DNA from: Alkalibacterium sp.
GTDB lineage: Bacteria; Bacillota; Bacilli; Lactobacillales; Carnobacteriaceae_A
DNA length: 64,000 nt
Reading direction: 5' to 3'
Assembly: GCA_007692455.1 (NCBI GenBank)
Contig: RECC01000036.1
Coordinates: forward strand, 186,001 to 250,000
Numbering within the stretch: the stretch's first letter is position 1; each line of letters opens with the position of its first letter. This document shows positions 1 to 64,000 of the stretch, one piece after another. A model generated the notes under the pieces. It was not told where the DNA came from and did not search any database. It saw only the letters and a program-made list of their open reading frames with translations. Position numbers and translations under genes: made by a program.

Positions 1-1614
1 GCAGAATCAGATATTGAATTGACTGTAGCTGGAACCAAGGAAGCTATAAACATGGTTGAGAGTGGGGCAGATCAAGTCTCTGAAGAAGACATGCTTGAAG
101 CCCTTCTTTTCGGACACGAAGCCATTAAGGAATTGTGTGCTTTCCAGGAAGAAATCGTTAAAGCTGTTGGCCAGGAAAAAATGGAAGTCACTCTTCTGTT
201 GCCTGAAGAAGAATTGAAAAATGAAATTGTATCTAAATATAATGATCAGATGAAAGAAGCGATTCAGACATTTGACAAACAGGAAAGAGCAGAAAAAACA
301 AGTGCACTCAAGCAGGCTATTACTGAAGCCTATGAAGATGAGCACCAGGATTCTCCAAACCTGAATGAAGTGTTAAAAGACGTGAAGTCTATTTTAGACG
401 GCATGGAGAAAGACGAAGTTCGTCGATTAATTACAGAAGAAAACACCCGACCTGATGGCCGTAAAGTGGATGAAATCCGTTCGCTGGATTCTGAAGTAGG
501 TTTACTGCCGCGCGTGCATGGCTCCGGATTGTTCACTCGAGGACAGACCCAGGCTATGACGGTGGCTACTTTAGGCCCATTGAATGAACATCAGATTATC
601 GATGGATTGGGCAGCGAAGACAGCAAACGATTTATCCATCACTACAATTTTCCGCAGTTTTCAGTCGGTGAAACAGGTCCTGTCAGAGGTCCTGGGCGCC
701 GCGAGATTGGTCACGGAGCATTGGGTGAACGTGCATTGTCTTATATTATTCCGGATGAAGAGACATTCCCTTACACTATAAGACTTGTATCTGAAGTATT
801 AGAATCTAACGGTTCTTCTTCACAGGCCAGCATTTCTGCCGGTTCTTTAGCATTGATGGACGCCGGTGTGCCAATTAAAGCTCCTGTTGGTGGTATTGCA
901 ATGGGTCTGGTTATGGAGGGAGACAATTATACAGTTCTAACTGATATTCAGGGCCTTGAAGATCACCTTGGCGATATGGACTTTAAAGTTGCAGGAACAC
1001 GTGAAGGGATTACTGCTCTTCAAATGGATATTAAGATTGAAGGTATCACGAGAGAAATTCTGGAGGAAGCTTTAGTTCAGGCTAAGCAAGCCCGTCTGGA
1101 AATCATTGATAATCTTCAAGGCGCACTTAGCGAGCCGCGCAAGGAATTAAGCAAGTATGCTCCTAAAATCGAATCCATTAAAATCAAGCCTGACCAGATT
1201 AAAGTGGTTATCGGTAAAGGTGGAGAAACGATTAACAGCATCATAGACGAAACAAACGTCAAAATTGATATTGATGAAGAAGGAAATGTATCAATTTACG
1301 GACAGGATGCTGAAGCTATCAAGCGAGCAATTGAAATTATTGAAGAACTGACTGAAGAAGTTGAAATCGGCAAAGTCTATACAGGTACCATTAAGCGTAT
1401 AGAAAAATTCGGTGCGTTTGTTGAAATCATCAAAGGTACAGATGGTTTGGTTCACGTATCTGAATTATCTGACAAATACATTAAAGATGTAGCCAAAGAA
1501 TTTTCTGTTGGAGATACTCTGGATGTAAAAGTTACTGAAATTGACGACAGAGGACGCGTAAACTTGTCCCGAAAAGCCGTTTTAAACGGTAATGATAATT
1601 CCGAACAGGAATAA
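1..1614 (+). CDS. pnp: Polynucleotide phosphorylase (PNPase), C-terminal part
   Basis: PNPase degrades RNA phosphorolytically from the 3' end in the cytoplasm, releasing nucleoside diphosphates. The frame is open from base 1, so the gene starts outside the window and only its last 537 codons are present. The second RNase PH-like core is complete, with the RPDGR motif near base 450 and the [11 protein letters not shown] and [23 protein letters not shown] regions. A KH domain follows (IGKGG near base 1210), then an S1 domain ([19 protein letters not shown]) ending in an acidic tail. It ends at a strong hairpin shared with the convergent birA. The family call is certain; the 5' end and promoter cannot be seen. 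Confidence 0.97.
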
Positions 1615-1624
1615 TAAATAAATA

Positions 1625-1669
1625 GAAACCCCCTTAGTTCCGGCAACCGGCGCTAAGGGGGTTTCAGTT
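1625..1669. terminator. Bidirectional terminator between pnp and birA
   Basis: A perfect 13-bp stem (1625-1637 with 1653-1665) encloses a loop that itself contains CCGG/CCGG. A T-rich run follows on the + strand. The two flanking genes converge on it (pnp ends 1614, birA ends 1675), so it probably stops both transcripts. Confidence 0.9.
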
Positions 1670-1674
1670 TTTGT

Positions 1675-2655
1675 TTAAATATATGAGCTTAGTCCTCGTA
1701 TAGAAAAATCAAGGGTTCTCAAAGGAGTCAAGCTTTCATCATCAGTGTATTGCACAATAAGTTCGCCCAAAGAATTGATGTCTCTGACATGAGCCAGCCT
1801 GGCGCTTTCACCAGTTCGGACAATAATTTCCTTCCCAATCAAAACCGACGCTTTCTTGCATAAAGTGATAAAGTCTGAACTGTCATTAGTCAGTTGCCAC
1901 TCTCTGTAAAACACTTCAAAAGACCGGATAAACTCAGTGACAATCTGGTTCGGATCAATGTGCATACCCGTTTCAATGAGCAAAGAGGTAGCCTTCTCAG
2001 CGAGGCTGCTGCTTATATCGTTTTTGGATAGGGAGGTATTAATACCCACACCAACCACTATGCCTTCTAATTGGCTACCGTTAAAAGAGGTTTCAGTTAA
2101 GATACCTGCTATCTTCTTGTTCCCTACTATGATATCGTTAGGCCATTTTATTTCGGCTGAAACATAAGGCTTTAATGCCTGTACGAGCGCTGCAGCGGTA
2201 AGTTGGGTAAACAAAACTGCCTGTTCACCTGATATTACAGGTTTTAGAATTAATGAGAGCGTTACTGCAGAACCAATGGGCGACTGCCATTCGCGTCCTA
2301 ATCGCCCTTTTCCCTTATACTGATAGTCAGTTAAAAGAACAGTCCGGTCTGAAAACTCAGAAATATCAGTCAGTGCTTTTGAATTAGTTGACGGAATACG
2401 GGGGAAAAACAAGGAAGAATAGGGTAGCCTCCATTCTGAGAGCAGCGATTGTATTTTAGACTGACTAATCATAGGAACGGTTAATGTAACAGTATTATTA
2501 GAAAAGTTCAGAGGATAGTGCAAGTCGACCAGTTCCTGAAGAAGCCCAATGATTTCTCCTTTGGAAAGTAAGAGTTTTTCTGCATAATAATCGATTGAGT
2601 GTTGGTGTGGATAATTCATTTTAATCAGTTCGAATAGTTTGTTTTGAGATGACAT
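1675..2655 (-). CDS. birA: Biotin--[acetyl-CoA carboxylase] ligase / biotin repressor
   Basis: BirA activates biotin to biotinyl-AMP and attaches it to the biotin carboxyl carrier protein; long forms also bind DNA as a repressor. The 326-aa protein has an N-terminal helix-turn-helix-like region (residues 1-65), then the catalytic core with the biotin-binding KGRLGREWQSP motif, KWPNDI and the KIAGIL motif, and a small C-terminal SH3-like domain. The long form suggests it keeps the regulatory domain. I chose the ATG at 2655 because GGAGG lies five bases before it; an in-frame TTG 12 bases upstream would overlap that ribosome binding site. It is transcribed divergently from rnjB through a shared symmetric promoter. 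Confidence 0.95.
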   Translation of the reverse strand: MSSQNKLFELIKMNYPHQHSIDYYAEKLLLSKGEIIGLLQELVDLHYPLNFSNNTVTLTVPMISQSKIQSLLSEWRLPYSSLFFPRIPSTNSKALTDISEFSDRTVLLTDYQYKGKGRLGREWQSPIGSAVTLSLILKPVISGEQAVLFTQLTAAALVQALKPYVSAEIKWPNDIIVGNKKIAGILTETSFNGSQLEGIVVGVGINTSLSKNDISSSLAEKATSLLIETGMHIDPNQIVTEFIRSFEVFYREWQLTNDSSDFITLCKKASVLIGKEIIVRTGESARLAHVRDINSLGELIVQYTDDESLTPLRTLDFSIRGLSSYI

Positions 2656-2689
2656 AGTAACCTCCAATTGTTTAAATACAGCTAGGGTC

Positions 2690-2733
2690 AGTATACCGGA
2701 TAAGTAGGCATTTGCCTATATCTGTGCTATACT
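2690..2733. promoter_or_regulatory. Symmetric divergent promoter of birA and rnjB
   Basis: A perfect palindrome TAGGCA-TT-TGCCTA (2705-2718) sits at the centre. On the + strand TAGGCA is 17 bases before TATACT (2728-2733). On the - strand the other arm reads TAGGCA and is 17 bases before TATACT (2695-2690). Both promoters thus have ideal spacing, identical -10 boxes and overlapping -35 regions, so they should exclude each other, or share a dimeric regulator bound to the palindrome. Seen in sequence; function inferred. Confidence 0.7.
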
Positions 2734-2825
2734 AAATGAAGTAAACTAATGAACGGGCAGTTACATAGGTGAAAAATACTATAAATAAAATGCTTTGTAA
2801 AAGCGTATTAGAGGTGGAAAAAATA

Positions 2826-4508
2826 GTGAGTAATATTAGAATTATTCCTCTTGGAGGAGTAAGAGAGAACGGAAAGAACTTGTATGTAGTTGAATCTGGA
2901 GAGGATATTTTTGTCCTGGATTGCGGACTGATTTATCCCGAGGATGAACTGTTTGGAATCGATGCAGTTATACCAGATTTCACATACTTGGAAGAAAATA
3001 AAGACAGAATAGCCGGTGTGTTTCTTACACACGGACACGAAGATGCAATTGGTGCATTGCCGTACTTTTTAGATACATTTCAGGTGCCTGTATTTGGTTC
3101 AGAATTAACCATAGCATTGGCCAAGCTTTTTGTAGAGAAATCAAGTTTCAATCCATCATTTGAGGACTTTCATGTGATTGACGAGCATACTGAAATTGAT
3201 TTCAATGGAACAACTGTCAAGTTTTTCCGCACAACTCATACTATACCTGATTCCATGGGTATAGCCGTGCACACACCTGAAGGTAATATTGTGTACACAG
3301 GTAACTTCAAGTTTGATCAGAGTGCCCAGGACATGTACCATACGGATTTGTCTCAGCTGGCAGATTTGGGTAAAGAAGGTGTTCTGGCTGTTTTAAGTGA
3401 CTCTGGGGAAGCCGAAAGTCAAGTCGAGAATGTATCGGAAAAGAAAGTTCAGGAAGAAGTTCTTGATATTTTTCAGGAAACAAGCAGCCGTATCATTGTA
3501 GCTGCAGTAGCCAGTAATATCTTAAGAATTCAGCAGGTTTTGAATGCTGCTCATCGTTCAGGCAGAAAGGTCTTTATCACAGGTAAAAACCTGGAAGATA
3601 TTTTGACCATTGCAATGGAGTTGGACAAGCTGACACTACCGGATGATGATCTGATTGTTCCAGTAGACACAATAAATAAATATGACGATGATGAGATTCT
3701 TATTTTAGAAACAGGTTCAGCTGGTGAGCCGATTAAGACTTTGAACAGAATGGCCACTCAAAATCATGATCAAGTTAATATAAAAGATGGGGATCTTGTA
3801 TTCATTGCAACAAGCCCTTCTACTGCAATGGAAGTTATGGTAGCAGAAACAGAGAATTTGATTTATAGAGCCGGAGCATCAGTTGTTAAATTATCAAGCA
3901 ATGTAAAAGCTTCAGGGCATGCAACGCCTAACGACCTGCAGCTGTTGATTAACCTGCTGAAACCGACTTATTTCATCCCAATTCAAGGAGAGTATCGTAT
4001 GCTGGCCGCTCATGCTGGTCTAGCTAATGAAACCGGCATTCCGTATCCGAATATCTTCATTTTAAGTAACGGTGATGTAGTCAGTTATTCTAAAGGAAAA
4101 ATGACCCAGAGTGGACAGGTACCTGCTGATAACACGCTAATTGACGGCATAGGCATCGGAGATATTGGAAATATAGTCTTGAGAGACAGAAGACTTCTTT
4201 CAGAAGATGGTATTTTCGTAGCTGTTGTAACGATTGATAGAAAGAAACAGAAAATTGTTTCCGATCCGCACATAGTTACTAGAGGTTTTGTCTTTGTAAA
4301 AGAGAGTCAGGACTTGATTAATGAGTCAACCGATATTGTCAGAAATATAGTCAAGAAGAACTTGAAGCATAATGACTTTGACTGGGGCTCCATCAAACAG
4401 GACATTCGTGAAGGACTGAATACTCATTTATTCAGAAAAACGAAAAGAAGACCGATTATTCTGCCAGTTATTATGGAAGTTAATCAAAACCGACGTTTTA
4501 AAAAATAA
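2826..4508 (+). CDS. rnjB: Ribonuclease J2 (RNase J family, degenerate metal site)
   Basis: RNase J enzymes are metallo-beta-lactamase/beta-CASP ribonucleases that process and decay mRNA; J2 usually works bound to J1. I chose GTG 2826 (560 aa) because GAGGTGG lies eight bases before it and the length matches the family; an in-frame GTG at 2769 has no good ribosome binding site. The metal motif reads HGHEDAIG (H69, H71, D73, with Ala at 74 where J1 has His), and the later motif GNFKFD has Asn160 where J1 has Asp. H138 and the C-terminal SGH are present. These losses, and the closer resemblance to J2 than J1, support a largely structural or weakly active J2. J1 is not in the window. Confidence 0.88.
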   Translation: MSNIRIIPLGGVRENGKNLYVVESGEDIFVLDCGLIYPEDELFGIDAVIPDFTYLEENKDRIAGVFLTHGHEDAIGALPYFLDTFQVPVFGSELTIALAKLFVEKSSFNPSFEDFHVIDEHTEIDFNGTTVKFFRTTHTIPDSMGIAVHTPEGNIVYTGNFKFDQSAQDMYHTDLSQLADLGKEGVLAVLSDSGEAESQVENVSEKKVQEEVLDIFQETSSRIIVAAVASNILRIQQVLNAAHRSGRKVFITGKNLEDILTIAMELDKLTLPDDDLIVPVDTINKYDDDEILILETGSAGEPIKTLNRMATQNHDQVNIKDGDLVFIATSPSTAMEVMVAETENLIYRAGASVVKLSSNVKASGHATPNDLQLLINLLKPTYFIPIQGEYRMLAAHAGLANETGIPYPNIFILSNGDVVSYSKGKMTQSGQVPADNTLIDGIGIGDIGNIVLRDRRLLSEDGIFVAVVTIDRKKQKIVSDPHIVTRGFVFVKESQDLINESTDIVRNIVKKNLKHNDFDWGSIKQDIREGLNTHLFRKTKRRPIILPVIMEVNQNRRFKK

Positions 4509-4538
4509 TTTAATATGGTAGTATAACTATCAGATACT

Positions 4539-4628
4539 GTACTAGGGGAGTCAATGTAATTGGCTGAGAGTGAACTTAAAGTTCAGACCCTTTGAACCTG
4601 TACGTTCATACGTGCGTAGGAAGAGTAC
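4539..4628 (+). ncRNA. TPP riboswitch (THI box)
   Basis: The conserved THI-box blocks are present in order: GGGGAGTC near 4545, GGCTGAGAG at 4562-4570, and GACCCTTTGAACCTG at 4586-4600. The closing P1 stem pairs GTACT (4539-4543) with AGTAC (4624-4628). It begins about 30 bases after rnjB and lies upstream of thiT, whose product imports thiamine, so TPP is expected to turn thiT off. Confidence 0.95.
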
Positions 4629-4685
4629 TTAACTTAAGACTAATGCAGCATGAAATCTTTGCATGCTCTCAGTGTGTCTTGTTGT

Positions 4686-4726
4686 CTCCTCCCTAGTTCA
4701 GTAAAAACTAGAGGAGGAGTTTTTTT
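4686..4726 (+). terminator. Riboswitch expression platform: terminator that also buries the thiT ribosome binding site
   Basis: The arms CTCCTCC-CTAGTT (4686-4698) and AACTAG-A-GGAGGAG (4706-4719) form a 13-bp stem with one bulged A, followed by seven T (4720-4726) directly against the thiT ATG at 4727. The GGAGG of the 3' arm is the only ribosome binding site for thiT. The same hairpin can therefore stop transcription and, in read-through RNA, block translation. Confidence 0.85.
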
Positions 4727-5293
4727 ATGCAGAACAAGAAGTTGAGAATTTATCTGGAAGGGACGCTCTTTGCTGCACTGGCAATGGTACTCTCCTGGAT
4801 TCCATCAGGGATAGGCTCATCCTACAGCGTATCGCTCGGTATGATTCCATTAACATTTTATGCAATTAGAAGAGGGTTGGGACCGGGAGTCTTTGCCGGA
4901 TTCCTTTGGGGATCGCTGCATTTTGTCACCGGTTCAGTATATATGCTGAATGTCTATCAAGTTATTATTGAGTACACGATTACGTATGCGAGTATTGGTT
5001 TAGCTGGATTTTATTCGAAAGAAATTATTACCGGTATTCAGTTTAATGCAAGAAAAAAAGTGACTATCTATTTGATTCTTGCAGTTTTTGCCGGAGCTTT
5101 GGGAAGGTATTTCTGGCATTTTATTGCCGGCTGGATATTCTGGGGGGACTATGCACTTTGGGGATTCAATGCCTTTGCTTTTTCACTTGTGATGAATGGC
5201 TTAAGCATGATTTCAACAGCATTTGTAACGGCAGTTGTGCTTCTCATGCTTTACAAACGGTCTCCACTTCTATTTATTCCTAAAACTAAATAA
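4727..5293 (+). CDS. thiT: Thiamine transporter S component, ECF type
   Basis: ThiT (YuaJ family) is the membrane substrate-binding component that captures thiamine and works with the shared ECF energy module, which is encoded elsewhere. The 188-aa protein begins with the family-typical sequence MQNKKLRIYLEG and is strongly hydrophobic, with about six membrane segments. The motif SVSLGMIPLTFYAIRRG and the stretch AGFLWGSLHFVTGSVYMLNVYQ belong to the thiamine-binding region. It is controlled by the TPP riboswitch directly upstream. It forms a short transcription unit; the following cls genes are on the same strand after an 86-base gap with no clear terminator. Confidence 0.95.
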   Translation: MQNKKLRIYLEGTLFAALAMVLSWIPSGIGSSYSVSLGMIPLTFYAIRRGLGPGVFAGFLWGSLHFVTGSVYMLNVYQVIIEYTITYASIGLAGFYSKEIITGIQFNARKKVTIYLILAVFAGALGRYFWHFIAGWIFWGDYALWGFNAFAFSLVMNGLSMISTAFVTAVVLLMLYKRSPLLFIPKTK

Positions 5294-5379
5294 CTGTTTC
5301 AGTCAAACTTAGTGGACAGATTGGCAAAAGCTAATGTAAACTTAAAGAAATAATCCTCGATGGAGTAAGGAAGATAGTC

Positions 5380-6834
5380 ATGTCAATTGTAAGTTCACTA
5401 TTTTGGGGGTTTATTTTCTTAAACTCGGCATTAGCTGTTTTTACAGTATTTAAAGAAAAAGAAAGAGACATAGCAGCTATCTGGGCCTGGCTGCTGGTTA
5501 TCATTCTGTTGCCGGGTTTCGGTTTCATCATTTATCTATTTTTGGGAAGAAAAATATCACGCGAGTCAATATTTGATCTGCAAAGTCAGGAAAAAATTGG
5601 AATGCCTCAATTAGTCGAGTCCCAGAAGAAGCTGATTGAATCAGAGAATCTTGATGTACCTGAGTCAGCTTATCAGGACAAGACATTTGAAATGGTCCGC
5701 TTGTTTCTGGAAAGTAACGAAGCTGTCCTGACTAAAGGCAATAAAGTGGAAATTATTTCTGATGGGACAGAAAAATTCGAGAGACTCATTGAAGATATCA
5801 ATAAAGCTCAACATCATGTTCATGTCACATATTATATCTTTAGAGGTGATGAAATTGGACTACGACTGCTTAATGCACTTGAGGAAAAAGCGAAGCAGGG
5901 TGTTGAAGTCAAAGTCCTTTATGATCCGGTTGGAGCCAGGGTACTGGGCAAACATTTCTTTGATCGCTTAAGATCATGCGGGGGAGACGCAGAACCGTTC
6001 ATTGGCTCACGTTTTTTCCTGATAAACCTTAGACTTAATTATAGGAATCACCGAAAAATAGTCGTTATTGATGGTGAAGTGGGTTATACAGGTGGGTTTA
6101 ACGTTGGAGATGACTATCTGGGCTTGTATGAAGACATGGGCTACTGGAGAGACACTCACCTGAGGATTGAAGGAAACGGGGTTCTTTCCCTGCAGACACG
6201 CTTCTTGATGGACTGGAACGCTTCTGCCAAAGACAGAACTGTGGACTACAAAGAAGCCTATTTCCCTTTCTCTTCTTTGAAAGGATCTACTGATATGCAG
6301 ATAGTTTCCAGCGGACCGGATGATGAAGTACATGCCATTAAGAAAGGTTTTATTAAAATGATTAGTATGGCTAAAGAATCTGTCTACATTCAGACGCCTT
6401 ACTTTATTCCTGACGAAGCCTTAATGGAAACAATTAAAGTAGCTATTTTATCCGGTATTGACGTCAAAGTTATGATTCCCAATAAACCGGATCACCCCTT
6501 TATTTACCGGGCGACACTCAGCTATGCTGAAGAACTGATCAGCAGTGGAGCGGAGGTCTATATTTATGACAATGGGTTTCTTCATTCAAAAACTATCGTT
6601 ATAGACGGAGAGATTGTCTCTATTGGGACAGCTAATTTTGATATCCGAAGTTTCCGACTGAATTTTGAAGTCAATGCCTTTATTTATGATCGTTATTTAG
6701 CAAAAAAACAAGTGGAATTATTTAGGAAAGATATAGTTGATTCTTACTTACTGACAAAAGAAATGATTGCTGATTATTCTAAGTGGGAAATATTCAAGCA
6801 GCAGTTCAGCAGACTCTTTTCTCCAATTTTATAA
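5380..6834 (+). CDS. cls: Cardiolipin synthase, copy 1
   Basis: Cls joins two phosphatidylglycerols into cardiolipin and glycerol at the membrane. The 484-aa protein has two N-terminal membrane segments (about residues 4-24 and 34-55) and two phospholipase D active sites. HKD1 is H224, K226, D231 in NHRKIVVID; HKD2 starts at H402 in LHSKTIVID, followed by SIGTANFDIRSF. Length and domain order match Firmicute ClsA-type enzymes. It is followed by a closely similar 484-aa paralogue (7035-8489), so the pair looks like a tandem duplication. Cardiolipin often rises under salt stress, which fits the osmolyte operon nearby; that link is inference. Confidence 0.96.
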   Translation: MSIVSSLFWGFIFLNSALAVFTVFKEKERDIAAIWAWLLVIILLPGFGFIIYLFLGRKISRESIFDLQSQEKIGMPQLVESQKKLIESENLDVPESAYQDKTFEMVRLFLESNEAVLTKGNKVEIISDGTEKFERLIEDINKAQHHVHVTYYIFRGDEIGLRLLNALEEKAKQGVEVKVLYDPVGARVLGKHFFDRLRSCGGDAEPFIGSRFFLINLRLNYRNHRKIVVIDGEVGYTGGFNVGDDYLGLYEDMGYWRDTHLRIEGNGVLSLQTRFLMDWNASAKDRTVDYKEAYFPFSSLKGSTDMQIVSSGPDDEVHAIKKGFIKMISMAKESVYIQTPYFIPDEALMETIKVAILSGIDVKVMIPNKPDHPFIYRATLSYAEELISSGAEVYIYDNGFLHSKTIVIDGEIVSIGTANFDIRSFRLNFEVNAFIYDRYLAKKQVELFRKDIVDSYLLTKEMIADYSKWEIFKQQFSRLFSPIL

Positions 6835-6851
6835 GAGAATTATAGTATAAA

Positions 6852-6922
6852 TGACTCGATAGGTGGACGACAAGGTGCAGATGCGTCTAAGGTCGTTCAC
6901 CTAAAATTATTTAATAGAGTCA
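6852..6922 (+). other. Nested inverted repeat in the cls1-cls2 gap
   Basis: TGACTC (6852-6857) pairs with GAGTCA (6917-6922), enclosing an 11-bp stem AGGTGGACGAC (6861-6871) with GTCGTTCACCT (6892-6902; one G-U pair). No T-run follows, so it is not a standard terminator. It may be a structured leader of the second cls gene or a processing site. Function unknown. Confidence 0.5.
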
Positions 6923-6972
6923 ATGTTAACACTTAGCGTGTCCGGGTTGTTCATCAAGAAGATTTGAATAGT

Positions 6973-7008
6973 ACAGTGGGCAGTAATTCCTCTTTTGCTG
7001 TGAACTGT
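6973..7008 (+). other. Second hairpin upstream of cls copy 2
   Basis: ACAGT (6973-6977) pairs with ACTGT (7004-7008), and inside it CAGTAA (6981-6986) pairs with TTGCTG (6995-7000), leaving a small internal loop. It ends 18 bases before the AAAGGAGA ribosome binding site of the 7035 gene, so it may form part of a regulatory leader. No known family was recognised. Confidence 0.4.
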
Positions 7009-7034
7009 AATGACTGACTATAAAGGAGAAGACC

Positions 7035-8489
7035 ATGAGAATAGTGACTGCTATCGCTATCGCAATCATAATACTTAATACAGCACTAGCTTATTACATA
7101 GTTTTTAATGAAGAAAGACGAGACATAGCTTCTATCTGGGCCTGGCTGCTTATCCTTATACTATTCCCGGGTATTGGGATTATTGCGTTTATGTTCCTAG
7201 GCAGAAAATTGTCACAAGTTTCTATTTTTGATCAGCAGATTCTGGAGGAAATTAGCTTGCCTCAACTTGTTGAGTCTCAAAAGAAACGGATTAAGTCAGA
7301 TGTTCTGTCAATTCCGGAGACTTTCCATCAAGGTAAACCGCATGAACTGATCAGTTTGCTCCTTGAAACCAACCATGCTCCGTTGACAGAAGGCAATGAT
7401 TTATCAATTATCGATGATGGTGAAGATAAATTTTATCAGCTGATTAGTGATATTAGAAAAGCGCAAGATCATATTCATATGATCTATTTCATTTTTCGGA
7501 TGGACGATGCCGGCCTTAAGGTCTTGAGTGCCCTTGAAGAAAGGGCTGCCCACGGTGTAAAGGTTAAGATTTTATATGAACCTGCCGGTGCGAGAGCTAT
7601 GAGTAAAGGTTTTTTTGATCGTCTACAGGAACTGGGAGGTGTGGCTAAACCCTTTTTCGGACCTGGTATAATCCCAGTCAACCTGCGGACCAATTTTAGA
7701 ATGCATCGGAAAATTGCTGTTCTGGATGGGAAAGTCGGCTATACCGGCGGATTCAACATCGGTAACGACTATCTCGGGCTGTATGAAAATATGGGTTACT
7801 GGAGAGATACCCATTTGAGAATCGAAGGAGATGCTGTGAAAACCCTGCAGAGCCGATTTTTCATGGACTGGAATGCGGCGGTTAACGATCACTCACTCGT
7901 CTATTCTGAAAACTATTACCCGTATTGTCACGGAAACGGAAAAAGCCATGTACAGATTGTTTCCAGTGGTCCAGATGGTGATTCAGAAGCCATTAAAAAG
8001 GGTTTTATCAAAATGATCAGCATGGCAAAAAAATCAATTTACATCCAGACTCCTTACTTTATTCCAGATGAAGCACTGATGGAAACGATAAAAATCGCTA
8101 TAATGTCCGGAATCGATGTGAAAGTGATGATACCGAACAAGCCCGACCACCCATTAATCTATCGTGCTACCTTGAGTTTTGTCGCTGAGCTGATAGACTT
8201 GGGTGCCCAGGTCTTTGTATACGATAAAGGATTTCTTCATTCAAAAACAATAGTCATTGATGGTGAACTTTTATCAATCGGTACTGCTAATTTTGACATT
8301 AGAAGCTTTCGATTGAATTTTGAAGTTACTGCCTTTATTTACGATCAGCTGCTTGCGCAAAAACAGGTTCAACTTTTTAAAAAAGATTGCAAATCGTCAC
8401 ATATATTGACTAAAGAGATGATCCGCAGTATTGGGAAAAAGGAAAAAATGAGAAGGCAGATAAGCAGACTCTTTTCTCCGATATTATAA
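7035..8489 (+). CDS. cls: Cardiolipin synthase, copy 2
   Basis: A second 484-aa cardiolipin synthase, alignable with the upstream copy without gaps over the first 231 residues and ending in the same RQ/FSRLFSPIL-type tail. It keeps two N-terminal membrane segments, HKD1 (H224, K226, D231 in MHRKIAVLD) and HKD2 (LHSKTIVID, then SIGTANFDIRSF). AAAGGAGA precedes the ATG. The 200-base gap from copy 1 holds two hairpins, which suggests separate control of this copy. Two cls genes are common in Firmicutes (house-keeping and stress-induced), but adjacent copies of equal length point to a local duplication. Which copy is stress-induced cannot be told from sequence. Confidence 0.95.
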   Translation: MRIVTAIAIAIIILNTALAYYIVFNEERRDIASIWAWLLILILFPGIGIIAFMFLGRKLSQVSIFDQQILEEISLPQLVESQKKRIKSDVLSIPETFHQGKPHELISLLLETNHAPLTEGNDLSIIDDGEDKFYQLISDIRKAQDHIHMIYFIFRMDDAGLKVLSALEERAAHGVKVKILYEPAGARAMSKGFFDRLQELGGVAKPFFGPGIIPVNLRTNFRMHRKIAVLDGKVGYTGGFNIGNDYLGLYENMGYWRDTHLRIEGDAVKTLQSRFFMDWNAAVNDHSLVYSENYYPYCHGNGKSHVQIVSSGPDGDSEAIKKGFIKMISMAKKSIYIQTPYFIPDEALMETIKIAIMSGIDVKVMIPNKPDHPLIYRATLSFVAELIDLGAQVFVYDKGFLHSKTIVIDGELLSIGTANFDIRSFRLNFEVTAFIYDQLLAQKQVQLFKKDCKSSHILTKEMIRSIGKKEKMRRQISRLFSPIL

Positions 8490-8503
8490 CTATTAATAAA
8501 ATG

Positions 8504-8559
8504 ACTGCAGTATCGTTATTAGGACAGAGTTCTTCTGACATATGATATTGCAGTTTTTT
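8504..8559 (+). terminator. Terminator after cls copy 2
   Basis: ACTGCAGTATC (8504-8514) pairs with GATATTGCAGT (8544-8554; one G-U pair), with a small inner stem CAGAG/TTCTG, and is followed by six T. Confidence 0.7.
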
Positions 8560-8941
8560 GCATGGAATTAGCATGTAAACTTTTAAAAAATAATTATATA
8601 TGCAAAAAAATGTAAGCCTGTACATTGGCTCGGTGTAGCCTTTAATCGCCTTATTTCTAATCATTTGCAATTCAGTAATCTTTCTGTAATAATAATAGAG
8701 TACCTAGAATATTGTATCTTTATGTAGATGTAAATGCATATATTTGACCTAAGAAACTATATCGTGCAGGGGAGAATAAAGTTTATTTTTCCCTTGCGAA
8801 GAAAATAAACATTTGTGAATTAAGTCTGTATGGATGAGATTAGGTGAAGTAACCCTTTTATTATTTTCATACAGCTTTTTTGTGAGAAAGATCAAAACCT
8901 GTATCAAAACAAATTAAGATAACAGTAAAGGAGAAGAGAAT
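8560..8941 (+). promoter_or_regulatory. Long non-coding upstream region of the opuC operon
   Basis: This stretch of about 380 bases has no convincing gene. A possible promoter is TTGCAA, 16 bases, TAATAA near 8667-8694. Two hairpins follow: 8766-8797 (GCAGGGG.../...CCCTTGC) and 8826-8874 (CTGTATG/CATACAG) with a CTTTTTT run, which resembles a terminator 60 bases before opuCA. The layout suggests transcription attenuation of osmolyte uptake. I could not match it to a known riboswitch class. Confidence 0.4.
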
Positions 8942-10108
8942 ATGATTGAATTTAAAAATGTATCAAAAGTATATGAAGACGGGACTAAGGCGGTTGATGA
9001 TATTTCCCTAACTATTAATGAAGGTGAATTTGTGGTGCTTATCGGAACCTCAGGGAGCGGTAAGACGACCACTATGAGAATGATTAACCGTATGATTGAT
9101 TCAACTTCAGGAGAGATTTCGATTGATGGAACAAATATAAAAGATGAGAACGCAGTCGAGTTGAGAAGAAGAATCGGTTACGTTATTCAGCAGACCGGCT
9201 TAATGCCGCATATGACTGTCTACGAAAATATTGTGATGGTTCCAAAACTGCTTAAATGGGAAAAAGAGAAAATGCGCGAGACAGCGGAGAGACTGCTCGA
9301 TCGAGTAGACATGGGAACCGAGTTTCTGGATCGTTACCCTCAGGAACTTTCAGGAGGACAGCAACAGCGAATAGGTGTTATAAGAGCTCTTGCCGCCAAT
9401 CAGGATATCATATTAATGGATGAACCATTCGGTGCACTTGATCCGATTACGCGTGACGCTTTACAGGAGTTAGTTAAGCACTTGCAGGAAGAAATGGGAC
9501 GTACTGTTGTTTTTGTCACACACGATATGGATGAAGCACTCAAATTGGCTGATAAAATTGCCATCATGTCAGAAGGAAAAATCATACAGTATGATACACC
9601 TGATAACATACTGGCTAACCCCGCAAACGAATTTGTCGAAAGCTTCCTTGGTGAAGACCGACTGCAGCAGCGTTCAACCATGCAGACAGTTGATCAGGTG
9701 ATGGTTAAGAAACCAATCACAGTTACTCAAGATACGACATTAGGAGATGCTATTCGAGTCATGCGTGATAATAGAGTAGATACTTTATTTGTAACGGATA
9801 GTGATTATGTCCTGCAGGGTGTTGTCGACTTCGAAGCGATCAATAAAAATCGCCAAAAAGCAATGACCGTTCAGGAAATTATGAAATACGTCTACTACGT
9901 CAAATCAGGAACCTTATTAAGCAGTGTGGCCGATAAAATGCTTAAGCGTGGTTACAAGAATATTCCTGTGGTTAATGAAGACGGTATATTAGAAGGTCTG
10001 GTCACTAGAGCCTCATTAGTTGACATCGTCTATGACACAATCTGGGGCGATGATGAAGAGGTCGAAAGCATTCCTCTTGAGAAGACAGAACTGAAAGAAA
10101 CTGAATAG
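8942..10108 (+). CDS. opuCA: Osmoprotectant ABC transporter, ATP-binding subunit with CBS domains
   Basis: The energy subunit of a glycine betaine/carnitine/choline-type importer. The 388-aa protein has a Walker [10 protein letters not shown] (about residues 35-43), the signature LSGGQQQR, Walker B IILMDEP, and a C-terminal pair of CBS domains (about residues 256-370). In this family the CBS module senses ionic strength or binds c-di-AMP, so activity is probably osmotically gated. AAAGGAGA precedes the ATG. It is the first gene of a four-gene operon (opuCA-CB-CC-CD) with gaps of 1 to 17 bases. The exact substrate (betaine, carnitine or choline) cannot be told from sequence. Confidence 0.93.
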
Positions 10109-10119
10109 GAGGAAAGATA

Positions 10120-10752
10120 ATGGTAGAGTTTTTTAACAATTATGGCTCTCAAATGATGCGCTTGATTTGGGAACACTTATATATTTCGATGGTTGCATTA
10201 GGATTAGGAGTAGTCGTGGCAGTTCCCTTAGGAATTTTATTGACACGTACTGAAAAATTGGCCACAGGATTTATAGGAGTAGCATCAATATTGCAGACGA
10301 TTCCTTCATTAGCTTTGCTGGCATTAATGATTCCTATATTTGGAATTGGACGTTTCCCAGCTATAATCGCACTTTTCATTTACTCCTTACTCCCTATATT
10401 GAGAAACACTTATACTGGGATGAGAAAAGTAAACCCCGATTTGGTCGATGCGGCCAGGGGTATGGGGATGACAGAGTTTCAGTTAATCAAAAAAGTTGAG
10501 CTTCCACAGGCAGCCCCCGTTATAATGGCCGGTATCCGCTTGTCAGGTACGTACGTTATTGCTTGGGCAGCCCTAGCCTCATATATTGGAGCAGGAGGTC
10601 TGGGAGACTTCATATTTAACGGTTTGAATTTATATATTCCTGAATTGATTATAGGCGGGACTATCCCAGTTACGATTTTGGCATTGCTGGTCGATTTTGT
10701 ATTAGGACAAGTAGAAAAGAAAGTCACACCTAGAAATCAAATCACAGAATAG
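10120..10752 (+). CDS. opuCB: Osmoprotectant ABC transporter, permease
   Basis: A 210-aa inner permease of the binding-protein-dependent class, with about five or six membrane segments. It contains the EAA-type loop ([23 protein letters not shown]), which contacts the ATPase. It follows opuCA after 11 bases with an AGGAGGAAAG ribosome binding site. It should pair with OpuCD as the two halves of the membrane channel; the two permeases share the motifs IQTIPSLA and the ARGMGMT/AKGMGMT loop, which shows they are paralogues. It works with the CBS-containing ATPase and the lipoprotein receptor on either side. Confidence 0.92.
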
Positions 10753-10769
10753 GAGAAAGGCTGATAATA

Positions 10770-11726
10770 ATGAGATTGAAAAAAAGAGTAAAAGTTGCCG
10801 CTTTGGCATCTACAGCAGTATTCATGACAGCCTGTTCTCTTCCCGGTCTGGGAGCGGGTTTGACAGAGGAAGGCAATATCCGTATAGCTACACAATCTTC
10901 AACTGAAATGGTTATATTAGGCTACATTGTTCAGGGAATGGTCAACCACTATTCAGAAATTAATGCTGATGTCATTCAGAACCTCGGTTCATCTACGATG
11001 GTGAATCAGGCAATCGTTCAAGGGGACGCAGATGTTGCAGCTGTCAGTTATACAGGTACCGCACTGACAGGAGAGCTGGGGATGGATCCCATCACTGATC
11101 CTGATGAAGCTAGAGAGGCTGTTACAGATGGATTTGAAGAACAATTTAACATTAAATATTATCCGTCCTATGGTTTCGAGAACACCTATGCTTTTTTAGT
11201 CACTCAAGAATTGGCAGAAGAACACGATTTAGTCAATGTAAGTGATTTAGAATCCATTGCAGAAGAGTTAACTGCTGGGGTAGACAACTCCTGGATGGAG
11301 CGAGAAGGAGACGGATACCGGGCTTTTCTTGACACATACCAGTTTGATTTCGAGACAGTGTACCCAATGCAGGTAGGCCTTGTATATGATGCTGTACAGT
11401 CTGGAGATATGGATGTAGTATTAGGCTACTCCACTGATGGGAGAATTGCCAGCTATGACTTGGTGCTTTTAGAAGATGACTTGAATTTCTTCCCTCCATA
11501 TGATGCCAGCCCGTCTGTTCCTTTTGAAATTCTCGAAGAACATCCGATTTTAGATGATATTTTAGCAAAATTAGAGGGAGCGATTGATACTGACATGATG
11601 CAGGAAATGAATTATATTGCAGATGAGTATTTATTGGAACCCGCTACAGTAGCACGTGAATTTTTAGAAGCGAATAACTTTTTTGAAGACAGTGAACCAT
11701 ATCTTGAACCAGTAGGGGGTGAGTAG
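10770..11726 (+). CDS. opuCC: Osmoprotectant ABC transporter, substrate-binding lipoprotein
   Basis: The 318-aa extracellular receptor of the OpuC-type importer. It has a lipoprotein signal peptide (MRLKKRVKVAALASTAVFMTAC) with Cys22 as the lipid anchor. The mature part matches the glycine betaine-binding family, with IATQSSTEMVILGYIVQGMV near the start, a PSYGFENTYAF segment, and DVVLGYSTDGRI in the second lobe. The mature protein is notably acidic, as is common for surface proteins of salt-tolerant bacteria. It lies between the two permease genes, the usual OpuC arrangement. Ligand specificity is not determined. Confidence 0.93.
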   Translation: MRLKKRVKVAALASTAVFMTACSLPGLGAGLTEEGNIRIATQSSTEMVILGYIVQGMVNHYSEINADVIQNLGSSTMVNQAIVQGDADVAAVSYTGTALTGELGMDPITDPDEAREAVTDGFEEQFNIKYYPSYGFENTYAFLVTQELAEEHDLVNVSDLESIAEELTAGVDNSWMEREGDGYRAFLDTYQFDFETVYPMQVGLVYDAVQSGDMDVVLGYSTDGRIASYDLVLLEDDLNFFPPYDASPSVPFEILEEHPILDDILAKLEGAIDTDMMQEMNYIADEYLLEPATVAREFLEANNFFEDSEPYLEPVGGE

Positions 11727-11727
11727 T

Positions 11728-12417
11728 ATGCTTAATATAGAAGGACTTGATGAATTAACTCAAATGAATACGCTGCAGCAGCTGATCTATTATGTTCAGC
11801 AGAATGGATCTTACCTGTGGGAGCAGTTTCTTAGACATTTCCTGATATCGATTTACGGGGTTTTGTTTGCAGCAATCGTTGCTATACCCATAGGGTTTTA
11901 TATCGCCAGACACAGTAAGCTGGCCGACTGGGTAGTAGGAGCTGCGAATGTTATTCAAACGATCCCTTCGCTGGCTATGCTCTCCTTACTGATGTTAGGA
12001 TTTGGTATTGGAGTCAATACGGTTATCATTACGGTATTTTTATATTCGCTGCTGCCGATAATCAAAAATACCTACGCGGGCGTAAAAAATGTAGACAATG
12101 CACTGATGGATGCTGCTAAAGGCATGGGGATGACCAGATGGCAACTGACCTACAAGGTTGAATTGCCTATGGCATTATCTGTTATCATGGCAGGTCTGAG
12201 AAATGCATTAGTCGTAGCAATAGGTGTCACAGCGATTGGTACATTTATTGGTGCCGGAGGATTAGGTGATATTATTCAACGCGGGGTTAATGCCTCAGAA
12301 GGTGGCGCCATAATATTGGCGGGTGCCATTCCGACAGCCTTGATGGCTGTTACAGCCGATTTAGTACTAGCCTGGCTGGAAAAAAGACTCGACCCTTCGA
12401 GTCATAAAAGAAGATAA
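11728..12417 (+). CDS. opuCD: Osmoprotectant ABC transporter, second permease
   Basis: A 229-aa permease, partner of OpuCB, with about six membrane segments and the EAA-type loop MDAAKGMGMTRWQLTYKVELPMA. I chose ATG 11728, one base after the opuCC stop and seven bases after an AGGGGG ribosome binding site; an in-frame GTG at 11719 would overlap that site. The gene closes the operon, which ends in a perfect 14-bp terminator four bases downstream. Only the lipoprotein is soluble outside the cell, so OpuCB and OpuCD together form the translocation path. Confidence 0.92.
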   Translation: MLNIEGLDELTQMNTLQQLIYYVQQNGSYLWEQFLRHFLISIYGVLFAAIVAIPIGFYIARHSKLADWVVGAANVIQTIPSLAMLSLLMLGFGIGVNTVIITVFLYSLLPIIKNTYAGVKNVDNALMDAAKGMGMTRWQLTYKVELPMALSVIMAGLRNALVVAIGVTAIGTFIGAGGLGDIIQRGVNASEGGAIILAGAIPTALMAVTADLVLAWLEKRLDPSSHKRR

Positions 12418-12420
12418 AAA

Positions 12421-12457
12421 AACTCTTCAGGAAGAATTACTTCCTGAAGAGTTTTTT
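12421..12457. terminator. Bidirectional terminator after opuCD
   Basis: A perfect 14-bp stem, AACTCTTCAGGAAG (12421-12434) with CTTCCTGAAGAGTT (12440-12453), has a 5-base loop, T-run downstream and A-run upstream. It can serve the opuC operon and the opposite-strand gene ending at 12460. Confidence 0.92.
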
Positions 12458-12459
12458 GA

Positions 12460-12777
12460 TTAGGCAAGTCTGATATGCCTGATATCTTTTGCATTCAAAA
12501 GATAAGTTGTACGGTTGGAATAAGTCTTTAGTATGATTTGAGTGGAATAGGGAGAGAATTCTGCTGTTCCCATGTATTCGTTTATCTGCTGAGAATGAGT
12601 GGTTGGATTTACCTGGATGATAATCTTTCGTTTATTCTTAACAGCCTGTTTAAGAAAATACTGGAGCTGGTCTTTAGGCATTTGAGGCTGGACTCGAGAG
12701 AACTCTGTAAATAAAGAGCCATATCCTCTTTTGAACACCTGAAGTATACTTTGTTTTTCACTCGCTAATTTACTCAT
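12460..12777 (-). CDS. Small protein of unknown function (possible YolD-like fold)
   Basis: A 105-aa, lysine-rich, cytoplasmic-looking protein with no signal peptide or membrane segment. I chose ATG 12777 because GGGGAGG lies five bases before it; an ATG 18 bases upstream precedes that site. Residues 25-60 look helical, and the C-terminal half (KIIIQVNP..., TQIILKTYSN..., DIRHIRLA) has the alternating pattern of a small beta-barrel, which recalls YolD-like proteins, but I cannot confirm that. The gene is set apart by a near-perfect sigma-A promoter with a TetR-type palindrome between the -35 and -10 boxes, so it is likely to be tightly repressed. It shares its upstream region with the divergent degV gene. 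Confidence 0.7.
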   Translation of the reverse strand: MSKLASEKQSILQVFKRGYGSLFTEFSRVQPQMPKDQLQYFLKQAVKNKRKIIIQVNPTTHSQQINEYMGTAEFSPYSTQIILKTYSNRTTYLLNAKDIRHIRLA

Positions 12778-12806
12778 GTTTGCCTCCCCGAACATATGTT
12801 ACCTTT

Positions 12807-12835
12807 AGTATACCGAACGAACATTCATTCGTCAA
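12807..12835 (-). promoter_or_regulatory. Promoter with TetR-type operator in the spacer
   Basis: Reading the - strand, TTGACG (12835-12830), exactly 17 bases, TATACT (12812-12807). The spacer region holds the imperfect palindrome CGAACGAAC-ATTCATTCG (12814-12831; 14 of 18 positions symmetric), of the GAA(C/T)G...C(A/G)TTC type often bound by TetR-family repressors. Binding there would block the promoter of the 12460-12777 gene and may also affect degV on the other side. No TetR gene is in the window. Confidence 0.7.
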
Positions 12836-12924
12836 ATAGTTTTAAAAAACTCATCGATTGTATTTCTATTTCTTTATTTAATAAGTATAATGAGAAGGTA
12901 ATCATGAAAAGGAGTGGTATATAT

Positions 12925-13794
12925 ATGGACTATCAGTTAATAACAGATTCTTGCAGTGATTTACCGTTAGAGCTAGTAGAAAAGTATAATTTAGATATTG
13001 TAAATTTTACTATTAACATTAGTGGAGAAGACCTTGTTGATGACATGGGAAAAACGTTTAATAAAACATCTTTTTTTCAGCGTTTAAAAAATGGTGAGAC
13101 AGCGACTACCTCTCAAGTTAATGTTCACTCTTATATTGAGAAATTCAAGCAGTATGTAGATAAAGGCATACCTGCGGTTTACCTGGCATTCTCATCAGCG
13201 TTGACTGGATCGTTTAATAATGCGCTGCAGGCGAAAAGCATGCTTGAAGATGAGTATGAGAATGTTGACCTGACCATTATTGACACTAAAGCGGCTAGTC
13301 TTGGAGAGGGACTGCTGGTATATGAAGCAGCAGTAAGAAAAGAAGAAGGCTTTACAAAAGAAGAATTAATTAACTGGGTAGAAGAAAACAAATTGAATTA
13401 CCACTCATGGGTGACTGTGGATGACATAAAGCACCTTCAGCGAGGGGGACGTATATCTGCAACAGCAGCTACTGTAGGTTCCTTACTAAGTGTCAAGCCT
13501 ATTATTGTGATGAATCCTGAAGGAAAACTAATACCTGTAGCAAAAGTGAGAGGCAGAAAAAAGTCTATTAATTATCTAATTGATCAGACGGTTAAACATA
13601 TTAAGGAAGAAGACAAACATCCAATCTTCATTGGACATGTAGGCGTACCGGAAGAAGCAGCCTATATCAAGGAACAAATAAAAGAGAGAATTAATGCACC
13701 AGAAATTATTGTATCAAGTTATGGCCCAACTGTAGCAGCACATACCGGTTTCGGATCCCTGGCAGTATTCAGTTATGGTGAAAAACGAGAATAA
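12925..13794 (+). CDS. DegV family protein (FakB-type fatty-acid-binding protein)
   Basis: DegV proteins bind a single fatty acid; FakB members present it to the kinase FakA for phosphorylation. The 289-aa protein shows the family pattern: N-terminal ITDSCSDLP, the TTSQ/N segment near residue 60 (TATTSQVN), FSSALTGSFNNA, and VDDIKHLQRGGRIS, with the GRK motif later (VRGRKKS). I chose ATG 12925, preceded by AAAAGGAGTGG; a TATAAT box lies at 12886-12891. FakA, PlsX and AcpP, the expected partners, are encoded in the same window. Bacteria often carry several DegV proteins with different fatty-acid preference, so the particular ligand is unknown. Confidence 0.93.
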   Translation: MDYQLITDSCSDLPLELVEKYNLDIVNFTINISGEDLVDDMGKTFNKTSFFQRLKNGETATTSQVNVHSYIEKFKQYVDKGIPAVYLAFSSALTGSFNNALQAKSMLEDEYENVDLTIIDTKAASLGEGLLVYEAAVRKEEGFTKEELINWVEENKLNYHSWVTVDDIKHLQRGGRISATAATVGSLLSVKPIIVMNPEGKLIPVAKVRGRKKSINYLIDQTVKHIKEEDKHPIFIGHVGVPEEAAYIKEQIKERINAPEIIVSSYGPTVAAHTGFGSLAVFSYGEKRE

Positions 13795-13844
13795 TTATAA
13801 TGACCGTCGTCCGACAGAAAGCGTGTTATCCTGAGATATTCAAG

Positions 13845-13874
13845 TTGACACTAATTTTGAGAGTATGCTATTAT
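13845..13874 (+). promoter_or_regulatory. Promoter of the V-ATPase operon
   Basis: Consensus TTGACA (13845-13850), 18 bases, TATTAT (13869-13874). A start near 13881 would give a leader of about 115 bases before ntpF, long enough for the structured element described next. Confidence 0.8.
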
Positions 13875-13904
13875 AAATCATGTTAGTATATCAATTATAG
13901 AAAT

Positions 13905-13976
13905 ACGGTTGGGCGTGAGCTTTCAAGGATGATTTCTTCTAGGGCGAGAAGAAAGCTTGTTAGCTGCGCCTTTTTT
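13905..13976 (+). ncRNA. Candidate riboswitch or attenuator in the V-ATPase leader
   Basis: The leader can form mutually exclusive pairs. GGCG at 13912-13915 and GGCG at 13943-13946 both complement CGCC (13967-13970), which is followed by six T. AGCTTTC (13918-13924) pairs with GAAAGCT (13951-13957), competing with TTTCTTCT/AGAAGAAA (13933-13940 with 13947-13954) and with a small AGCT/AGCT stem (13954-13965). So a terminator and an alternative fold exclude each other. Na+ riboswitches (DUF1646 motif) are reported before Na+ V-ATPase operons; I cannot check the consensus, so the class is inference. Confidence 0.55.
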
Positions 13977-13994
13977 GTTGAAAGGGGGAGAAAA

Positions 13995-14321
13995 ATGAAT
14001 CGTGAAGCTATCAATTATGTTAAAGAAGCTGAAGCACGGGTCGAAGAATTACGGGAAAATACCAACAGACAAATAAAAGAAATAAAGGAAGACAAAGACG
14101 CTCAGATAGAAAAGGTTAAAGAACAGACAGATCAGCAGCTTTCCTCTTATCAGAAAGAACAGGATGAAGAGGTGAACCAATTGCTTTCAGAAGACGAAAA
14201 AACATTCGAGAAGCAGGTTGAATCTGAGGTTCAACGGTTTAATGAATCCTTTGAATCGAAGAAAGAAGTTTTAGCCAATCGAGTAGCAGAGGAGGTATTG
14301 CGTCGATATGGCCATAGCTAA
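13995..14321 (+). CDS. ntpF: V-type ATPase subunit F/G-H (peripheral stalk)
   Basis: A 108-aa, highly charged, coiled-coil protein. With NtpE it forms the peripheral stalk that holds the catalytic head against the rotating ring. The sequence is almost entirely helix-forming Glu, Lys, Gln and Arg with few hydrophobics, and ends in VAEEVLRRYG. I chose ATG 13995 after GGGGGAG; an in-frame upstream ATG at 13929 lies inside the leader structure. It overlaps ntpI by 14 bases and is the first gene of a nine-gene operon in the Enterococcus hirae ntp order. The family is recognised by position and composition as much as by sequence. Confidence 0.88.
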   Translation: MNREAINYVKEAEARVEELRENTNRQIKEIKEDKDAQIEKVKEQTDQQLSSYQKEQDEEVNQLLSEDEKTFEKQVESEVQRFNESFESKKEVLANRVAEEVLRRYGHS

Positions 14322-16263
14322 AATGAAAAAGCTTACTTTATTATCAGAACACCATAATAAAGAGAGCATTTTAAAAAGTGTTCAGGAAATGCAGAGTCTT
14401 GAAATTATTCCTTTAAAAGGAAAGCTTGAAGACGAACTATTTGAAGAATTCGACATGTCTGATGCAGAAACTTCACAGTCGGACAGGCAAGCCACTCTTC
14501 AGGATATAGAGTACTCTCACAACTTTCTGAAAAATTATGTGGAACGGCCGGGACTGATTGAAAGGCTCAAGGCGAAAAGGGAAATCTTTACTTTAGAAGC
14601 TTTGGAAACCCATGTTGAAGGAGCGGAAATTGAAGAACTCCTGGAAAAAGTATCAGCTAAAGAAAAACAGCTGAACAAGATGGATGAACAGCTGAAAGAA
14701 TTAAACCAGGAAGAGTCATTCTTAAGAAAATGGCGCGGGCTGAGCTTTCACCCTGAAGAAGCTGACTCATTCAGGCTGATGCACGTTTCAGTTGGTTCGG
14801 TTGACAAAGAACATGCGGCACCTCTGGTAGAAAATTTCAAAGAAAATGGCAAGATATATTTTGATGAAATTTTTCGCCGAAGTGATGAAATTGCGTATCT
14901 GATTATCCTTCCTAAAGAAGAAAAACACAACTTCAATCAACTGACTGGCCAATATAGTTTTAGAGAATTGGATTATCCGTTTGATGTTCTACCTGAAGAT
15001 GCACTGTACAAGAATCTGAATGCTCAAAAAGAGCTGAAAGAAGAGAAACAGGCTGTAATCAAGGATTTGAAAAAATGGAAGACAGAATACCGCAACCTTG
15101 AACTGGCAGAGGAGTACTATTATAATCTGTCAGCACGAGAAACAGCACACGACTTGCTGGTTGACAGTGCTCACCTTTTCTTATTGACTGGCTGGGTTGA
15201 AGAAGAAAAAGTCTCTAACTTAAAAGCTAATATTAATCAGTCGGTAGGGGAAGATGCCGTAGCGATTTTAACGGATGACATATTGATGAAGGAGTACGAA
15301 GAAGTACCGGTCGTACTTAAAAACAATAAACTGGTCAAGCCTTTTGAAATGATTACGGAAATGTTCAGTTTCCCTAAATACAATGGTGCGGATCCAACAC
15401 CGCTGATGATGCCGTTCTTCATGATTTTCTTCGGTATGATGAGTGCTGATCTGGGATACGGGCTATTACTGTTCGGCGTCACACTCTTTGCATTGAAATC
15501 ATTTAATATTGAAGGTTCTGCTGGAAACTTCATTAAGTTTCTTCATACTTTATCATATCCTACAATGGCATTCGGACTGTTTTTCGGTAGCTTTTTCGGG
15601 ATTGAGCTGCCTATTCAGGTGTTCTCACTACAGGATGATGTCCTTGAAATAATGGCTTTATCCGTTATTCTCGGATTAATTCAGCTGCTGTATGGTTTAG
15701 TACTGAATGGACTGCTTAAGAGTCGTCAAGGCCAGAGAGCTTCGTCCTATGTGGATGGTTATGCATGGTTCCTCATGCTGATAGGCTTTATTCTGTGGAC
15801 AGGTGGAAGTCTCGTCCTGGAAATGCCTCTTCTGTCTCAAATAGGAATTGGCTTAGTTGCTCTAAATGCGTTAGGTATTTTAGTCGTTTCTGCTGTATCC
15901 AGCTCAAACAAAGCTTTAGGTTTGGGACTGGGAGCATATAATCTTTATGGAATTTCCGGTTATGTCGGAGATATTGTCAGTTATACTCGATTGATGGCTT
16001 TAGGTGTAGCGAGTGCGAATATTGCCATGGCGTTTAATATGATTATCGGTTTCCTGCCTCCGATTGCACGTTTTTCGGTTGGTATACTTATAATCATCGC
16101 CCTGCACACATTAAACATCGCACTGACATTCCTGAGTGCTTACGTGCACACATCTCGACTGCAGTATGTTGAATTCTTCGGTAAATTTTACGAAGGTGGA
16201 GGAAAACCTCTGACGCCACTCAAGGCACTTGAAAAGCATGTGTGGATGGAAGACAATAATTAA
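14308..16263 (+). CDS. ntpI: V-type ATPase subunit I (a subunit, membrane stator)
   Basis: Subunit I carries the ion half-channels beside the rotating K ring. The 651-aa protein has a long soluble, coiled-coil N-terminal half (residues 1-350) that binds the stalks, then about seven or eight membrane segments. The essential arginine is visible in SYTRLMALG (R561). It starts 14 bases inside ntpF; GGAGGT lies 11 bases before ATG 14308, rather far, and ATG 14323 is a possible alternative start. The C terminus (HTSRLQYVEFFGKFYEGGGKPLTPL) is typical of the family. Confidence 0.95.
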   Translation: MAIAKMKKLTLLSEHHNKESILKSVQEMQSLEIIPLKGKLEDELFEEFDMSDAETSQSDRQATLQDIEYSHNFLKNYVERPGLIERLKAKREIFTLEALETHVEGAEIEELLEKVSAKEKQLNKMDEQLKELNQEESFLRKWRGLSFHPEEADSFRLMHVSVGSVDKEHAAPLVENFKENGKIYFDEIFRRSDEIAYLIILPKEEKHNFNQLTGQYSFRELDYPFDVLPEDALYKNLNAQKELKEEKQAVIKDLKKWKTEYRNLELAEEYYYNLSARETAHDLLVDSAHLFLLTGWVEEEKVSNLKANINQSVGEDAVAILTDDILMKEYEEVPVVLKNNKLVKPFEMITEMFSFPKYNGADPTPLMMPFFMIFFGMMSADLGYGLLLFGVTLFALKSFNIEGSAGNFIKFLHTLSYPTMAFGLFFGSFFGIELPIQVFSLQDDVLEIMALSVILGLIQLLYGLVLNGLLKSRQGQRASSYVDGYAWFLMLIGFILWTGGSLVLEMPLLSQIGIGLVALNALGILVVSAVSSSNKALGLGLGAYNLYGISGYVGDIVSYTRLMALGVASANIAMAFNMIIGFLPPIARFSVGILIIIALHTLNIALTFLSAYVHTSRLQYVEFFGKFYEGGGKPLTPLKALEKHVWMEDNN

Positions 16264-16305
16264 TTTATAAACTATAAAAATTACAATTAATGGAGGAATA
16301 ATATA

Positions 16306-16782
16306 ATGAGTAACTTTGAACTGTTTTTTGGAGATAATTTAGGATTTGTTTTTGGAGCAATTGGTGTAGCACTGGCTGTTATTTTATCAGGTATCGGATC
16401 GTCAAGAGGTGTGGGTTCAGCAGGTGAAGCTGCGGCTGCCTTAACAAAAGAGCAACCGGAAAAGTTCGGTCTTGCACTGGTTCTTCAGATGCTTCCGGCT
16501 ACACAGGGACTGTACGGTTTCGTTATCGGTCTGCTTATTATTATTAACTTGACAACAACTTTGGATGTTTCAACAGGATGGTACTACTTGATGGTTGGTT
16601 TACCAGTTGGATTCACCGGTCTGACATCAGGTACATTGCAGGGCCGTGTATCAGTTGCAGCTATGCAGATTTTAGCTCAGAAACCAGAACATACAACAAA
16701 AGGGATTATTTTCTCAGCTATGGTTGAAACGTACGCTATCTTAGGTTTCGTTATTTCCTTGATGATGATTATCTTTATGTAA
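16306..16782 (+). CDS. ntpK: V-type ATPase subunit K (rotor ring), Na+-binding type
   Basis: Subunit K forms the membrane rotor ring that carries the ion. The 158-aa protein has four membrane helices made of two duplicated hairpins (residues 12-80 and 92-157). The residues that bind Na+ in E. hirae NtpK (L61, T64, Q65, Q110, E139) all align, with an offset of two, to L63, T66, Q67, Q112 and E141 here, in LPATQGLYG, LQGRVS and MVETYAILGF. This argues for Na+ rather than H+ transport. AATGGAGG precedes the ATG. A long hairpin lies between ntpK and ntpE and may set the supply of K against the other subunits. Confidence 0.96.
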   Translation: MSNFELFFGDNLGFVFGAIGVALAVILSGIGSSRGVGSAGEAAAALTKEQPEKFGLALVLQMLPATQGLYGFVIGLLIIINLTTTLDVSTGWYYLMVGLPVGFTGLTSGTLQGRVSVAAMQILAQKPEHTTKGIIFSAMVETYAILGFVISLMMIIFM

Positions 16783-16792
16783 TTAATGATTG

Positions 16793-16865
16793 AAAGGAAT
16801 TTAGCTAACATGTATAGACTGTTTGTCTTTAATTACATCAGTTGAATTCCTTTGTTTCATTTTTT
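16793..16865 (+). other. Long intercistronic hairpin between ntpK and ntpE
   Basis: AAAGGAATTTAGCT (16793-16806) pairs with AGTTGAATTCCTTT (16840-16853), 14 bp with two G-U pairs, and inner short stems (ATGTA/TACAT, AGAC/GTCT) extend it. Six T follow at 16860-16865, six bases after the stem. It is likely a partial terminator or mRNA-stabilising hairpin within the operon. Confidence 0.7.
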
Positions 16866-16889
16866 AACACTCTGAACAGGAGGGAAACC

Positions 16890-17468
16890 ATGGCGGACTT
16901 GAAACTATTAACTGAACGGGTAGTCGAAAAAGAAAAAGCGGCTATGCGAGAAGAAATTGAAAAAACAAAAAAACAAGCTGAAGACGAACTTCAGGCTTTT
17001 GAAGCGGAAGAGGTACAGAAGCGTCTCCGTTTAAAAGAAGAAATTAAAAGTAAATCTGACCAGCGCTATACCATTAAGAAAAACACGCTGGAGATAAAAA
17101 GAAGAAATGAAGTGCTTGCCGCAAAGCAGAGAATATTACATGCTGTCTTTGAAGAAGCAAACAGCAAACTCGATAATTTGAATGAAGCGGACTTTAAGGC
17201 CTTTACACTTGGTGTATTGAATCAGTTTGACGAGTCCAGTGCAGTGACTATGAAGTTAGGCGCTAAATCTACAGCTGCATTTGATAAAAGTTGGGTAAAC
17301 GCCTTATCCGACAAGAAGCTGACTGTTCGAATTTCTGAAGAAACAGTAGCTAATGAGTCAGGCTTTGTTATTGAAAAAGATGGGATTGATTATAACTTCT
17401 TGTTCAGTAACTTAGTTGATGATGCAAGAATGGATATTTTACCGGAAATTTCAAAAGAATTATTTTAG
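16890..17468 (+). CDS. ntpE: V-type ATPase subunit E (peripheral stalk)
   Basis: NtpE pairs with NtpF in the peripheral stalk. The 192-aa protein has a charged coiled-coil N-terminal half (residues 1-90) and a globular C-terminal half ending in DARMDILPEISKELF, as in the family. I chose ATG 16890 behind AGGAGGG; an in-frame ATG at 16842 lies within the T-rich region after the upstream hairpin. The 107-base gap before it is by far the longest in the operon and contains the ntpK-ntpE hairpin. Confidence 0.92.
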   Translation: MADLKLLTERVVEKEKAAMREEIEKTKKQAEDELQAFEAEEVQKRLRLKEEIKSKSDQRYTIKKNTLEIKRRNEVLAAKQRILHAVFEEANSKLDNLNEADFKAFTLGVLNQFDESSAVTMKLGAKSTAAFDKSWVNALSDKKLTVRISEETVANESGFVIEKDGIDYNFLFSNLVDDARMDILPEISKELF

Positions 17469-17482
17469 GGAGGAGAATGATA

Positions 17483-18487
17483 ATGAAAGATGCCGTATAT
17501 GGATCAAGTAATGTTCTCATACGTATTTACGAGAATGATCTCCTCACTCGAGCTCAATTTGAAAGAATGCTTTCTGCTGCCACTTTTGATGAGGCAGTAA
17601 ATGTTCTTCGGGAAACGCCTTACCGTAATGATGTTGACAGAATCAAAGAAGATAAAGATTACGACTCTATGTTTATGCATGAATTGAATCAGACTTTTGA
17701 AGAATTATTTAAAATCGTTCCTAACAAAGAGCTGATTGAACTGACAGGATTGAGATACGCTTACCATAATTTAAAGGTGCTATTTAAAGAAGAATTTACT
17801 GAGCAGGAACTTGACCACTTGCTGATACCAATTGGCAGATACCCTATCTCTGAACTCCGACAGGCGGTTCGGACAGGGGAGTCGGAAGAACTGTCGGAAG
17901 AATACATGAAATCCATTAATGAAGTGCTTGAGGATTACAACCAGTACCAGAATGTTCAGGCAGTGGATATCATTCTTGACAGACGTTATTTCACGCATCT
18001 GAGGCTGTTGGCTGATCAGACGGGGGAAGACGATATTCCTGAACTGGTTGAAACCTTTATTGATTATAACAACTTATCTACACTGATTCGTGGGATGAAG
18101 CAAGGGAAGACAAGAAACTTCCTGTATACAGTGCTCTCTAGTTCTGGTTCTATTCCAAAGAGTGACTTGCTGGAAATAGCAGAAAACGGACACCAGTATG
18201 CTTTGAATTATTTTAGAACGACAGATTACCGTAAGCTTTTGGAACAAGCATTCGATAAAGAGTCAGGAGAATTTTCTACAGTCAAAGTTGACTTCGTAAC
18301 GGATAATGCCTATATGGAAAAGATGCGCGATGCTCATCTGAAATCTTTTGGCCCCATGCCGGTCCTGGCATATATTTATGCTAAGGAAATTGAAGTGAAA
18401 AATCTGCGCCTTATCTTGTCTGGAAAAGAAAACGGTGTGTCTCAGGAAGCTATAAGAGAAAGGATGCGATTGAACTATGCCAAGTAA
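17483..18487 (+). CDS. ntpC: V-type ATPase subunit C (d subunit, rotor cap)
   Basis: Subunit C (also called d) couples the central shaft to the K ring. The 334-aa protein matches in length and contains the family segments LTGLRYAYHNLKVLFKEEF, RRYFTHLRLLAD, FIDYNNLSTLIRGMKQGK and the C-terminal YIYAKEIEVKNLRLILSGKENG. I chose ATG 17483, seven bases after GGGAGGAG; the ATG at 17477 is too close to the ribosome binding site. It overlaps ntpG by 11 bases, which suggests coupled translation. Confidence 0.93.
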   Translation: MKDAVYGSSNVLIRIYENDLLTRAQFERMLSAATFDEAVNVLRETPYRNDVDRIKEDKDYDSMFMHELNQTFEELFKIVPNKELIELTGLRYAYHNLKVLFKEEFTEQELDHLLIPIGRYPISELRQAVRTGESEELSEEYMKSINEVLEDYNQYQNVQAVDIILDRRYFTHLRLLADQTGEDDIPELVETFIDYNNLSTLIRGMKQGKTRNFLYTVLSSSGSIPKSDLLEIAENGHQYALNYFRTTDYRKLLEQAFDKESGEFSTVKVDFVTDNAYMEKMRDAHLKSFGPMPVLAYIYAKEIEVKNLRLILSGKENGVSQEAIRERMRLNYAK

Positions 18488-18788
18488 AATAGGAGTTGTA
18501 GGCGACAAAGACTCTGTTCTTGCTTTTAAAATGATAGGTTTCTCAGTATTCTTTGCATCCGAAGCTAAAGAGACGCGACGTATTATCGACAACCTAGCTG
18601 ACAAGAATTACGGAGTAATTTATCTGACAGAACAGCTGGCAGAGATGATTCCAGAAACAATTAAGCGTTACGACGCTAAAATGAAACCTGCCATCATTTT
18701 GATCCCTAATCATGCAGGGTCACGCGGAATAGGTAAAAAGCGCGTGCAAGAAAATGTCGAGAAAGCTGTGGGTCAAAATATTTTATAG
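18477..18788 (+). CDS. ntpG: V-type ATPase subunit F (NtpG)
   Basis: A 103-aa soluble subunit that joins subunit D in the central rotor shaft. It starts with the recognisable KIGVVGDKDSVLAFKMIGF and has the middle segment YGVIYLTEQLAEMIPETI and PAIILIPN. It starts within the end of ntpC (11-base overlap) and is followed by the TTG-starting ntpA after 12 bases. Naming differs between systems: NtpG of E. hirae corresponds to subunit F elsewhere. Confidence 0.92.
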   Translation: MPSKIGVVGDKDSVLAFKMIGFSVFFASEAKETRRIIDNLADKNYGVIYLTEQLAEMIPETIKRYDAKMKPAIILIPNHAGSRGIGKKRVQENVEKAVGQNIL

Positions 18789-18800
18789 GAGGGTACGAAT

Positions 18801-20585
18801 TTGAGTAAAGGAACAATTGTGAGTGTTTCCGGACCACTGGTTACTGCAAGTGGCATGGAATCGGCTAACATACAAGATATCTGCCGTGTCGGACGTTTAG
18901 GTTTGATCGGTGAAATAATTGAGATGAGAGATGATGTAGCATCAATTCAGGTATATGAAGAAACATCGATGGTCGGCCCTGGAGAAGATGTAGAAACAAC
19001 CGGAGAAGCACTATCTGTTGAGCTGGCACCTGGTATGATTTCACAGATGTTTGATGGCATCCAGAGACCTTTGGATGAATTTATGGAAATGACCAACAGC
19101 AACTTCCTTGAAAGAGGTATGACGATTGCACCTTTAAATCGTGATAAGAAATGGGAGTTCACAGCAGAAGTGGAAGCCGGAACTGAAGTAAGCGCTGGAG
19201 ATATAGTTGGAACTGTTCAGGAAACGAATGTTATCGAACACCGCATTATGGTCCCATTCGGAATGAAAGGTAAAATAAAGTCCATTTCCAATGGAACCTT
19301 TACTATTGAAGAGCCGTTATATGTTCTGGAAACAGAGAATGGCGATAAAGAACTAACTATGATGCAAAAATGGCCTGTTCGTCGTGGACGTCCGATTAAG
19401 ACTAAACTGAACCCTGAAGAACCACTAATCACTGGTCAACGTGTTATTGATACGCTATTTCCAGTAGCTAAAGGTGGAGCAGCTGCAGTACCCGGACCAT
19501 TTGGAGCGGGCAAAACAGTTGTTCAGCACCAAATAGCAAAATGGGCTGATGTTGATTTAGTTGTTTACGTTGGTTGTGGAGAACGCGGAAATGAAATGAC
19601 GGATGTAATTAACGAGTTCCCTGAACTGATTGACCCGAATACCGGCGAATCAATCATGGCGAGAACAATTTTAATTGCAAACACATCCAACATGCCTGTT
19701 GCGGCTCGTGAAGCCTCAATCTATACAGGTATTACCATTGCAGAGTACTTCAGAGATATGGGCTATTCAGTAGCCATTATGGCTGATTCAACTTCAAGAT
19801 GGGCGGAAGCTCTTCGTGAAATGTCCGGCCGTTTAGAAGAAATGCCGGGGGATGAAGGGTATCCTGCTTACCTAGGTTCACGTTTAGCGGAATACTATGA
19901 ACGTGCAGGTAAAGTTGTTACTCTTGGTTCGACTGAACGTTTAGGAAGCATTACGGCGATTGGAGCGGTATCCCCTCCAGGAGGAGATACATCTGAGCCG
20001 GTTACGCAAAACACACTGCGCGTAGCTAAAGTATTCTGGGGACTGGACAGTTCACTGGCTCAGCGACGTCACTTCCCATCGATCAACTGGTTGAATTCCT
20101 ATTCACTATACAGCAATGACATGAACAAATATGTTGGTAAAAAGCTGGATGTTGACTGGGATGGTATGGTTACCCATGCTAAAGCTCTCCTACAGGACGA
20201 ATCAGAACTGCAGGAAATTGTGCGTCTGGTCGGTGTGGAATCCCTATCCGAAAAAGACCGCTTGAAGCTTGTTGTTGCTCGTATGCTGAGAGAAGATTAT
20301 CTTCAGCAGAATGCCTTCGATGATGTGGATACCTATACTTCACGAAACAAACAATATGAAATGATGCAGACGATATTGTATTTTGAAGAACAAAGTATCA
20401 GAGCGATGGATCTTGGTTCTTACTATGATGAAATCATTGAAGGAACTGAAGATATCAGAGAGCGTATTGGACGCATGAAGTATATCAGCGAAGAAGAACT
20501 GGTTAAAATTCAGGAAATCCGAACTAAAACGAAGAGTGACATCCAAACTGTACTTGAGAAAGGTGGTGTAGAATCAGATGCTTAA
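18801..20585 (+). CDS. ntpA: V-type ATPase catalytic subunit A
   Basis: The catalytic ATP-hydrolysing subunit of the A3B3 head. The 594-aa protein has the P-loop GPFGAGKT (residues 232-239), the catalytic region [10 protein letters not shown], and [19 protein letters not shown] and [24 protein letters not shown]. Its extra non-homologous region after residue 110, absent from F-type beta subunits, identifies it as V/A type. The start is TTG 18801 after TAGGAGGG. It overlaps ntpB by eight bases, which fits the equal amounts of A and B needed. Confidence 0.97.
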
Positions 20586-21954
20586 GGAATATAAAACAGT
20601 AACAGAAGTTGTAGGTCCGCTGATGACCGTTGAAGGTGTTGAAGGTGTTAAATTCGATGAACTGGTTGATATCGAAATGCAGACCGGTGAACGCAGAAGA
20701 GGTCAGGTCCTGGAAATTAATGGCGACAAAGCTGTTGTTCAGTTATTTGAAGGCTCTACCGGTATTAACCTTCAGGACACGAAAGTTCGTTTCCTTGGGA
20801 AACCTTTATCGTTAGATGTTTCTGAAGATATGATTGGTCGTACATTTGATGGTATGGGCCGTGTAAACGACGGTGGACCAAATCTAATTCCGGAAAAAAG
20901 TCTGGATATTAATGGTATGGCCATCAACCCCATCTCACGAGACTATCCCGATGAATTTATTCAGACAGGTATCTCAACAATTGACCACTTAAATACCTTG
21001 GTTCGTGGACAAAAATTACCAGTATTTTCTGGTTCTGGACTGCCTCACAAAGAATTGGCAGCTCAGATAGCCCGTCAAGCCAGTGTTACCAATGCAGATG
21101 AGAAGTTTGCTGTAGTATTCGCTGCCATCGGAATTACATTTGAAGAAGCCGAGTATTTTATGAATGACTTTAAAGAAACTGGCGCGATTGACCGTTCAGT
21201 AGTATTCATTAACTTAGCGGATGATCCGGCTATTGAACGAATCGCTACGCCAAGAATGGCCTTGACAGCTGCTGAATACCTGGCTTTTGAAAAGGATATG
21301 CATGTACTGGTTATTATGACAGACATGACAAACTATGCTGAAGCCCTGCGTGAAATATCGGCTGCCAGACGTGAAGTTCCTGGACGACGTGGGTACCCGG
21401 GTTACTTGTATACAAACCTGGCAACCTTATACGAGCGTGCCGGACGTCTTGAAGGAACGAATGGATCGGTTACTCAGATTCCAATTCTAACTATGCCTGA
21501 AGACGATATTACGCATCCAATTCCCGATTTGACCGGATACATTACTGAGGGACAGATTATTCTGTCAAGAGAACTCTATAACCAGGGATATCAGCCTCCA
21601 ATAGATGTACTGCCTTCCTTGTCACGATTAAAAGATAAAGGAACTGGCGAAGGAAAAACGAGAGAAGATCACGCACCTACCATGAACCAGATTTTCTCAG
21701 CCTATGCACAGGGTAAAGAAGCGAAGGAATTATCTGCTGTTCTTGGTGAAGCTGCACTTTCAGATGCGGATAGAAGTTACGTTGAATTCACGAATAAGTT
21801 TGAGAAAGAGTATGTCAACCAGGGGAATTATACTAAGCGAACCATTCAGGAAACACTTGATTTAGGGTGGGACCTGCTGAAAGTATTGCCTCGTGGTGAA
21901 CTGAAACGTATTAAAGATGATATGCTTGACAAATACATGCCAAAGGGAGAGTGA
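20578..21954 (+). CDS. ntpB: V-type ATPase non-catalytic subunit B
   Basis: Subunit B alternates with A in the head and contributes the arginine finger. The 458-aa protein lacks a true P-loop; the matching place reads [18 protein letters not shown]. Other family marks are [17 protein letters not shown]-type sequence, [43 protein letters not shown], and [17 protein letters not shown]. The ATG overlaps the ntpA stop region, suggesting coupled translation. The stop is five bases before ntpD. Confidence 0.97.
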
Positions 21955-21959
21955 GGTAA

Positions 21960-22592
21960 ATGGCCAAATTAGATGTCAACCCCACTCGTATGGAACTGGC
22001 GAAACTCAAGAAAAGAATGAATCTCGCCTCCAGAGGGCACAAATTATTGAAAGACAAGCAGGATGAGCTGATGCGTCAGTTCATATTGCTGATTAGAAAA
22101 AACAATGAACTGAGAATTGAAGTTGAAGAAAAACTTGAAAAAGCCATGCAGTCATTCGCTATGGCCAAATCTCTGTTACATGAAAACTATATAGAAGAAC
22201 TGATGGCTGTTCCTAGCCGAAGCGTGTCTTTAAACATTGATCGCAAGAACATCATGAGTGTTCGTGTCCCTCAGATGAACTTTCATTATGAGGACGGACA
22301 GGGCGGTTCAAGTGACATCAGTTATGGGTATTTAAACTCAAATGGCGAACTGGACTTGACATTTGACTATCTGGTTGATGTCATGCCGGCTATGCTTGAA
22401 CTGGCAGAAATCGAGAAGACATGTCAGTTGATGGCCAATGAAATTGAAAAGACTAGACGAAGAGTAAACGCGCTTGAATATATGACGATTCCTCAATTGG
22501 AAGAAACGATTTACTTTATTCAGATGAAGCTGGATGAAAGTGAACGTTCAGCCATTACTCGTCTGATGAAAGTCAAGGATATGGGTCATTAA
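21960..22592 (+). CDS. ntpD: V-type ATPase subunit D (central shaft)
   Basis: Subunit D is the rotating coiled-coil shaft inside the A3B3 head. The 210-aa protein begins with the family pattern [34 protein letters not shown] and ends in a second long helix ([41 protein letters not shown]). It is the last gene of the operon and is followed by a terminator. No ntpH or ntpJ (K+ uptake) gene follows, unlike the longer E. hirae operon. Confidence 0.95.
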
Positions 22593-22607
22593 GTAGTTTA
22601 TAGAAGA

Positions 22608-22646
22608 TAGAAGGGTTGAGCTGAAGGGCTTGCCCTTCTATTTTTT
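22608..22646 (+). terminator. Terminator of the V-ATPase operon
   Basis: TAGAAGGG (22608-22615) pairs perfectly with CCCTTCTA (22633-22640), followed by six T (22641-22646). Confidence 0.9.
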
Positions 22647-22712
22647 AGCCATCCTGCTTTATACCACAGAGGGGATTAGTTATACTGGTTATATGAGAAG
22701 GGTGGTTAATCT

Positions 22713-24783
<2,071 letters not shown>

Positions 24784-24784
<1 letters not shown>

Positions 24785-24996
24785 TGCTTTTATACCCTTC
24801 ACAGGATGATTTATTAAAAAAGATTGATTCAAAATACTCACTAGTTATTTTAGCAGCAAAACGTGCTAAAGTTCTTCACGACAGCCCGTCAGCGCAAATG
24901 CTGGACAGTTATCAGAGCAAGAAAAATGTCGGAAAAGCTCTTGAAGAAATTAAATCAGGAGACTTAGTAATAGACCCAGATAGTTTATCCAAATAA
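24784..24996 (+). CDS. rpoZ: RNA polymerase omega subunit
   Basis: A 70-aa subunit that helps fold and assemble the beta' subunit of RNA polymerase. The sequence (MLLYPSQDDLLKKIDSKYSLVILAAKRAK, then KNVGKALEEIKSGDLVI) fits the short Firmicute omega. The ATG overlaps the gmk stop codon. It is followed by a large compound terminator, so coaBC downstream probably has its own promoter or depends on read-through. Confidence 0.95.
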
Positions 24997-25003
24997 AAAG
25001 CAG

Positions 25004-25064
25004 CCTCTGTTCGCGGGAACAGTTAAAGTGAAATACTTTAACTGTTCAGGTACAGAGGTTTTTT
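25004..25064 (+). terminator. Compound terminator after rpoZ
   Basis: An outer stem CCTCTGT/ACAGAGG (25004-25010 with 25052-25058) encloses a perfect 13-bp stem (25017-25029 with 25035-25047) and is followed by six T. It separates gmk-rpoZ from coaBC. Confidence 0.9.
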
Positions 25065-25147
25065 CTAGTTGTCAAAACATCTGAAGATGCTGAAGACATT
25101 GTAGATGTTTATTGGTAAAATAAGTAAAATGACTGAAGAGGTGGCTT

Positions 25148-26347
25148 ATGTTTAAAGGAAAGAAAATTGCCTTGTATGTAACCGGTGGCATAGCAGTTTA
25201 TAAAGTGGTTGATTTAATGCGGGAACTGATAAAAAATGGGGCAGAAGTGCGTGTAGCCATGACGCCCTCTGCCTGTGAATTTGTTTCTCCGTTAACCTTC
25301 CAGGTTTTATCCAGACATTTTATCTATTTAAATACATTTGAGGAAAATGATCCTGAAGTGGTCAATCATATCAATATTGCTGACTGGTCTGACCTCGCAT
25401 TAGTTGCACCTGCCTCTGCAAACACGATTGCCAAATTATCAGCCGGTCTAGCAGATAACTTTGTCACGTCAGCACTGTTGGCTACTACGGCACCAGTCTT
25501 TATCGTCCCGGCAATGAATGCCAACATGTATAAAAACACTGTGACCCAGGAAAATATTGAAAAGCTGAAAAACAGAGGACATTATGTTATGACGCCTGAC
25601 AAAGGATTTCTGGCAGAAGGCTACGAGGGAGAAGGACGCTTTCCGGAAAAAACACGAATTCTCGATGAGCTGAAGCTAGCCATGAGAGATCAGGATATGC
25701 GTCTCCCGTTAAAAGGAAAAACAATTATTATCACTGCAGGCGGTACTAAGGAAAGAATAGATCCGGTACGCTTCATTTCTAATGATTCATCAGGAAAAAT
25801 GGGCCATGCATTGGCAGAAGCCGCCTGGAGACAGGGAGCGACTGTCAAGCTGATTACCACAAGTCAACTTGAGACTCCGGGATATATTGAAAGACTAGCT
25901 GTAGAGTCAGCAGCCGAAATGTACAATGAAGTGCATACCCTATTTAAGGAAGCCGATGCTCTTGTCATGGCAGCAGCTGTCTCGGATTACTCTCCGAAAA
26001 ATGTGGAGAAAAAAAAGATGAAGAAACAGAACGAGCTGACATTAGAACTTAAGAAAAATCCTGATATTTTAATGGAAATGGGTAGAATAAAAGCTCCTCA
26101 GCAGTGCCTGATTGGCTTTGCAGCTGAAACTGATAATATTATTGAGTATGCAAAAGAAAAACTGACAGCTAAACATGCTGATTTAATTGTAGCCAATGAT
26201 GTGGGCAAAACAGACCGAGGATTTAATGTTGATTCCAATGAAGTCACCTTAGTGTCACATACAGATGAACCAAAAGTCATCTCTCTACAGGAAAAAAGTA
26301 AAATAGCTCGTGAAATCATTAACTGGCTTATCGAGTATTATAATTGA
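25148..26347 (+). CDS. coaBC: Bifunctional CoaBC: phosphopantothenoylcysteine synthetase/decarboxylase
   Basis: Two successive steps of coenzyme A synthesis in one 399-aa protein. The N-terminal flavoprotein decarboxylase (residues 1-180) keeps [23 protein letters not shown] and [10 protein letters not shown]. The motif that usually reads LACG here reads LAEG (in [12 protein letters not shown]), so the cysteine known from E. coli is replaced by Glu. The C-terminal synthetase (190-399) has [25 protein letters not shown] and [16 protein letters not shown] precedes the ATG. priA follows after 13 bases, so they are likely co-transcribed. Confidence 0.95.
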
Positions 26348-26360
26348 GAGGAGAAATCTA

Positions 26361-28775
26361 ATGCCTCTACTTGCAGATGTAATAGTAGATGTTCCTACTC
26401 TGCAGACTAATCAGCCCTATTCTTATCTAGTACCTGAAAAGTATCGTCATTTTCTGAAAGTCGGGATGCGCGTAATCGTTCCCTTTGGTCGTGGATCTAG
26501 AAAGGTACAGGGATTTGTAGTAGCCGTGAAAGACAATGCAGAATTTAGCGGAGATTTGAAGCAGATTGATTCACTAATGGACAGCAAACCGGTTCTGAAT
26601 GATGAACTGATTGAACTTGGACAGAAAATGGCTTATTTAACCTTCAGCTTCCGAATCAAATGTTATCAGACCATGCTCCCGGCGGTTATGAAAGCCCGCT
26701 ATACCAAAACCATTCACCTCATTGACGAAGTGGAGGAGGCTGTATTATTTGATTTATTTAACGGCAAAAATGAAATGAGCTGGGAAGAAGCAGAGAAAAA
26801 GGATGCCCTCGATACCATTCTACAACTGGAAAAAGAGGAAAAGGTAGAAATTACTTATGAGGTAAATGATCGAACGACTGTAAAAAAAGTAAGAATGGTC
26901 AGCCCACTCTTCAGTTTCGAACAGCTGGAGGAGGAGAAAGAGGCATTACCATCCAATGCGAGCAAGCAGAAACTACTGCTCAGTCTACTGCAGGCAATTA
27001 ACGAAACTGATGCGAAGGCAATCGCAGAATTGAAGGCTGAAGGGGTAAGTACGACTCAAATTAATGCCGGAGAACAAAAGGGCTGGCTCAAAATTTTCGA
27101 AAAAGAAATTAAGCGTGATCCCTTTAAAGATATTACATTCGATGAAACAAGTCACCTGAGCTTGACACCTGACCAGACCCATGCCTTTAAAGAGATTAAT
27201 GAGGCAATTCAAAAGGACAAACACCAGGTCTATCTCCTGAAGGGTGTAACTGGTAGTGGCAAGACAGAAGTATATCTGCAGACAATATCAGAAGTAATAG
27301 ATAAAAAGGAAGGGGCCTTAATGCTTGTTCCTGAAATTGCATTGACCCCTCAGATGGTCGAGCGGTTCAAGGGACGATTCGGAAGCCAGGTAGCGGTCCT
27401 GCATAGTGGATTGTCTGACGGCGAAAAATACGATGAATGGCGCAAAATTGAGCAGGAGGAAGCTAGGGTTGTGGTAGGTGCACGATCCAGTATTTTTGCC
27501 CCACTCAAGTCAATTGGTCTAATTATTATTGATGAAGAGCATGAAACGACCTACAAGCAGGAAGAATTTCCGAAATATCATGCCCGAGACATCGCCATTA
27601 TGCGCGGACAGTATCACAACTGTCCAGTTATCTTAGGTAGTGCGACACCCTCTCTCGAGTCGAGAGCCAGAGCTACTAAGGGTGTTTATACGCTGCTTGA
27701 ATTGACCAGTCGGGCAAATAAAGCGAGTATGCCACCAGTAGAAGTTGTCGATATGACGGATGAGGCGAAAGAAGGAAACGCCTCTTCCTTTTCGGCTGCC
27801 CTGAAACAAAAATTGGAAGACCGCCTGAAAAAGCAGGAGCAGTCTGTGCTGCTGCTGAATCGTCGTGGCTACTCGTCCTTTGTATTATGCCGAGACTGCG
27901 GCTATGTCCTGGAATGTCCTAATTGTGATATTTCCCAGACACTGCATATGGATTCCAAGACGATGAAATGCCATTACTGCGGTCATGAAGAAGGTATTCC
28001 GCGTACCTGTCCAAAATGCCAGAGTTCATCAATCAGGTATTACGGAACGGGCACTCAAAAAGTGGAAGAAGAACTTAAAGAGCTCATCCCCGAAGCGCGT
28101 ATTATCCGTATGGATGTTGATACTACAAGAAAAAAAGGGGCGCACCAAAAATTATTCAAGAAATTCGAGGAGAAAAAAGCGGATATTCTTCTGGGAACTC
28201 AGATGATTGCGAAAGGACTTGATTTTCCGAATGTGACGCTTGTCGGAGTCATCAATGCCGATACGTCTTTAGGCTTACCGGATTTCAGATCTTCAGAAAA
28301 GACCTTTCAGCTCCTGACTCAAGTGAGTGGGCGTTCGGGGCGTGGAGAGAAGCCGGGAGAAGTGGTTGTCCAGTCATTTAATCCGGATCACTATGCTATT
28401 CAACTGGCAAAAAGGCATGACTACGACAGCTTTTATAAAAAGGAAATGCAGCTGAGACACCTAAGCGAGTACAGCCCGTATTTTTTCCTGATTAAACTGT
28501 CGGTGAGTCACACAAACGAAATGACGGCGGCTAAGAAAATAAATGAATTTATTCAATTTTTAAAACCTGCATTGAGTGACCAGGCTATTATTTTAGGTCC
28601 TACGCCTAAATCTATTGCCCGCACACACAATCGCTATCATTTTCAGACATTGATTAAGTATAAAAGAGAAGAACATCTCATCGAGAGATGCCACGAATTG
28701 TTAATGACCACCCAGAAAGAACAGGCTAAAGGGCTGTTTATTTCAATTGATTATCAGCCAATGGATTTCATTTAA
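26361..28775 (+). CDS. priA: Primosomal protein N' (PriA helicase)
   Basis: PriA restarts collapsed replication forks by loading the replicative helicase. The 804-aa protein has an N-terminal DNA-binding domain, a helicase core with Walker A GVTGSGKTE (about residue 296 on) and a DEEH box, and a zinc-binding insert with pairs of cysteines from C510 (CRDCGYVLECPNC, then CHYCG and CPKC). The helicase continues with GTQMIAKGLDFPNVTLVG and QVSGRSGRG. I chose ATG 26361, behind GAGAGGAG. It overlaps nothing and is followed after 13 bases by fmt; the def gene often found between them is absent. Confidence 0.96.
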   Translation: MPLLADVIVDVPTLQTNQPYSYLVPEKYRHFLKVGMRVIVPFGRGSRKVQGFVVAVKDNAEFSGDLKQIDSLMDSKPVLNDELIELGQKMAYLTFSFRIKCYQTMLPAVMKARYTKTIHLIDEVEEAVLFDLFNGKNEMSWEEAEKKDALDTILQLEKEEKVEITYEVNDRTTVKKVRMVSPLFSFEQLEEEKEALPSNASKQKLLLSLLQAINETDAKAIAELKAEGVSTTQINAGEQKGWLKIFEKEIKRDPFKDITFDETSHLSLTPDQTHAFKEINEAIQKDKHQVYLLKGVTGSGKTEVYLQTISEVIDKKEGALMLVPEIALTPQMVERFKGRFGSQVAVLHSGLSDGEKYDEWRKIEQEEARVVVGARSSIFAPLKSIGLIIIDEEHETTYKQEEFPKYHARDIAIMRGQYHNCPVILGSATPSLESRARATKGVYTLLELTSRANKASMPPVEVVDMTDEAKEGNASSFSAALKQKLEDRLKKQEQSVLLLNRRGYSSFVLCRDCGYVLECPNCDISQTLHMDSKTMKCHYCGHEEGIPRTCPKCQSSSIRYYGTGTQKVEEELKELIPEARIIRMDVDTTRKKGAHQKLFKKFEEKKADILLGTQMIAKGLDFPNVTLVGVINADTSLGLPDFRSSEKTFQLLTQVSGRSGRGEKPGEVVVQSFNPDHYAIQLAKRHDYDSFYKKEMQLRHLSEYSPYFFLIKLSVSHTNEMTAAKKINEFIQFLKPALSDQAIILGPTPKSIARTHNRYHFQTLIKYKREEHLIERCHELLMTTQKEQAKGLFISIDYQPMDFI

Positions 28776-28788
28776 AGCGAGGGATAGT

Positions 28789-29748
28789 ATGAAGAAAATT
28801 GTATTCATGGGAACACCTCAGTTCTCAGTACCCATTTTAGACAGTTTAATAAATAATAATGAAGTAGAAGTCATTTTGGTTGTCACTCAGCCAGACAGAA
28901 AAGTAGGCCGAAAAAAGAAGCTGACTCCGCCGCCGGTCAAGAAAAGAGCCGTAGAGTCCGGTATACCGGTATTGCAGCCGGAGAAACTCTCAGGCTCCGA
29001 GGAACTGCAGACTATACTTGAAAGTGAACCGGATCTTATAGTAACGGCTGCCTACGGACAGTATGTTCCGACTGTTCTACTCAAGGCACCAACATACAAG
29101 GCCATAAATGTTCATGCTTCACTGCTGCCGAAGTACAGGGGAGCAGCGCCTATTCATTATGCACTGATAAATGGCGATGAGGAAACAGGAGTCACTATCA
29201 TGTACATGGAAAAAGAAATGGATGCTGGCGATATTATCAGTCAGCGTTCGCTGTCGATTCTTCCTGAAGATACTGTCGGAACCTTATTTGACAAATTGAG
29301 TCTACTGGGACGAGATTTGCTGATGGAGACTCTGCCGGATATATTTAATGAAACGATTCAGCCCGTTTCTCAGCAGGAGGAAAACGTAACAGTTGCTCCG
29401 ATGATAAGCCCAGAACAGGAAAAAATTGACTGGACTAAACCGGCTGAACAAATTGCAAACAAGGTACGCGGACTGAACCCTTTCCCTGGTGCTTATACGG
29501 TTCTCAACGGCAAACGATTTAAAATCTGGTTTGCTGAATCTTTAGAAAATACGAGTGCGAGTGAACCTGGAACACTGATCAAGTTGAGTAAGGATCAGAT
29601 GTGGGTACAGTGTGCAGGCAATACAGCATTAAAATTAATTGAAGTTCAACCGTTCGGCAAACCTAAGATGACGATTACCGACTATCTTCAAGGCGCGCGT
29701 AATCATCTGGAAGAAGGGGTAAAATTTGAAGACAGACAATCAGAATAG
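28789..29748 (+). CDS. fmt: Methionyl-tRNA formyltransferase
   Basis: Formylates initiator Met-tRNA using 10-formyl-tetrahydrofolate. The 319-aa protein has the catalytic trio N107, H109 and D145, in INVHASLLPKYRGAAP and MDAGDI, and the N-terminal FMGTPQFSVPILD. I chose ATG 28789 behind GCGAGGG. Its end overlaps the rsmB start by 23 bases. The C-terminal domain (from about residue 205) binds tRNA. Confidence 0.97.
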   Translation: MKKIVFMGTPQFSVPILDSLINNNEVEVILVVTQPDRKVGRKKKLTPPPVKKRAVESGIPVLQPEKLSGSEELQTILESEPDLIVTAAYGQYVPTVLLKAPTYKAINVHASLLPKYRGAAPIHYALINGDEETGVTIMYMEKEMDAGDIISQRSLSILPEDTVGTLFDKLSLLGRDLLMETLPDIFNETIQPVSQQEENVTVAPMISPEQEKIDWTKPAEQIANKVRGLNPFPGAYTVLNGKRFKIWFAESLENTSASEPGTLIKLSKDQMWVQCAGNTALKLIEVQPFGKPKMTITDYLQGARNHLEEGVKFEDRQSE

Positions 29749-31084
29749 TCGGCTTTTTGCTGTACAGATTCTTGAGAAAGTTGAGAAGAATCAGTCCTTC
29801 AGCAATCTGCTGTTAAATGAAACGGTTAAGGAACAGAATTTATCACCGGAAAACATCGGCCTGCTGACTGAACTGGTTTATGGCGTGATCCAGAACAAGC
29901 TCAAACTGGATTATCAGCTGGAACCTTTTATTAAAAAACAGAAGAAAATTGATTCGTGGGTTAGACAGCTCCTGCGTATCTCACTTTACCAGATGACCAT
30001 GCTGGATAAAGTACCGACCCACGCAGTGGTTGATGAAGCAGTTAAAATAGCTAAATTACGTGGACACAGAGGTGTATCGGGCTTCGTTAATGGCGTACTG
30101 AGGAAAATTGACCGTGACGGGGTAAGGTCAGCTGCTGACATTAAAGATCCTGTTGAAAAGATGTCGGTTCAGTACAGTTATCCTCTGTGGATTATCGAAC
30201 TGCTGGTTGACGAAGTCGGAAAAGAGGAGACTGAAAAAATTATTAAGTCACTTTCGACACGTTCTAAACTTAGTTTGAGAGTGAATACATCACTCAAATC
30301 TATGGAAGCTGTTATAGCCCAATTGGAAGATGAGGGCTTCGGTGTTTCGAAAAGCCTGGTGTCTAAATACGGCCTGATTTGTGAGAACGGTCTGCCCGTT
30401 AAGTCTGACTTATTCAAAGATGGTATCATTACTATACAAGACGAAAGTTCCATGCTGGTTGCTGAAGCGATGCAGATAAAGCCATCCGATGTTATTTTAG
30501 ATGCCTGTGCCGCTCCTGGGGGCAAGACAACCCATATGGCTTCTTATCTTGATAAAGACCAGTGGGGTGAGGTAGTTGCTCTTGATTTGCATGAAAATAA
30601 GCTCGATAAAGTCTTGGAAAACGCTGAGCGCCTTCGTGTCGACGATCTGATAGAGGTTAGAGCGATGGATGCACGCAAAAGTGCTGACAGCTTTCCGGAT
30701 CAGACATTTGACAAAATCTTAGTGGATGCACCCTGTTCAGGCCTTGGATTGATGAGAAGAAAGCCGGATATTCGTTACCAGAAGTCCTTAAAAGATATTT
30801 ATTCACTGCAGAAAGTGCAGTTGGATATTTTAAACAGTGTAGCGCCTCTCTTAAAAGAAGAGGGTCGTATGATTTACAGCACTTGCACAATAACAAAAAA
30901 GGAAAATGACGAAGTCGTCCGCTCTTTCCTTGAAGAGAATAAGAACTTTATAGTGGAGCCTGTTCAGTTGACCAACGATAAACTGAAACTGTCCGATGAA
31001 GGATATCTGCATTTATATCCTCATTTACATGGCACAGATGGATTTTTTATTGCAAGTCTAAGAAAAACAAGTGATAATAAGTAA
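29726..31084 (+). CDS. rsmB: 16S rRNA (cytosine-967-C5)-methyltransferase
   Basis: RsmB (Sun) methylates C967 of 16S rRNA. The 452-aa protein has a NusB-like RNA-binding domain (residues 1-135) and a SAM-dependent methyltransferase domain with DACAAPGGKTTH and the two catalytic cysteines C337 (DAPCSGLG) and C387 (STCTI). It starts with TTG 29726, preceded by AAGGGGT and lying within the end of fmt, so it is probably translationally coupled. The PP2C phosphatase gene follows after 51 bases. Confidence 0.95.
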   Translation: MKTDNQNSRLFAVQILEKVEKNQSFSNLLLNETVKEQNLSPENIGLLTELVYGVIQNKLKLDYQLEPFIKKQKKIDSWVRQLLRISLYQMTMLDKVPTHAVVDEAVKIAKLRGHRGVSGFVNGVLRKIDRDGVRSAADIKDPVEKMSVQYSYPLWIIELLVDEVGKEETEKIIKSLSTRSKLSLRVNTSLKSMEAVIAQLEDEGFGVSKSLVSKYGLICENGLPVKSDLFKDGIITIQDESSMLVAEAMQIKPSDVILDACAAPGGKTTHMASYLDKDQWGEVVALDLHENKLDKVLENAERLRVDDLIEVRAMDARKSADSFPDQTFDKILVDAPCSGLGLMRRKPDIRYQKSLKDIYSLQKVQLDILNSVAPLLKEEGRMIYSTCTITKKENDEVVRSFLEENKNFIVEPVQLTNDKLKLSDEGYLHLYPHLHGTDGFFIASLRKTSDNK

Positions 31085-31135
31085 TAGAGCTGATTACCTA
31101 TCAGCTTTTACATAGCAAATTGTGGAGTGAAACTA

Positions 31136-31894
31136 ATGAATACTTTTAAACAGACACATATAGGATTACGGTCAACGAATCAAGATTATGTTGAATTGTT
31201 TTATAATGAGAAAAACCATCTGCTGGCAGTGTTATGTGACGGGATGGGCGGTCATAAAGCAGGCGATATCGCAAGTGAAATGGCGGTGCTGCAACTAGGT
31301 AACGAGTGGACGAAAACAGCTTTCGAAACAGCTGAAGAAACCCGTCAATGGCTGACCAGTCAGATAAACATTGAAAATCAGAGGATATACCGTGTATCAA
31401 AAACATATAGTGATCTTCAGGGAATGGGGACCACGCTGGTTACAGCTGCTTTTTTAGATGATGAAATAGTTATCGGAAATATAGGAGACAGTAGGGCCTA
31501 TCAGTGGAAATCCGCTTCCGAGGAATTCAACTTAATTACGACGGACCATTCATTTGCAAATGAGCTGCGACTAAGCGGTCAGATTACAGCAGAAGAAGCA
31601 AAAACGCATAGTCAGCGTCATATGCTGACACGTTCATTGGGTGTGTTCGACAAAGTAACTGTTGATTTTTTTGGATTGAAAAAGAATCCGACTGATCTAA
31701 TTCTTCTCTGTTCGGATGGCTTGTCAAATGGGTTATCAAATGAAGAAATGAAAACAATAGTGGCGATGAATGATACTCTCGAAAGCAAGGCAGAAAAGCT
31801 GACTGAGTCCGCCTTGAATAATGGCTCGACAGACAACATTACGGTTTGCTTAATTGAAACTGATGCTTCCGTAATAAAAGGAAAGGAGGAATAG
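31136..31894 (+). CDS. stp: PP2C-type serine/threonine protein phosphatase
   Basis: Removes phosphate from proteins phosphorylated by the neighbouring PASTA kinase. The 252-aa protein carries the metal-binding motifs of bacterial PP2C: DGMGGHKAGDIAS, NIGDSRAY, TTDHSF, CSDGLSNGLS and a final DNITV. I chose ATG 31136, eight bases after GGAG; an in-frame GTG at 31127 overlaps that site. The stop is three bases before the prkC start, and the pair stp-prkC is conserved across Firmicutes. Also called PrpC. Confidence 0.95.
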   Translation: MNTFKQTHIGLRSTNQDYVELFYNEKNHLLAVLCDGMGGHKAGDIASEMAVLQLGNEWTKTAFETAEETRQWLTSQINIENQRIYRVSKTYSDLQGMGTTLVTAAFLDDEIVIGNIGDSRAYQWKSASEEFNLITTDHSFANELRLSGQITAEEAKTHSQRHMLTRSLGVFDKVTVDFFGLKKNPTDLILLCSDGLSNGLSNEEMKTIVAMNDTLESKAEKLTESALNNGSTDNITVCLIETDASVIKGKEE

Positions 31895-31897
31895 TGA

Positions 31898-33916
31898 GTG
31901 ATACCAGGACAGAGAATAAGTAACCGATATAAAATACTTAAGGAAATTGGCTCCGGGGGAATGGCGCATGTTTACCTGGCAGAAGATTTAATTCTAGAGC
32001 GAAATGTTGCAGTAAAGCTGATGCAGTATAACTTTCATAATGATGAAGCCAGCATCAGACGATTTAAAAGAGAAGCCCTGTCTACAACAGAGTTGACTCA
32101 TCAGAATATCGTCAATGTTGTGGATGTGGGTGAAGAAGATACCCCTTACATTGTCATGGAATATGTGGAAGGCTTTGATCTAAAGGAATTTATCCGACTG
32201 AATCACCCTATTCCTTATAAAAAGAGCATTACTATCATGAGTCAGATTTTGGATGCGGTTGAATATGCCCATAATCATAACATTATCCATAGAGACCTGA
32301 AGCCTCAAAATATCCTAATTGATCACGATGAAAAAGTGAAGATTACAGATTTCGGCATAGCTGTGGCACTGAGTGAAAATTCTATCACACAGACCAACTC
32401 ATTGCTCGGATCTGTACACTATATTTCACCTGAACAGGCTAGAGGTAGTATGGCAACTAAACAGTCAGACATTTATTCACTGGGAATCTTATTATATGAA
32501 CTGCTTTCCGGAGAAGTACCTTTTGATGGAGAATCAGCTGTTTCAATCGCCTTGAAGCATTTCCAGAATGACATGCCTTCACTGAAAGAAAAAGATGCTT
32601 CTCTTCCGCAGCCTCTGGAAAATGTTGTTCTTAAAGCCACGGCGAAAGAACCTAAGCACCGGTATCAGTCTGTTGTTGAAATGAAACGGGATTTGCAGAC
32701 GGCATTATCTGCAGAACGGGCAAACGAAGAAAAGTTTGTTCCTCTCTCAGATGATAATGAAGAAACCCGTATGATCCAACCGATATCAGAGGATACAAAA
32801 CCGGTTGCACCAGTTGCCGCTGCAGCTAAAGTTGAAAAACCAAACAATGAAGCTGATAACAGAAAAAAAGCTGGGAATACCCGAAAGAGCAGAAAAAAAG
32901 GTCTGCTAGCCGTTATATTTTTACTGCTGTTTTTAATTATCAGTTTAGTTATTTTCAGTATGACCCGACCGCGTGAAGTGAATGTTCCTGATTTAATGGG
33001 GCTTAGTCTGGAAGAAGCAGTAACTGAGCTGGAAGCTCTTAATCTGGAAACAGGACAAATTAATGAACTTCATCATGAAGAAATAGAAGAAGGTCATGTC
33101 ATACGTACAAACCCTTCTAGTGATGCCGTGCTTCGAGAGAATGCAACCGTCAATCTGTATGTCAGTCTGGGGGAAGAAAGAATTACGCTTGATGATTATA
33201 CAAACTATTCCTTCGAAGATGCACGTGCTGAACTGACTGAATTAGGTCTCAGTGTGGAGCGGGAGGAATCTTTCAGCAGTGATATAGCTGAAGGGAATGT
33301 CGTGTCCCAGAGTATCACAGCAGGAGACGAGGTAATACCAAGTCAATCCTCAATAACACTGATTGTCAGTTCCGGACCTGAAGGATTTGCTTTACGTAAC
33401 TTGACTGGTTATTCGTCTACAGGTGTTGAGGAATATGCCGATGAATTAAATCTATCTGTTACCATTACTCAGGAAACACACGAATCCATACCTGCTGGAC
33501 AAGTTGCAAGACAGTCTCCAGAAGCAGGAACGACTGTTTTTCCTGGTTCAAGAATATCAGTAGTCTTTTCTGAAGGGCCGGAAGAAACAGAAATGATTTC
33601 CTTTGACAGAGGCATTATTATCGAATACGAGCCGAGAGACGAGGAAACTGATGAAGATGATGAAAACGATAGCGACTCTGATGAAGAACAGGAGAATGGT
33701 TCAGACGAGGAAACTACCTTAGTTCCGAATGAGATTGAAATCTATGTAGACGATGCAGAAAATAGTTTTGATGAACCTTATCGTGTGTTTGATATATTCG
33801 AACGGACTCCCGAGATTATCACTTTTGTGGTTGAAGAAGGAGAGACAGCCAGTTTCAGAGTGGTCAGAGACGGAGAAATTATTAAAGAAGAGACAGGCAT
33901 CAGTCCAAATGATTAA
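31898..33916 (+). CDS. prkC: PASTA-domain serine/threonine protein kinase
   Basis: A membrane kinase that senses cell-wall fragments or lipid II and controls growth and wall synthesis. The 672-aa protein has a cytoplasmic kinase domain (residues 1-270) with Lys40, HRDLKPQN (131-138, D133) and DFG (D151), a basic linker, one membrane segment (about 335-354), and three extracellular PASTA repeats (about 357-425, 426-494, 495-565). After them come a very acidic stretch rich in Asp, Glu and Ser (about 570-605) and a further 60-residue domain I do not recognise. It starts with GTG 31898 behind AGGAGG, four bases after stp. Confidence 0.95.
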   Translation: MIPGQRISNRYKILKEIGSGGMAHVYLAEDLILERNVAVKLMQYNFHNDEASIRRFKREALSTTELTHQNIVNVVDVGEEDTPYIVMEYVEGFDLKEFIRLNHPIPYKKSITIMSQILDAVEYAHNHNIIHRDLKPQNILIDHDEKVKITDFGIAVALSENSITQTNSLLGSVHYISPEQARGSMATKQSDIYSLGILLYELLSGEVPFDGESAVSIALKHFQNDMPSLKEKDASLPQPLENVVLKATAKEPKHRYQSVVEMKRDLQTALSAERANEEKFVPLSDDNEETRMIQPISEDTKPVAPVAAAAKVEKPNNEADNRKKAGNTRKSRKKGLLAVIFLLLFLIISLVIFSMTRPREVNVPDLMGLSLEEAVTELEALNLETGQINELHHEEIEEGHVIRTNPSSDAVLRENATVNLYVSLGEERITLDDYTNYSFEDARAELTELGLSVEREESFSSDIAEGNVVSQSITAGDEVIPSQSSITLIVSSGPEGFALRNLTGYSSTGVEEYADELNLSVTITQETHESIPAGQVARQSPEAGTTVFPGSRISVVFSEGPEETEMISFDRGIIIEYEPRDEETDEDDENDSDSDEEQENGSDEETTLVPNEIEIYVDDAENSFDEPYRVFDIFERTPEIITFVVEEGETASFRVVRDGEIIKEETGISPND

Positions 33917-33931
33917 GGAGGCAGTCATATT

Positions 33932-34849
33932 TTGAACAAGGGACGAATTGTAAAAGCATTGAGTGGGTTTTATTATATAAAAACGGATGAGGGTGAAATT
34001 TTCCAGACTAGACCTAGAGGTATTTTCAGAAAAAGAAAAGAATCGCCACTAGTTGGAGATAAAGTAGCGTTCACTTATGAGACTAAAGAAGAAGGAACAC
34101 TTGAAGAGATTTTTCCGAGGAAAAATGAACTCAAGAGACCGTCAGTTGCAAATGTGGACATCGGTTTTGTTATTATGTCTGCTAAGGATCCGGACTTCTC
34201 TACTTCTTTGCTGGATCGTTATCTTGTATCCCTTGAACAGTATGCAATTACTCCGATAATATATGTCACCAAAACAGATATCGTAACAGACGAAGAATAT
34301 ACAGAAATGAAAAATAAGATAAAGGTTTATGAAGCAATCGGCTATACCATTATTCTACCGGAAAGAGGGGAAATACTTTCTTCGGAAGAAATAATAGAGA
34401 CGTTCGGCAAGTTAGCCGATCAGAGACTAGGTGTGTTTCTGGGTCAGTCAGGGGCAGGGAAATCAACACTTCTGAATAAAATCAATCCAGATCTTCAGCT
34501 GAAAATTGGTGAAACATCAAAGTCACTTGGTCGAGGCCGGCATACAACCCGTCATGTTGAACTGGTAGAACTTCTTGGAGGACTCATAGCCGATACACCG
34601 GGCTTCAGCGCCATTCAATTTGAAGAATTGACCATACAGGAGTTGCCAGAATGTTTTCCTGAAATTTGGGAAACAGGCAAAGACTGCAGGTTTAGCGGCT
34701 GTCTTCACAATAACGAGCCGAACTGTGCGGTAAAAGAGGCTGTTGAGAATGGCACTGTTGCAGAGTTTCGATATGACAACTATCTTTCAATAATGAAAGA
34801 GATAGAAAATAGAAAACCAAAGTATGGAAAAAAGAAAGGGGATAAATAA
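33932..34849 (+). CDS. rsgA: Ribosome small-subunit GTPase A
   Basis: RsgA helps the 30S subunit mature. The 305-aa protein has an N-terminal OB fold, a circularly permuted GTPase domain (motif order TKTD, then GQSGAGKSTLLNKI, then DTPGFS), and a C-terminal zinc site (CRFSGCLHNNEPNC). It starts with TTG 33932 behind AAGGAGG. It overlaps rpe by one base. The order prkC-rsgA-rpe-thiN is conserved in Firmicutes. Confidence 0.96.
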   Translation: MNKGRIVKALSGFYYIKTDEGEIFQTRPRGIFRKRKESPLVGDKVAFTYETKEEGTLEEIFPRKNELKRPSVANVDIGFVIMSAKDPDFSTSLLDRYLVSLEQYAITPIIYVTKTDIVTDEEYTEMKNKIKVYEAIGYTIILPERGEILSSEEIIETFGKLADQRLGVFLGQSGAGKSTLLNKINPDLQLKIGETSKSLGRGRHTTRHVELVELLGGLIADTPGFSAIQFEELTIQELPECFPEIWETGKDCRFSGCLHNNEPNCAVKEAVENGTVAEFRYDNYLSIMKEIENRKPKYGKKKGDK

Positions 34850-35499
34850 TGAAGATTGCACCGTCAATTTTAAGTGCCGATTTTGCGCAATTAAAAAATG
34901 AAATAAAAAAGATTGAATCTGGTGGGGCAGACTGGGTTCACATTGACACCATGGATGGACATTTTGTTCCGAACTTATCTTTTGGAGCACCCATTGTTAA
35001 ATCAATCAGGCCTCATACAGCTTTGACACTGGACTGTCACCTGATGGTGGAAAATCCGGAAAATTATGTGAAGGACTTTGCAGACGCTGGAGCAGATATT
35101 ATCTCTTTTCATATTGAAAGTACAGCCCATGCCCACCGGACAATTCAGATGATACGATCACATGAAATGAAAGCGGGTATTGTGATTAATCCAGCCACAC
35201 CTGTGTCAGCGATATCTGAAGTTCTCGGACTGGTTGATCTTGTACTCGTTATGACAGTGAACCCTGGTTTTGGCGGTCAGTCATTTATAAGTGAAACAGT
35301 AAGTAAAATAAAAGAGTTGAATACATTAAAAGACGATAACGGTTGGAATTATGAGATAGAAGTTGATGGAGGAATAAACGACGAAACTGCAAAAGTATGT
35401 TTAGAAGCAGGTGCTACGGTATTAGTAGCCGGCTCTTATGTATATGGAGCAAGCAATGCAGGAGAACAGATCAGTAAGCTGAAACAGTCGGTGAAGTAG
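34849..35499 (+). CDS. rpe: Ribulose-phosphate 3-epimerase
   Basis: Interconverts ribulose 5-phosphate and xylulose 5-phosphate in the pentose phosphate pathway. The 216-aa TIM-barrel protein begins KIAPSILSADFA and has the metal-binding segments HIDTMDGHFVPNLSFG and LDCHLMVENPE, MTVNPGFGGQSFI, and EVDGGIN. Its start overlaps the rsgA stop (TAATG) and thiN begins on the base after its stop, so the three are tightly coupled. Confidence 0.97.
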   Translation: MKIAPSILSADFAQLKNEIKKIESGGADWVHIDTMDGHFVPNLSFGAPIVKSIRPHTALTLDCHLMVENPENYVKDFADAGADIISFHIESTAHAHRTIQMIRSHEMKAGIVINPATPVSAISEVLGLVDLVLVMTVNPGFGGQSFISETVSKIKELNTLKDDNGWNYEIEVDGGINDETAKVCLEAGATVLVAGSYVYGASNAGEQISKLKQSVK

Positions 35500-36144
35500 A
35501 TGGGTACCGTTCATATTATGCTGGGAAGTCCGGATGAACAGAAAGCCTGGCCACCTAAGAATCAAAAGGATTATTATATTGGCGTGGATAGAGGTGCCCT
35601 TTACTTAGCTGAAAAAGGGTATAAGTCAGACCTGGTAATCGGGGATTTCGATTCGATATCTGACATTGAAAAACATGAGATAAAAAAATACGCTGAAGAA
35701 ATTATTGAGGTTGACCCTGATAAAGATGATACAGATGCAGAGCTGAGTCTAGTTTATGCTATGAGGCTATTTGAACCTGAAAAAGTCGTTATATATGGCT
35801 GGTCAGGTGGGCGTCTGGATCATTTGATGAGTACACTTATGATTCCGTTGCAGCCGAGATTTAAAAATATCCTGCCTAAAATCGAGTTTATCAATAAAAC
35901 CAATAAAATTTGTTATTTCCTGCCAGGATCTTATGTTATCCACAAGGACCAGAACAAAACGTACTGTTCAGTGATTGGAATGACGCCTCTTGAACAGCTG
36001 TCTCTGAATGAAGGGTTTAAATATCAGCTTAACAAGGTTGATTATAGCTATCCGGCCGCTTTAGTCAGCAACGAATTTGTGACTGATACTGCCGAGTTGA
36101 CTTTTGACTCTGGGATAATAGCCTTCATTCAAAGTAAAGACTGA
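35500..36144 (+). CDS. thiN: Thiamine pyrophosphokinase
   Basis: Converts thiamine and ATP to thiamine pyrophosphate and AMP. The 214-aa protein has the family signatures YIGVDRGALYLAEKG, DLVIGDFDSIS, DPDKDDTDAELSL and GWSGGRLDHLMSTL. It begins immediately after the rpe stop codon and closes this part of the operon; a terminator follows. With ThiT, which is controlled by the TPP riboswitch 31 kb upstream, it completes a salvage route from external thiamine; no biosynthesis genes are in the window. Confidence 0.95.
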   Translation: MGTVHIMLGSPDEQKAWPPKNQKDYYIGVDRGALYLAEKGYKSDLVIGDFDSISDIEKHEIKKYAEEIIEVDPDKDDTDAELSLVYAMRLFEPEKVVIYGWSGGRLDHLMSTLMIPLQPRFKNILPKIEFINKTNKICYFLPGSYVIHKDQNKTYCSVIGMTPLEQLSLNEGFKYQLNKVDYSYPAALVSNEFVTDTAELTFDSGIIAFIQSKD

Positions 36145-36221
36145 GCGACACACTGCTCGTTCAATAAATGAAGATGAATAATCCTAACCAAGAAACTGAA
36201 AGAGTCAATTTTCAATGTAAC

Positions 36222-36267
36222 AAGCAATGAACACTCGTCTATATTAGGAGTGTATCATTGCTTTTTT
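36222..36267 (+). terminator. Terminator after thiN
   Basis: A 15-bp stem with one bulge (36222-36236 with 36248-36263) is followed by T-rich sequence (36262-36267). It ends the long rsgA-rpe-thiN transcript. Confidence 0.88.
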
Positions 36268-36330
36268 CCTTACTTAAGTATAAAAGAGAGACAATGATGA
36301 GTCGATAATCATCATAAACAACATCTCAAT

Positions 36331-36350
36331 TCGAAAAATTACTATTTCGA
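36331..36350. repeat. Inverted repeat upstream of the PilZ gene
   Basis: TCGAAA (36331-36336) and TTTCGA (36345-36350) are perfect arms with an 8-base spacer, just upstream of a TATAAT box (36372-36377). It may be an operator for the PilZ gene; no regulator is known. Confidence 0.4.
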
Positions 36351-36436
36351 ACGATATATATTATGTTAAACTATAATAAATAATAAATGATACGAATACA
36401 TAAAAACTATTTTAGATAATGAATAGAGGTATGGAC

Positions 36437-36808
36437 ATGATTAATAGAAGAAAGTTTTTCCGATGCAGGATTAAGGGGTTCAAAGAGGCGACACTGATTT
36501 TGCCTGCAGAACAAGACAGGGTCTATAAGGTTACTTTAAGAAATATCAGTGGCAATGGTCTGTCATTTGTAAGCAGAGAAAAATTCATGATATCTGAATT
36601 TCTTACCTATACCTTTAAGTTTAATCTGGAAGATGAGGACTTTGAACTTAAAGGCTGTATTGTGAGAAAAAATGGAGAAGAGGATCGTTACACTAAGTAC
36701 GGGGTCAAGCTGGTTCCATTATCTGTAAAAGAAGAGTCAAAACTGATTAGTGTTATTAACAGATATCAGACCAAACAGTACCGAGATGATCTATTCTCTA
36801 AAGATTGA
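36437..36808 (+). CDS. PilZ domain protein (cyclic di-GMP binding)
   Basis: A 123-aa single-domain PilZ protein. It shows both ligand motifs: RRKFFR (residues 4-9), the RxxxR switch, and NISGNG, the (D/N)xSxxG motif, about 35 residues later. I chose ATG 36437, six bases after AGAGGT; two upstream in-frame ATGs precede that site. It has its own TATAAT box and lies between thiN and rpmB, where related genomes have no such gene, so it looks inserted. No cyclase or phosphodiesterase gene is in the window. Its output is unknown. Confidence 0.82.
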   Translation: MINRRKFFRCRIKGFKEATLILPAEQDRVYKVTLRNISGNGLSFVSREKFMISEFLTYTFKFNLEDEDFELKGCIVRKNGEEDRYTKYGVKLVPLSVKEESKLISVINRYQTKQYRDDLFSKD

Positions 36809-36963
36809 ACTGAGTTCTGCAATAAAGGGGTATGTAAAACGACTGAAATCACACTACGTAACATTTGAGAGTGTGGTTTTTGATTATAGGCTTCAATCCA
36901 AAGCTGACAGGTTAAAGATTTTAAGGAATAAATAGATCGATTTATACTAATTTTTACATAAGC

Positions 36964-37005
36964 AAAAAAGACCTGCAGATGTTAATTACTTAACATCTGC
37001 AGGTC
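36964..37005 (-). terminator. Terminator of rpmB
   Basis: A perfect 15-bp stem (36970-36984 with 36991-37005) with a six-base loop. On the - strand it is followed at once by six T, and a T-run also follows on the + strand, so it could act both ways. Confidence 0.9.
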
Positions 37006-37020
37006 TACGATTTTTTTGTA

Positions 37021-37209
37021 TTATACACGCTCAACTTTTCCTGATTTTAAAGCGCGGGCAGATACCCATACTTTTTTAGGTTTTCCATCAACCATGATAC
37101 GAACTTTTTGTAAATTCGCAGCGAAGCGACGTTTTGATTTGTTGTTAGCGTGTGAGCGGTTGTTTCCGCTTCTAGCTTTACGTCCAGTTACAAAACATTC
37201 TTTAGCCAT
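37021..37209 (-). CDS. rpmB: 50S ribosomal protein L28
   Basis: A 62-aa basic protein of the large ribosomal subunit. It matches L28 throughout: [35 protein letters not shown] chose ATG 37209, behind AGGAGGAG; in-frame sequence upstream is not L28-like. It is a single gene on the - strand, as in Bacillus, with its own promoter and terminator. The zinc-binding cysteine pairs of some L28 forms are absent (one Cys only), so it is the zinc-free type. Confidence 0.97.
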
Positions 37210-37264
37210 TTTTTCTCCTCCTTCGTGCATAGCCTCATCTATCGAAGCTAAATCATACTTATAT

Positions 37265-37293
37265 AAGATAGCATAAATAATCGGATGTAGCAA
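37265..37293 (-). promoter_or_regulatory. Promoter of rpmB
   Basis: On the - strand, TTGCTA (37293-37288), 17 bases, TATCTT (37270-37265), about 55 bases before the rpmB start. Confidence 0.7.
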
Positions 37294-37480
37294 GTTTTTT
37301 TTGGAATCTTTCAAGGGAATTACCTTTACACTGATTAGTGAAAAACATTACCGCAGACACCCGCTACAACACGGAATCAGTAAGAGGATTTTACATTTCT
37401 TCTATAAAAAGAGCTGCAAACAGTGTATACTGATAAGTAGGATAATAATTAGTGTAATCGTTTGATTAATCAGTACCCTA

Positions 37481-37511
37481 AGGCAGGTTCAGCTCGTACT
37501 TGTCTTTTTTT
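37481..37511 (+). terminator. Terminator-like hairpin upstream of asp23; gap contents
   Basis: The 388-base gap between rpmB and the Asp23 gene holds the rpmB promoter and then, on the + strand, AGGCAGGT (37481-37488) pairing with ACTTGTCT (37498-37505; two G-U pairs) followed by seven T. A TATACT box sits at 37426-37431. A short transcript of about 75 bases, or a regulated leader for the 37598 gene, is possible. Nothing else was seen in the gap. Confidence 0.45.
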
Positions 37512-37597
37512 ATTGAGTGCGTTATGCTAAAATATGTTTGAATATCAAAGAAACCTTTTTAACTTAATTATAATTCAGTGTGGGAAGGGGAAAGAGG

Positions 37598-37963
37598 ATG
37601 AGTGTTCAAATGAATAATGAATTTGGAACAATCGAAATGTCAAATGATGTTATTTCTACTGTTGTTGGAGGAGCAGCTACAGAAATCTTCGGCATTGTCG
37701 GAATGGCCAGTCGAAAGCATGTTAGAGACGGTCTGAATGAAATACTTAATCGAGAGAATTTTTCCAGAGGCGTTGTCATTCGTCAGGAAGAAGGCGAAAT
37801 TGCCGTTGACGTGTATATAATCGTCAGCTATGGCACTAAAATTACTGAAGTTTCAAAAAATGTACAGGAACGTGTAAGATACCAGCTCGAAAATGATTTA
37901 GGCATTGTGACGCAATCAGTTAATGTGTTTGTTCAAGGTGTCAGAGTTCAAAACGAGATGTAA
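37598..37963 (+). CDS. Asp23/Gls24 family envelope stress protein (YloU type)
   Basis: A 121-aa member of the Asp23 (alkaline shock protein) family, small cytoplasmic proteins linked to envelope and alkaline stress. It shows GTIEMSNDVISTVVGGAATEIFGIVGMA and the C-terminal VNVFVQGVRV. I chose ATG 37598, seven bases after AAGGGG; an in-frame GTG 18 bases upstream precedes that site. It lies just before fakA (yloV), the conserved yloU-yloV pair. Precise molecular role in this organism is unknown. Confidence 0.92.
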   Translation: MSVQMNNEFGTIEMSNDVISTVVGGAATEIFGIVGMASRKHVRDGLNEILNRENFSRGVVIRQEEGEIAVDVYIIVSYGTKITEVSKNVQERVRYQLENDLGIVTQSVNVFVQGVRVQNEM

Positions 37964-38008
37964 GCCATAGTCACTTATTTTACGGTGACAAAGGAGGATA
38001 ATGGAAAA

Positions 38009-39658
38009 GTGGATGTTAAGAAATTAAATGCAAAGAAATTTAGGGATATGGTGATCCTCGGTAGAAATCGCCTTGATGAACATACTGAATACGTTAACTC
38101 ATTAAATGTTTTTCCAGTACCGGATGGCGATACTGGAACTAATATGAATCTATCATTTACAAGTGGATCTGCTGCTGTAAAGGACTCTTCTAGTGATCAC
38201 ATGGGAGAAGTAGCTCAGTCACTGGCAAAAGGTTTGCTGATGGGAGCACGCGGTAACTCAGGTGTTATTCTCTCTCAGCTCTTTAGAGGATTCTCTAAAG
38301 CTCTGGAGGGCAAAGAAGAAGTTGCAGCCAAAGATTTGGCAGAAGCTTTTCAGGCGGGTGTAGACACTGCTTATAATGCAGTAATGAAACCAGTTGAAGG
38401 AACTATCCTGACTGTGGCGCGTCAATCAGCTAAAGCCGGATTGAAAAAAGCGGAAGAAACTGACAATGTCGTTGCTATTATGGAAACAGTGCTGGATGCT
38501 TCCAAAAAGTCACTGAAAAAAACACCGGACTTACTGCCCATCCTGAAAGAAGTTGGAGTAGTCGACAGTGGCGGTCAGGGCCTTGTTTATATTTATGAAG
38601 GATTCTTATCTTCTTTAACAGGAGAGGAACCGGCTGAAGAAGAACATGAGCTGGAAGAACTGGTACGTGCTGAACATCACCGAAGTGGTGTGCATGAACA
38701 CGTTAATACTGAAGACATTACTTATGGTTACTGTACTGAAATTATGGTGCGTATCGGCGAGGGTGAAACAGTCGAAGAGGAATTTGATTATGAAGCGTTT
38801 CGTAATTACCTCGACAAATTAGGAGATTCACTGCTAGTAGTTGCTGACGAAGAAGTTATTAAAGTGCACGTGCATACTGAAAGACCGGGAGAAGTCATGA
38901 ATTACGGACAGAAATTCGGATCTTTAATGAAGATTAAAGTCGACAATATGCGTGAACAACATTCTGAGCTGTCTCATTCGGAAGAAAAGAAAGTTTCGAA
39001 AAAAGATTTCGCAGTTGTAGCCATTGCACCGGGAGAAGGCTTGAAAGAATTGTTTGAAAGTCTGGGAGTCGATTGTGTGCTTCAAGGCGGACAGACGATG
39101 AATCCTAGTACAGAAGACATTGTGAAAGCAATGGAAAGTGTACCTGCTAAAAACTATATTGTACTGCCAAACAACAAAAACATCTTCATGGCAGCTGAAC
39201 AAGCAGTTGAGGTTATTGAAGATAATGCTGCGGTTGTTGAAACGCGAACAATTCAACAGGGTCTGACGGCTATGTTAGGCTACAATCCAGCACTTGATTT
39301 GGATACAAATAAGGCATCGATGACAGATGAACTTGAACTGGTTAAATCCGGTCAAGTAACGTTCGCTGTGAGAGATACTGAAATAAATGGTTTGGAAATT
39401 AAGAAAGATAATTATATGGGTATTATTGATGGTGAAATTAAAGTAACCGAATCCGATTTATACACCGTTACACTGGAAACAGTAAAACGCATGCTTGATG
39501 AAGAAAGTGAAATTGTGACTTTACTGATTGGTGAAGACGGCAGCGAGGAAGAAGCTCAAAGAATTGCAGATTATATTGAGGAAAATCATTCTGACCTGGA
39601 AGTTGAGATTCACACAGGAGATCAGCCGGTTTATCCTTACCTGATTTCAGTGGAATAA
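38009..39658 (+). CDS. fakA: Fatty acid kinase FakA (YloV, DAK domain)
   Basis: FakA phosphorylates a fatty acid carried by FakB (DegV proteins), giving acyl-phosphate for PlsX/PlsY. The 549-aa protein begins with a DhaL-type nucleotide-binding domain (FPVPDGDTGTNMNLS, GARGNSGVILSQ, VDSGGQGL), followed by a middle domain and a DegV-related C-terminal part. I chose GTG 38009 because the protein then matches YloV from its first residues; AAGGAGG lies 11 bases before. The earlier in-frame GTG at 37985 precedes that site. An out-of-frame ATG at 38001 opens an eight-codon reading frame overlapping the start. Confidence 0.93.
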   Translation: MDVKKLNAKKFRDMVILGRNRLDEHTEYVNSLNVFPVPDGDTGTNMNLSFTSGSAAVKDSSSDHMGEVAQSLAKGLLMGARGNSGVILSQLFRGFSKALEGKEEVAAKDLAEAFQAGVDTAYNAVMKPVEGTILTVARQSAKAGLKKAEETDNVVAIMETVLDASKKSLKKTPDLLPILKEVGVVDSGGQGLVYIYEGFLSSLTGEEPAEEEHELEELVRAEHHRSGVHEHVNTEDITYGYCTEIMVRIGEGETVEEEFDYEAFRNYLDKLGDSLLVVADEEVIKVHVHTERPGEVMNYGQKFGSLMKIKVDNMREQHSELSHSEEKKVSKKDFAVVAIAPGEGLKELFESLGVDCVLQGGQTMNPSTEDIVKAMESVPAKNYIVLPNNKNIFMAAEQAVEVIEDNAAVVETRTIQQGLTAMLGYNPALDLDTNKASMTDELELVKSGQVTFAVRDTEINGLEIKKDNYMGIIDGEIKVTESDLYTVTLETVKRMLDEESEIVTLLIGEDGSEEEAQRIADYIEENHSDLEVEIHTGDQPVYPYLISVE

Positions 39659-39670
39659 GAGTTTAGGAGA

Positions 39671-39720
39671 GGAATAGGAGAAACGACTTGTCATTCTGTT
39701 GTTTCCTCTATTCCTTTTTT
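39671..39720 (+). terminator. Terminator between fakA and recG
   Basis: GGAATAGGAGAAAC (39671-39684) pairs with GTTTCCTCTATTCC (39701-39714, with small bulges), followed by six T just before recG. recG therefore may need its own promoter or read-through. Confidence 0.8.
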
Positions 39721-39739
39721 AATGGAGAGGAGAGAGGTA

Positions 39740-41782
39740 GTGAGGGCGAACATTTACGACTCGGTAACAGTTCTTTCCGGTGTAGGGGAAAAAAGAGTTG
39801 AAGCACTGAAGGAACTCGGTATTCAGACAATATATGACTTGCTGACTCATTTTCCTTTCCGGTATGAGGACTTGTCAGTTAAGTCCATTGAAGAGATAGA
39901 AGATAATGAAAAAGTAGTTCTTGAGGGTACAGCCCTCTCAGATGGTGTGCTGACTTATTTTGGCCGCAAAAAGAGCCGCTTAACATTCCGCTTAAATTGC
40001 GACCATGTCATAGTCAGTGTGACGTTTTTTAATCAGCCTTTTCTGCAGAAACAAATATCAGCAGGAAGCAATTTAAAGGTCTTCGGTAAATGGGACGGTA
40101 ACAGAAAAGCATTAAGCGGCATGAAAATTCTGTCGAGTGACTTGGACAACAGTAGCAGGGAAGCGATTTATCATACAACTAAAAAAATCAGACAGTCAAC
40201 TTTAATCAAAATGATCAAGCAGGCTTGGGAAATTTACCAGGATGACCTAATTGATCCGATGCCCGAGAACTTGCTGGAGCGAAATGGTCTGATGCCTTTT
40301 AAGGAGGCTGTCCAGGCTATGCATTTTTCTAATGACGACCGTATTCTGGAAGAAGCCAGAGAATCACTCATATTTAGAGAATTCTTTTATTACCAGCTGA
40401 AATTGGGCTGGCGAAAATCTCAGCAAAAAAATAGTCAAAGCGGTAGCAGTATCAATTATAATGTAGAAAGCTTAAAAGGATTTTTTGAAACTCTTCCGTT
40501 TACTTTAACTGACGCTCAAAAGAGAGTAGTTAATGAAGTGTGCCGTGATTTAAAGTTACCTTCTCAAACTTTTAGGTTAATCCAGGGAGATGTTGGTAGT
40601 GGTAAAACAGTGGTTGCTGCAGCGGCTATCTTAGCAGCTAAGACAGACGGAAAGCAGACGGCTTTCATGGCACCGACAGAAATACTTGCCCAGCAGCATA
40701 AACAGTCTTTAAGCCAGATGTTTGATGAGAGCTTTTTAAATATCGAGTTACTGACAGGCTCAACGAAGCCTAAAGAAAAAAAGCGGATTTTACAGGAGTT
40801 AAAGGATGGCAAGATTGATTGTATTGTGGGAACTCATGCGCTAATTCAGGATGATGTCATTTACCATTCACTGGCCCTAGTCATAACCGATGAGCAGCAC
40901 CGCTTTGGTGTAAACCAGAGAAAAAAACTGAGAGAAAAAGGGCACAACCCTGATGTGTTGTTTATGACCGCCACACCTATCCCCAGAACACTCTCGATAA
41001 CAGCTTATGGAGAAATGGATGTGTCCATAATTGATGAGATGCCGGAAGGTCGAAAAAAAGTGGCAACCTATTGGGTCAGACCGAAGTATTTGGAAAGAAT
41101 AATTGAGTTTGCCAAGAAAGAGGTACTTAAAGAAAGACAGGTCTACATCATCAGTCCGCTGATTGAAGAATCAGAGACATTGGATCTTGAAAATGTTACG
41201 GCATTGCATCGGCTCTATCAGGAATCAATGGGGGCTGACGTCAAAGTAGGCTTGTTACACGGTAAAATGTCCCCGGTTGATAAGGATGAAGTGATGTCAG
41301 CCTTTCAGGCTAATCAGTTGAACGTACTGGTATCCACGACTGTAATCGAAGTGGGGGTCAACGTTCCTAATGCTACACTGATGATTATCCATGATGCCGA
41401 CCGGTTCGGGCTTGCCCAGCTGCATCAGCTAAGAGGACGAGTCGGAAGAGGGTTGGATGAATCCTACTGTATACTAATTGCCAATCCTAAGGGAGAAAAA
41501 GGTGCAGAACGAATGAAAGTAATCGCCGAAACATCTGACGGCTTTGCCTTGAGCGAAAAAGATCTGGAGATGAGAGGACCCGGAGACATGTTCGGTTCCA
41601 AACAGTCAGGTCTTCCCGAATTTAAGGTTGCTGATATAGTAAATGACCGACATATACTGGAAGAAGCCCGACAGCAGGCTATCGAACTGCTGAATACAGC
41701 AGAATTTCTGACTAATGAGTCTTATGATTTACTGAGAAAAGAAACAGGTATAATTAACGTAAATGAAACATTTTTAGATTAA
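39740..41782 (+). CDS. recG: ATP-dependent DNA helicase RecG
   Basis: RecG regresses stalled replication forks and processes branched DNA. The 680-aa protein has an N-terminal wedge/OB domain (LTYFGRKKSRLTFRL), Walker A GDVGSGKT, a DEQHRFG box, FMTATPIPRTLSIT, and the C-terminal QLHQLRGRVGRG and GPGDMFGSKQSGLPEFK. I chose GTG 39740 because a purine-rich AGAGGAGA site lies six bases before it; an in-frame ATG at 39722 sits before that site and right against the upstream T-run. The start is uncertain by six codons. plsX follows after 24 bases; fapR, present here in Bacillus, is absent. Confidence 0.95.
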   Translation: MRANIYDSVTVLSGVGEKRVEALKELGIQTIYDLLTHFPFRYEDLSVKSIEEIEDNEKVVLEGTALSDGVLTYFGRKKSRLTFRLNCDHVIVSVTFFNQPFLQKQISAGSNLKVFGKWDGNRKALSGMKILSSDLDNSSREAIYHTTKKIRQSTLIKMIKQAWEIYQDDLIDPMPENLLERNGLMPFKEAVQAMHFSNDDRILEEARESLIFREFFYYQLKLGWRKSQQKNSQSGSSINYNVESLKGFFETLPFTLTDAQKRVVNEVCRDLKLPSQTFRLIQGDVGSGKTVVAAAAILAAKTDGKQTAFMAPTEILAQQHKQSLSQMFDESFLNIELLTGSTKPKEKKRILQELKDGKIDCIVGTHALIQDDVIYHSLALVITDEQHRFGVNQRKKLREKGHNPDVLFMTATPIPRTLSITAYGEMDVSIIDEMPEGRKKVATYWVRPKYLERIIEFAKKEVLKERQVYIISPLIEESETLDLENVTALHRLYQESMGADVKVGLLHGKMSPVDKDEVMSAFQANQLNVLVSTTVIEVGVNVPNATLMIIHDADRFGLAQLHQLRGRVGRGLDESYCILIANPKGEKGAERMKVIAETSDGFALSEKDLEMRGPGDMFGSKQSGLPEFKVADIVNDRHILEEARQQAIELLNTAEFLTNESYDLLRKETGIINVNETFLD

Positions 41783-41806
41783 TAGTATTTTTAGGAGGAA
41801 TGACAA

Positions 41807-42814
41807 GTGAGAATTGCAGTAGATGCTATGGGTGGGGACCACGCACCGGATGAAATTGTTAAAGGGTGTGTGAAAGCTGCTAAAGAATTTAAAGAAGTGA
41901 CCTTGGTCCTGTATGGTAACGAGCAAAAAATCAGAGAAGTATTGAAAGAATCTTATGATAATATTGAAATCGTTCACGCTGAAGAAGTCATCAAGAGTGA
42001 TGATGATCCGGTTAAATCTATTCGTAGAAAGAAAGAATCTTCGATGGTAAAGGCAGCCTATTCGGTGAAAAACAAGGAGAACCATGCATTGTTTTCTGCA
42101 GGAAATACAGGGGCATTGCTTGCTGCCGGTACGTTAATCATTGGACGAATGAAAGGAATAGACCGTCCAGGCCTGCTGGCTACTTTTCCCTCACTGTCAA
42201 CCGAGAGAGAAGTTTTTAATATGATAGATGTCGGCGCGAATGCGGATAGTAAACCCTTGAATATAAATCAGTATGCTACTCTCGGGTCATATTACTCTAA
42301 AAAAGTTCAGGGAATAGCTCAACCGACTGTGGGTCTTTTAAATAACGGAACGGAAGAAAATAAAGGAAATGAACTCTCTAAGGCAGCGTACGCAATGCTC
42401 AAGGAAAATCAGGCGATTAATTTTATCGGAAATGTAGAAGCCAGGGATTTACTCAATGGTGTGGCAGATGTAGTTGTTACTGACGGTTTTACCGGCAATG
42501 CAGTCTTGAAGACTATTGAAGGAACGGCCTTATCCTTGATGAGTGTCATAAAAGGAACCATAATGGAGAATGGCATTAAAGCCAAAGTAGGTGGTCTGCT
42601 TCTTAAAGATAGTTTAAAAGAAGTCAAAGACTTGCTTGACTACTCTAAATACGGAGGGGCTGTATTGTTTGGGCTGAAGGCACCAGTTATCAAAACGCAT
42701 GGTTCGGCAACAGCTGAACCCGTTTATCATACCATCAAGCAAATTAAAGGTATGTTGGAAACAAAGCTTCTGGAAGAACTGATTCACCATTTTGAAGGTG
42801 AAGAGCAGAAATAG
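41807..42814 (+). CDS. plsX: Phosphate acyltransferase PlsX
   Basis: Interconverts acyl-ACP and acyl-phosphate, the acyl donor for the first step of phospholipid synthesis. The 335-aa protein begins MRIAVDAMGGDHAPDEIVKGC and has SFNAGNTGALLAAG-type sequence (here FSAGNTGALLAAG), MIDVGANADSKP, GLLNNGTEENKGNEL, and VTDGFTGNAVLKT. It starts with GTG behind AGGAGGAA. Together with FakA and a FakB/DegV protein it links external fatty acids to ACP and phospholipids. acpP follows after a 158-base AT-rich gap; fabD and fabG, usual here in Bacillus, are missing. Confidence 0.96.
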   Translation: MRIAVDAMGGDHAPDEIVKGCVKAAKEFKEVTLVLYGNEQKIREVLKESYDNIEIVHAEEVIKSDDDPVKSIRRKKESSMVKAAYSVKNKENHALFSAGNTGALLAAGTLIIGRMKGIDRPGLLATFPSLSTEREVFNMIDVGANADSKPLNINQYATLGSYYSKKVQGIAQPTVGLLNNGTEENKGNELSKAAYAMLKENQAINFIGNVEARDLLNGVADVVVTDGFTGNAVLKTIEGTALSLMSVIKGTIMENGIKAKVGGLLLKDSLKEVKDLLDYSKYGGAVLFGLKAPVIKTHGSATAEPVYHTIKQIKGMLETKLLEELIHHFEGEEQK

Positions 42815-42892
42815 GCTGTAATATATGACGCTTTTTTGTAAATTACTGAAAAAGCATAGAAATTTTTAACATTATACGATACAATTACTTTT

Positions 42893-42938
42893 GTTAATCA
42901 AATGATATTTTAATAATTAACTAATCAAACTATGATTA
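42893..42938. promoter_or_regulatory. Inverted repeats upstream of acpP
   Basis: Two perfect inverted repeats lie side by side: GTTAAT (42893-42898) with ATTAAC (42916-42921), and TAATCA (42922-42927) with TGATTA (42933-42938). FabT, the lipid regulator of Lactobacillales, binds AT-rich TTTGA/TCAAA-type palindromes; these only partly resemble it. A regulatory role is inference. Confidence 0.3.
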
Positions 42939-42972
42939 AACGTCCAGAAGTTAAATCAAAGGAGCGGAAAAA

Positions 42973-43212
42973 ATGAGTGAACAGGAAACATTTGAAAAAG
43001 TTAAGAATATAATAGTGGAGCGACTGGGAGTAGATGAAGACAAGATCACTCGCGACACCACATTCAAAGATGATTTAGGTGCCGATTCTTTAGATATAGT
43101 TGAATTGGTCATGGAACTTGAAGATACCTTTGGTAAAGAGATTTCTGATGAAGATGCAGAACAGATTACTACAGTAGGTAAAGCTGTAGATTATATCGAA
43201 GCAAATTCTTAA
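42973..43212 (+). CDS. acpP: Acyl carrier protein
   Basis: A 79-aa acidic carrier whose serine is modified with phosphopantetheine to hold growing acyl chains. The attachment motif [10 protein letters not shown] places Ser39 in the usual position; FKDDLGADS and the C-terminal [12 protein letters not shown] are typical. AAAGGAGC precedes the ATG. Directly follows plsX, as in other Firmicutes, with an AT-rich gap that holds inverted repeats. Confidence 0.97.
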
Positions 43213-43308
43213 TTAGTACCAGTTATATTCTAGTTGTTAAAAGATGAGAAAAGTATTAAAAAATTAGTTGTAAAATTTAACTGATTGTTATAAAATTAAA
43301 AAAGAGTA

Positions 43309-43337
43309 TTGATATTATAAGAAAATACATGTATAAT
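43309..43337 (+). promoter_or_regulatory. Promoter of the opp operon
   Basis: TTGATA (43309-43314), 17 bases, TATAAT (43332-43337). The leader to oppD (about 85 bases) holds an 8-bp hairpin CTTTTCGG/CCGGGAAG near 43390-43409. Confidence 0.8.
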
Positions 43338-43429
43338 TCGATTTATATTATTAAGCTTTTAATTAGAAACTGATGAAAGTTTGATAATCTTTTCGGTTTT
43401 CCGGGAAGAATAGTATAGGAGGTTAAGTA

Positions 43430-44434
43430 GTGGCCGTCGAACGTAGTTTGTTAGAGGTTAACAACTTAGAAACAGGGTTTAGATTTGGAGAAGTTTATCA
43501 TAATGCTGTTGATGGTGTTTCATTAACATTAAAAAATAACGAGATTTTAGCAATTGTTGGAGAATCCGGCTGTGGAAAATCGACGTTAGCAACATCAATT
43601 ATGGGATTACATGATCCGAAAAATACTCAAATCAAGGGAGAAGTTCTTTACAAAGACCTTAACTTGCTTGATTTAAATGAGAAGTTGTACAACCGTATTA
43701 GAGGTAACGACATTGGAATGATTTTTCAGGATCCATTGGGATCATTGAATCCATTAATGACGATTTTTAATCAGATATCTGAATCTTTAGAGTATCATTC
43801 AGATTTAAATGAAGAACAGCGTAAAGAAAGAGTACTTGAACTATTGAACCAGGTAGGAATTCCGCGTCCTGAAATGATTATGAAGGCTTATCCTCATGAA
43901 CTATCCGGAGGGATGAGACAAAGGGTAGTGATAGCGATTGCTCTGGCTAACAAGCCACCTATCATTATTGCTGATGAACCGACTACTGCCCTGGATGTAA
44001 CGATTCAAGCTCAGATTTTGGACCTGATGGTGGACATTCAAGATGAAACAGGGTCAGGTATTATACTTATAACACACGATTTGGGAGTCGTTGCTGAAAC
44101 GGCTGACAGAGTTGCAGTTATGTATGCCGGACAAGTAGTTGAGGAAGCGACAGTTGAAGAATTGTTTGCCAACCCGCTTCATCCGTATACACGTTCTCTG
44201 CTGAATTCGATACCACATGAATTGGAAGCTGATGATGACGAGCTGCATGTTATTCACGGAACAGTACCATCCTTACAGAAACTCCCGAGGAAAGGCTGCC
44301 GATTTGCACCGAGAATTCCTTGGATAAAAGAAGAAGCACATGAAGAAGATCCAGTTTTACATGAAGTGAGTCCAAACCACAAAGTGAGATGTACATGCTG
44401 GAAGCATTTCCACTTTGAAGGGGAGGAGAAATAA
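43430..44434 (+). CDS. oppD: Oligopeptide ABC transporter, ATP-binding protein OppD
   Basis: One of two ATPases that drive oligopeptide uptake. The 334-aa protein has Walker A GESGCGKST, signature ELSGGMRQR, Walker B IIADEPTTALD, and the oligopeptide-transporter C-terminal extension. That extension usually holds four cysteines; here GCRFAPR is kept but the second Cys is Ile (RIPW), leaving GC, RC and TC. The start is GTG 43430 behind AGGAGG. First gene of oppDFBCA; the next gene begins two bases after its stop. Confidence 0.94.
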   Translation: MAVERSLLEVNNLETGFRFGEVYHNAVDGVSLTLKNNEILAIVGESGCGKSTLATSIMGLHDPKNTQIKGEVLYKDLNLLDLNEKLYNRIRGNDIGMIFQDPLGSLNPLMTIFNQISESLEYHSDLNEEQRKERVLELLNQVGIPRPEMIMKAYPHELSGGMRQRVVIAIALANKPPIIIADEPTTALDVTIQAQILDLMVDIQDETGSGIILITHDLGVVAETADRVAVMYAGQVVEEATVEELFANPLHPYTRSLLNSIPHELEADDDELHVIHGTVPSLQKLPRKGCRFAPRIPWIKEEAHEEDPVLHEVSPNHKVRCTCWKHFHFEGEEK

Positions 44435-44435
44435 A

Positions 44436-45428
44436 ATGGGATTTATCGAAGTAAAAGATTTAAAGGTTCATTATCCGATTAGAGGTGGTGTCCTTAACAC
44501 TATTCAAGATTACGTTAAAGCGGTTGATGGCATTAATTTATCCATTGAAAGTGGTAAAACTTACGGCTTAGTTGGCGAATCAGGTTCAGGAAAAACAACA
44601 ATTGGTAAAACGATTATCGGTCTTGAAAAAGCTACTTCAGGCGATATCTATTACGAAGACCAGTTAGTTACCAATCGAGCAAGAAGCCGCCAGAAAAAGT
44701 ACGCTGCCTATAACAAAGATGTACAGATGATCTTTCAGGATGCTACGTCTTCCATGAATCCGAAAAAACGTATTCTTGATGTAGTAGCTGAACCGATGCG
44801 TAACTATTTTGACTACACTCCGGAAGAAGTCAAACGCAAAGTTGTTGATTTGCTGGAAATTGTCGGTATGAACGCGGAAGCTATGTACAAATACCCTCAT
44901 GAATTCTCAGGAGGGCAAAGACAGCGTATTGGTGTAGCACGAGCGGTAGCCAGTGATCCGAAACTGATTATTGCTGATGAGCCGACCTCTGCACTGGACT
45001 TGTCGGTACAGGCACAAGTACTTAACTTCATGAGACGTATTCAGAAAGAATACAATTTGAGTTATTTATTCATCTCACATGATTTAGGTGTGGTCCAACA
45101 CATGTCTGACGATATAGCTATAATGCACAAAGGACGCTTTGTTGAGCAGGGATCGAAGAATGCCGTTTATAACAACCCTCAGCATATATATACTAAACGT
45201 CTATTATCAGCTATTCCTGATATGGATCCGACGACTAGAGCAGCACATAAAGTTGAAAGACAAAGAGTTGAAGCTGAATATGACGCGCAGGAAACGGAAT
45301 ACTATGACCCGGATGGTCGAGTATACGATCTTCAAGAGTTTGGAGACAACCATCTTGTTGCCTTGAAGCCAGAAGAACCTAATGCGTCACTGCAAAATGA
45401 GAAAGTGAAAACAGGAGGGGAACGTTAA
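44436..45428 (+). CDS. oppF: Oligopeptide ABC transporter, ATP-binding protein OppF
   Basis: The second ATPase, partner of OppD. The 330-aa protein has Walker A GESGSGKTT, the signature FSGGQRQR, Walker B IIADEPTSALDLS, and a longer charged C terminus. I chose ATG 44436, behind GAGGAG; an in-frame ATG at 44415 lies inside oppD. oppB starts two bases after the stop. OppD and OppF bind the two permeases on the inner face of the membrane. Confidence 0.94.
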   Translation: MGFIEVKDLKVHYPIRGGVLNTIQDYVKAVDGINLSIESGKTYGLVGESGSGKTTIGKTIIGLEKATSGDIYYEDQLVTNRARSRQKKYAAYNKDVQMIFQDATSSMNPKKRILDVVAEPMRNYFDYTPEEVKRKVVDLLEIVGMNAEAMYKYPHEFSGGQRQRIGVARAVASDPKLIIADEPTSALDLSVQAQVLNFMRRIQKEYNLSYLFISHDLGVVQHMSDDIAIMHKGRFVEQGSKNAVYNNPQHIYTKRLLSAIPDMDPTTRAAHKVERQRVEAEYDAQETEYYDPDGRVYDLQEFGDNHLVALKPEEPNASLQNEKVKTGGER

Positions 45429-45429
45429 A

Positions 45430-46389
45430 ATGTGGAAAACAATAATCAGACGTTTACTTTTGATGATTCCTCAAATTTTAATTTTGAGCATTTTAATTTT
45501 CATAATTGCAGATTTCATGCCGGGGGATCCATTCACAGGAATGATTGACCCGAACTTGGATCCTGCACAACTTGAAGCACAAAGACAAGCTTTTGGCCTG
45601 AACGATCCTTTACCTGTCCGTTACGTAAGATGGGTTGGAGATGCACTGCAGGGAGACTTCGGTAGAAGCTTTAATTATCAGCAGCCGGTAGTTGCCGTTA
45701 TTGGCGGACGCATGGGAAATACTATTCGTTTATCGCTGATGTCGATTATATTAACTTATGCAATTGGACTGCCATTAGGTATCCTTGCTGGTAGATACAA
45801 TGAATCTGTGTTGGATAAAAGTATCTTGGTATATAACTTTGTCAGTTTCGCAGTTCCGATATTCGTTCTTGCACTACTTATGGTATGGATATTTGGATAT
45901 AATCTGAACTGGTTCCCATCCAGAGGTTCTGTCAGCATTAATGCAAACACGACTTGGGAAATATGGACAAGCAGGCTGTACCACTTGCTGCTTCCTTCCA
46001 TTACGACTGCAATACTGGGTACGACTTCAATTATTCAATATTTAAGAAGTGAAATAATAGATGCAAAAGTTTCTGACTATGTAAAAACTGCGCGCTCTAA
46101 GGGTGTGCCGATTCAAAAAGTTTATACAAAGCATATCTTTAGAAACGCATCACTACCCATTGCTTCAGGCTTCGGTTTCACGGTTGTAAGTTTGTTTATG
46201 GGATCTATCTTTATCGAACAAATTTTCAGTTACCGTGGCATGGGATTTTTATTCCTCCAGTCAATCAATACGCGTGATTACAGTGTTATCTTTGTGCTCG
46301 TATTGTTCTATGGATTCTTAGGTTTGATAGGAACTTTAATCTCAGATTTAACCTTGATGGCTGTAGATCCAAGAATTCGAATTGATTAA
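45430..46389 (+). CDS. oppB: Oligopeptide ABC transporter, permease OppB
   Basis: A 319-aa permease with about six membrane segments. It has the N-terminal RRLLLMIPQILILSILIF, the conserved DFMPGDPF, and the EAA-type loop VKTARSKGVPIQKVYTKHIFRNASLP. It follows oppF by one base and precedes oppC by 36. Forms the membrane channel with OppC. Confidence 0.94.
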   Translation: MWKTIIRRLLLMIPQILILSILIFIIADFMPGDPFTGMIDPNLDPAQLEAQRQAFGLNDPLPVRYVRWVGDALQGDFGRSFNYQQPVVAVIGGRMGNTIRLSLMSIILTYAIGLPLGILAGRYNESVLDKSILVYNFVSFAVPIFVLALLMVWIFGYNLNWFPSRGSVSINANTTWEIWTSRLYHLLLPSITTAILGTTSIIQYLRSEIIDAKVSDYVKTARSKGVPIQKVYTKHIFRNASLPIASGFGFTVVSLFMGSIFIEQIFSYRGMGFLFLQSINTRDYSVIFVLVLFYGFLGLIGTLISDLTLMAVDPRIRID

Positions 46390-46425
46390 TTGAATGTTTA
46401 TTTTAGAAGGGAATGAATAAATCTT

Positions 46426-47373
46426 ATGGCAGCAAATCAAGATGCAGAAGCTGCAGTTTTGTCAGATGACATGGCCGCGTCTTCTCCGCCTATGGGAGTT
46501 AAAGTAATTGCTCGTGAATTCATGAAGGATAAACTAGCTCTGCTTTCACTGATTCTATTAATTGTGATATTACTCACAGTGTTTATCTGGTCCTTTGTTG
46601 TAGACCAAGCTGCAGTTACAACTGTCAGCTTATGGGATTCCTATTTACCACCAATGTCTATGAGTGAAGATCCTGTTCATGAAGGGACGAGGTATATTTT
46701 AGGAACGGATTCAGCTGGTCGAGATATCTTTGGCTTACTCGTTATTGGAGCAAGAAATTCTATAATACTTGGATGGTCAGTAACAGTTGTTACAAGTGCT
46801 ATCGGTATTGTAGTTGGTATTTTAGCAGCTTACTATGCAGGATTAGTAGATAATATTCTTATGCGTATTATTGATTTTATTATGATATTACCTCAGTTAA
46901 TGATTATCATTATTTTCGTTACAATTGTACCGAACTACAATGTAGTTACTTTTGCATTGATTCTGATAGTGTTCAACTGGCATGGTCCAGCAAGATTCAT
47001 TAGGGGCCGGGCTTTAACAGTTGGTCGTCTGGATTTCATCAGTGCATCAAGAACAATGGGGACACCTTCACTGGTTATCATGCTTCGAGAAATGATGCCT
47101 AACATAAGTTCACTGATCATCGTCAACTTGACGTTGAGCTTTGCAGGCAGTATCGGCTTAGAAACAGGGTTAACATACTTGGGATTCGGTTTACCGACCG
47201 GCACACCAAGTTTGGGGACGTTAGTTTCCTATGCCACCAATCCAGATATTCTGGAGAATAGAGCTTGGGTTTGGTTACCGGCTTCGACACTTATTTTAGT
47301 GTTGGTGTTGTGTATAAACTACGTCGGTCGAGCGCTTCAACGTTCAGCAGACGCTAAACAAAGATTAGGATAA
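46426..47373 (+). CDS. oppC: Oligopeptide ABC transporter, permease OppC
   Basis: A 315-aa permease with about six membrane segments, partner of OppB. It has the typical LGTDSAGRDIFG motif and the EAA-type loop FISASRTMGTPSLVIMLREMMPNI. The first 22 residues are acidic and rich in Ala and Ser. The ribosome binding site (AAGGGA) is about 15 bases before the ATG, rather far, so the start is less sure than for its neighbours; no better one is visible. OppA follows after 18 bases. Confidence 0.93.
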   Translation: MAANQDAEAAVLSDDMAASSPPMGVKVIAREFMKDKLALLSLILLIVILLTVFIWSFVVDQAAVTTVSLWDSYLPPMSMSEDPVHEGTRYILGTDSAGRDIFGLLVIGARNSIILGWSVTVVTSAIGIVVGILAAYYAGLVDNILMRIIDFIMILPQLMIIIIFVTIVPNYNVVTFALILIVFNWHGPARFIRGRALTVGRLDFISASRTMGTPSLVIMLREMMPNISSLIIVNLTLSFAGSIGLETGLTYLGFGLPTGTPSLGTLVSYATNPDILENRAWVWLPASTLILVLVLCINYVGRALQRSADAKQRLG

Positions 47374-47391
47374 GAGAAGGGGAGAAAAACT

Positions 47392-49287
47392 ATGTCAAAC
47401 AAGAAAAAATACAGCATGCTTGCGAGTACTGCTGCAGTAGCGTTCATCTTGGCAGCCTGTGGGAATGGCGACAATGGTGATACGACTGATGGTAACGGGG
47501 TAGACGATAACGGGGCTTCTGAAGAAGAAGTAGATGATGTTGACGGTGACGATAACGGAAACGACGAAGCAGCTAGTGACGAGCCTCAACCAATCGAATT
47601 CGAAACACGCGTAGAAAACGAAGGTGAACCTATAGATGGCGGTACAATGAGTATCGGATATGTATCTGATTCTCCGTTTACAGGTATTTTCAGTTGGGAA
47701 TTATACAGTGGTAATCCTGATGCCATCGTAATGGGTTATACTATGGGAACTTTAATCGGTTCTGACGAGAACTTCCAATTCGATGATTCAGGTGCAGCTA
47801 CTGTTGACGTAGACCAAGACACAAATGTCGTAACGATTACACTTCAAGACGGCGTTCTATGGCACGATGGTGAACAGGTAACAGCTGATGATATCGCATT
47901 TACTCACGAAATTATCGGTCACCCGGACTATCCTGGTGTACGTTATTCTTCAGATATGCAAAACATCATAGGTATGGAAGCATACAAAGCTGGAGAAGCT
48001 GACAGCATTGAAGGAATCACTGTTGTTGATGATTTAACACTTGAAATTGAATATGAGTCTGTTGGAGTACAAATGCTTCAAGCAGGTGGCGGAATCTGGT
48101 CATACGCTGCGCCACGTCACTATTTAGAGGATATTCCAGTTTCAGAATTGGAATCAGCACCTGAAATTCGTGAAAATCCAATTGGATTCGGTCCGTTTAA
48201 AGTGGACAACATTGTACCAGGTGAATCTGTATCTTACTCAAGATTTGAAGATTACTACAGAGGCACTCCAAATATTGAGCGTTTAGAACTTGAAACAGTA
48301 CCAAGTTCAACAGCTGTAGCAGCTATGGAAAATCACCAGTTTGATTTATTCTTAAGCATGCCAACGGATCAATACGAAAACTTTGAAAATATTCCAGGAT
48401 ATACAGTATTGGGTCGTGGAGAAAACGCCTATACGTATATCGGATTTAAATTAGGTGAATGGGTAACTGAAGGCGACGACATTGACCAGCCTCAGAACGT
48501 TCCAAACCCTGATGCTAAAATGGCTAACAAAAACTTAAGACAGGCAATGGCATACGCTATGGATAACGATGCTGTTGGTGCACGTTTCTACCAAGGATTA
48601 CGTAGCCGTGCAACATCACCAATCATTCCTAACTTTGCTGACTACCATGCAGATGATTTAGAAGGATACCCATATGATCCTGAACGTGCTATGGAGTTAC
48701 TGGACGAAGCAGGATATGAAGATACAAATGGCGACGGCTGGCGTGAAACACCAGAAGGTGAAGAGTTAGTTATTAACTTTGCATCAATGTCTGGTGGAGA
48801 TGTGGCTGAACCGATTTCTGAATACTATATGCAGTCATGGAGAAACATAGGATTGAATGTACAACTGCTTGACGGCCGTCTACATGAGTTTAACTCATTC
48901 TATGACCGTGTAGAAGCAGATGATCCAAATATCGACATCTACCAAGGAGCTTGGGGAACAGGTACTGATCCAACTCCAGATGGATTATATTCTCGTTACG
49001 CACCATTCAACTATACTCGTTGGGCGTCCGAAGAAAATGATGCCTTTATGGAAGATATGCTTAGCGAAGAAGGATTTGACACTGAATGGCGTGCAGAGGT
49101 ATTTAGAGATTGGCAGGAATACTTCATGGAAGAATTACCAATTATTCCAACACTATTCCGTAACGAAGTCTTCCCAGTTAATAACCGTGTAGGAGCTTAC
49201 GATATCGGATTTGGAGTTGATCCAGATACTGATGGAGCAGGAATCCACACATGGTACTTGATTGATGAAGATCGTGCAACAGAATAA
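47392..49287 (+). CDS. oppA: Oligopeptide-binding lipoprotein OppA
   Basis: A 631-aa extracellular receptor (family 5 solute-binding protein) that captures peptides. The lipoprotein signal ends in LAAC with Cys23. About 45 residues follow that are almost all Asp, Glu, Gly and Asn, then the folded protein with WHDGEQVTADDIAFTHEI, NPIGFGPFKVD, ENAYTYIGFKLG and MANKNLRQAMAYAMD. The very acidic linker and surface fit life in salt. Being last in the operon, next to a strong terminator, is common for the abundant receptor. Which peptides it binds is not known. Confidence 0.94.
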   Translation: MSNKKKYSMLASTAAVAFILAACGNGDNGDTTDGNGVDDNGASEEEVDDVDGDDNGNDEAASDEPQPIEFETRVENEGEPIDGGTMSIGYVSDSPFTGIFSWELYSGNPDAIVMGYTMGTLIGSDENFQFDDSGAATVDVDQDTNVVTITLQDGVLWHDGEQVTADDIAFTHEIIGHPDYPGVRYSSDMQNIIGMEAYKAGEADSIEGITVVDDLTLEIEYESVGVQMLQAGGGIWSYAAPRHYLEDIPVSELESAPEIRENPIGFGPFKVDNIVPGESVSYSRFEDYYRGTPNIERLELETVPSSTAVAAMENHQFDLFLSMPTDQYENFENIPGYTVLGRGENAYTYIGFKLGEWVTEGDDIDQPQNVPNPDAKMANKNLRQAMAYAMDNDAVGARFYQGLRSRATSPIIPNFADYHADDLEGYPYDPERAMELLDEAGYEDTNGDGWRETPEGEELVINFASMSGGDVAEPISEYYMQSWRNIGLNVQLLDGRLHEFNSFYDRVEADDPNIDIYQGAWGTGTDPTPDGLYSRYAPFNYTRWASEENDAFMEDMLSEEGFDTEWRAEVFRDWQEYFMEELPIIPTLFRNEVFPVNNRVGAYDIGFGVDPDTDGAGIHTWYLIDEDRATE

Positions 49288-49340
49288 ATTAGTTCAATTA
49301 ATTAAAGATTTGACTATCTAGTTTCGCTCAAAAATCGCTC

Positions 49341-49382
49341 AATCGGCTAAAGAGATTTAACTCTCTTTAGCCGATTTTTTTG
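49341..49382 (+). terminator. Terminator of the opp operon
   Basis: A perfect 15-bp stem, AATCGGCTAAAGAGA (49341-49355) with TCTCTTTAGCCGATT (49362-49376), six-base loop, followed by T-run. Confidence 0.93.
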
Positions 49383-49393
49383 GTTTAAAATAA

Positions 49394-49422
49394 TTGTAGT
49401 TATCTTAAAAATAGAGTATTAT
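49394..49422 (+). promoter_or_regulatory. Promoter of the ABC exporter-crtN operon
   Basis: TTGTAG (49394-49399), 17 bases, TATTAT (49417-49422), about 70 bases before the permease gene. Confidence 0.7.
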
Positions 49423-49493
49423 GGAAAAGTAACTCGTGTGAGTGTTTCACAATATAATTCGAATTAAAAATACTAAAGATAGAAGGAATCAGT

Positions 49494-50585
49494 ATGTTTT
49501 TAGCATGGAAAGAAATTAAATACTCTAAGACTCGCTTTGCCTTAATCATTGGTGTAGTGGTCTTAATCTCTTACCTCGTATTTTTCCTTACCGGTCTAGC
49601 TTATGGACTGGCTCAGGAAAATAGGACAAGCATCGATAAATGGGACGCTACAGGTATCATCCTGGCTGATGAGTCGAATTTAAATATTAATATGTCTATG
49701 TTTCCGAAAGATCAGATGGATGAAGTGGATGCAGAAGAGACAGCCAGCTTAGGTATTGCCAGCAGTGTTATTCAGCTGGAAGAGGAGACTGATGATGACA
49801 GTAAAATCAATGTCACTTTTTTTGGTATTGATGGAGATGAATTCATAACCCCTGAAATTACAGATGGAGATATGTTTTCCGATGCCAACGAAGTAGTCGG
49901 GGATTTGAGTCTTAAGGAAGAAGAAGGCTATGAGATTGGAGATGAACTGTCTCTTGCTGGAATGGATACAACAGTCACTCTGGTAGGTTTTACAGAAAAT
50001 TCCAAGTTTAACGTTGCTCCGGTTCTCTATACTGATCATGAGACTTACCAGCATATTCGAGCTAGTGGTTTTGGGGAACGGGAAGAAGAAATTATCAGTG
50101 CAATAGTTGTACGCACCGCTGATGATACTCTGGAGGAAGTCTCTATAGGGACTGATGATTTGGAATTATATGAAATAAATGAATTTATCAGTAACTTACC
50201 GGGCTATAACGCTCAAGTTCTTACTTTTGGTTTAATGATAGGCTTTTTAGTCCTTATTGCTGCGATGATTATCGGGATTTTCATCTATGTACTGACACTA
50301 CAAAAATCTTCAATGCTTGGAGTCATGAAAGCTCAGGGGATTTCATCAACATACATTGGAAAATCAGTAGTCGGACAGACATTCTTGTTGAGTACAATTG
50401 GCGTATTGACTGGATTGGGGCTGACACTTGGTACAGGCTTAGCACTGCCTAATGCAGTTCCTTTTCAAAATAACGGCTTGTTTTTTGTATCGATTACAAC
50501 CTTATTGATTGTAGTTGCTTTACTGGGGGCCTTTTTCTCGGTTAGAACAGTAGTTAAAATTGACCCGCTTGAGGCAATAGATTAG
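49494..50585 (+). CDS. FtsX/MacB-type ABC permease (HrtB-like)
   Basis: A 363-aa permease with one N-terminal membrane segment (about residues 15-38), a large acidic extracellular domain (40-235), and three C-terminal segments. The start MFLAWKEIKYSKTRFALI and the C-terminal VVKIDPLEAID are typical of the family. N-terminal resemblance to HrtB of the heme-exporting HrtBA pair is suggestive, but substrate specificity is not proven; other members handle lipids, peptides or antimicrobials. The ATPase partner follows after 11 bases and crtN after that, so all three probably share one transcript. Confidence 0.85.
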   Translation: MFLAWKEIKYSKTRFALIIGVVVLISYLVFFLTGLAYGLAQENRTSIDKWDATGIILADESNLNINMSMFPKDQMDEVDAEETASLGIASSVIQLEEETDDDSKINVTFFGIDGDEFITPEITDGDMFSDANEVVGDLSLKEEEGYEIGDELSLAGMDTTVTLVGFTENSKFNVAPVLYTDHETYQHIRASGFGEREEEIISAIVVRTADDTLEEVSIGTDDLELYEINEFISNLPGYNAQVLTFGLMIGFLVLIAAMIIGIFIYVLTLQKSSMLGVMKAQGISSTYIGKSVVGQTFLLSTIGVLTGLGLTLGTGLALPNAVPFQNNGLFFVSITTLLIVVALLGAFFSVRTVVKIDPLEAID

Positions 50586-50596
50586 GAGATAGACGT

Positions 50597-51265
50597 ATGA
50601 AACTAATAGAATTAAAAGATGTAACTAAATCCTTCGATGATGGAAGAAAGAAAATAGAAGCATTAAAGACGACAAACTTTTCAGTAGAAGAAGGGGAGTT
50701 TGTATCGATTATTGGACCGAGTGGATCAGGTAAAAGCACATTTCTGACCATTATTGGTGGATTACAGACGCCTTCAAAAGGAAAAGTATATATTAATGAT
50801 GAACAGTTCAGTGAACTTGCGGAAAAAGAGCGGGCCAAGAAGCGGTTCAGGGAAATCGGTTTTATACTTCAGGCTTCCAATTTAATCCCTTTTCTTACGG
50901 TTAAAAATCAGCTCCAGCTCGTTAATAAGATTAACAAAGAAAAATTCGATATCAAGCAAGTTGAATCGCTTTTGAGTGATCTTAAAATCGAAGAATTGCA
51001 GGATAAGTACCCTGGTGATCTATCAGGAGGGGAACGTCAGCGAGCAGCAATTGCACGTGCGCTTTATCATGACCCTTCCGTTATTTTGGCAGATGAACCG
51101 ACAGCCAGTTTGGATACGGACCGAGCATTTGAAGTTGTAGAGATTCTAGCCAGAGAAACTAAGAAAAAGAAAAAGGCTACTATAATGGTTACCCATGATG
51201 AACGTCTTACAGATTATTGTGATTCCGTCTATATCATGAAAGACGGCGTACTAAATAAAAAATAA
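50597..51265 (+). CDS. ABC transporter ATP-binding protein (HrtA/LolD type)
   Basis: A 222-aa ATPase with Walker A GPSGSGKST, signature LSGGERQR, Walker B VILADEPTASLD, and an H-loop TIMVTHDERL. Length and sequence put it in the MacB/LolD/HrtA class that pairs with FtsX-like permeases such as the preceding gene. A GGAG site precedes the ATG. It starts 12 bases after the permease. The pair may export heme or another membrane-active compound. Confidence 0.92.
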   Translation: MKLIELKDVTKSFDDGRKKIEALKTTNFSVEEGEFVSIIGPSGSGKSTFLTIIGGLQTPSKGKVYINDEQFSELAEKERAKKRFREIGFILQASNLIPFLTVKNQLQLVNKINKEKFDIKQVESLLSDLKIEELQDKYPGDLSGGERQRAAIARALYHDPSVILADEPTASLDTDRAFEVVEILARETKKKKKATIMVTHDERLTDYCDSVYIMKDGVLNKK

Positions 51266-51281
51266 TGAAAGCAGGGGAAGT

Positions 51282-52772
51282 ATGAGCAAATCAGTTAGTG
51301 TCATTGGAGCAGGTGTTGCTGGTTTAGCCAGTGCCATTCGACTTCAGAACGCAGGATATCAGGTTACCATTTATGAAAAAGAAAAAATGGCTGGTGGTAA
51401 AATGCATCAGCTGAAAAAAGATGGTTTCACTTTCGATGTGGGACCCAGCATTGTTATGATGCCGGAGCTATACAGAGAAGTGTTTGAGCTGGCAGGCAGA
51501 AACCCTGATGATTACATTCCTATGGAACGACTGGACCCGATGTATTCAGCATATTTTGAAAATGAGAAAATTGACGTCTCTTCTGATTTAGTTAAATTGG
51601 TAGAGCACCTTGAGGGGCTTGGAGAGGAAGATGTCATTGGTTTTTTAGCATACTTAAAAGATATTTATGAGCGTTTTATAGTTGCAAAAAAATACTTTAT
51701 ACAAAGACCTTTTCGGCATGCCTCAGATTTTTATAATCCCTTTATGATTAAGCAAGCTTTAAAATTAAAAACGTTTGACAGTGCGAATCATTCAATCGGA
51801 AAATACGTTAAAGACAAACGTCTGCAGCAGATATTGAGTTTCCAAACGCTATATGTCGGTATATCACCTGCCAATGGTCCATCCCTGTATACTATTATCC
51901 CAATGATTGAATACTTATATGGAATATGGTTTATTAAAGGTGGCATGTATACAATGGCCAGTTCAATGGAAAAGCTGTTTCTTGAATTGGGAGGAAAAAT
52001 TGAATACAACACTGAAATTGATGAAATAGTTATTGAAGGTAAAAAAGCGACTGGGATCAAGCTGAATGGAGAAAAAATACTTTCTGATTACGTCATGTGC
52101 AATGCGGATTTTCCGTATGCAATGAAAAATTTGGTTAAAGACACCAAAGCTAAAGGAAAGTATACTGACAAGAAGATTGACAGCATGAAGTATTCCTGTT
52201 CGTGTCTGGTCATGTACCTGGGAATGGATAAGAAATATGATAAAGTGGATAATGTGCACAATTTTGTCTTTTCTCAGGATCTTGACAAAAACTTGGAGGA
52301 CATTTTTGAGGGCAAATTGCTGGATAAAGCCTCTTTTTATGTGTATATTGCGTCGAAAATGGATGAATCTCTTGCTCCAGAAGGCAAAGATGGTCTTTAC
52401 ATCCTTATACCTGTTTCTGATTTATCTACTTCACAATATGAGTGGAATGATGAGACAGTCAGTCACTACCGCAGTCAGGTTCTAAATAAATTAAAAACAA
52501 TAGAAGGCTTTGAAACGATAGAAGAAGATATTATATCCGAAAGCTACACGACTCCTAATGACTTTGAGAAAAAGTTTAATGCATACAATGGCGCTACTTT
52601 CGGTTTAAGACCTACTTTGACACAGAGTAATCATTTCAGACCTCAGGCAAAACCGAAAAATGTGGAAAATTTATACTTCACTGGAAGCAGTACACATCCC
52701 GGAGCAGGTGTACCGATTGTCCTGACTTCTGCTAAAATTGCGACTGAAGAACTAATACTGGATGATAAGTAA
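51282..52772 (+). CDS. crtN: Carotenoid desaturase of the CrtN type
   Basis: A 496-aa FAD-dependent desaturase/oxidase. The N-terminal dinucleotide-binding site VIGAGVAGLASAIRL (residues 6-20), EKEKMAGGKMHQLKKDGFTFDVGPS and the C-terminal FTGSSTHPGAGVPIVLTSAKIA define the CrtI/CrtN family. In Firmicutes CrtN desaturates 4,4'-diapophytoene to a yellow C30 carotenoid. The usual partner crtM (synthase) is not here; it must lie elsewhere or the enzyme has another substrate. It sits behind the ABC exporter, 16 bases away, which is an unusual place. CrtP (oxidase) is an alternative assignment. Confidence 0.85.
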   Translation: MSKSVSVIGAGVAGLASAIRLQNAGYQVTIYEKEKMAGGKMHQLKKDGFTFDVGPSIVMMPELYREVFELAGRNPDDYIPMERLDPMYSAYFENEKIDVSSDLVKLVEHLEGLGEEDVIGFLAYLKDIYERFIVAKKYFIQRPFRHASDFYNPFMIKQALKLKTFDSANHSIGKYVKDKRLQQILSFQTLYVGISPANGPSLYTIIPMIEYLYGIWFIKGGMYTMASSMEKLFLELGGKIEYNTEIDEIVIEGKKATGIKLNGEKILSDYVMCNADFPYAMKNLVKDTKAKGKYTDKKIDSMKYSCSCLVMYLGMDKKYDKVDNVHNFVFSQDLDKNLEDIFEGKLLDKASFYVYIASKMDESLAPEGKDGLYILIPVSDLSTSQYEWNDETVSHYRSQVLNKLKTIEGFETIEEDIISESYTTPNDFEKKFNAYNGATFGLRPTLTQSNHFRPQAKPKNVENLYFTGSSTHPGAGVPIVLTSAKIATEELILDDK

Positions 52773-52779
52773 GATAAAA

Positions 52780-52817
52780 GAAGTGAGTCGGCCTGATAGC
52801 CGACTCACTTCTTTTTT
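52780..52817. terminator. Terminator after crtN
   Basis: A perfect 13-bp stem (52780-52792 with 52799-52811), six-base loop, then six T. It also separates crtN from the convergent HAD gene. Confidence 0.92.
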
Positions 52818-52924
52818 AGCGGAGATTATTAAGTAGCTTAAGTGTTAAGCCTTATAAAATAGAAATATTTGAACTGCTAGGCGAAAGTCTACTTAATGCC
52901 TGTACATTCCATTCAGATATTATG

Positions 52925-53737
52925 TTAAAGTGAGAAATAACGTGAAAGATAGTTCGCTACACCATGTTCATGGTTGGTGACTGCGGTAATATCATCCGCG
53001 ATATTTTTGAGAGACTGTATACCATTTGCCATGACAACGCCATGTCCAGCATACTGTATCATTTCATAATCATTTTCCTGATCGCCAAATGCTAAAATAT
53101 CTTTTCGGTCAATACCGTAATAAGAGGCAATACGTTCAAGGCCAAGAGCTTTCTGTACTCCTGCAGCTACAACTTCAAGGCAGGGGGTATCTCCTCCCCA
53201 CATACGCACTTCAACTGCTCCATCATACTGTTCAATAATTTTCTGTTCAATATACGGCTGATAATCCCGAGTGGTCGTAAATACGCCGACGGAAGTTGGG
53301 TCTTCAGTAAGAATTTCCGGGCGCAGCTGTTTGCTGACTTGAATGCCTTCCGGGAAAAAATCAGGGTAAGGGATATATTCGCCTTCTATATAAATAGAAC
53401 GCTGTGATTCGGCGGCAATTAGCTGAACTTCAGGATTGGATTTCAAGGATAACATGGATAATGCCAGCTCTTTACTAAGTGTTTTATGATAGTTGTGAGA
53501 CCAGTCAAGCTGAGAAGGAATATGGCACCAGGCTCCATTAAAATTGACTATAGGGGTATCGAGTTTAAGTTCATCATAGTAGTAATAACTGTTTCTGTAT
53601 GGTCTACCTGTAACAATGGACACTATATGTCCTTTTCGACGCAGGTTAGCCAAAACACTTTTTGTTTCGTTCGAAATTTCTGACTGGTCGTTCAGCGTCG
53701 TGCCATCCAGATCCAGTGCAATCAGTTTCTTATTCAT
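52925..53737 (-). CDS. HAD-superfamily Cof-type phosphatase
   Basis: A 270-aa HAD hydrolase of the Cof (IIB) subfamily, which dephosphorylates sugar phosphates, flavin precursors or similar small molecules. The nucleophile motif ALDLDGTTLND is near residues 7-17, the second motif is SIVTGRP, and motif IV is AFGDQENDYEMI near residue 217. The cap (residues 85-190) decides substrate, which I cannot predict. Single gene on the - strand, convergent with crtN. Confidence 0.9.
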   Translation of the reverse strand: MNKKLIALDLDGTTLNDQSEISNETKSVLANLRRKGHIVSIVTGRPYRNSYYYYDELKLDTPIVNFNGAWCHIPSQLDWSHNYHKTLSKELALSMLSLKSNPEVQLIAAESQRSIYIEGEYIPYPDFFPEGIQVSKQLRPEILTEDPTSVGVFTTTRDYQPYIEQKIIEQYDGAVEVRMWGGDTPCLEVVAAGVQKALGLERIASYYGIDRKDILAFGDQENDYEMIQYAGHGVVMANGIQSLKNIADDITAVTNHEHGVANYLSRYFSL

Positions 53738-53910
53738 AAGTTTTCTCCTATTCTTTACTTATTAATCATCTTTCAATAGTATAACAAATGACTTCTTAAA
53801 AGTATATTTTGTCTGTAAATTACTATAGTAATGACATGAATTGTTTAATATTTAAGTAAAATCATACATGTAAATATGTTAGAATAGGAGATGTATAAGG
53901 AGGGAACAGT

Positions 53911-54252
53911 ATGAGTAATGAATCAACCGCTTGGACAGAAGAAGAATTAGAAGATATAAAAAATCGTATTATGCAGGCTTTGGAGCTAGTCATCGATCCG
54001 GAATTAGGAATTGATATTGTCAACTTGGGATTAGTATATGAGGTCAATGTCTTTAATGGTGGGTACTGTGAAGTAAAAATTACACTCACAACGATGGGCT
54101 GCCCGTTAGCTGACGTTATTACAGAAGATATTTTAAATGCTGTGAAGACTGTACCTGAAATCACCGAAACAGATGTCAAATTAGTCTGGTATCCAGCTTG
54201 GGACACTTCTAGAATGAGCCGATATGCTCGAATTGCATTAGGAATTAGATAG
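53911..54252 (+). CDS. Metal-sulfur cluster assembly factor (DUF59/MIP18, SufT-PaaD-like)
   Basis: A 113-aa protein of the MIP18/DUF59 family, helping to mature iron-sulfur proteins. It has the family motifs DPELGIDIVNLGLVY (residues 30-44) and TTMGCPLAD with the conserved cysteine, and the C-terminal WYPAWDTSRMSR. AAGGAGGG precedes the ATG. It is a single gene followed by a terminator, not part of a suf operon in this window. It could be called SufT or PaaD-like; the family name is safer. Confidence 0.9.
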   Translation: MSNESTAWTEEELEDIKNRIMQALELVIDPELGIDIVNLGLVYEVNVFNGGYCEVKITLTTMGCPLADVITEDILNAVKTVPEITETDVKLVWYPAWDTSRMSRYARIALGIR

Positions 54253-54255
54253 TTA

Positions 54256-54309
54256 AAACTCTCAAAGGTGCTGGGCAAACGATTCTGGCATCAGCGAGAG
54301 TTTCTTTTT
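54256..54309 (+). terminator. Terminator after the SufT-like gene
   Basis: AAACTCTC (54256-54263) pairs with GAGAGTTT (54296-54303), followed by C and five T. Confidence 0.7.
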
Positions 54310-54347
54310 GCTTTAAATAATTCAAACCTTATTGGAAGGTGAAAAAT

Positions 54348-57300
54348 ATGACCTACGTTCCTCTTCAAGTTATCAGCTCGTATTCCTTGTTAAAAAGCAC
54401 TGTGTCAATTTCTTCCTTAATTGATCAGGCAAAGAAAATGGGATACAAAGCAATTGCACTGACCGATTATAATGTACTTTACGGTGCAATTGAATTTTAT
54501 GAAAAAGCTAAAGAAAATAATATCAAACCAATTTTGGGGATGACTGTTGAATTGGATGAGACAGAAAGCTTTTCCAATCCACTGGAAATGGTATTATTGG
54601 CTAAAAATAAAATCGGCTTTCAGTCTCTCATGAGTCTCTCAACAGATAAAATGCTTAACAAGGTAAACCTCTCTGTAGAAGATATAAAACCTTTTCAGGA
54701 AAGCCTTGCAGCCGTATTGCCAGTTTGTGAGCAAGAAGAATTATGGGGGCTTCTGGTCAATCGTAACGAAAATATTCTCGCGGTTCTTAAAAACTGTAAT
54801 GCTATTTTTGATGACTTCTTTGTTGGTATAAGATGGGAACAGGACAAGTCTGAAGAAATAGGTATTGTGCTCGAATTACTAGAAACCTTGAATATCGACT
54901 ACCTCGTCAGCGAACCTGTTTATTATTTAGATAAAAAAGACAAGTCAGCCATCAAGGTTTTGAATGCCATTGAAAATCAGGAGAAACTGGATACAGACCA
55001 TGTCTCTGATAATCAGGTTGATTATAGTCTGAAACACAGCAATGGGGTAGAGAGCTTTTATGAAGAAAAGCAGCTGTCTAAGGGAATTAAAAAGACGGCA
55101 GAATTAGCAGAGAAAATGAACATAGAATTTTCCTGGGAGTCCGTATTGCCGGAGTTTCCTAAACCAGGTGGTGTCTCTTCTGAAAAGTATCTCGAGGAAA
55201 TTGCGCATGAATGGTTAAACAATAAGATAAAAGACCCGCCAGAGGCATATACTGAACGACTGACTAAAGAACTATCCGTCATCAATAAGATGGGGTTTGC
55301 TGATTATTTCTTGATAGTCTGGGATTTGATGGACTACGCACACAAGCAGAATATCGTCACCGGGTCGGGACGAGGATCAGCAGCAGGTTCATTGGTATCA
55401 TATGTACTTCGTATCACGGATGTTGATCCCATCGAATACGATTTACTTTTTGACCGCTTTTTAAATGAAGAAAGATTTACCTTGCCGGATATTGATTTGG
55501 ATTTTCCAGATGACAAGAGAGAAATGATTCTGAACTATGTATTTAAAAAGTACGGAAAGGATCATGTGGCCCAAATTGCAACATTTGGTACATTTGCAGC
55601 AAAAATGGCAATAAGAGATACAGGCAGAACACTCGGCTTGTCTACGGAGGAGCTTAAAAGATGGTCAGCCGCCATTCCAAGTCAACCGGGTATTACCTTG
55701 AAGGAGGCTTATAGTTCTTCTACTGAGCTGAAGAATCTGATTCAAGAGAATGACTTAAATCGTCAGATATTTTCTATTGCCGTCAGCATTGAGGGATTAC
55801 CTCGTCATGTCTCAACACATGCGGCTGGGGTGGTTATTTCCAGAAACAAGTTGACTGATCTGACACCTCTTCAGGAGGGAAGCGGCGTTATGCCGCTTAC
55901 TCAATACACTATGGGTGATGTTGAAAAAGTCGGACTGTTGAAAATGGACTTTTTAGGTTTAAAAAATCTGACTATACTAGCGAATTGTCTTAAATACACT
56001 AAGGAATTAAAGGGAACTATTGAAGAAAAACTGGATAAGATTCTCTTGTCAGACTCCCAGACTATAAAATTGTTCAGACTAGGTAATACGAACGGTATTT
56101 TTCAGTTTGAATCTCCGGGGATAAAGAGAGTTCTGAAAAAACTGGAACCAGACAATTTTGAAGATATTGTAGCTGTTAACGCCCTGTATCGTCCAGGACC
56201 AATGGAACAAATCGATACTTTCATTGCCAGAAAAAAAGGTAGGGAACCCATTGAATATCTGCATCCTGATTTGAAAGATATCCTCTCGGTAACTAATGGT
56301 ATTATTGTTTATCAGGAGCAAGTTATGAAAGTCGCTTCCAAGATAGCGGGCTATTCACTTTCTGAAGCTGATATATTAAGAAGAGCAATTTCCAAGAAGA
56401 TTAAGAAAGAGATAGATGCAGGGCGCAACCAATTTGTTGCAGGTGCCAAACAAAGAGGGTATACCGAAGAAGTAGCTACTGAAATTTATAATCTCATTGA
56501 GCGCTTTGCCAACTACGGCTTTAATCGTTCTCATGCGGTGTCTTACTCCAAACTGGCGTTCCAGCTGGCTTATTTTAAAGTGCATTTCCCGGCATCGTTC
56601 TATGTATCGTTATTGCGAGAATCTACTAATAATAAAGAAAAGGTAAGAAAGTATATACTTGAAGCCAAAAAGCAGTCGATTATATTGAGACCACCTTCCA
56701 TTAATGAAAGTTTCGAAAATTTTTCTGTCTCAGAAGGGGCTATTGTTTTTGGGTTGGATAGTGTTAAAGGGCTGCGTAAAGACTTTATACGTGACCTCCT
56801 TTCGGAACGTAGACAAAATGGCCGCTATACAGATTTGATTAACCTGGTTTCACGAATAGACCAGCGGTGGAGAAAAAGCAGCCTTTTAGTACCATTAATT
56901 CAATCGGGGTCTCTTGATGATTTTCCTGACAACAGAAACACAATGCTGCACTCACTTGAGCCTGTTTTAGACAGCATTTCTATGAGTAACGGCAATGTCG
57001 AGTTGTTTGAATCGCTTGCCCCACGAACGGAAGTTCAGCCTTCTCTCTCTTCAAAAGAAAAGCTTCGCCAGGAATTTGAATCCACTGGGTTCTATCTTTC
57101 TGGCCATCCTACAGAGCAGTACGCAGACTTTGCTACACAGTTTCTGATGGAATCAGATAATAAGCGTGTCTCAGATTATGTTGTAAAGGTTGAATCAATT
57201 AAAAAAATTCAAACTAAACGTGGGGAACCAATGGCGTTTGTCACTGTCTCGGATTCATCTGGAGAAGCTGCTGCGGTTTTGTTCCCTGAAAATTACCGTA

Positions 57301-57662
57301 AGTTCAGTAAGTACTGTATGGAAGAATCGGTTATTCTAATTAACGGCAAGGCAGAATGGAAAAAAGACCAGTTAAATATTTTGGTTAATTATATTAAAGA
57401 AGTCTCTGATAAACGAGAAGAGCACAGACGTCTATTTTTGAAAATCGATCACCTTAACAACAATCAGGATAAATTAAAAAGCACCTTGTCTGTTCTTCAA
57501 AAATTTAAAGGCACAGTGCCTGTCATTGTGTACGATTCAGTAACTAAGCGAAAAGAGACATTAAAAGAACAATTTTATACTGATCCAACAGATAAATGTC
57601 TCGCAGAACTTAATAAAGCATTAGGAGAAAAAAATGTAATTCTGAAAAATAATAGAAATTAG
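54348..57662 (+). CDS. dnaE: DNA polymerase III alpha subunit
   Basis: A replicative polymerase of the DnaE class; Firmicutes use it with PolC, for lagging-strand priming extension. The 1104-aa protein has an N-terminal PHP domain, the palm with the catalytic PDIDLDF (D381, D383), fingers, a helix-hairpin-helix and an OB domain near residues 945-1040. PHP metal ligands are altered: the usual HxHS/LHVHS-type start reads LQVISSYS (Ile9) and the TDH/TDxH site reads TDYN, so PHP nuclease activity is probably lost. I chose ATG 54348, eight bases after GGAAGG; an in-frame GTG lies nine bases upstream. Confidence 0.95.
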   Translation: MTYVPLQVISSYSLLKSTVSISSLIDQAKKMGYKAIALTDYNVLYGAIEFYEKAKENNIKPILGMTVELDETESFSNPLEMVLLAKNKIGFQSLMSLSTDKMLNKVNLSVEDIKPFQESLAAVLPVCEQEELWGLLVNRNENILAVLKNCNAIFDDFFVGIRWEQDKSEEIGIVLELLETLNIDYLVSEPVYYLDKKDKSAIKVLNAIENQEKLDTDHVSDNQVDYSLKHSNGVESFYEEKQLSKGIKKTAELAEKMNIEFSWESVLPEFPKPGGVSSEKYLEEIAHEWLNNKIKDPPEAYTERLTKELSVINKMGFADYFLIVWDLMDYAHKQNIVTGSGRGSAAGSLVSYVLRITDVDPIEYDLLFDRFLNEERFTLPDIDLDFPDDKREMILNYVFKKYGKDHVAQIATFGTFAAKMAIRDTGRTLGLSTEELKRWSAAIPSQPGITLKEAYSSSTELKNLIQENDLNRQIFSIAVSIEGLPRHVSTHAAGVVISRNKLTDLTPLQEGSGVMPLTQYTMGDVEKVGLLKMDFLGLKNLTILANCLKYTKELKGTIEEKLDKILLSDSQTIKLFRLGNTNGIFQFESPGIKRVLKKLEPDNFEDIVAVNALYRPGPMEQIDTFIARKKGREPIEYLHPDLKDILSVTNGIIVYQEQVMKVASKIAGYSLSEADILRRAISKKIKKEIDAGRNQFVAGAKQRGYTEEVATEIYNLIERFANYGFNRSHAVSYSKLAFQLAYFKVHFPASFYVSLLRESTNNKEKVRKYILEAKKQSIILRPPSINESFENFSVSEGAIVFGLDSVKGLRKDFIRDLLSERRQNGRYTDLINLVSRIDQRWRKSSLLVPLIQSGSLDDFPDNRNTMLHSLEPVLDSISMSNGNVELFESLAPRTEVQPSLSSKEKLRQEFESTGFYLSGHPTEQYADFATQFLMESDNKRVSDYVVKVESIKKIQTKRGEPMAFVTVSDSSGEAAAVLFPENYRKFSKYCMEESVILINGKAEWKKDQLNILVNYIKEVSDKREEHRRLFLKIDHLNNNQDKLKSTLSVLQKFKGTVPVIVYDSVTKRKETLKEQFYTDPTDKCLAELNKALGEKNVILKNNRN

Positions 57663-57843
57663 CTTTAATATCAGCTTAACCGAAGACTTTTGTCTCAATT
57701 AATGATAAGATAATAAATGTATGTAAATATGTCAGGTTTTAGTGTAAAATAGCTTCTGTACGTTTTTGCGTATTCTTTATCTGGATGGATTACATATTCC
57801 TGTCCTAATTAAACAGACAGGAAAATGAAGAAAAATGCATTGA

Positions 57844-58818
<975 letters not shown>

Positions 58819-58896
58819 TACTTTTTCCAGATAAAGAGCTCAGTAAGGTGTTATTTGTATTAAAACTATACTAAATTATAGGAGTGTTATATCAAA

Positions 58897-60654
58897 ATGA
58901 AGAAAACTAAAATAGTTTGTACCATTGGTCCCGCAAGTGAATCCTTAGATACGCTTGTCAAGTTAATTGAAGCCGGCATGAATGTAGCCCGTTTGAATTT
59001 CTCTCATGGTGACCATGAAGAGCACATGAATCGTATTGTAAATATCCGTAAAGCATCAGAACAGACAGGTAAAATGGTCGGAATTATGCTGGATACTAAA
59101 GGTCCTGAAATTCGTACCAACAACATGAAAGATGGAAAAATCACCATCACCAAAGGTGACACTGTTCGCATTTCCATGAACGAAGTTGAAGGAACGAAAG
59201 AACGTTTTTCAGTTACCTACAAGGAATTGATTAATGATGTTACTCCAGGTTCAAGTATCTTGTTGGATGATGGTCTTATTAACCTCCTTGTTACAGATAT
59301 CGATCGTGATAATGAAGATATCGTAACAACTGCTCAAAATACTGGTATTCTTAAAAACAAAAAAGGTGTTAACGTTCCTGGTGTATCTGTTAACTTGCCG
59401 GGTCTGACAGACAAAGACAGATCTGATATCCAGTTCGGTTTAGATAACGGAGTGGACTATATTGCAGCATCTTTCGTCAGACGTGCATCTGATGTTTTAG
59501 AAATTACTGAAATTCTTGAAAAGCAGGACAAAATGCATGTACAGATTATTCCTAAAATTGAAAACCAGGAAGGCGTAGATAACCTGGAAGAAATTCTAGC
59601 TATTTCAAACGGCTTAATGGTCGCTCGTGGTGATTTGGGAGTTGAAATTCCAACTGAGGACGTGCCGATTGTTCAAAAACGCATGATTAAATTATGTAAC
59701 GATGCAGGTAAGCCGGTTATCACTGCAACACAGATGCTGGACTCCATGCAGGCAAACCCACGTCCGACTCGTGCGGAAGCTTCCGACGTTGCCAATGCCA
59801 TTTTTGACGGTACAGACGCAATTATGCTTTCAGGTGAAACAGCAGCTGGAGATTACCCGGTTGAATCTGTTCAAACTATGTATAATATTGCGATTCGTAC
59901 GGAATCAGCATTAGTTAACCAGGATGCATTTGCTTTGAAAGCTTATGATCAAAACGATATGACTGAAGCAATCGGTCAGGCAGTTGGACACACAGCTAAG
60001 AATCTGAATATTTCTACAATCGTAGCGGCAACCGAATCAGGACATACAGCTCGTATGATTTCTAAGTTCCGTCCGAAAGCAGACATTCTAGCTGTTACTT
60101 TCAGCGAAGAAACTGCTCGTGGATTGGCTTTACAGTGGGGTGTACAGCCGACTGTATCTGAAAAACCAACGTCAACAGACGATATGTTCAATCTTGCTAC
60201 TCAGAAAACTGTTGAAATAGGCTACGCAAAAGAAGGCGATCTGATTCTTATTACTGCTGGAGTTCCAGTTGGTGAAAGAGGAACTACAAACGTTATGAAG
60301 ATTCAATTAATTGGATCCAAACTGACAAACGGACAAGGTGTCGGTTCTGAATCAGTTATCGGTAAAGCTGTCGTTGCTTCTTCTGCTGAAGAAGCAATGG
60401 AAAAAGCAATCGAAGGCGGCATTTTAGTGGTTAAAAACACTGATAAAGACTATCTGCCTGCAATTGAAAAATCTGCAGCTATTGTAGTAGAACAAGGTGG
60501 CTTGACATCTCACGCAGCTGTTATTGGTATAGCGATGGGTATTCCAGTTATTGTTTCTGCCGAAAATGCAACTGAACTAATCGAACAGAATGAATTAATT
60601 ACTGTTGATGCTAGACGTGGAATTATTTACCGCGGAGCAACAACTGCCATTTAA
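58897..60654 (+). CDS. pyk: Pyruvate kinase, long form
   Basis: Makes pyruvate and ATP from phosphoenolpyruvate. The 585-aa protein has the usual core ([53 protein letters not shown]) and a C-terminal PEP-utiliser-like domain (about residues 490-585) with [11 protein letters not shown]; this extra domain is usual in Bacillus-type enzymes. An AGGAGTG site precedes the ATG. It follows pfkA, so the two lower-glycolysis genes are probably co-transcribed. Confidence 0.97.
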
Positions 60655-60688
60655 TTTAAATCTATATTAAAATTATGATAGCAAGAAG

Positions 60689-60774
60689 ATGAGATAATGA
60701 TTGATAGGATTCGGACACTCTGTTAAAAATCAGCAGTCCCTGCGAACTTCTAGAAAATCGTTATCTCATTTTTT
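60689..60774 (+). terminator. Terminator or structured leader between pyk and cvfB
   Basis: A 14-bp stem (60689-60702 with 60756-60769; one G-U pair) closes a 53-base loop with further pairs (TTC/GAA, GGAC/GTCC), and six T follow. It ends about 20 bases before the next start codon, so it could terminate pyk or control the next gene. Confidence 0.75.
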
Positions 60775-60794
60775 ATAAAGTAAAGGAGACAGAT

Positions 60795-61667
60795 ATGAAT
60801 ACAAATTTAGCGGCTGAACTGACAGCCATCGTTACAGATAAAAATGACAAGCAGCTGTTTGTACAGAAAAATGGCTTAACTTATAAAGTGCTCTCTGAAG
60901 TGGATGCTGAAATAGGGGATGTCTTAAATGGATTTGCCTACACAGATAAAAATGACCAACTGGTATTCATAACAGATATACCGGACATCAGACCGAACCA
61001 TTATGGCTGGGGAGAAGTAGTCAAAGTCAATCACAGATTAGGTGTGTTTGTTGATGTAAACTGGCCGGATAAAGATATAGTCCTATCTATGGACGATTTA
61101 CCTGCCGAAGGACGATTATGGCCAAAAGAAGGCAATAAGGTTTTTGTCACTATTTCAGTTGATAAAAAAGACCGAATCTGGGCGAAACCAGCTGATGAAG
61201 AACAGTTCTTCCAGGATTTTGTAGAAGGAACGAAAGACATGCACAATTCGGATTTCACCGGTGTCACCTTTTCTTTGAAAAAAAGCGGCACATATGCACT
61301 TACTGAAGACAAGCACATTCTTTTTATACACCCAAGCGAAAGAGAGAAAGAGCCTCGGCTAGGTGAGACTATCTCAGCCAGAGTAATTGGTCTTAGAGAA
61401 GACGGTGTGTTGTACGCTTCAATGAAACCGAGAGCGCACGAAGTAATGGAAGAAGATTCCCTTATGCTTCTTGAAGTTTTGAAGCGTTCTGAAAATCATA
61501 AAATCCCTTATCACAATAAAACCAATCCTGAAGATATCAAGCTCCAGTTTGGAATCAGCAAGGGACAGTTCAAGCGAGCTGTTGGTAGATTGATGAAACA
61601 GGGCTGGGTGAGTCAGGATGAAACGGGAACATTTTTAATTAAAAATCCTGAAGATGAAGAGAAATAA
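60795..61667 (+). CDS. cvfB: CvfB-type RNA-binding protein with S1 domains
   Basis: A 290-aa protein of the CvfB/YitL family. Known members have three S1 RNA-binding domains and a C-terminal winged helix, and influence virulence-gene expression and RNA metabolism. The features here: GWGEVVKVNHRLGVFVDV (S1 core, residues 72-89), LFIHPSERE plus ISARVIGLREDGVLYAS (another S1), and a C-terminal wHTH ending in GISKGQFKRAVGRLMKQGWV. AAAGGAGA precedes the ATG. Its leader carries a complex hairpin. Target RNAs are not known. Confidence 0.9.
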   Translation: MNTNLAAELTAIVTDKNDKQLFVQKNGLTYKVLSEVDAEIGDVLNGFAYTDKNDQLVFITDIPDIRPNHYGWGEVVKVNHRLGVFVDVNWPDKDIVLSMDDLPAEGRLWPKEGNKVFVTISVDKKDRIWAKPADEEQFFQDFVEGTKDMHNSDFTGVTFSLKKSGTYALTEDKHILFIHPSEREKEPRLGETISARVIGLREDGVLYASMKPRAHEVMEEDSLMLLEVLKRSENHKIPYHNKTNPEDIKLQFGISKGQFKRAVGRLMKQGWVSQDETGTFLIKNPEDEEK

Positions 61668-61669
61668 GG

Positions 61670-61732
61670 TTGAGTCTTTTTAATGATTATTTTATACTTA
61701 TTCTAATGAAGAGTATAACCTATCATTGATAG
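61670..61732 (+). promoter_or_regulatory. Promoter and candidate Fur-family operator of fur
   Basis: TTGAGT (61670-61675), 17 bases, TATACT (61693-61698). About 20 bases downstream of the -10 lies a perfect 6-1-6 palindrome CTATCA-T-TGATAG (61720-61732), in the form typical of Fur-family boxes, suggesting self-repression. The promoter begins three bases after the cvfB stop. Confidence 0.6.
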
Positions 61733-61764
61733 ATGATAACCAATCTAATCTTAAGGAGTTCTTT

Positions 61765-62232
61765 ATGAAAAAACTAGATTCCTCTTTCAAGACAATTAAA
61801 CAGAAACTCCACGAGGCTGGATTCAAGCTGACTCCACAGAGAGAACTGACTGTTGAAGTTTTACTTGAAAAAGAAAAAGATCATCTAAGTGCAGAAGAAA
61901 TTTATCTGCTTGTTAAAGCTAAAAATGCAGGTATTGGTCTGGCAACGGTTTACCGAACGCTGGAAATTCTGACTGAACTTCAGATAATTAATAAATTAAC
62001 CTTTCAGGACGGTATCGCCCGTTACGATTTGAATATGAGTGATCAGAAGCATCAGCATCACCACCTCCTTTGTCTGAAGTGCGGTTCAATTGAAGAGGTT
62101 AAACAGGATATGCTGTTTGAAATTGAACTGGAAATTGAAAGAGAATATAAATTCAAAGTTAAGGATCACCGTTTGACCTTTCATGGCTTGTGTAAAAACT
62201 GCATTGCAAAACAAGAGGGCAGTGAGGGATAA
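61765..62232 (+). CDS. fur: Fur family transcriptional regulator
   Basis: A 155-aa metal-dependent repressor. It has the winged-helix DNA-binding part (residues 20-85, with LSAEEIYLLVK and GIGLATVYRTLEIL), then a His-rich metal site (HQHHH) and two CxxC zinc pairs (CLKC and CKNC). The position just before xerD and deoB matches Bacillus fur, which supports true Fur rather than PerR or Zur. I chose ATG 61765 behind AAGGAG. xerD begins two bases after its stop. Confidence 0.9.
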   Translation: MKKLDSSFKTIKQKLHEAGFKLTPQRELTVEVLLEKEKDHLSAEEIYLLVKAKNAGIGLATVYRTLEILTELQIINKLTFQDGIARYDLNMSDQKHQHHHLLCLKCGSIEEVKQDMLFEIELEIEREYKFKVKDHRLTFHGLCKNCIAKQEGSEG

Positions 62233-62234
62233 CT

Positions 62235-63134
62235 ATGCTGAATCATACAGCTCTTGAAGATTATTTAGTATTTTTAAAAATTGAAAAAGGTCTCTCGCTC
62301 AACACAGTTGAAAGTTATAAACGGGACATCACTCATTACTTGAATTACCTAGAAAAATATTCTATAAAGGATTGGGAGGAGATTGACCGCTATATTCTTC
62401 TCTCTTTCTTTAGTGATGAACGAAAATCAAAAAAATCAGACAACACCATTATCCGCGAGTTTTCGAGCCTACGTAAATTTCATCAGTTTTTGAAACAGGA
62501 AGGCTACACTAAAGAAGACCCCATGTTGTATGTGCAGACGCCAAAAAAGTCGGATACCTTACCAAAAATCATTTCGATGGATCAGGTTGAAGTTTTACTG
62601 AATTCCCCGGATACTACAAAGCCTTTAGGAATTAGAGATCGGGCTATTATAGAAGTGTTGTACGCTACAGGTCTGCGCATATCTGAGCTGATAGATTTAA
62701 CGACCGAAGAAGTACACCTCTCAATGAAACTCATCCAGGTTGTCGGTAAAGGCAATAAAGAACGCCTGATACCCATTGGGGAGCTGGGTACATACTGGCT
62801 TGATTATTATATGAATCATGCCCGACCTCACCTGCTAAATAAATCTGAAAAAGACACGACAGTGATTTTTCTCAATTCAAGAGGCAGACCCTTATCGAGG
62901 CAGGGAGTCTGGAAAAAGCTGAAGCAGCTTTCCCGTGAAGCAGGTATACAGTCTTCCATTACTCCGCATACTTTGAGACACTCCTTTGCTACACACTTGC
63001 TCGAAAATGGTGCAGACTTGAGAGTGGTACAAGAACTGCTGGGTCATTCCAATATCTCTACAACACAAATATACACTCATATTACCAAGCACCGCCTGAA
63101 AGATGTCTACTCACAGTTTCACCCAAGAGCCTGA
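62235..63134 (+). CDS. xerD: Site-specific tyrosine recombinase XerD
   Basis: XerD with its partner resolves chromosome dimers at dif. The 299-aa protein has the SAM-like N-terminal domain (residues 1-105) and the catalytic domain with R148, K172, H245, R248, H271 and the nucleophile Y280 (IYTHI). All catalytic residues are intact. It overlaps nothing and starts two bases after fur; in Bacillus fur, xerD (ripX) and deoB (drm) are likewise adjacent. No dif site was searched for, as it would lie elsewhere. Confidence 0.95.
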   Translation: MLNHTALEDYLVFLKIEKGLSLNTVESYKRDITHYLNYLEKYSIKDWEEIDRYILLSFFSDERKSKKSDNTIIREFSSLRKFHQFLKQEGYTKEDPMLYVQTPKKSDTLPKIISMDQVEVLLNSPDTTKPLGIRDRAIIEVLYATGLRISELIDLTTEEVHLSMKLIQVVGKGNKERLIPIGELGTYWLDYYMNHARPHLLNKSEKDTTVIFLNSRGRPLSRQGVWKKLKQLSREAGIQSSITPHTLRHSFATHLLENGADLRVVQELLGHSNISTTQIYTHITKHRLKDVYSQFHPRA

Positions 63135-63171
63135 TTCTTAAAATTGACTAACAATATGCTTAAATTAAAAG

Positions 63172-63200
63172 GCAAGGAACAACGGTTTTCTTGCTTTTTT
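63172..63200 (+). terminator. Terminator between xerD and deoB
   Basis: GCAAGGAA (63172-63179) pairs with TTTCTTGC-type sequence (63187-63194, one G-U pair), followed by six T. Confidence 0.7.
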
Positions 63201-63248
63201 ATGACGGCTGATTTATTCTGAAAGAAAGACTCACAAGGAGGAAAAAAC

Positions 63249-64000
63249 ATGTCATTTAAACGGATACACTTACTGGTCATGGATTCTGTTGGTATAGGCG
63301 AAGCGCCTGATGCAAAGGAATTTAATGACGAAGGTTCGAATACACTTGGTCACATCGCTGAGGAAGCAGGACTGTCCATCCCTAACCTGCAGTCGCTTGG
63401 TCTTGGGAATATTGCACCAATTAAGGGTGTCGACCCTGTCGATGATACGAAAGGGTACTACACTAAACTGGAAGAAGTATCGGTAGGCAAAGATACGATG
63501 ACAGGTCACTGGGAAATAACTGGTTTAAACATTCAGACACCATTTCGCGTATTTCCTGACGGTTTTCCAGAAGAGCTGATTGATAAAATCGAAACACACA
63601 CAGGCAGAAAAATTGTAGCCAACCGCCCGGCTTCAGGTACAGAAATAATTGATGAATTTGGTGAACATCAGATGGAAACAGGTGATTTAATAGTTTATAC
63701 TTCTGCGGACCCTGTTTTACAGATAGCTGCACATGAAGACATTATTCCTCTTGATGAACTGTATTCAATTTGTGAGTATGTCAGAGAAATTACCAAAGAA
63801 GAGCCGTACATGATTGGCCGAATTATAGCCCGTCCATATGTTGGAGAACCTGGCAAATTCAAGCGTACAAGCAACCGACATGACTATGCACTGGATCCGT
63901 TTGGGGACACAGTACTGGATTACCTTGAGGAGGGCGGCAAAGACGTTATTGCAATTGGTAAAATCAATGATATTTTTAATGGTCAGGGTATTACCGATTC
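63249..64000 (+). CDS. deoB: Phosphopentomutase, N-terminal part
   Basis: Interconverts ribose or deoxyribose 1-phosphate and 5-phosphate in nucleoside salvage. Only the first 250 codons are in the window; the gene runs off the end. The alkaline-phosphatase-superfamily metal and catalytic region is visible: [16 protein letters not shown] near the start and [12 protein letters not shown] with the phosphorylated Thr, then [11 protein letters not shown] and [17 protein letters not shown] precedes the ATG. The order after xerD is that of Bacillus. Confidence 0.96.

Follow-up and report, generated by a model that had tools for sequence, protein, structure and literature searches.

Organisation of the locus

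The window (the whole stretch of 64,000 nucleotides of Alkalibacterium DNA that was analysed) contains an operon for a V-type ATPase, preceded by a predicted promoter and a ribosome binding site:

13845 to 13874, plus strand: predicted sigma-70 promoter, TTGACA-18-TATTAT, with TG before the −10 element (11/12 by consensus scan)
13980 to 13988, plus strand: ribosome binding site GAAAGGGGG (from the sequence; a purine-rich site is equally placed in the family leaders)
13995 to 14321, plus strand: ntpF, stalk subunit, first gene of the operon (108-residue frame; relatives lie downstream of the aptamer at 20/20 family loci)
14308 to 16263, plus strand: ntpI, V-type ATPase subunit I (NF004427, 2.4e-163, 545 bits, below the curated cut-off of 942)
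16306 to 16782, plus strand: ntpK, rotor subunit (over the curated cut-off; E. hirae NtpK 2bl2, E 2.8e-52)
16842 to 22592, plus strand: ntpE, C, G, A, B and D (C, G, A, B and D over the curated cut-off; E with only E 0.00013, below the cut-off)

After NtpF, the subunits follow in the order I, K, E, C, G, A, B, D. NtpF was named by its position, because NCBIfam gave no match. Its start codon is most likely the ATG at 13995, judging from the sequence and the ribosome binding site upstream; a longer, mechanically called frame from 13929 overlaps the riboswitch described below, and most NtpF relatives in the family begin with a similar, MNREAI-type sequence, preceded by a comparable ribosome site (L012 differs). 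Directly after the operon lies a gene for a patatin-like phospholipase (22713-24074, plus strand), none of whose matches reaches a curated cut-off.

Among proteins of solved structure, the best match to NtpK is the rotor subunit of the E. hirae Na+ V-ATPase (2bl2), in which we take L61, T64, Q65, Q110 and E139 to be the Na+ ligands. In the Alkalibacterium protein these positions are occupied by L63, T66, Q67, Q112 and E141, so that NtpK has all five Na+ ligands, as the initial annotation proposed.

All the elements named in that annotation are present in the sequence between 13845 and 13997. The promoter is among them, promoter-like sites of at least 9/12 being common in shuffled sequences (mean 2.6); transcription would start near 13881. 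Two copies of GGGCG are found at 13911-13915 and 13942-13946, and a run of six T (13971-13976) comes directly after CGCC (13967-13970). Two inverted repeats, TTTCTTCT/AGAAGAAA (13933-13940/13947-13954) and AGCTTTC/GAAAGCT (13918-13924/13951-13957), are exact; both had been read as competing stems. The first is not a competitor: it is helix P2 of the aptamer and is retained in both predicted states. The second is probably incidental and was dropped as a competing stem, because GAAAGCT is found in only 3 of the 20 family leaders (L001, L014 and L015). Base pairing between P1 and the ribosome site (CUUUCAA/UUGAAAG) was also rejected; it is missing in the Marinilactibacillus leaders that were inspected.

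A Na+-I aptamer in the leader

In an Rfam 15 scan of the whole window, to which the E value given below refers, two matches exceeded the gathering score: a TPP riboswitch (RF00059, 4534-4640, plus strand, 69.7 bits) and RF03071 in the leader. Matches to Enterococcus-1 RNA (17.1 bits, gathering score 71.4) and HOTAIR_3 (11.8 bits, gathering score 80) were discarded because they fall far short of these thresholds. The RF03071 match is the only one in its own genome (2,048,920 bases, 89.5% complete), and it bears out the earlier suggestion of a candidate Na+ riboswitch:

13907 to 13953, plus strand: Na+-I riboswitch aptamer (RF03071, DUF1646 motif; 45.7 bits against a gathering score of 40.5, E 2.9e-6)
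13909 to 13926, plus strand: helix P1, UUG 13909-13911 with CAA 13924-13926 and a UU bulge (Rfam alignment)
13912 to 13914 with 13919 to 13921, plus strand: inner P1, GGC with GCU, closed by a GUGA loop at 13915-13918 (Rfam alignment)
13933 to 13954, plus strand: helix P2, with loop AGGGCG at 13941-13946

In the alignment to the RF03071 consensus, P1 is short, with its GUGA loop, and the conserved base of P1 (GGUUGGGC ... GCUUUCAAG) is retained. Loop 2 reads AGGGCG where the consensus has gGGGUG; the GGG and the last G are retained, while U is replaced by C and G by A. Among 100 leaders, 98 have a recognisable loop motif; counted without regard to kinship, their first and fifth bases are G..U in 50, U..U in 19, A..U in 14, A..C in 13 and G..C in 2, a C at the fifth position mostly accompanying an A at the first. 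The first and fifth bases may pair around the GGG, in which case the G..U and A..C wobbles can share a shape.

The loop-2 substitution could point to a change of ligand to another ion (Li+, K+ or H+), or to an OFF switch, and White et al. (PMC9337991) allow for altered specificity in some members of the class. We regard such a change as very improbable: the A..C loop recurs in leaders from four families, and the leader stands before sodium-related genes, a V-ATPase with a Na+-type NtpK. That the leader is a Na+-I riboswitch controlling the Na+ V-ATPase is well supported by the sequence.

White et al. (2022, PMC9337991) established the class, with Na+-selective binding and ON control. They also placed a Na+-I riboswitch upstream of V-type ATPase genes in various enterococci and clostridia, and cited earlier work on the regulation of one such ATPase by Na+. 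The Alkalibacterium leader belongs to the same class and precedes the same kind of operon; because the association with V-ATPases is already stated in that paper, we describe it as a new member of the class. Neither Alkalibacterium nor Marinilactibacillus is named in the main text of PMC9337991. Going by titles and the beginnings of abstracts, no second paper on the Na+-I class before V-ATPase genes was found in the open-licence literature. PMC12604602 recounts that the E. hirae ntp operon is induced by Na+ and pH, and a word search of its main text does not find 'riboswitch'; in the passages found by word search in PMC3675131, on an S. pyogenes sRNA and the ntp genes, no Na+ riboswitch is mentioned.

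Distribution in the family

RF03071 has one match in each of 20 of the 27 family genomes, all over the cut-off, and all 20 aptamers precede relatives of NtpF and NtpI; together with the NtpK ligand positions, this also backs the class assignment. The NtpK relatives in named genomes (n = 16) belong to Alkalibacterium (up to 97% identity), Marinilactibacillus and one Trichococcus MAG. All five Na+ ligands are kept at each of the 18 loci with a tblastn match to NtpK, out of 24 searched; the other six are without a match.

Three operons, at loci L056 (genome G013), L057 (G020) and L035 (Trichococcus), have no RF03071 match though their NtpK has all five ligands, nor is an aptamer visible by eye in their leaders. 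Thus, the element accompanies the Na+-type operon in the family, though not every such operon. That these three V-ATPase operons manage without it would suit a degenerate or constitutive leader, with the operon controlled elsewhere. For the Alkalibacterium leader, this is extremely unlikely: in the alignment of the 20 family leaders (18 distinct rows), the positions of the terminator described below and of P2 pair in 97.7% of cells, and G-C to G-U exchanges are present. Alkalibacterium and its relatives very probably put their Na+ V-ATPase under the control of a Na+ riboswitch, as far as can be read from sequence.

Six family genomes (L058-L063) have a second, divergent V-type ATPase operon, with a B subunit that is 51-54% identical and a c subunit containing AEGIALYG. 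The c subunit was not found by tblastn with NtpK, and these loci have no RF03071 match. Five of the six genomes also carry the Na+-type operon with its riboswitch; the sixth (G018) is without a match.

Terminator and predicted folding

A simple terminator scan found no terminator in the leader, probably because it permits loops of 3-8 bases only, while the predicted stem encloses P2:

13911 to 13976, plus strand: predicted terminator, its 5' arm (13911-13916, 13918-13921 and 13924-13927) formed by the P1 strands and loop
13956 to 13959 and 13962 to 13971, plus strand: 3' arm of the terminator, with P2 nested and the T run at 13971-13976 (from folds, swap tests and pair counts)

By itself, the fold of 13895-13982 stands out only modestly (z −1.87, with 13 of 200 shuffles equally good). 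We folded a series of ligand-free transcripts of increasing length, all beginning near 13881. In those ending at 13953, 13958 and 13962, the lowest-energy fold contains the inner part of P1 (GGGC 13911-13914 with GCUU 13919-13922) and P2; the outer UUG/CAA pairs of P1, with the bulge, are seen only at end 13940. At 13966, P1 has already been replaced, and from 13970-13972 onwards the full terminator is present. The transcripts ending at 13970-13976 form one long hairpin, in which GGGCGU/AGCU/CAAG (13911-13927) pairs with CUUG/AGCU/GCGCCU (13956-13971), with P2 inside.

The initial annotation let either GGGCG copy pair with CGCC. The first copy, in P1, is the better supported arm. Use of the second, in the loop of P2, would correspond to a terminator that forms from P2, as is said for the kefB leader of C. 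acetobutylicum in PMC9337991. The bases at 13942-13946 can indeed pair with CGCC. When the states were forced on 13905-13976, this loop-2 alternative reached only −12.9 kcal/mol, about 12 kcal/mol weaker than the terminator from P1 (−25.0 kcal/mol); the ligand-free aptamer came to −12.2 kcal/mol.

In the family alignment, 5 of 500 shuffles pair as well as the terminator with P2, and there are just two two-sided changes, of which one lies in P2. With the loop-2 alternative, 95.8% of cells are paired, and 48 of 500 shuffles are as good. As both forms of the terminator pair well, the family by itself does not separate them.

Tests for co-evolution of the tail with P1 and P2

We assembled 91 Lactobacillales leaders (88 non-redundant), the 20 from the family and 71, mostly the top ones by score, from a search of 395 genomes of the order, 156 of which have an RF03071 match. 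Relatives of NtpF, NtpI or NtpK lie at most 2.5 kb downstream of 57 of the 91, in line with White et al. (PMC9337991). In the main test, fixed 40-base tails were swapped between leaders within families. On average, whole P1 pairs with its own tail at −16.35 kcal/mol and with swapped tails at −14.19 kcal/mol, and none of 5000 swaps was as good for the 88 leaders; in the five families with more than four leaders, 4, 0, 0, 0 and 0 of 2000 swaps were as good. For P2, swapped tails were as good in 354 of 5000 cases, and in the same families in 1369, 1271, 1188, 60 and 199 of 2000. The Alkalibacterium family, with 4/2000 for whole P1 and 1369/2000 for P2, thus shows no co-evolution of the tail with P2, which argues further against the loop-2 terminator; in this family, the 5' strand of P1 alone is not significant (191/2000), while whole P1 is.

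With pooled swaps between any leaders, P2 reached 49/5000. We attribute this signal to a base composition common to each family, since it weakens when swaps are confined to families, although that of family f8 stays at 60/2000. In a first version of the swap test, tails ended at the first run of five T, so that some were mis-cut; 7 of the 91 leaders were omitted and 76 non-redundant ones used, and 2053 of 5000 swaps were as good for P2.

In the best duplexes of P1 and tail, position 9 of the aptamer pairs as G-C, A-U, C-G, U-A or G-U, and comparable variety is seen at positions 10-13; the pairs are standard by construction, since they are drawn from the best duplexes of those leaders that reach −11 kcal/mol or below (73 of 85). 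The sequence comparisons support co-evolution of the tail with P1, and not with P2, in Lactobacillales leaders. By prediction and co-evolution, the terminator excludes the aptamer, and the helix lost is P1, not P2.

Which helix is predicted to be taken in different lineages

Leaders were assigned by the 5' end of the terminator abutting a T run; they are related, so the counts are not independent events. In Lactobacillales, the 5' end lies in P1 in 72 of 88 leaders and in P2 in none, with ten terminators wholly downstream and six leaders without one within 60 bases. Of the 12 leaders that belong to other classes of the phylum, ten have it in P2 and two in P1. The loop-2 terminator would thus give the Alkalibacterium leader the arrangement common in those other classes; weighing this against its absence from the Lactobacillales set and the results above, we consider it highly unlikely here.

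The classes of the MFE folds with tails of 40, 50 and 60 bases were, for the 88 Lactobacillales leaders, P1 capture with P2 kept in 83, 81 and 81, P2 capture in 3, 2 and 5, and neither in 2, 5 and 2; for the other classes, P2 capture was obtained in 12/12 at all three lengths. These classes are weak evidence and not our main support, because shuffled tails often give the same result (P1 capture with P2 kept in 945 of 1760 for Lactobacillales, P2 capture in 125 of 240 for the other classes). An earlier way of cutting the tails gave P1 capture in 86 of 88 Lactobacillales leaders and left 5 of the 12 others unassigned, probably because their tails ended at an inner T run, all 12 being assigned to P2 with fixed tails. 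Within the 12, neither P1 nor P2 showed significant co-evolution with the tail (973 and 813 of 5000).

There are probably two Na+-I platforms, divided by lineage: in Lactobacillales the tail takes P1, with P2 nested, and in the other classes it takes P2. If true, the same sensor has been re-wired through a switch in the helix that the aptamer loses. Such a split, if confirmed, would mean that one small aptamer can be coupled to a terminator in either of two ways, and would tell which helix to mutate when members from lactic acid bacteria are tested.

Proposed switching mechanism and relation to known systems

We think it highly probable that the Na+-I riboswitch turns on the Na+ V-ATPase operon at high cell Na+, most likely through a terminator that captures P1 and leaves P2 nested. 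During transcription of the leader by RNA polymerase, P1 and P2 would fold first, and Na+ would hold them together. If the tail (13956-13971) emerges without bound Na+, it would invade P1 and pair with the P1 strands and loop; the resulting long terminator would enclose P2 and end at the six U, stopping transcription at about 13976. With Na+ bound, P1 would resist until the polymerase is past, ntpFIKECGABD would be transcribed, and the pump made from it would then remove Na+. The riboswitch would thus probably let the Na+ pump be made only when cell sodium builds up.

Aptamer and terminator being mutually exclusive, the switch should be ON, because the aptamer can win only before the tail emerges or if Na+ holds it; this speaks against the OFF switch considered above. 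Na+ binding by the leader RNA, the sign of control, the transcription start and the kinetic order are inferred. Capture of P1 with P2 nested is the likely mechanism from the model, and Na+-dependent read-through fits both the tested kefB member and the predicted switching fold.

The HMP-PP riboswitch reportedly also has an aptamer embedded in, and overlapping, its terminator; its class and ligand differ from those of Na+-I. Compared with the kefB Na+-I riboswitch of C. acetobutylicum, as described in PMC9337991, the Alkalibacterium leader is alike in its P1/P2 aptamer and leader position and, in part, in the conserved loop, and both are ON switches with an overlapping terminator, here by prediction. 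They differ in that kefB loses P2 whereas this leader is predicted to lose P1, with P2 nested, and in that the latter has a short P1 with a GUGA loop and the loop 2 sequence AGGGCG. The leader therefore seems to give up the other helix than the best-studied example does, the class and its link to the pump being already known. Capture of P1 was not found described in the available text of PMC9337991; it may already be known in the literature. The same text describes tandems of Na+-I with a c-di-AMP riboswitch.

Other arrangements among the leaders

Four Lactobacillales leaders of family f3 (L068, L074, L087 and L093) keep the aptamer, have no run of five T within 75 bases and have a relative of V-ATPase subunit I downstream. 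In L126, L127, L128 and L131, the sequence right after the Na+-I terminator resembles what we take to be the start of a c-di-AMP riboswitch. L125 (G940:C61:45636-45991; including 1501-1557 and 1645-1702, minus strand) contains a series of three consecutive Na+-I aptamers, all on the same strand; two of them exceed the gathering score, and the third reaches 33.5 bits. Two were folded, each with its own terminator. The gene next downstream of this triple is presumably a diaminopimelate dehydrogenase.
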